The notes under the pieces: model-generated
The model's database searches: none
What the model was told of the DNA's origin: nothing
The model's input: the letters and a program-made list of their open reading frames with translations, nothing else
Source: Gammaproteobacteria bacterium
Lineage (GTDB): Bacteria > Pseudomonadota > Gammaproteobacteria > Enterobacterales > Psychrobiaceae
Assembly (NCBI GenBank): GCA_013214885.1
Contig: JABSRS010000005.1
Span: forward strand, 1 to 19,374
Direction of reading: 5' to 3'
DNA: 19,374 nt
Program-made: the position numbers and the translations under genes
Shown here: positions 1 to 19,374 of the stretch, one piece after another
Numbering within the stretch: position 1 is the stretch's first letter
How the letters are laid out: every line of letters begins with the position of its first letter

Positions 1-725
1 GACAAGAAATGAACCCAATCACTACGGTTTCTTTTTTTACTTTCATTTACAGCACGCTGATAATCATAAGGAACTTTGATGTTTTGAACAACCCATTCAG
101 AGTCAACTTTTTCAACTATTGAATATGACGCGTGATGAGTAAAGTTTTCCATAGAGTGAACCACTGGTTCTTCATCTGTATATGCTTGCAGGCCAACACT
201 TCCTGGGTTAACAATAAGTTGACCACTACTCAAGTTTACAGCTCTAGGTGTGTGAGTATGGCCACAGCATATTAGCTTAGATTTTTGACCCGCGAGTAAA
301 TCTATTATTTCGTTATCTGAACGCAGTAAAGCATAACCTCTACTCACATCTTCCAACAAATAAACTAAGTCATTTTTTGGAGTACCATGACAAAAATAAA
401 CATCTTCATTTACTTGTTTATCAAAAGGTAGTGATTTCATCCACTCTAATGGTTTGGAGCCTAAATCGTCCAAAATAAATTGCATGGTTGGGTTTGATTC
501 TATTTCTTCATCCGTTGATTCGTAAATTTGACGGTCTTGATTACCTGAAATTGTAATAAAATCATGTTCCATCAAAAGTTCAAAAGTAGACATAGGGGCA
601 ACTGGGCCATAAAGAATATCACCAAGATTTGCTTTTAAATCTACGGAATGCCTTTTTAGATCCTTAATGACAGCATCAAGGGCGAAAACGTTACTATGAA
701 TGTCTGATAATACGGCAATCTTCAT
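1..725 (-). CDS. metallophosphoesterase, calcineurin-like/YfcE type (3' end outside window)
   Basis: An open frame of 241 codons runs from an ATG at 725 off the left edge of the window with no stop. The N-terminus MKIAVLSDIHSN carries the first metal-binding motif (D8, H10). It is followed by LGDILYG (G35-D36), GNQD (61-64), a CHG at 112-114 and CGHTH (H156, H158). In order, these are the signatures of the calcineurin-like phosphoesterase superfamily, small YfcE-type subgroup, which are dinuclear-metal phosphodiesterases or phosphatases. The usual GNHD motif reads GNQD, so the histidine that normally helps catalysis is glutamine here. The start follows a purine-rich TAAGAG stretch. As a cassette gene it lies 17 bp from attC site 742-856. 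Substrate unknown. Confidence 0.85.
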   Translation of the reverse strand, partial: MKIAVLSDIHSNVFALDAVIKDLKRHSVDLKANLGDILYGPVAPMSTFELLMEHDFITISGNQDRQIYESTDEEIESNPTMQFILDDLGSKPLEWMKSLPFDKQVNEDVYFCHGTPKNDLVYLLEDVSRGYALLRSDNEIIDLLAGQKSKLICCGHTHTPRAVNLSSGQLIVNPGSVGLQAYTDEEPVVHSMENFTHHASYSIVEKVDSEWVVQNIKVPYDYQRAVNESKKRNRSDWVHFL

Positions 726-741
726 TGGATACTCTTAGGAT

Positions 742-856
742 ATAACGCCCGCCTAACGGGCAAATTGTAATGAAGCATTTTTGTGTGATACTGACGCGCA
801 GCGGCATCACAAAAATGCGGAGTGAAAATTTGTCCCAGTTTAGGCGCTTGTTATAA
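742..856 (-). repeat. attC recombination site (115 bp)
   Basis: The plus strand runs from TAACGCCC (743) to GTTATAA (850-856), and the two ends can fold onto each other: GCCTAACGGGCAAATT near the left pairs with AATTTGTCCCAGTTTAGGC near the right, and CATTTTTGTG pairs with CACAAAAATG inside. On the minus strand it starts TTATAACAAGCGCC and ends GGGCGTTATA, very like the Vibrio cholerae repeat type. It is the attC of the 88-residue membrane-protein cassette or the junction to the phosphoesterase cassette. Confidence 0.85.
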
Positions 857-866
857 GCCGCCTACG

Positions 867-1133
867 TTAATCAGAAACATCATTAGAACCGCTGTCTGGG
901 CTATTGTTGGTTCCCATTTCATCAAGTGCTTCGCCCATCAGCGATGTTTTAATAGGTGTAAAATCAAGTTTGTTGTCAACATAATATGCCCCAAATATAG
1001 GGATAAACCAAGCGACGACTAAATAGAAAACTTTAACGAATCCGTTGAGATGAAAACTCTCATAAATACTAAAAGTAGAATATCCCGCTATCAAGCAATG
1101 AATGAAAACAATGATTAACAAATATGATTCCAT
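867..1133 (-). CDS. small two-span membrane protein (cassette gene)
   Basis: This 88-residue protein has two hydrophobic segments, about residues 4-25 and 31-52, with a short polar link (YESFHLNG) and an acidic, Ser/Asn-rich soluble tail (53-88). The second span, with VVAWFIPIFGAYYV, loosely resembles the PLDc_N type of short membrane domain, but this is only a resemblance by eye. A good ribosome site (CGGAG, 4-5 nt before the ATG at 1133) supports the start. It is the only gene between two attC sites (742-856 and 1149-1249), so it is a cassette. Function unknown. Confidence 0.75.
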   Translation of the reverse strand: MESYLLIIVFIHCLIAGYSTFSIYESFHLNGFVKVFYLVVAWFIPIFGAYYVDNKLDFTPIKTSLMGEALDEMGTNNSPDSGSNDVSD

Positions 1134-1148
1134 AATTCTCCGAAGGCT

Positions 1149-1249
1149 TATAACGCCGTTTTAAGCGGCAAATTGCAGTTGGCAAAAATAAGTGAGGCAC
1201 GAACAAAAAACCAACTGTAATTTGTCCGCCTTGAAAACCCTTGTTAGGT
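1149..1249 (-). repeat. attC recombination site (about 101 bp)
   Basis: The left end is TAACGCCGTTTTAAGCGG and the right end CCGCCTTGAAAACCCTTGTTAGGT, which pair imperfectly. Inner arms CAAATTGCAGTTGG and CCAACTGTAATTTG also pair. The minus-strand outer box ACCTAAC (1243-1249) fits RYYYAAC exactly. The O-methyltransferase stop codon begins at its edge (1250). Confidence 0.85.
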
Positions 1250-1939
1250 TTATATTTTCCTTACCAATGTGATTCCATCAGCTATTTGTAACATACTAAT
1301 ATCAACACGATTATCATCTTTAAGTTTCAAATTAAGATCCCTGATAGCTTGAATACTACTTTCTGGCAGCATTTTTTTTAATTTCTCATCTAATATATTG
1401 GAGTCAATAACAGAACCAAAAAGAAGAACGTTATCAATTGCCATTAGTCCCCCTTTTCGCAGTAATTTGAGTGAAAGCTCATAGTATTTATCATAATTAT
1501 CTTTATCTGCATCGATAAATACAAAATCATATGATTCACTTTGGCCATCTTCTAATAACGATTTAAGAGTATCTATTGCTGGGGCTATTCTTAGATCAAT
1601 TTTAGAATATACCGCAGCCTCTTTCCAATATTTTTTTGCAATAGTAGTCCACTCGTAACTAACATCACATGCGATGGTATAACTATCATTTGGCATTGCT
1701 TGAGCTACACATAATGTGCTGTAACCTGTATAAACCCCAATTTCAATTGTTCTTTTTGCGCCAATAAGCTTAACCAAAAATGCCATAAACTGACCTTGTT
1801 CTGGTGGGATTTGCATAACAGATTTAGGATCTTTTCCTGTTTCAACCCTAAGGCGATTTAGAATATCTGACTCTCTTAAAGAGCTTGCGAGAACATACTG
1901 ATACATATTGTTAACTAAGTCTAATTTACCTTTTTCCAT
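1250..1939 (-). CDS. SAM-dependent O-methyltransferase, class I (caffeoyl-CoA OMT-like)
   Basis: The 229-residue protein has the length and motif order of the cation-dependent O-methyltransferase family (PF01596). The SAM-binding motif EIGVYTGYS lies at 66-74, the metal-region FIDADKDNY at 141-149, DN at 169-170 after GGLMAI, and the C-terminal RVDISMLQIADGITLVRK is typical. It would move a methyl group from SAM to a hydroxyl of a small aromatic or other molecule; the substrate cannot be told. The start is fixed by GAGGT a few bases before the ATG at 1939. It is a single-gene cassette between attC 1149-1249 and attC 1977-2085. The family is seen in bacterial chromosomes outside integrons, so here it is cargo. 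Confidence 0.9.
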   Translation of the reverse strand: MEKGKLDLVNNMYQYVLASSLRESDILNRLRVETGKDPKSVMQIPPEQGQFMAFLVKLIGAKRTIEIGVYTGYSTLCVAQAMPNDSYTIACDVSYEWTTIAKKYWKEAAVYSKIDLRIAPAIDTLKSLLEDGQSESYDFVFIDADKDNYDKYYELSLKLLRKGGLMAIDNVLLFGSVIDSNILDEKLKKMLPESSIQAIRDLNLKLKDDNRVDISMLQIADGITLVRKI

Positions 1940-1976
1940 GTATACCTCAAATGAGAATGCTGACTTATTTTTAAAC

Positions 1977-2085
1977 CTAACGCCACCCTAAGCCGCAGAT
2001 AATGCTGGCGCAGGTTTTTTGCGTTTTTTGTTGTTTGCGAAAAATGCGACAGTGTTAGCTGTCGGACTTTAGGGTCTTGTTATGT
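1977..2085 (-). repeat. attC recombination site (109 bp), near-identical copy A
   Basis: Runs from TAACGCCACCCTAAGCCG (1978) to GGACTTTAGGGTCTTGTTATGT (to 2085). The arms CACCCTAA / TTAGGGTC and GCGACAGTG / AATGCTGGCGC fold on each other. It differs from the site at 2361-2469 at only about three positions: one T/C change, one A in a run of A, and the last variable bases. Confidence 0.9.
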
Positions 2086-2103
2086 TTTAGTTCGCCAAAT
2101 AGT

Positions 2104-2337
2104 CTACAGCTTATTATTCCGTTTTTTTAACAGTATATCGATAAAATAATTACAAACAATTAGCAATATTATAGTCATAAATATGAACGCGCCTAAAAGA
2201 GTATAGCTACCGAACATTAACTCATTTTTCACGTAATGTACTTGCTGAACAGGGGTAAAAAAAATATTTATTGAAAGAGGAATGTACGTTCCCAAAAAAA
2301 GTAATCCAATAACGCATAGACCAATTTTTTTTATCAT
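2104..2337 (-). CDS. small two-span membrane protein (cassette gene)
   Basis: The frame is open from 2361 to 2104 (85 codons). I place the start at the internal ATG at 2337, giving 77 residues beginning MIKKIGLCVIG, because a GGAG lies 11 nt before it. The first ATG (2359-2361) overlaps the T of the attC core box and has no room for its own ribosome site inside the cassette. The protein has two hydrophobic spans (about 4-22 and 43-65 from the chosen start), a short outer or inner loop with VQQVHYVKNEL, and a basic tail KKRNNKL. No family recognised. It lies between two nearly identical attC sites. Confidence 0.65.
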   Translation of the reverse strand: MIKKIGLCVIGLLFLGTYIPLSINIFFTPVQQVHYVKNELMFGSYTLLGAFIFMTIILLIVCNYFIDILLKKRNNKL

Positions 2338-2360
2338 GCGCTTGAATACTCCGTAAAACA

Positions 2361-2469
2361 TAACGCCACCCTAAGCCGCAGATAATGCTGGCGCAGGTTT
2401 TTTGCGCTTTTTGTTGTTTGCGAAAAAATGCGACAGTGTTAGCTGTCGGACTTTAGGGTCTTGTTATAT
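2361..2469 (-). repeat. attC recombination site (109 bp), near-identical copy B
   Basis: Runs from TAACGCCACC (2361) to GTTATAT (2463-2469) and matches the site at 1977-2085 almost base for base. The left boundary touches the first possible ATG of the neighbouring gene, and the right part carries the stop codon of the gene at 2453-2710. Confidence 0.9.
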
Positions 2470-2710
2470 TTGAGTTAACTCTGGTTTTTTTTAACGATAA
2501 TTTCATCGGTTTTGAGAAAAAATTTAAGAGTGGTATTTTTGATAACAATTTTTGACCGCCTACACCGTAAACAATGAATGTAATAGAAATGACCAATCTT
2601 AACGTAAACTCAATAATCGATGGTGTTGATGTGCCAATATCTGTAAATAATAGATATACAGTTAAAACACCAACAAATAAACTTATAGATCTCAATATGA
2701 AATTTATCAT
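2453..2710 (-). CDS. small membrane protein (cassette gene)
   Basis: This 85-residue protein has two hydrophobic segments (about 4-23 and 32-52), then a basic, Lys/Ser-rich end (FFSKPMKLSLKKTRVNSNITRP). The second segment, IIEFTLRLVISITFIVYGVGG, and the length recall small uncharacterised integral membrane proteins; no family is assigned. The start at 2710 has AAGGAAG 5 nt upstream. The stop codon and the last five codons (NITRP region) are supplied by attC 2361-2469, so the end of the protein depends on which attC is attached. Cassette gene, function unknown. Confidence 0.65.
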   Translation of the reverse strand: MINFILRSISLFVGVLTVYLLFTDIGTSTPSIIEFTLRLVISITFIVYGVGGQKLLSKIPLLNFFSKPMKLSLKKTRVNSNITRP

Positions 2711-2732
2711 TCGCGCTTCCTTGTTTGAAAAT

Positions 2733-2831
2733 ATAACGCCGCATTAAGCGGTGAGTAACAGTTTGCTAAAATGTGGAACGAAGTGGAACCGAGCAAATTG
2801 TTACGAATCCGACTTTAATGCCTTGTTAGCA
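2733..2831 (-). repeat. attC recombination site (about 99 bp)
   Basis: Runs from TAACGCCGCATTAAGCGG (2734) to CGACTTTAATGCCTTGTTAGCA (2831). Outer arms GCATTAAG / CTTTAATGC and inner arms AACAGTTTGCT / AGCAAATTGTT pair with the usual bulges. The minus-strand box is TGCTAAC. The acetyltransferase stop codon (2826-2828) lies inside this outer box. Confidence 0.85.
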
Positions 2832-3374
2832 TGTTTTAATAGATAGTTTAACAGTCTCTTTTGCATTTTGTTTTTTCGATTTTTTAAAGCCTACTTTATA
2901 AATCATAGTTAGCATAACTGTTGATGCGCTATAAAGCCTAGCTACCATAGTGCTCCCTTTCGGAATTGACTTCAAAGAATGGCTTAACAACTCAGAGCCT
3001 ATGCCTTTCTTTCTATTTTTAGGTGCAACTGACAGCATATAAATCTCAAATTCTGAAGGCTTATTTCGTATGACCCAATAAAAGCCTACTAGATCGTCGT
3101 TTATAGATGCCACATAGAAGCGTGAAGAAACGATTCCGTTTACAGTTTCACAAGAATTAGACTTAACGCTATCTTCAATCTGTTTTTTAATACCAAGATG
3201 ATATCGGGGAATTACAAAAGCAGAGTTGAAATGTCCTGATTTAGAACCCTCAATGATTTGGTTAAAAATAAAATCAGAGTCTAAAAAATCAGCACTCTTA
3301 ATGACAACTGAGTTATCTACTTCAGTTAGTACATTATCTTTAGTTGAGAAAAACTCTTTTATACTCTTAAACAA
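2826..3374 (-). CDS. GNAT-family N-acetyltransferase (cassette gene)
   Basis: The 182-residue protein carries the acetyl-CoA binding motif A: a beta strand FEIYMLSVAP (about 109-118) followed by RKKGIG at 121-126, the R/Q-x-x-G-x-G/A signature, then helix SELLSHSL. The later part RLYSASTVMLTMIYKVGFKKSKK matches the end of the fold (…A…YxKxGF). Residues 1-25 are an extra leader before the domain. The start is a TTG at 3374, fixed by AAGGAG 8 nt upstream; there is no in-frame ATG before about residue 113. It transfers an acetyl group from acetyl-CoA to an unknown amine. Cassettes often carry GNAT genes. The TAA stop sits within attC 2733-2831. Confidence 0.88.
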   Translation of the reverse strand: MFKSIKEFFSTKDNVLTEVDNSVVIKSADFLDSDFIFNQIIEGSKSGHFNSAFVIPRYHLGIKKQIEDSVKSNSCETVNGIVSSRFYVASINDDLVGFYWVIRNKPSEFEIYMLSVAPKNRKKGIGSELLSHSLKSIPKGSTMVARLYSASTVMLTMIYKVGFKKSKKQNAKETVKLSIKTC

Positions 3375-3392
3375 CCAGCTTACTCCTTCATG

Positions 3393-3484
3393 CTAACGCT
3401 TTAATTAAACTGCTCGATCGAAATAAAAAAAGTGGCGCTTGCGCCATCAAATCATCGAGTCTGCTTTGAATTATCTTGTTAAAT
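3393..3484 (-). repeat. attC-like recombination site (92 bp)
   Basis: The plus strand runs from TAACGCT (3394) to GTTAAAT (3478-3484), which fits GTTRRRY exactly. Arms with TAATTAAAC-TGCTCGAT and ATCGAG-TCTGCTTTGAATTA pair imperfectly, and a central hairpin GGCGCTTGCGCC caps the structure. It is shorter and more diverged than the other five sites. It separates the acetyltransferase cassette from the region taken by the IS91-like element; it could instead be part of a lost cassette upstream. Confidence 0.7.
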
Positions 3485-3652
3485 TGCCGCTATGGAGAAC
3501 TCACAGGATAATTACTTATTTTATCGCTCCCAACTTATCCTGTTTAGGCTGTTGACACAACCTCTATCTTGCTGTTTTAATTTACTTAATCTCACTTACC
3601 TATCTTTCACGCACGATTTGTTCTACTGTGACCAGCAAGCTATTTAATGATC
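3485..3652. other. noncoding flank between last attC and the transposase gene
   Basis: There is no coding frame here. It holds the short remnant 3485-3496, a GAAC tetranucleotide (3497-3500) and the presumed 3' end of the IS91-like element with its inverted repeat. A TTGACA at 3554-3559 on the plus strand lacks a convincing -10 partner. Confidence 0.5.
3503..3543. repeat. inverted repeat, possible oriIS
   Basis: ACAGGATAA (3503-3511) and TTATCCTGT (3535-3543) are perfect inverted repeats with a 23-bp loop. On the gene strand they stand at the 3' end of the element, 2-3 bp before GTTC. A hairpin at this place is expected for a rolling-circle replication origin of an IS91 element; the assignment is by position and not by match to a known end. 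Confidence 0.5.
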
Positions 3653-4792
3653 TTAAACTGTCGCTAATATTAACTCCCTCGCACTTCTTCTAATTAAACT
3701 AACAAGTTTACCTTGGCAATACTGACAGCATGGTATTTGACTCTTGCTCGCTAAGTATTCGTTCCAGTTTAATTCTTGGGCCGGCGTAACCGCTGACTGC
3801 TTAAAGTGGACCCGCGCGTGATTCAATACCTTTCGCCCTGCGGAGTGATACAAGCCGAAGCGCCGTAACGACATTAATCTTGGAACGCTAATGTGATTAA
3901 TGATGCGACCAATAAAATGCTCGACGTCTAGTTTGAGATATTCGGTATGCTTGGTTTGATGAGATTGATACCGAAATAGTACTGTATCGTTATTCATGTT
4001 GAGTAGTTGGCTGTTACGCACAGCACCACCTTTAATGTACCTGCCCAAGTACTTGGCGACACTGGTGCCATATTTATACGGATCACAGCAATGTAACACC
4101 CAATCTGTTCGCCCCAATTTATTGCACAGATTGAGCGTTTGCTGTGGGGGGCTATCTGGTGGAAGAATCAGCTCACCTCGCTTAGCACTTTTTCTCAAAC
4201 CATCGAGCAACTTGCCTCGAAAAATTGCCATCATCACTTTAGCCGGTAAAAAGACCGTTCGCTTTGGCGTCACCCACTGATTATCACTGCTGAGCCCGCC
4301 GTGAGTGATTAAACAATGAATATGTGGATGGAGCACCAGATTTCTAGCCCACGTATGAAGCGCCAACAAATAGCCAGGCGAAGCACCGAGGTATTTATTA
4401 TCACTGCTGAGCTTTTTGATTGTATCGCTCACGCACTTAAATAAGAGCTGCTGGAATAGCGCGCGGTTATATCGCCACAGCGGCAATAGGTCGTGAGGGA
4501 TAGTAAATACCCAATGATGATGGGTAGTATTAAGCATTAATTCGTTGAGTTTGAGCTGCCAGCGTTCGGATGCTATTCCGTGGCATTGTGGGCAGTTCCG
4601 ATGTTTGCAGCTGTTGTACCAAATCCCATGTAAATGACCATTTTCGCAATACACACTATGCCCGCCAAGCTTTGCTGTTCGGCAGTTTCGCATCGCACGT
4701 AGCGCTTTATATTGGTACTGCGCAAGCTTGTGATTTTGTAGATAGGCCTCAAGGTGAGTCTGAAGCAAGGATTGAATAGTTAATTTAGCCAT
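3653..4792 (-). CDS. IS91-family transposase (Y2 HUH-type)
   Basis: This 379-residue protein has the layout of IS91-type transposases (PF14319 zinc-binding part, then PF04986). The N-terminal metal site has C37, C49, H53/H55, C62, C67 and C70 in the pattern CxENGHxHGIWYNSCKHRNCPQCHG. The HUH motif is HPHIHC (H157, H159), preceded by LHTWARNL, typical of the family. The two catalytic tyrosines four residues apart are Y248 and Y252 in KYLGRYI. The enzyme nicks one strand and moves the element by rolling-circle transfer. All key residues are present and the frame is intact, so it is probably active. The start ATG at 4792 has only a weak ribosome site. Confidence 0.93.
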   Translation of the reverse strand: MAKLTIQSLLQTHLEAYLQNHKLAQYQYKALRAMRNCRTAKLGGHSVYCENGHLHGIWYNSCKHRNCPQCHGIASERWQLKLNELMLNTTHHHWVFTIPHDLLPLWRYNRALFQQLLFKCVSDTIKKLSSDNKYLGASPGYLLALHTWARNLVLHPHIHCLITHGGLSSDNQWVTPKRTVFLPAKVMMAIFRGKLLDGLRKSAKRGELILPPDSPPQQTLNLCNKLGRTDWVLHCCDPYKYGTSVAKYLGRYIKGGAVRNSQLLNMNNDTVLFRYQSHQTKHTEYLKLDVEHFIGRIINHISVPRLMSLRRFGLYHSAGRKVLNHARVHFKQSAVTPAQELNWNEYLASKSQIPCCQYCQGKLVSLIRRSARELILATV

Positions 4793-5110
4793 AGAAATAG
4801 GCTAGTTCATAACTATACATTTATCCAGCATAGAGTTTTATCACGCTGATTTTAATGGGTTTAAAGCCTTCCCCGAGCTTGCTCGGCAAATTTAACATTT
4901 GTATATGAGGCATCCTCATTTTGTTTTACAGCTGTTATTTTAATAATATAAATTAAAACAACATACTATGTCGTTTTAAGTACAAATAACAGCCAAACAA
5001 AGCGTGCATGCCTCCTTTTACGATTAGATTAAATATAACTCACTGTTTATGAAGTACAATTTTCAACATAACAAAGGTAACCGTGAATCGAGATCATTTA
5101 GTAAACAATA
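4793..5110. other. intergenic region between IS91-like element and roxA
   Basis: No coding frame is supported. It contains the hairpin CCGAGC-TT-GCTCGG (4873-4886) and a large imperfect palindrome (4907-5014). The unplaced terIS end of the insertion element should lie somewhere in its first part, and any transcription terminator of roxA in its last part. Confidence 0.6.
4907..5014. repeat. large imperfect palindrome (108 bp)
   Basis: Four pairs of arms nest in order: GAGGCAT (4907-4913) with ATGCCTC (5008-5014); a TTGTTT / AAACAA block; GCTGTTATTT (4931-4940) with AAATAACAGC (4984-4993); and TTAAAACAACATA (4953-4965) with TATGTCGTTTTAA (4967-4979, one mismatch). The closing loop is a single base pair or so. 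The outer boxes do not match the RYYYAAC/GTTRRRY pattern of attC, so I do not call it one. It could be an element end, a folded RNA or a relic cassette site. Confidence 0.6.
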
Positions 5111-6253
5111 TTAATCCTGTTCAAAGTACCAATAACCAGCGTTAACCCAAGTTGTTAGCTGCTGTACAAACTGTGGTTGCTGCAACCAGCTCTCAAGTTG
5201 CTGAGCTGTTAATGACTGTTGGTCACATAGCACAGGAATAACGTCAGCTAAGTCAGTCGATAGCACTTCCTGCTCACCATTAATGTAGAAAATACCTTGT
5301 GATACGGTTTTTTCAAGATACATACAACGTAAGCCACCTAACTTAATTAACGGCTGTTCTTTGAGCATTGCAACGACATCTTCAGCTTGAAAACCTAGAT
5401 TTTCTGATGGTAAATCGAGATCGCATTTAGAGTTAGTTAGATAACGCCCTGCCAGATCACTGATTAATTGGTCGTCTAATGTGTCGAGTAATTGTTGTTT
5501 AATTAGCGCTAGATCTTGATTGTTTATTTGACCCGAGGTGGTGCTTACGCTGCGGTCTGGATCGGCAATTTGTTGCGATCCCAGTTCGTTGTCAATTAAG
5601 TAATCAGCCAACACACTGTGCATATCACGCGCAGAAGCCGTGCGATAACCAACAGAAAAACTCATTGAGTTTGTTAATGACACGCCATCGTGAGGAAAAC
5701 CAGGCGGGATATATAATATGTCACCAGTTTTTAGTTCAATATCAATGATTGGTTCAAATTCTTCAACATGAAGTAATGCAGGGTGTGCTGCAAATTCTTT
5801 ATGGTCGCCAATGTCACCAACACGCCAGCGACGGCTACCTGAGCCTTGGCAAATAAATACATCGTAAAGGTCGATATGAGGACCAACACCGCCACCAGGA
5901 GTACCGTAGCTAACCATGACGTCATCGAGACGCCAGCGCGGAATAAAGTCGAAACATTTAATTAATTCGTCGGCTTCAGGAACCCAGTTATTGAGTGCTT
6001 GAACGATAAAAGTCCAATCTTTTTCACCCAAGTGATCATAGGATTCGAAAGGACCAAACTCAGCTTGCCACTCGCCGTTTTCTTTAAATACTCGGCGTGA
6101 TTCAATTTGTTCTTCGGTGGCTAAACCAGCCATTTCTTCAGGGCTTAATAAGTCTTTAAAGTTTTTAAAACCTTGGCGGATCACTAATGGTTTTTTTTGC
6201 CAATAATCTTTTAAGAATTGTTCAGGGGTAATATCGTTAATTGTTAATATCAT
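5111..6253 (-). CDS. roxA: 50S ribosomal protein L16 arginine hydroxylase (cupin/JmjC dioxygenase)
   Basis: The 380-residue protein matches Escherichia coli YcfD/RoxA in length and plan. It is an Fe(II)- and 2-oxoglutarate-dependent oxygenase that hydroxylates an arginine of ribosomal protein L16. The iron ligands are H126 and D128 in VGPHIDLYDVF and H188 in PPGFPHDG; the fold start PLVIRQ and the strand-rich core GSRRWRVG and LKTGDILYIPPG are typical. The C-terminal half is the winged-helix and dimer part. The ATG at 6253 has a weak GAG upstream. Its upstream DNA holds an inverted repeat (6263-6311). The gene is usually found elsewhere than beside mnmG. Confidence 0.92.
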   Translation of the reverse strand: MILTINDITPEQFLKDYWQKKPLVIRQGFKNFKDLLSPEEMAGLATEEQIESRRVFKENGEWQAEFGPFESYDHLGEKDWTFIVQALNNWVPEADELIKCFDFIPRWRLDDVMVSYGTPGGGVGPHIDLYDVFICQGSGSRRWRVGDIGDHKEFAAHPALLHVEEFEPIIDIELKTGDILYIPPGFPHDGVSLTNSMSFSVGYRTASARDMHSVLADYLIDNELGSQQIADPDRSVSTTSGQINNQDLALIKQQLLDTLDDQLISDLAGRYLTNSKCDLDLPSENLGFQAEDVVAMLKEQPLIKLGGLRCMYLEKTVSQGIFYINGEQEVLSTDLADVIPVLCDQQSLTAQQLESWLQQPQFVQQLTTWVNAGYWYFEQD

Positions 6254-6262
6254 AATTGCTCA

Positions 6263-6311
6263 CGCTCATAATTTTTTTTGATATTAACAATATTAAAAAT
6301 ATTTATGAGCG
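6263..6311. repeat. AT-rich inverted repeat upstream of roxA
   Basis: CGCTCATAA (6263-6271) and TTATGAGCG (6303-6311) are perfect 9-bp arms, with further pairing between ATTTTTTTT-GATATT and AATATT-AAAAATA. It lies just before roxA and just after the phosphatase pseudogene, so it may serve as a terminator of the latter or as an operator for roxA. Confidence 0.45.
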
Positions 6312-6362
6312 ATTAAGATCAAGCAATATTAAAGCGAGTCATTAATTAACAACCAAGCTGAT

Positions 6363-7531
6363 TTAAGTCAAAAAATTAAAACTAGCGACCGTTAAATCAT
6401 CAGGACATTCTTTAGGATATTTATATTTTATGGTTTCCACCAATCGGTTGAATCCTTTATTTTTGTCACCATTGAAATAGCTAATAATGTTTTCTTCATT
6501 GAGTAAATTCCCTTTGAAGTCTGGAGATTCGGTCAGGGCATTGCTATAAAGTAACAACGTATCACCAGGTGAAAAATGCACTTCTTTTGTTTTATAAACA
6601 TGGTCAGATATGGTGCTAAATAAATAACTACTGCCATCGATTATTTCTGCTTGGCCATTCTCACGAAATATTAACGGTGCTGGGCAGCTTGCGGTTGCAT
6701 ATTTTAAGCTGTGCTCTTTTATATTGATAATGCCATAAAACATCGTAGAAAATTGCCCGGTTGGTAGTAGTGCTGCCAACTCTTTATTAAGCTGAGTCAA
6801 GTATTCACCAGGATCTTTATGATGGTAATAAAATTGTGCCATTAGGGTATGAAGTCTAAAAGTATTTAAAGCAGCGTTAATACCGTGGCCTGAAAAATCA
6901 ACTAAATAAACCACAAGTTTACTATCCGATAGTTGATGAATTCCCAAAAAGTCACCACCTAATTCTGAACAGGTAACCTCATGATGTCTAACATTAACGT
7001 TATATCTTTGCTGGACGTTATTTAACATTTTATCAGAGGGAATTAACACTTGTTGTGTTTGCGATGCCATCGCTAGCTCATCTTGCATGCGACAGTGAAA
7101 TAATGACAATTGGGTACGTTCAAGATGTGAGTATATTCGTGCTATAAATTCAGTTTGATCGATAGGTTTTGACACAGAATCACAAGCTCCAGCATCAAAA
7201 ATCTGTTGCTTATCTTCCCCTCAGGTTCTGCCTGTTTGGGTGATAATTGGGATATGTTTTAATGCCGGGTCACTGGTTATTTTACGACAAAATTCAATGC
7301 CATTCATTTGCGGCATTTCAATGTCGAGGATAATGAGATCGGGACGATTATTTTTATTTTATAGAAGCCCTCAACACCGTTAGTAGCCTCTTTGATATGA
7401 ACAAAACCTACGGTTTCTAAAATATGCCGCAAGACTAAACGTTAAAATCGATTATCTTCAATAATCAATAACTTGCTATTTTTTCTAAGCTGTTCTCTTG
7501 AGGTTAGTTCGGCCGCTACTATATCAGGCAT
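6363..7531 (-). pseudogene. response-regulator receiver / SpoIIE-PP2C phosphatase, receiver part broken
   Basis: The 3' part (7175-6363) is an open frame of 270 codons with a PP2C-like serine phosphatase domain of the SpoIIE/RsbU type: SELGGDFLG, LVDFSGHG and CPDDLTV hold the metal-binding Gly-Asp and Asp residues. Upstream, the remains of a receiver domain can be read from an ATG at 7531: LLIIEDNRF, then LVLRHILETVGFVHIKEATNGVEGFY; after a frame change, RPDLIILDIEMPQMNGIEFCRKIT, PIITQTGRT, and GACDSVSKPID. Lesions are a TAA at 7442-7444, a shift in the A/T run at about 7350-7362, and a TGA at 7221-7223. The phosphorylated Asp is in LILDIEMP and the conserved Lys in SKP. Both stops fit C-to-T changes (CAA or CGA). 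The GTG at 7175 lies inside the receiver end and has no ribosome site, so the phosphatase may not be made. Intact homologues act in general-stress or biofilm signalling. Confidence 0.85.
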
Positions 7532-7632
7532 ATTTAGTCACTCCTTTGACTAGATAAATCATCCGTGATTTATATATATTAATAGCTGTAAGTTACAACT
7601 TATGCCGATAATGTAAAGCTAATGAATCTGAT

Positions 7633-7664
7633 AACACCAGTTTTTATAAAATAAAACTGGTGTT
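7633..7664 (-). terminator. stem-loop after mnmG
   Basis: AACACCAGTTTT (7633-7644) and AAAACTGGTGTT (7653-7664) form a perfect 12-bp stem with a 9-base loop, 15 bp past the mnmG stop. On the minus strand no strong run of T follows the stem, so it may be a weak terminator or a processing hairpin. Confidence 0.5.
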
Positions 7665-7678
7665 AATTAAGGGGGTGC

Positions 7679-9568
7679 TTAACTGGCTTTTTTCAACAGC
7701 CCTTTTTTCTTCATATAAACGAGTAATAAAGACACTGCAGCTGGGGTAATACCAGAAATACGTGATGCCATGCCAACAGTCGCAGGACGAGCGTCGGTTA
7801 ACTTGATCACGACTTCATTAGATAGTCCTGATATTTGACTAAAATCTAAATCAACAGGTAATAAAGTATTTTCATGACGCTGCTGTTTTTTCACTTCGTC
7901 CATTTGACGCGCAATATAGCCAGCGTATTTAATTTGAGTTTGAACTTGATAAGCCGCATCTTTTTTGTCAAGACCTGGACCACAACCTTCAATTTTCATT
8001 AAATTTTCGTAGTCGACTTCTGGGCGACGCAATAAATCTTCTAAACTGGCTTCGCGGCTCATTGGTGTTTTCAAAAATTGATTTAACTGATCAGCCTGTG
8101 GGCTTTTAATTTGGATCCAATGTTTGTTAAGACGCTGCTTTTCAAGTTCAACAGATTCTAACTTTTCGCTAAACAAGTTCCAACGATGATCATCTACTAA
8201 GCCCATTTCACGACCAATTTGGGTTAGACGAATATCGGCATTGTCTTCACGTAACAATAATCGGTATTCGGCGCGACTGGTAAACATCCGATAAGGTTCG
8301 GTGGTACCTAATGTTGACAGATCATCAATTAGTACACCCATGTAAGCTTGATCGCGACGTGGTGACCATGATTCTAAACCTTGTGCCTGTCTAGCTGCGT
8401 TCATGCCCGCTATTAGGCCTTGAGCGCCAGCTTCTTCATAACCAGTTGTGCCGTTGATTTGGCCAGCAAAGAATAAACCGTTAATGAATTTGTTTTCTAG
8501 GCTTGGTTTTAAATCGCGTGGATCGAAGTAATCATATTCAATCGCGTAACCAGGACGGGTAATAAAGGCATTTTCAAATCCGTTCATCGAGTGAACTAGT
8601 TCAACTTGAACATCGAACGGCAAGCTGGTTGAAATACCATTAGGATAAATTTCATTAGTGGTTAGGCCTTCTGGCTCAACAAAAATTTGATGTGAATTTT
8701 TATCAGCAAAGCGAGTCACTTTATCTTCGATAGATGGGCAGTAACGAGGCCCTGTTCCTTCAATGATACCAGTGAACATTGGACTGCGATCTAAACCATT
8801 ACGAATAATCTCGTGAGTTCTTTCGTTGGTATGCGTTATATAACAAGGAATTTGTCGTGGATGATCACTAGCCTGACCGATATATGAGAAAACTGGTATT
8901 GGGGTATCGCCTGGTTGCGCTTCTAGTTTTGAGAAGTCGATAGTACGAGCATCGATACGTGGCGGTGTACCGGTTTTTAACCGACCTACTCGAACTGGTA
9001 ATTCACGTAAACGATCTGCTAAGCGAATTGATGCTTGATCGCCAGCTCGGCCACCTGAATGATTTTTCAATCCAATATGAATACGACCACCTAAAAATGT
9101 GCCAACGGTTAATACGACACTCGTTGCTTTAAAGATAATCCCCATTTGAGTGACTACACCCGTTACCTGATCGTTTTCAACCACCAGGTCATCACAAGAT
9201 TGCTGGAAGATGGTGAGGTTAGGCTGGTTTTCTAATTTGGTTCGAATAGCTGCTTTGTAGAGAGCGCGATCGGTTTGAGCGCGAGTTGCTCTAACCGCAG
9301 GTCCTTTGCTTGAATTTAATGTTCTAAATTGAATCCCAGACAAATCGGTTGCCTGAGCCATGTATCCGCCCAATGCATCAATTTCTTTAACCAAATGACC
9401 CTTGCCAATGCCGCCAATGGCTGGGTTACAAGACATTTGGCCCAAAGTATCGATGTTATGCGTTAACAAAAGAGTTTTTTGCCCCATTCGGGCCGATGCC
9501 AGTGCGGCTTCGGTTCCAGCATGACCACCTCCGATCACGATCACATCAAATTTTTTGTTAAATAACAT
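7679..9568 (-). CDS. mnmG: tRNA uridine-5-carboxymethylaminomethyl modification enzyme MnmG
   Basis: The 629-residue protein matches MnmG (GidA) throughout. The FAD-binding [12 protein letters not shown] lies at about 13-24, and [24 protein letters not shown] and [24 protein letters not shown] are family signatures. The C-terminal helical part (…[13 protein letters not shown]…) that contacts MnmE is present. With MnmE it installs the cmnm5/nm5 group on the wobble uridine of certain tRNAs. It lies next to oriC and is transcribed away from it, as in Escherichia coli. Start ATG at 9568 is the family start ([15 protein letters not shown]). Its usual downstream partner rsmG is absent here. Confidence 0.98.
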
Positions 9569-9659
9569 TACTCACCACACAGCTCTCAAAAAGGGTGGAT
9601 ATTCTAACATTCCCAGCCAAGATCTAAAACGATCATTTCAGAGCCGACGATCACATAAT

Positions 9660-9715
9660 ATATATAAGATCTATTTAAAGATCTTATTATCTCTTATTAT
9701 TAGTGATCGCAAGAT
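9660..9715. promoter_or_regulatory. DNA-unwinding element (13-mer-like repeats)
   Basis: GATCTATTTAAAG (9668-9680), GATCTTATTATCT (9680-9692) and CTCTTATTATTAG followed by TGATCG resemble the L, M and R 13-mers of Escherichia coli oriC, where the duplex first melts. The stretch is very rich in A and T. Confidence 0.8.
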
Positions 9716-9716
9716 C

Positions 9717-9725
9717 TGTTGATAA
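9717..9725 (-). promoter_or_regulatory. DnaA box, R1 position, one mismatch
   Basis: TGTTGATAA (TTATCAACA on the minus strand) stands where the strong R1 box TGTGGATAA stands in Escherichia coli, right of the 13-mers, with one base different. Confidence 0.65.
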
Positions 9726-9805
9726 CCGATCTAAGATCATGATGATCAAGATCTAATTAGGGATCATAACTTGTTAGGGGATCCTGATCTTAGTTGGTAG
9801 GAACC

Positions 9806-9814
9806 TGTGAATAA
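9806..9814 (-). promoter_or_regulatory. DnaA box TTATTCACA
   Basis: TGTGAATAA on the plus strand is the box TTATTCACA on the minus strand, a medium-affinity form of TTATNCACA. Confidence 0.75.
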
Positions 9815-9823
9815 AAAGGGCAC

Positions 9824-9832
9824 TTATCCACA
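9824..9832 (+). promoter_or_regulatory. DnaA box TTATCCACA (consensus)
   Basis: Exact match to the high-affinity consensus, nine bases after the previous box and in the opposite direction. A weaker TTATTCAAC follows at 9852-9860. Confidence 0.88.
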
Positions 9833-9894
9833 GGCGTTTTCAAAATGGAAGTTATTCAACAATAAGTATTTTTATTTGGGGGGATATAAGGTAG

Positions 9895-9903
9895 TTATCC
9901 ACA
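9895..9903 (+). promoter_or_regulatory. DnaA box TTATCCACA (consensus, R4-like)
   Basis: Exact match to the consensus, on the mioC side and in the same direction as R4 in Escherichia coli. Confidence 0.88.
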
Positions 9904-10070
9904 GATTATATCGTGCATTTAATAGTCAGAGGATAAAAAACGAGCCTAATAGATCGGGATCTAGATCTAAATGAGGGGGAGTTTAATGATCGTCATTGTG
10001 TTAAAAATGCGATCATTATCAAATAATATATGATGATCATTGGGTAAATATGGAGATCTATTGAGGTGTT

Positions 10071-10514
10071 TTAGATCTTATCTGACCATAATTTTAACCA
10101 TTGTTCGGCATTTTCTTCGGGCAGTTTACCGTCAATAATGTCTATTTTGTTTAAAGGATATACTCTAGTAGCGCCAAGAGATTCCAGGAGGGTATCTATT
10201 GTTATACCTGCTTGGCAAAAGGTGTCGTAGCTAGTATCACCTAAACCACATACCGCAAATCGAATGTTTGATAAATTTGGTGATGTTTGATTTAACTGTT
10301 CAACAAACTTAACTAAATTGTCTGGAAAGTCGCCCGCTCCGTGGGTTGATGTGCATATTAGCCACAGTTGATCATTACTAAGATCATAGTGATTAAGATC
10401 GGGATCTAGGGTGGTTGATACTTGATGATCCGTGGTAAGGATCGTTTCAAGATGATCACCGATATATTCACTAGCGCCTAGCATGGTGCCAATAATAATA
10501 GATATATTGCTCAT
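10071..10514 (-). CDS. mioC: flavodoxin-like protein MioC
   Basis: The 147-residue protein is a short-chain flavodoxin. GTMLGASEY at 9-17 binds the FMN phosphate, and STHGAGDFPDN at about 56-66 and CGLGDTSYDTFC form the other FMN loops. These are the MioC signatures; MioC has been linked to biotin synthase in vitro. It is transcribed toward oriC, as in Escherichia coli, where its transcription affects the origin. Its 5' third is unusually rich in GATC (seven sites between 10370 and 10457). The TetR gene ends 27 bp upstream in the same direction. Confidence 0.95.
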   Translation of the reverse strand: MSNISIIIGTMLGASEYIGDHLETILTTDHQVSTTLDPDLNHYDLSNDQLWLICTSTHGAGDFPDNLVKFVEQLNQTSPNLSNIRFAVCGLGDTSYDTFCQAGITIDTLLESLGATRVYPLNKIDIIDGKLPEENAEQWLKLWSDKI

Positions 10515-10541
10515 TGTATTACCTAGTTGTGTGGTTGTTAT

Positions 10542-11165
10542 TTACTGGTCACCAGCATAAGAGACTGCCCTGATACAAAATAGTTGGCATTGTTGAATCA
10601 GTTTAATCCGTTCAAACGTTGGCATAGCGTGAGATTGCCATTGCATTGGTATAAGTAGTGACTCTATTAGAATGCCAATGATAGCATTTGCAGCGATTTG
10701 AGGGTCTTGATCTAAGAATACTTTTTGGCTTATTCCGCGTTTAATTATATCGGTAAATATAGTTGAAAACTCGGCTTTATAGCGTTGGCGTTCTTGAATG
10801 ATTAACGGTGATATTGGTTCTACAAATAAGGCGTAGGCTAGTTTGTCAGCCATTAAGGCTTTAGCAAAAAATTGTTCTAAAGCGCTATCTAATTGTTCTG
10901 TTGCTACTGGTGATATTAATATTTGGTCGGTGTTTAGGGTTAAATCTTTAGCGGCGAGATCGCAATACACTTGTAATAAAAGCTGGTCTTTTGATTTAAA
11001 ATGTTGGTATACCGAGCCTACTGCTAATCCAGATTTTGCTGCAACAGCTACTATAGTAAGGGCACTAAAACCATCGTTAGACACAATTTCTAATGCTGCT
11101 ATTAACAATTTATCTCGCTGGGATGCCATGTGAGCGCGAGTTTTCTCGGTCGAACGGTAAGCCAT
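10542..11165 (-). CDS. TetR/AcrR-family transcriptional regulator
   Basis: The protein starts MAYRSTEKTRAHMASQRDKLLIAALEIVSNDGFSALTIVAVAAKSGLAVGSVYQHFKSKDQLLLQVY. This is the TetR DNA-binding head: a helix, then the helix-turn-helix ending in VGSVYQHFKSKDQL. The remaining ~140 residues are the ligand-binding and dimer part, whose ligand is unknown. I chose the ATG at 11165 (207 residues) over the GTG three codons upstream (11174) because GAGT lies at a suitable distance and the family commonly begins MAYR. It lies between mioC and the sigma-factor operon in the same direction, 61 bp after that operon; the target gene is not evident. Confidence 0.9.
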   Translation of the reverse strand: MAYRSTEKTRAHMASQRDKLLIAALEIVSNDGFSALTIVAVAAKSGLAVGSVYQHFKSKDQLLLQVYCDLAAKDLTLNTDQILISPVATEQLDSALEQFFAKALMADKLAYALFVEPISPLIIQERQRYKAEFSTIFTDIIKRGISQKVFLDQDPQIAANAIIGILIESLLIPMQWQSHAMPTFERIKLIQQCQLFCIRAVSYAGDQ

Positions 11166-11226
11166 GGTTATCACTCATCAACTAAAAACAATAACTTACC
11201 GCTATTTTGTTTAAATATAAAGCAAA

Positions 11227-11799
11227 TTATTGTTTGAGTAGTGATTGATATTTGTCGGCTAATTTTAAAGCTGGGTATTGTTGTTGTAGCTCACGTAACT
11301 GTTTTATTGCTTGGGTCCGATCTGTGTCGAGTAGTTTATCAATGATCTTTAATTGTTGTTGCTGGTCGGGCGTTAACCCACTCGATAGGCTTTTACTAAG
11401 GCTTACTTTCTCTTTGATTGTCTTAATTTGTAGCCCTTGCACCGACGGAATCATGTGATCACTAACGACCTGCGGCTTAGCTTGTAGTTGCATTGGGGAG
11501 CTTGATTGTAGCGTAGGCATATAGTCTATTGTACTTTCTAATGTCGACTCGGTTGTTGGCGCGAAATCTTCAGGTAACGGTGGTGGTGATAGTTGGTAAT
11601 ATTGTGGAAAATTAACAAACAATAATCCGACCATTGCCATACTTGCGGCGATAGATAGTGGCACTTTGTAGGTTGTTTTTTCTGTCTTGGCTAACTGGGA
11701 TTTAGCGTGATCAATAATTTTTTGATCGAGCTCATTCGACGGTTGTTCAATAGCTTGGCGTTGGTAAAGCTGTGACAGTTTTTTATCATCAGTACTCAT
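11227..11799 (-). CDS. single-span membrane protein, possible anti-sigma factor
   Basis: The start at 11799 (MSTDDKKLSQLYQRQ, 190 residues) is fixed by AGGAGGT six bases upstream; the longer frame up to 11817 has none. The ATG overlaps the TGA of the sigma-factor gene (ATGA), which points to coupled translation. About 45 polar residues are followed by one membrane span (VPLSIAASMAMVGLLFVNF, about 47-65), a Pro/Ser/Thr-rich linker and an outer helical end (LTPDQQQQLKIIDKLLDTDRTQAIKQLRELQQQYPALKL). This topology, and the place right behind an ECF sigma gene, suggests an anti-sigma or sigma-control protein. The zinc motif HxxxCxxC of the ZAS group is absent, so the role is inferred from context. 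Confidence 0.75.
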   Translation of the reverse strand: MSTDDKKLSQLYQRQAIEQPSNELDQKIIDHAKSQLAKTEKTTYKVPLSIAASMAMVGLLFVNFPQYYQLSPPPLPEDFAPTTESTLESTIDYMPTLQSSSPMQLQAKPQVVSDHMIPSVQGLQIKTIKEKVSLSKSLSSGLTPDQQQQLKIIDKLLDTDRTQAIKQLRELQQQYPALKLADKYQSLLKQ

Positions 11800-12320
11800 G
11801 ATAAACCTCCTATACATTGTTTTAAGCTAGCTATTGCATATCTGAGTCGGCTTTTGATCGCTTCAGTGCTAGCATCTACTACCCCAGAAATTTCGGCAAT
11901 ATTGAGTCCAGACTCTTGTTTTATTAAAAAGGTTTCTAGTTGCACCTTTGGTAACTTTGTTAAGCATTCTTTTAGTCGAAGCGCTTGTTTTTGGTGGATC
12001 AGTGATGGTTCTGGCGAGTTGGTTTCGCGTTGATCAATCGCTTCAGATTGGCTCGGTTTAATTATATTGTTGACCACGGATAAATGTTTATGGTGATCGA
12101 CTAGCAAATTATGGGCAATGCGATAAAACCAGGTATTAAATTGGGCTTGTTGCCGATATTTATCTTTGGCTTTTATGACGCGTCCCCATAATTCTTGCAT
12201 TAAGTCTTCAGCTTCAGTTTGGTCGTGACACTGGCGGAGAAAGTAACGATAACTTGCTCCTTTGTGTCGTTGGTACAGCAATTCAAATGCTTGAATGCTG
12301 CCTTGACCATATTTAATCAT
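11796..12320 (-). CDS. ECF-type RNA polymerase sigma factor
   Basis: The 174-residue protein has sigma region 2 (FELLYQRHKGASYRYFLRQCHDQTEAEDLMQELWGRVI…FNTWFYRIAHNLLVDHHK, about 12-78) and region 4 (LPKVQLETFLIKQESGLNIAEISGVVDASTEAIKSRLRYAI, about 122-163) and no region 3, the plan of ECF sigma-70 factors. It directs RNA polymerase to a small set of promoters. The ATG at 12320 has no clear ribosome site. The in-frame codons just upstream read SDAKL, which continues the family N-terminus (…xxLMxxYxxG), so the true start may lie slightly upstream or be shifted. It is 14 bp after the VWA gene and overlaps the next gene by ATGA. Confidence 0.92.
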   Translation of the reverse strand: MIKYGQGSIQAFELLYQRHKGASYRYFLRQCHDQTEAEDLMQELWGRVIKAKDKYRQQAQFNTWFYRIAHNLLVDHHKHLSVVNNIIKPSQSEAIDQRETNSPEPSLIHQKQALRLKECLTKLPKVQLETFLIKQESGLNIAEISGVVDASTEAIKSRLRYAIASLKQCIGGLS

Positions 12321-12334
12321 TAGCTTGGCATCAC

Positions 12335-14038
12335 TTAATTTGTCGATGATGTAGATCCCTGTGTTGTTGGCTCTATTTTTCTTAAACTTACGACGGTTCT
12401 TACGAGCTGAATAAATTCGCCACGATAGCCAAAATCATCTTGGCCTTTATGTTGATTGGCTAATTCAATAATATCGAGATAATCATAATTTTCCAGATAT
12501 TTCCCACCTCGCAGTAATTCACCAAAGGCCATTACCGCGTTGGTAAACTGAAAATCATCGCTGGGCTTGGTTGTTAGAAGATCACGGTTGATGATCTTGG
12601 TAATTAATTGACTAGTATCTGAATTTGGTTGTTTATAACGCAACTTGATCATCGCTATTTCTGAGCCTTTATTGGCTGAATATTTTGGTTGTTGATAGCG
12701 TAAAGGATCAATTAATTTATTGGTGGCATTGGTCATGGTTAGTTCATAAATTGCGGTCACCGTATGACCTGCGCCAATATCACCAGCGTCGATCTTGTCG
12801 TTGTTAAAGTCTTCTCGTTTTAATTGACGGTTTTCATAGCCTATTAAGCGGTATTGCGCCACTTGGTCGGGATTAAACTCTAGTTGAATTTTTACATCCT
12901 TGGCGATTATTTGGAGGGTTGAGCTTAATTGGTCAACGAGTACCTTACGTGCTTCGTTGATATTATCGATATAGGCATAGTTGCCATTGCCGATATCAGC
13001 GAGCTGTTCCATTAAGTAATCGTTGTAATTGCCTTGGCCAAATCCCAAGGTGGTAAGGCCAATACCTGACTTGCTGTTTTTTTCGATTAATTGTTTTAGG
13101 GTGTCAATATTGGTGGTTCCGACATTAAAATCGCCATCAGTAGCCAGGATGACTCGATTGATCCCCCCTTTAATAAATGACTGTCTTGCTAATTGATAAG
13201 CAAGCGTTATCCCTTGGCTGCCGTGAGTTGAACCGCCGGCCCTTAGCTGATCTAGCGCGTTATTAATGCTGATGTGGTCATTGCCAGGGGTTGGTTTTAA
13301 TACGACACCCGCCGCGCCAGCATAAACGACAATTGATACCCGATCATGGTTATCTAGTTGTGCTGTTAATAGCTGTAATGATTTTTTTAGCAGGGGCAAT
13401 TTATTGGGCTGGTTCATCGAACCCGAGACATCGAGCAAAAATACTAAATTGGCATTACCTAGTTTATCACTCGCTATTTCATAGCCTTTTAACCCTATTT
13501 TTAGTAATTTTCGATCGTGGTTCCATGGGGCTGTCATCATTTCTATATTGATTGCAAAAGGCTGATTGGTTGAACTTGGTATTGGATACTGATAGTCGAA
13601 ATAATTAATCATTTCTTCAATTCTTACCGCGTCTTTGGGGGGTAAATTTCCTTGGTTGATCATGCGGCGGATATTGCTATAACTGCCAGTGTCGACATCA
13701 ATCGAGAAAGTAGATACTGGATGTTCACTAACGACTCTAAGCGGATTGGTCACGATGTGCTGATAATTTTCACTGCTTTTCTCAGGAATGTAATGAGGTT
13801 GAATTGATGGCATTACCATCCTCATAGCTGGTTGCGCCATGATGCGTTGCGGGCTTATGGCAAAAGTTTGGGATACTTCGGTTGGTCGCTGTTCTGGAAT
13901 AGGCGGTTGCTTAACGAGATCTTGTTCTTGCTCTTTTTCTTGAGCTTGGGACTGTTGTTTGGTGGTGGTTGTTTGGCCGCTACAACCAAGTAACGTCAGT
14001 AATAATGTCAGTGCTATGGTCGGTTTTAACGTATTCAT
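12335..14038 (-). CDS. VWA-domain lipoprotein, YfbK-like
   Basis: The 567-residue protein begins with a lipoprotein signal, lipobox LLGC with Cys19 followed by Ser, so it is probably sorted to the outer membrane. A Gln/Lys-rich linker (22-60) leads to an N-terminal extension typical of YfbK-like proteins (about 95-180), then a von Willebrand A domain with the metal site DVSGSM (D203, S205, S207) and the later ATDGDFNVG. The C-terminal third matches the domain usually found after this VWA (DUF3520). The ATG at 14038 has AAGGAC seven bases upstream. It is the first gene of a three-gene operon with an ECF sigma factor and a putative anti-sigma factor. The domain binds other proteins through a metal; its partner here is unknown. 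Confidence 0.9.
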   Translation of the reverse strand: MNTLKPTIALTLLLTLLGCSGQTTTTKQQSQAQEKEQEQDLVKQPPIPEQRPTEVSQTFAISPQRIMAQPAMRMVMPSIQPHYIPEKSSENYQHIVTNPLRVVSEHPVSTFSIDVDTGSYSNIRRMINQGNLPPKDAVRIEEMINYFDYQYPIPSSTNQPFAINIEMMTAPWNHDRKLLKIGLKGYEIASDKLGNANLVFLLDVSGSMNQPNKLPLLKKSLQLLTAQLDNHDRVSIVVYAGAAGVVLKPTPGNDHISINNALDQLRAGGSTHGSQGITLAYQLARQSFIKGGINRVILATDGDFNVGTTNIDTLKQLIEKNSKSGIGLTTLGFGQGNYNDYLMEQLADIGNGNYAYIDNINEARKVLVDQLSSTLQIIAKDVKIQLEFNPDQVAQYRLIGYENRQLKREDFNNDKIDAGDIGAGHTVTAIYELTMTNATNKLIDPLRYQQPKYSANKGSEIAMIKLRYKQPNSDTSQLITKIINRDLLTTKPSDDFQFTNAVMAFGELLRGGKYLENYDYLDIIELANQHKGQDDFGYRGEFIQLVRTVVSLRKIEPTTQGSTSSTN

Positions 14039-14296
14039 AGTATTGTCCTTAATGATTTGATATCCGTATAAACGAGCGACAGGTCAAAAAGGGTTATTTA
14101 TTTTTATAAAACTTATTGTTAATGAGTACTTACACTCAGTAATAGATGCATAAAATATCACATCAGCATTAACAATCATGAACGTGATGGTGCATCAATT
14201 CGCTTTAAAGCACTCGATTAAGTTCTCTATCAAGCTTGTTTTATGTCTTGAATTTCGACAGAATGGCAGAATGTAGGTTACAAATTGGCAATGTGA
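14039..14296. other. divergent intergenic region (VWA operon / 91-aa gene)
   Basis: The region should hold the promoters of the VWA operon (minus) and of the small plus-strand gene. A TTGACC at about 14085-14090 on the minus strand is a possible -35 element of the VWA operon without a clear -10 partner. GATGCA (14145-14150) and TGCATC (14191-14196) are widely spaced inverted arms that could mark an operator. Nothing is certain. Confidence 0.4.
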
Positions 14297-14572
14297 ATGA
14301 GTGTTAAATTTTATAAGATCAAAGAAGGTGAGTTTTTACGGCTGGTAGAAACTCAGTCTATCACAAAATTTATTGCGCAGGAGAGTGAAAGTTCACCCTT
14401 AAAATTTTCATTGGTTGGAATTAACCCGCAGCAACGTGTGGCATACGCGGTGCGCCATGGTCGAGTCGATGAGCTAAGAACTTGGCGGCTTGATAATTTG
14501 GCGTTGTTTTTAAAGAAACTTGGGGTGTTTAATTGGGAGGTTCAGTTTGAGCAAACCGAACCTCCACTTTAA
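14297..14572 (+). CDS. small conserved-looking protein of unknown function
   Basis: This 91-residue protein (MSVKFYKIKEGEFLRLVETQSITKF…) is the only complete plus-strand gene of the window. It has no membrane span or signal. The order ...SLVGINPQQRVAYAVRHGRVDELRTWRLDNLALFLKKLGVFNWEVQFEQ resembles in shape small proteins of the type 'R-x-x-x-L-D-x-x-A-x-x-L-K-x-L-G-x-x-x-F-E-V' seen near plasmid partition genes; this is only by eye. The ribosome site is weak. It ends 4 bp from the convergent mnmE stop, and a strong hairpin lies in its last codons. Confidence 0.65.
   Translation: MSVKFYKIKEGEFLRLVETQSITKFIAQESESSPLKFSLVGINPQQRVAYAVRHGRVDELRTWRLDNLALFLKKLGVFNWEVQFEQTEPPL
14536..14565. terminator. 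stem-loop between convergent genes
   Basis: GGAGGTTC (14536-14543) pairs with GAACCTCC (14558-14565), and GTTT with AAAC inside, giving a 12-bp stem with one mismatch. It lies in the end of the 91-residue gene and just beyond mnmE on the other strand, so it could end transcription from both sides. The T run is short on either strand. Confidence 0.5.
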
Positions 14573-14576
14573 CCAG

Positions 14577-15956
14577 TTATTTACCGATACAGAATGAGGT
14601 AAATATTCGGGTTAACAGGTCATCGGAACTAAAAGCGCCAGTAATTTCACTGAGATAATTTTGAGCAATTCTTAATTCTTCAGCCAATAGCTCACCAGCG
14701 TTATAATCGACAAGTTGTTCCTTTCCTATGTCAATGTGTCTAGTGGCATGTTCAATTGCCTCTATGTGTCTGCGACGCGCCATAAAGCTACCTTCGGTAA
14801 CACTTTGGTAACCCATACATTGTTTTAGGTGATTCTTGAGTTCTTCAATGCCGTCACCATTCTTGGCTGAGATATTAAAGATTGGATAATTGTTATCTAT
14901 TGATTCACCAGTGGCACTTCCGCTAAGGTCGGCTTTGTTACGAATAACCGATAAGCCGACACCTGCAGGTAATTTGCTGACAAACTCAGGCCAAATTTTA
15001 TGGGGATCGCTGTGCGTTGTTTCGGTGCTATCAACCATAAATAAAATACGGTCTGCTTGATTAATCTCTTGCCATGCCCGTGCAATACCTATTTGTTCAA
15101 TTTTGTCTGGGCTTTCACGCAAACCAGCGGTATCAATGATATGCAGTGGCATGCCATCGATATGAATGTGTTCGCGTAAGACGTCACGGGTGGTGCCTGC
15201 AATGTCGGTCACAATGGCGAGGTCTTGACCCGATAGGGCATTTAGTAACGATGATTTACCAGCATTAGGGCGACCAGCAATAACCACGCGCATTCCTTCA
15301 CGCAATAGGCTACCTTGACGAGCTTGATGGCGGACATTGGCTAGGTGTTCGATAATTTGGTTGAGGTCAGTTAGGACTTTACCATCGGACAGAAAATCAA
15401 TTTCTTCTTCAGGAAAATCGATCGCCGCTTCAACGTAAATACGCAGTTTAATCAGCTCATCAACCAACTGATTAATATGATTTGAGAATTCACCTTTCAT
15501 TGACTGCACGGCTGATTTTGCCGCCTGTTCTGACGTCGCATCAATTAAATCTGCAATGGCTTCTGCTTGAGCTAAATCCATTTTGTCATTCATGAAAGCG
15601 CGTTCTGAAAATTCACCAGGACGGGCGGTTCTAAGTCCGTCAATTTGGAGAATGCGTTTAATTAGCATGTCCATAATAACAGGGCCACCGTGACCTTGTA
15701 GTTCTAGAACATCTTCACCGGTAAATGAATTTGGGTTGTTAAAGAATAGCGCAATGCCCTGATCTAACTCGCTGCCGTCGCTATTTAAAAAGGCGCAATA
15801 GTCGGCATAACGCGGTCGTGGTAGCTTTCCTAACACTTGCTGGGCAACTTCTTGCACGAGTGGACCCGATATCCGGACGATACCAACTCCACCACGACCT
15901 GGTGGAGTCGCTTGGGCAACTATGGTGTCTGTTTCAAAGATCGAGTCTTGTGTCAT
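14577..15956 (-). CDS. mnmE: tRNA modification GTPase MnmE
   Basis: The 459-residue protein has the N-terminal tetrahydrofolate-binding domain ([16 protein letters not shown], 16-31), a helical domain that is split by the GTPase part, and the G motifs: GRPNAGKS (228-235), TTRD, DTAG (275-278) and NKAD. It ends in CIGK, the conserved C-terminus with the catalytic cysteine region. MnmE works with MnmG on wobble uridine of tRNA. Start ATG at 15956 is the family start. It follows yidC with a terminator between. Confidence 0.98.
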
Positions 15957-16012
15957 GATAATAGGGCGTTCTTGATTAGCTGAATTGGCGAGATTTTAAC
16001 ATATTTTAGGCA

Positions 16013-16040
16013 TAAAAAAACGTCTACCGAAGTAGACGTT
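16013..16040 (-). terminator. intrinsic terminator after yidC
   Basis: AACGTCTAC-CGAA-GTAGACGTT is a perfect 9-bp stem with a tetraloop (TTCG on the minus strand), followed on the minus strand by TTTTTTT. It lies 22 bp past the yidC stop and ahead of mnmE. Confidence 0.92.
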
Positions 16041-16061
16041 CTTTAATCGAAAAACAAATGA

Positions 16062-17687
16062 TTATTTAGCGTTAGCTTTTTCTATTTGCTTAAAGATAAT
16101 TGTTTGCTGGATTAGCGTCACAATGTTACTTGTTACCCAGTAAAGTACTAGACCTGATGGGAACCATAGGAAGAATACAGTAAAGATAATAGGCATAAAC
16201 TGCATCATCTTCTGTTGCATTGGATCAGTTGACATTGAAGGCTGCATTTTGCTCATTAAGAACATTGATGCACCCATTAGCAATGGTAATACGTAGTAAG
16301 GATCCTGTGCTGACAAGTCATTAATCCATAACATAAATGGTGCGTGACGTAGTTCAACCGATTCCTGAAGCATCCAGAATAGACCAATGAAAATAGGCAT
16401 CTGAAGAATTAATGGTAAACAACCACCTAATGGATTTACTTTTTCTTTCTTGTAAAGCTCCATGGTTGCTTGACCCATCTTCTGGCGATCATCACCTAAG
16501 CGCTCTTTTAATGCCGCCATCTTAGGTTGTAGTTGACGCATCTTAGCCATTGAAGTGTATTGCTTCTTGGTTAATGGATACATCGCGCCACGAACCGTAA
16601 AGGTCAGTAGAATAATCGCGAAACCCCAGTTACCGACTAAACCGTAGAAGAAAGTCATTAACCAGTGTAATGGTTTGGCTAACCACCAAAGGAAACCGTA
16701 ATCAACCGTAAGGTCAAGGTAAGGAGCTGTTTTCTCTAGGCGATCTTGTAGTTTTGGACCAGTATAAAGGGCAGCGGTGATTTCACCAGTACCGTTAGCG
16801 GCAATGGTAATTGGTTCTGATTTAAAACCAATTGCTGCGTCATCTTCACCAATCATTCGGCTATAAAGAACATTCTCTTGTTCGCCATTTGGGATCCAGG
16901 CAGAAACAAAGTAATGCTGAATCATCGCAACCCAACCACCAGTGGTTAGTTGCTTAAGTTTAGCGTCAGCCATGTCGCCGAAATCGTATTTACTGTATCG
17001 GTCATCTTGCGTCGAGTAAGCACCACCACGATAAAGCTGCATCATCATGCTGCTTTCTTCTGTCGGGTTGTCGATGCTTTGTTTTAGCTGAGCGTACATT
17101 TGCAATTGAATGTTTTGGTCGCTGTTATTCGCAATGCGGTAGCTAACATCTACTCGGTAGCTGTCACGATTAAAACCAAATACCTTTTCAAAAGTAATGC
17201 CTTGGCTATCTTGATAAGTCATGATTACTTCGAAAGCGTTTTGTCCTGCTTCTAGTACAAACTTATCTTGATCAATTTGGTATTGAGGACGGCCATTAGC
17301 ACTTGCGTCTGGACCGTTAGCACCAATCAAACCACTTTGTGCCACAAAAGTGTAGTTAGGTAGTTGCTCAAGTAATTGAAGGTTATCAGCAGATCCCATT
17401 TCTAATGGATAGGCTAATAGCGCTGATTTAACAATATCACCACCAAGAGTATCAATAGATATCTCTAATAGGTCGGTCACAACGGTAACGACTTTGCGTT
17501 GCGCTTGGCTATTCAGCTGGTTTTGCATCACCGCAGTGCTGCTAGCTGGAATATCTTGGTTAACAGTATTTATTGCTTGTTCTGTTATTTGAGGCTGTTG
17601 CGGCGCGTTATCTATTTGCCATTGTTGATACAGCAAAAATGATACGAAGAGTAAACCCGCTATAAGCAAATTACGTTGTGATTCCAT
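16062..17687 (-). CDS. yidC: membrane protein insertase YidC
   Basis: The 541-residue protein inserts proteins into the inner membrane, alone or with SecYEG. It has an N-terminal span (about 6-22), a large periplasmic domain (about 55-335), and a C-terminal core of five spans beginning FFYGLVGNWGFAIILLTFTVRGAMYPLTKKQY, where the arginine of the hydrophilic groove (R in TVRGAMYPL) is kept. KEKVNPLGGCLPLILQMPIFIGLFWML is the family signature. It starts 6 bp after the yidD stop and is followed by a strong terminator. Confidence 0.98.
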   Translation of the reverse strand: MESQRNLLIAGLLFVSFLLYQQWQIDNAPQQPQITEQAINTVNQDIPASSTAVMQNQLNSQAQRKVVTVVTDLLEISIDTLGGDIVKSALLAYPLEMGSADNLQLLEQLPNYTFVAQSGLIGANGPDASANGRPQYQIDQDKFVLEAGQNAFEVIMTYQDSQGITFEKVFGFNRDSYRVDVSYRIANNSDQNIQLQMYAQLKQSIDNPTEESSMMMQLYRGGAYSTQDDRYSKYDFGDMADAKLKQLTTGGWVAMIQHYFVSAWIPNGEQENVLYSRMIGEDDAAIGFKSEPITIAANGTGEITAALYTGPKLQDRLEKTAPYLDLTVDYGFLWWLAKPLHWLMTFFYGLVGNWGFAIILLTFTVRGAMYPLTKKQYTSMAKMRQLQPKMAALKERLGDDRQKMGQATMELYKKEKVNPLGGCLPLILQMPIFIGLFWMLQESVELRHAPFMLWINDLSAQDPYYVLPLLMGASMFLMSKMQPSMSTDPMQQKMMQFMPIIFTVFFLWFPSGLVLYWVTSNIVTLIQQTIIFKQIEKANAK

Positions 17688-17693
17688 AAGGCC

Positions 17694-17957
17694 TTATGTT
17701 CTTCTTTTGTTGGTTGAATAATCTGAATCTGGCACAGGATCACTGCCGCCAGGATTAAAAGGATGACATTTTAATAGACGTTTGCTCGCTAGCCAACAAC
17801 CTTTTTGCAGGCCGTGTATATTTATGGCCTCAATTGCATATTGAGAACAGGTTGGTGTAAAGCGACAGCGGGGGCCAAGTAGTGGACTAATCACAATTTG
17901 ATAGCCACGAACTAACCCGATTGCTGCTCCTTGTAACGGCGAGCGATTTTTTTCCAT
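17694..17957 (-). CDS. yidD: membrane protein insertion efficiency factor YidD
   Basis: The 87-residue protein carries the family pattern [36 protein letters not shown]...[12 protein letters not shown], with the three cysteines typical of YidD. It is a small membrane-associated protein that helps YidC. Its start overlaps the end of rnpA by 46 bp, the common arrangement. Confidence 0.96.
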
Positions 17958-18280
17958 AGTCTATCAGTTAGTTTATTTAGCTCATTATTATCCAACTTGC
18001 CAATACCACCTTTGGCTATGATCACATAATCAAGGGCAAGTAATTTGTGCTGGGACAAACGAAAATTCTCTCGAAGAACTCGTTTAACCTGGTTGCGATC
18101 AACTGCTAATTTTAACTGTTTTTTGGGTATTGCTAAGCCTAGTCTTGGGTGACCAAGATTATTTGGGCAAGCTAAAATGGTGAGTTGAGGTGAACCTGCA
18201 CGAAGAGGTTGCTGGAATACTGTTTTGAAATTCCCGGGAGTTAAGAGCCTTAACTCCCGCGAATAAGAATAATTAACCAT
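17912..18280 (-). CDS. rnpA: ribonuclease P protein component
   Basis: The 122-residue basic protein has the RNase P motif region [14 protein letters not shown] (the RNR motif, about 60-73) and the N-terminal [11 protein letters not shown]. It helps the RNA subunit to process the 5' ends of tRNAs. It starts 10 bp after the rpmH stop and overlaps yidD by 46 bp, so the three are one transcription unit. Confidence 0.97.
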
Positions 18281-18290
18281 AGGTCAATTA

Positions 18291-18425
18291 TTACGCGCTT
18301 AGTTTAGCACGGCCTTTAGAACGACGACGCGCTAATACAGCACGTCCGCCCTTAGTAGCCGAACGAGCACGGAAACCGTGGTTGCGCTTGCGTTTTAATA
18401 CGCTTGGTTGAAAAGTACGTTTCAT
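18291..18425 (-). CDS. rpmH: 50S ribosomal protein L34
   Basis: A 44-residue, highly basic protein, [27 protein letters not shown]…, follows the L34 sequence throughout and ends SKGRAKLSA with a TAA at 18291. It is a component of the large ribosomal subunit. It is the first gene of the rpmH-rnpA-yidD-yidC unit; a good promoter lies about 90 bp upstream. Confidence 0.98.
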
Positions 18426-18512
18426 TTTAATAACTCGATCGAATTTATACTGTACAGTATATGGGTAAATTGCAGTATTACAACTTACACACCCTAGTAA
18501 AAGGGACGCAAG

Positions 18513-18541
18513 AGTTTAAAAAATGACAGGCCATTTGTCAA
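18513..18541 (-). promoter_or_regulatory. sigma-70 promoter of rpmH
   Basis: On the minus strand TTGACA (18536-18541) is followed after exactly 17 bp by TAAACT (18513-18518), close to the consensus and directed to rpmH. Confidence 0.85.
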
Positions 18542-18677
18542 TCATAAAAGCTATTTATCGTGCTATTTATGGTGTTTCAGATCACACATAATTTAAACAA
18601 TTGATCTAGGGTCATTATAGCTAAACCACGAGTTACTTGTAACGCATTGATTATTAAGTAAAAAAGTGGGCGACCCT

Positions 18678-18708
18678 AAAAAGGATCCTGCGGATGATCC
18701 TAGTTTTT
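18678..18708. repeat. GATC-containing hairpin upstream of dnaA
   Basis: AAAAAGGATC (18678-18687) and GATCCTAGTTTTT (18696-18708) pair with a small bulge and an eight-base loop. A short T run follows on the plus strand, so it may be a weak terminator or a regulatory hairpin before dnaA. Confidence 0.5.
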
Positions 18709-18835
18709 ATTTATTGCTAATTATTAAACAAAAAATAGTTAAATATATTGCTTAATTTTGATTGTTTTGCTGGTGATTTGCGTTGTCAAAGGCTAAAATG
18801 TTTGACCTTTTTGTTGTTGGTTTTTGGAGATTTTT

Positions 18836-19374
18836 GTGGCAGCGTGGATTTGGCAACAGTGCTTAAATAGATTGCAGGATGAATTGCCTGCAACGCAATA
18901 CAGCATGTGGATTAGACCCTTGCAAGCGGTGCTTGAAGACGATACTTTGACGCTATACGCTCCGAATCGTTTTGTACTTGATTGGGTCCGTGATAAATAC
19001 TTAGATAACATCAATAATTTTCTAGTTGATGTGATGGGTAATGAAGCACCAACTTTACGCTTTGATATTGGTAGTAAGCCGGCTCCTAAACCAGCTCAAA
19101 GTCAGCAGCCATCGACCCCAGTAAAAAAAGCCCCGCCAGTGTTACGCCCAAGCTGGGAACAAGATCCCGATGTACCGCAAGCCGTATTATCCTCCAATAT
19201 TAATCGGAACTACACCTTTGATAATTTTGTTGAGGGTAAATCAAACCAACTTGGTCGTGCTGCTGCTATTCAAGTGGCGCAAAACCCTGGTGGCGCGTAT
19301 AACCCATTATTATTATATCGTGGCACTGGTGTAGGTAAGACTCACTTATTGCATGCGGTCGGTAATGGTATTTT
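18836..19374 (+). CDS. dnaA: chromosomal replication initiator DnaA (3' end outside window)
   Basis: The frame starts with a GTG at 18836, with GGAG about 8 nt before it, and reads [31 protein letters not shown]…, closely like Escherichia coli DnaA ([30 protein letters not shown]). Domain I covers about 1-85, a Pro/Gln/Lys-rich linker follows, and domain III begins at [19 protein letters not shown]. The ATP-binding P-loop region reads [15 protein letters not shown] (about 158-172). In the family it is GGTGLGKT, so the first glycine is arginine (R162); lysine and threonine of the loop are kept. The protein continues past the window edge at residue 179. DnaA binds the boxes in oriC about 9 kb away. 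Confidence 0.97.

Follow-up and report, generated by a model that had tools for sequence, protein, structure and literature searches.

A six-cassette integron array without an integrase of its own on the oriC contig of a gammaproteobacterium

Integrase-less cassette arrays are often taken for decayed integrons. Reportedly, cassettes also integrate outside attI, at attG-type sites, as in the experimental library of Loot et al. 2024. An attC bottom strand on the leading-strand template is the orientation that limits excision. In the available parts of the two sources, CALINs have a mean size of "almost 6" attC (PMC9024848), and the attC bottom strand lies on the leading-strand template in 25 of 30 sedentary chromosomal integrons (SCIs) (PMC5371416). 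The window analyzed here is a stretch of 19,374 nucleotides from an uncultured gammaproteobacterium; its left edge coincides with the beginning of contig C444 (26,555 bp), so that DNA past the phosphoesterase at that edge lies out of view.

The block at 746-4895 (∼4.15 kb) is a CALIN, six integron cassettes without an integrase of their own, and is thus a further example of an already known kind. It holds five strong attC sites and one weak site inside 2.8 kb (IntegronFinder's definition asks for at least two), and no integron integrase was found nearby in an assembly that is 88.9% complete and in which the array reaches the contig start. The label was chosen because no integron integrase above the cut-off was present in the assembly. 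The cassette array first described is supported on C444. It is not a complete integron: no intI above the family cut-off was found in the assembly, none lies beside the array, and the combination of intI and attI was absent. In its six attC, lack of a detected intI and near-mean size, the array resembles the CALINs of the available part of PMC9024848, but it differs from the usual CALIN in lying only 5-6 kb from oriC, in having ends readable as exact G^TT joints, and in the alternative linkage of its IS91-cassette end in the assembly. Its attC anatomy and bottom-strand orientation (in the window, too, this strand serves as leading-strand template) are those of the Vibrio-type SCI with its VCR, as far as the available part of PMC5371416 describes them, whereas the array is without intI or attI, small and beside oriC. 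As in the attG-type integration of Loot et al. 2024, to the extent that source was available, a cassette block meets ordinary chromosome at G^TT with no attI, but the present case is natural and multi-cassette where theirs was an experimental library.

Features of the window in and around the cassette array
Feature	Position	Strand	Remarks
Metallophosphoesterase	3..725	-	PF12850; last 6 residues cut off by contig end
G^TT joint in phosphoesterase leader	726..746	-	GTTATATCCTAAGAG
attC 1 (88-aa-gene cassette)	743..853	-	R1 48.6 bits, E 1.7e-11; + strand fold z -4.22
Cassette, 88-aa ORF (867-1133)	746..1153	-	core/R'' run 10
attC 2	1151..1246	-	R1 57.6 bits, E 5.4e-14
Cassette, O-methyltransferase (1250-1939)	1154..1980	-	PF01596 E 3.9e-69; core/R'' run 10
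attC 3	1978..2082	-	R1 60.2 bits, E 1e-14
Cassette, 85-aa ORF (2104-2361)	1981..2363	-	core/R'' run 11
attC 4	2361..2466	-	R1 60.0 bits, E 1.2e-14
Cassette, 85-aa ORF (2453-2710)	2364..2736	-	core/R'' run 9
attC 5	2734..2828	-	R1 57.5 bits, E 5.7e-14
Cassette, GNAT acetyltransferase (2826-3374)	2737..3396	-	PF13508 E 1.6e-08; core/R'' run 9
attC 6 (weak)	3394..3481	-	R1 19.5 bits, E 0.002
Cassette with IS91-family transposase gene (3653-4792)	3397..4895	-	core/R'' run 8
G^TT joint, RoxA-like side	4896..4897	-	ATACAAATG^TTAAAT; not preceded by attC; C211 forks here
RoxA-like JmjC protein	5111..6253	-	profile search, identity comparison
Receiver-SpoIIE phosphatase gene, broken	6363..7530 (upper limit approximate)	-	
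oriC	9806..9903		three TTATNCACA boxes in the mnmG-mioC interval

The attC sites were sought with a covariance model, R1, built without the window sites from 80 of 116 loci (114 of 133 pattern matches kept, the other 19 having no paired 3' end; 16 after reduction), and the window was searched with filters off. The six attC-like sites first noticed from the sequence alone proved real in this search, which had been proposed as their check: far from most sites lacking a match, five matched at E ≤ 2e-11 and the sixth at E 0.002, all on the minus strand. R1 gave 36 matches in the window, and the best of the other 30 was a hairpin at 7632-7665 with 16.4 bits. The fold of attC 6 was no better than that of shuffles (z 0.32), a terminator scan placed a terminator-like hairpin (3446-3433) inside it, and its support comes mainly from the match between R'' and the 5' core. 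Rfam returned nothing in the window at gathering scores, and promoters showed no excess over shuffles (20 versus a mean of 20.5).

Each of the six cassettes has a 5' core that pairs with the R'' of its own attC, in complementary runs of 8-11; the IS91 cassette, for example, pairs 5' core GTTAAATTTGCC with R'' GGCAATTTAAC. Only one of the 720 possible orders reaches the score of the true pairing (for attC 4 the core was taken at its array position, an unrestricted search having chosen an outside core by one extra match). Together with the R1 matches, this pairing rules out chance inverted repeats as the source of the sites. In a control on the intI-bearing array of congener G002, 9 of the 10 attC rows used, of 17 listed there, found their core in a run of 9 or more; the control input was part of the attC listed (10 of 17 for L306, with L304 left out), and the site at 4024-4117 of L093 was omitted as too near a contig edge. 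The strict 7-base boxes GTTRRRY and RYYYAAC were each matched by eye in only two of the six cassettes, but GTTA/TAAC is present in all six, and since the boxes are degenerate the misfit is no bar to cassette identity. All six units in the block are thus cassettes. The bounds first given, 1-3484, are too short, because the sixth cassette includes the IS91 gene; for the same reason the description of six cassettes between the phosphoesterase and an IS91-like element was inaccurate, only five lying between and the IS91 gene being cassette cargo.

The IS91-family gene scored 359.9 bits against NF033538 (cut-off 125) and also matched the Y2 transposase families PF04986 and PF14319. One-ended transfer by IS91 elements takes along DNA lying past the gene's 5' (terIS) side. 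Given these scores, carriage of the neighboring cassettes to this place by rolling-circle (one-ended) transposition was considered, but it appears highly improbable: the cassettes lie on the 3' side of the gene, cassette core boxes enclose the gene, and the assembly has no second close copy of it, the remaining matches being ≤37% identical. In the available part of PMC11023631, the V. cholerae array has IS3 in two cassettes and IS911 in one, likewise with the transposase gene within the cassette, whereas the family here is IS91 (HUH). No IS91-bearing cassette was named in the accessible portions of the literature found on IS91 and integron cassettes.

Neither the 88-aa ORF nor the 85-aa ORF at 2453-2710 belongs to a family in Pfam, PADLOC or NCBIfam. 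The other 85-aa ORF (2104-2361) is 94% identical over 85 aa to a protein of L339, and its counterpart is the first cassette at the attI beside intI in G003 (L365), so that close kin of one window cassette occupies a true attI within the genus. IntI is present in six of eight congeners. The best single TIGR02249 stretch in the assembly under study reached 86.5 bits against a cut-off of 265, and no IntI was found there at E ≤ 1e-40 (88.9% completeness). Integrases on C1 and C584 were ruled out as IntI; they precede transposase genes of the Y2/IS91 type and fall far short of the cut-off. Outside the window, the genome holds at least 12 attC on eight other contigs, several adjoining genes of ordinary chromosomal look (by eye). 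Of the 11 of these attC rows tried, only 3 paired with a 5' core over 9 or more bases; elsewhere in the genome cassettes are therefore eroded, interrupted or truncated where contigs end. A palindromic 29-nt cassette target, suggested by ATTCTACAGCCTC flush with cassette ends, was rejected, no empty palindrome being found in 372 loci or in viral_contigs. An inserted element is the simpler reading of this palindrome because in L104 a small element with inverted ends and no gene separates an attC from the cassette that follows.

G^TT stands at both proposed ends of the block. At the left end, the G^TT of attC 1 adjoins the leader of the phosphoesterase, whose full-length counterpart P0121 has 247 aa. 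From GTT onward, G074 and G106 match 15 consecutive bases of this leader; before GTT they match only 12 and 11 of 39. The leader is uninterrupted in three genomes of another genus, which are not independent because they belong to one genus, and the cut in the window falls exactly at GTT. The phosphoesterase is probably the backbone flank of the array. Alternatively, it may be a truncated seventh cassette: the ATG lies close behind GTT and the gene is patchy (20 of 394 genomes, this one included). That reading would imply a following attC with an R'' matching GTTATATCC, but for 19 of 20 other phosphoesterase copies the flanking DNA retrieved contained no attC match (E ≤ 0.1).

At the right end, the block meets the RoxA-like side, and neither intI nor attC was found beside the RoxA-like gene. 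An orthologous roxA was ruled out at 5111-6253, the protein being only 48-52% identical to six full-length congener copies; with mostly 64-73% identity to Shewanella proteins among 120 listed, it is a Shewanella-like xenolog and not the roxA of the genus. Its identity to JmjC proteins P0002-P0005, encoded on metagenome contigs, is 72-79%. Contig C153, which carries purB, ends within a roxA start resembling that of G002 (MYTINLNDLTPQ versus MYSINLNDLTPQ). As a separate observation, a G004 cassette without a listed preceding attC starts after GGTATAGAAAT followed by GTTA, like CATATACAAAT followed by GTTA in the window, a likeness that is suggestive only.

The favored reading, to which we give a probability of about 0.55, is that an IntI of the lineage put the cassette block from its integron pool into a non-attI G^TT near oriC. 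A multi-cassette circle would have been excised by that IntI from an array elsewhere and inserted at an attG-type G^TT between the RoxA-like gene and the phosphoesterase leader; we infer the circle, which way it moved, the part played by IntI and the phosphoesterase as backbone. Both ends show G^TT joints without attI, the left one provided that the phosphoesterase is backbone. Insertion predicts an empty junction, ...ATACAAATG followed by TTATATCC..., which was not found in any genome examined. Alternatively, a resident integron might have decayed here, losing intI and most of attI and leaving six cassettes over. The joint ATACAAATG^TTAAAT does resemble the minimal delta-attI2 consensus AATAAAATGTTRRRY (available part of PMC12901181), but the stretch from 4897 to the stop of the JmjC gene at 5111 is free of ORFs of at least 60 aa, eight congeners gave no attC at the mnmG locus, and congener intI sits elsewhere: near pfaD in G003, beside genes of PUFA-synthase type in G004 and G008, and beside genes of sucCD type in G002 (the last three by eye). 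We consider such decay doubtful. The attI sites of G002, G003 and G004 read ATATACT followed by GTTA, and the window joint differs.

Positions 1-77 of contig C211 are 100% identical to window 4820-4896. The IS91-cassette end is the same in both up to the G of G^TT, after which they diverge, C211 running through attC-LysE-attC-ORF-attC-DUF1706 to genes for an M9 peptidase, a TrmK-like protein and a helicase. At a minimum the IS91 end, if not the whole block, thus has another linkage in the genome, and because of this fork at 4896 the oriC linkage of the array is still provisional. An assembly choice, in which the array belongs to the C211 locus and the oriC-side join is wrong or a minority path, would make it an ordinary CALIN. 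The exact 77-nt overlap speaks for such a choice, as do a second 77-nt contig-end overlap (the end of C228 in C173), suggestive of forks in a k=77 graph, and the splitting of integrons in draft assemblies (available part of PMC9024848). It is nevertheless unlikely: a k-mer graph should retain only read-supported joins, so that both would be expected to exist; the alternatives part exactly at G^TT, as recombination predicts; and the 14 matches listed for window 1-7700 (40 of 50 candidates scored; binned contigs) included no further exact overlap with a contig end.

Array ends and alternative junction together point to insertion outside attI. Within the insertion reading, the event may, tentatively, have been recent, a six-cassette circle with the transposase cassette first having left a home array at C211 and both junctions having been kept in one assembly; cassette traffic between two chromosomal loci would then have been caught within one population. 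Should reads bear out both junctions, the array would be a natural multi-cassette example of a route known mainly from laboratory libraries. Further cases could then be screened for by a core/R'' match within each cassette combined with G^TT ends without attI.

On C444 the array lies about 6 kb from oriC, as first described (nearest attC 6.3 kb; block edge at 4896, 4.9 kb). The TTATNCACA boxes stand at 9806 (-), 9824 (+) and 9895 (+), flanked by mnmG and mioC. Within the examined set the location is indeed unusual: no attC (E ≤ 1) was found in 12 mnmG neighborhoods of 11 relatives, 8 congeners included, and no match to mnmG, mioC, mnmE, yidC or dnaA at E ≤ 1e-10 in 80 attC-bearing loci (of 116 stretches). 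The contrary pattern, the same six genes fixed without attC in all relatives, did not occur in the 11 relatives. The 12 mnmG loci gave no JmjC match, and no pair of neighboring JmjC and phosphoesterase genes turned up. The suggested gene-dose effect near the origin gained no support; in the available part of PMC11551772, moving the whole V. cholerae superintegron beside the chromosome 1 origin gave no growth difference. Relatives of the broken receiver-SpoIIE gene come immediately after mnmG in G004, whereas in G003 they lie 3.5 kb downstream.

The original prediction of six attC-like sites was borne out by an independent covariance model, whose 16 training attC sites came from elsewhere (Vibrio, Salinivibrio, Thalassotalea, Colwellia, Endozoicomonas, Desulfopila and a further gammaproteobacterium), with no window site among them, and which was run on the window with filters off. 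The top score among the other 30 model matches in the window was 16.4 bits. When folded as single-stranded DNA, the plus strand (the attC bottom strand) of attC 1–5 gave z values of −2.8 to −5.5 relative to the shuffle mean and was more stable than the top strand. The fold of attC 6 was no better than shuffles (z = 0.32), its bottom strand being no more stable than its top. Sites 3 and 4 have almost the same sequence (97% identity across their first 72 nt) and are closely resembled (95–97%) by sites on three other contigs of this assembly (C182, C167 and C53); such copies are a likely cause of contig breaks.

Coordinates of features in and beside the cassette block
Feature	Position	Strand	Evidence or score
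attC 1	743–853	minus	covariance model, within 48.6–60.2 bits
attC 2	1151–1246	minus	covariance model, within 48.6–60.2 bits
attC 3	1978–2082	minus	covariance model, within 48.6–60.2 bits
attC 4	2361–2466	minus	covariance model, within 48.6–60.2 bits
attC 5	2734–2828	minus	covariance model, within 48.6–60.2 bits
attC 6	3394–3481	minus	covariance model, 19.5 bits
Sixth cassette	3397–4895	minus	core/R'' test
RoxA-like JmjC gene	5111–6253	minus	
Receiver-SpoIIE phosphatase gene	6363–7530		
oriC boxes, TTATNCACA	9806, 9824, 9895		

The attC of a true cassette has an R'' box that can pair with the bases following the 5' G^TT of that same cassette. Uninterrupted runs of 8–11 complementary bases were found in all six window cassettes, and their summed score of 57 was reached by only one of the 720 possible R''-to-cassette assignments, the true one (mean 31.2). 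As a control, 10 of the 17 listed attC rows from the intI-bearing array of a congener (G002) were used, of which nine found a matching core whose complementary run was 9 bases or longer. Elsewhere in the window's own genome only 3 of 11 rows did so, implying that cassettes there are eroded, cut or interrupted. The array is a real CALIN (an attC cluster without an integron integrase) in an unusual place. Its cargo comprises an 88-aa ORF, an O-methyltransferase, two 85-aa ORFs, a GNAT acetyltransferase and an IS91-family transposase (NF033538, 359.9 bits; cut-off 125). Promoter-like sites in 1–6400 were no more numerous than in shuffles. The transposase gene lies inside the sixth cassette, so that the proposed IS91-like outer border does not stand. 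Movement of the cassettes by IS91, which the presence of this gene might suggest, is the least likely origin considered.

The simplest account is that an integron integrase (IntI) inserted a circle of six cassettes, probably moved here from an array elsewhere and perhaps recently, at a G^TT outside attI, the normal docking site (an attG-type event). The block ends make such an origin testable, and a G^TT is present at both proposed ends. On the RoxA side the minus strand reads ...CATATACAAATG^TTAAATTTGCC, and no attC precedes the joint. At the other end, the metallophosphoesterase leader GTTATATCCTAAGAG shares 15 consecutive bases from GTT with two genomes (G074 and G106), a third (G009) differing once within them. 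Before the GTT the window agrees at only 11–12 of 39 bases, as against 23 (G009) and 34 (G106) in comparison with G074. The three belong to one genus, and their matches are therefore not independent. The phosphoesterase is more likely backbone than cassette, since an attC match lay within the fetched flanks of only one of its 20 other copies.

The window covers bases 1–19374 of contig C444 (26,555 bp), and its left edge is also the left end of that contig; the draft assembly totals 3.68 Mb in 601 contigs and is 88.9% complete. Another contig, C211, starts with the same 77 bases as window 4820–4896, diverging at the base before the G of the RoxA-side joint. Beyond the common cassette end it carries three attC sites, separated by a LysE cassette and a 105-aa ORF, and then a DUF1706 gene, followed by M9 peptidase, TrmK-like methyltransferase and helicase genes. 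One more exact overlap of 77 nt at a contig end (end of C228 with C173:2693) suggests forks in a k-mer graph; an ORF that by eye looks transposase-like ends close to it, beside attC-bearing sequence. If so, both joins of the IS91-cassette end, to the oriC side and to C211, are probably present in the reads. An assembly path wrongly favouring the oriC side would also yield this alternative linkage, and is improbable, slightly more so than the decay of a resident integron.

The latter would leave an array without its integrase. The search for intI suggested with the original prediction found none over cut-off in this genome (top single TIGR02249 stretch 86.5 bits; cut-off 265). A wider search detected IntI in 24 of 39 genomes, including six of eight congeners but not the window's own; another genome, given as 100% complete, has attC sites and no IntI at E ≤ 1e-40. 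No attC was detected at E ≤ 1 in 12 mnmG loci (10–20 kb) of 11 relatives, eight of them congeners. This comparison, proposed with the original prediction, indicates that the array is not fixed at the locus, and decay of a resident integron appears unlikely. One window cassette has a counterpart at a true attI: in congener G003, the cassette in first position at the attI next to intI encodes a protein 94% identical to window ORF 2104–2361, so that at least this cassette belongs to the genus integron pool. In three congeners (G003, G004 and G008) intI adjoins PUFA-synthase-type genes, the PfaD domain being Pfam-confirmed in G003 only and the genes in the other two being judged by eye. One stretch of G002 contig C43 carries CCGTACAATAAGCT|GTT-like sequences twice, before possible first cassettes, with intI on another contig; these are possibly attI copies without an integrase.

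The predicted location about 6 kb from oriC was confirmed on this contig: the boxes lie between mnmG and mioC, 6.3 kb from the nearest attC and 4.9 kb from the block edge. Array genes point away from oriC, placing the attC bottom strand on the leading-strand template, an orientation shared by 25 of 30 sedentary chromosomal integrons in PMC5371416. Nothing supported the suggested gene-dose effect; according to PMC11551772, growth was unchanged when the V. cholerae superintegron was moved near the chromosome 1 origin in both orientations. In the 80 attC-bearing loci examined, out of 116 found, the window's oriC-region genes had no match at E ≤ 1e-10. Titles and opening lines of abstracts in the surveyed literature describe no natural integron array beside oriC and no IS91 cassette, which is weak evidence of absence.

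In G004 the SpoIIE phosphatase gene comes immediately after mnmG, and in G003 it is found 3.5 kb downstream of it, so that this region of the contig looks native. In the window the gene is broken: comparison with G004 reveals two in-frame stops and a shift of frame. The JmjC gene looks foreign, a Shewanella-like xenolog, given that roxA adjoins purB in G002, that the window genome's purB contig ends within a genus-type roxA start, cutting the gene, and that the named best matches of the window protein are from Shewanella (up to 73% identity; 48–52% to six full-length congener copies). The rsmG gene (PF02527) was not found in this 88.9% complete assembly, and the ORFs listed after mnmG in G002, G003, G004 and G008 are, by eye, unlike it. 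Finally, the 13-mer ATTCTACAGCCTC directly abuts cassette boundaries, either preceding |GTTA or, in inverted form, following the G^TT of the last attC, on the window genome's contigs C1, C173 and C182 (loci L096, L305 and L092) and in loci L104, L320, L328 and L354. In L104, a gene-less stretch of ~150 nt with inverted ATTCTACAGCCTC ends separates an attC from the next cassette and looks like an element inserting at attC cut points.
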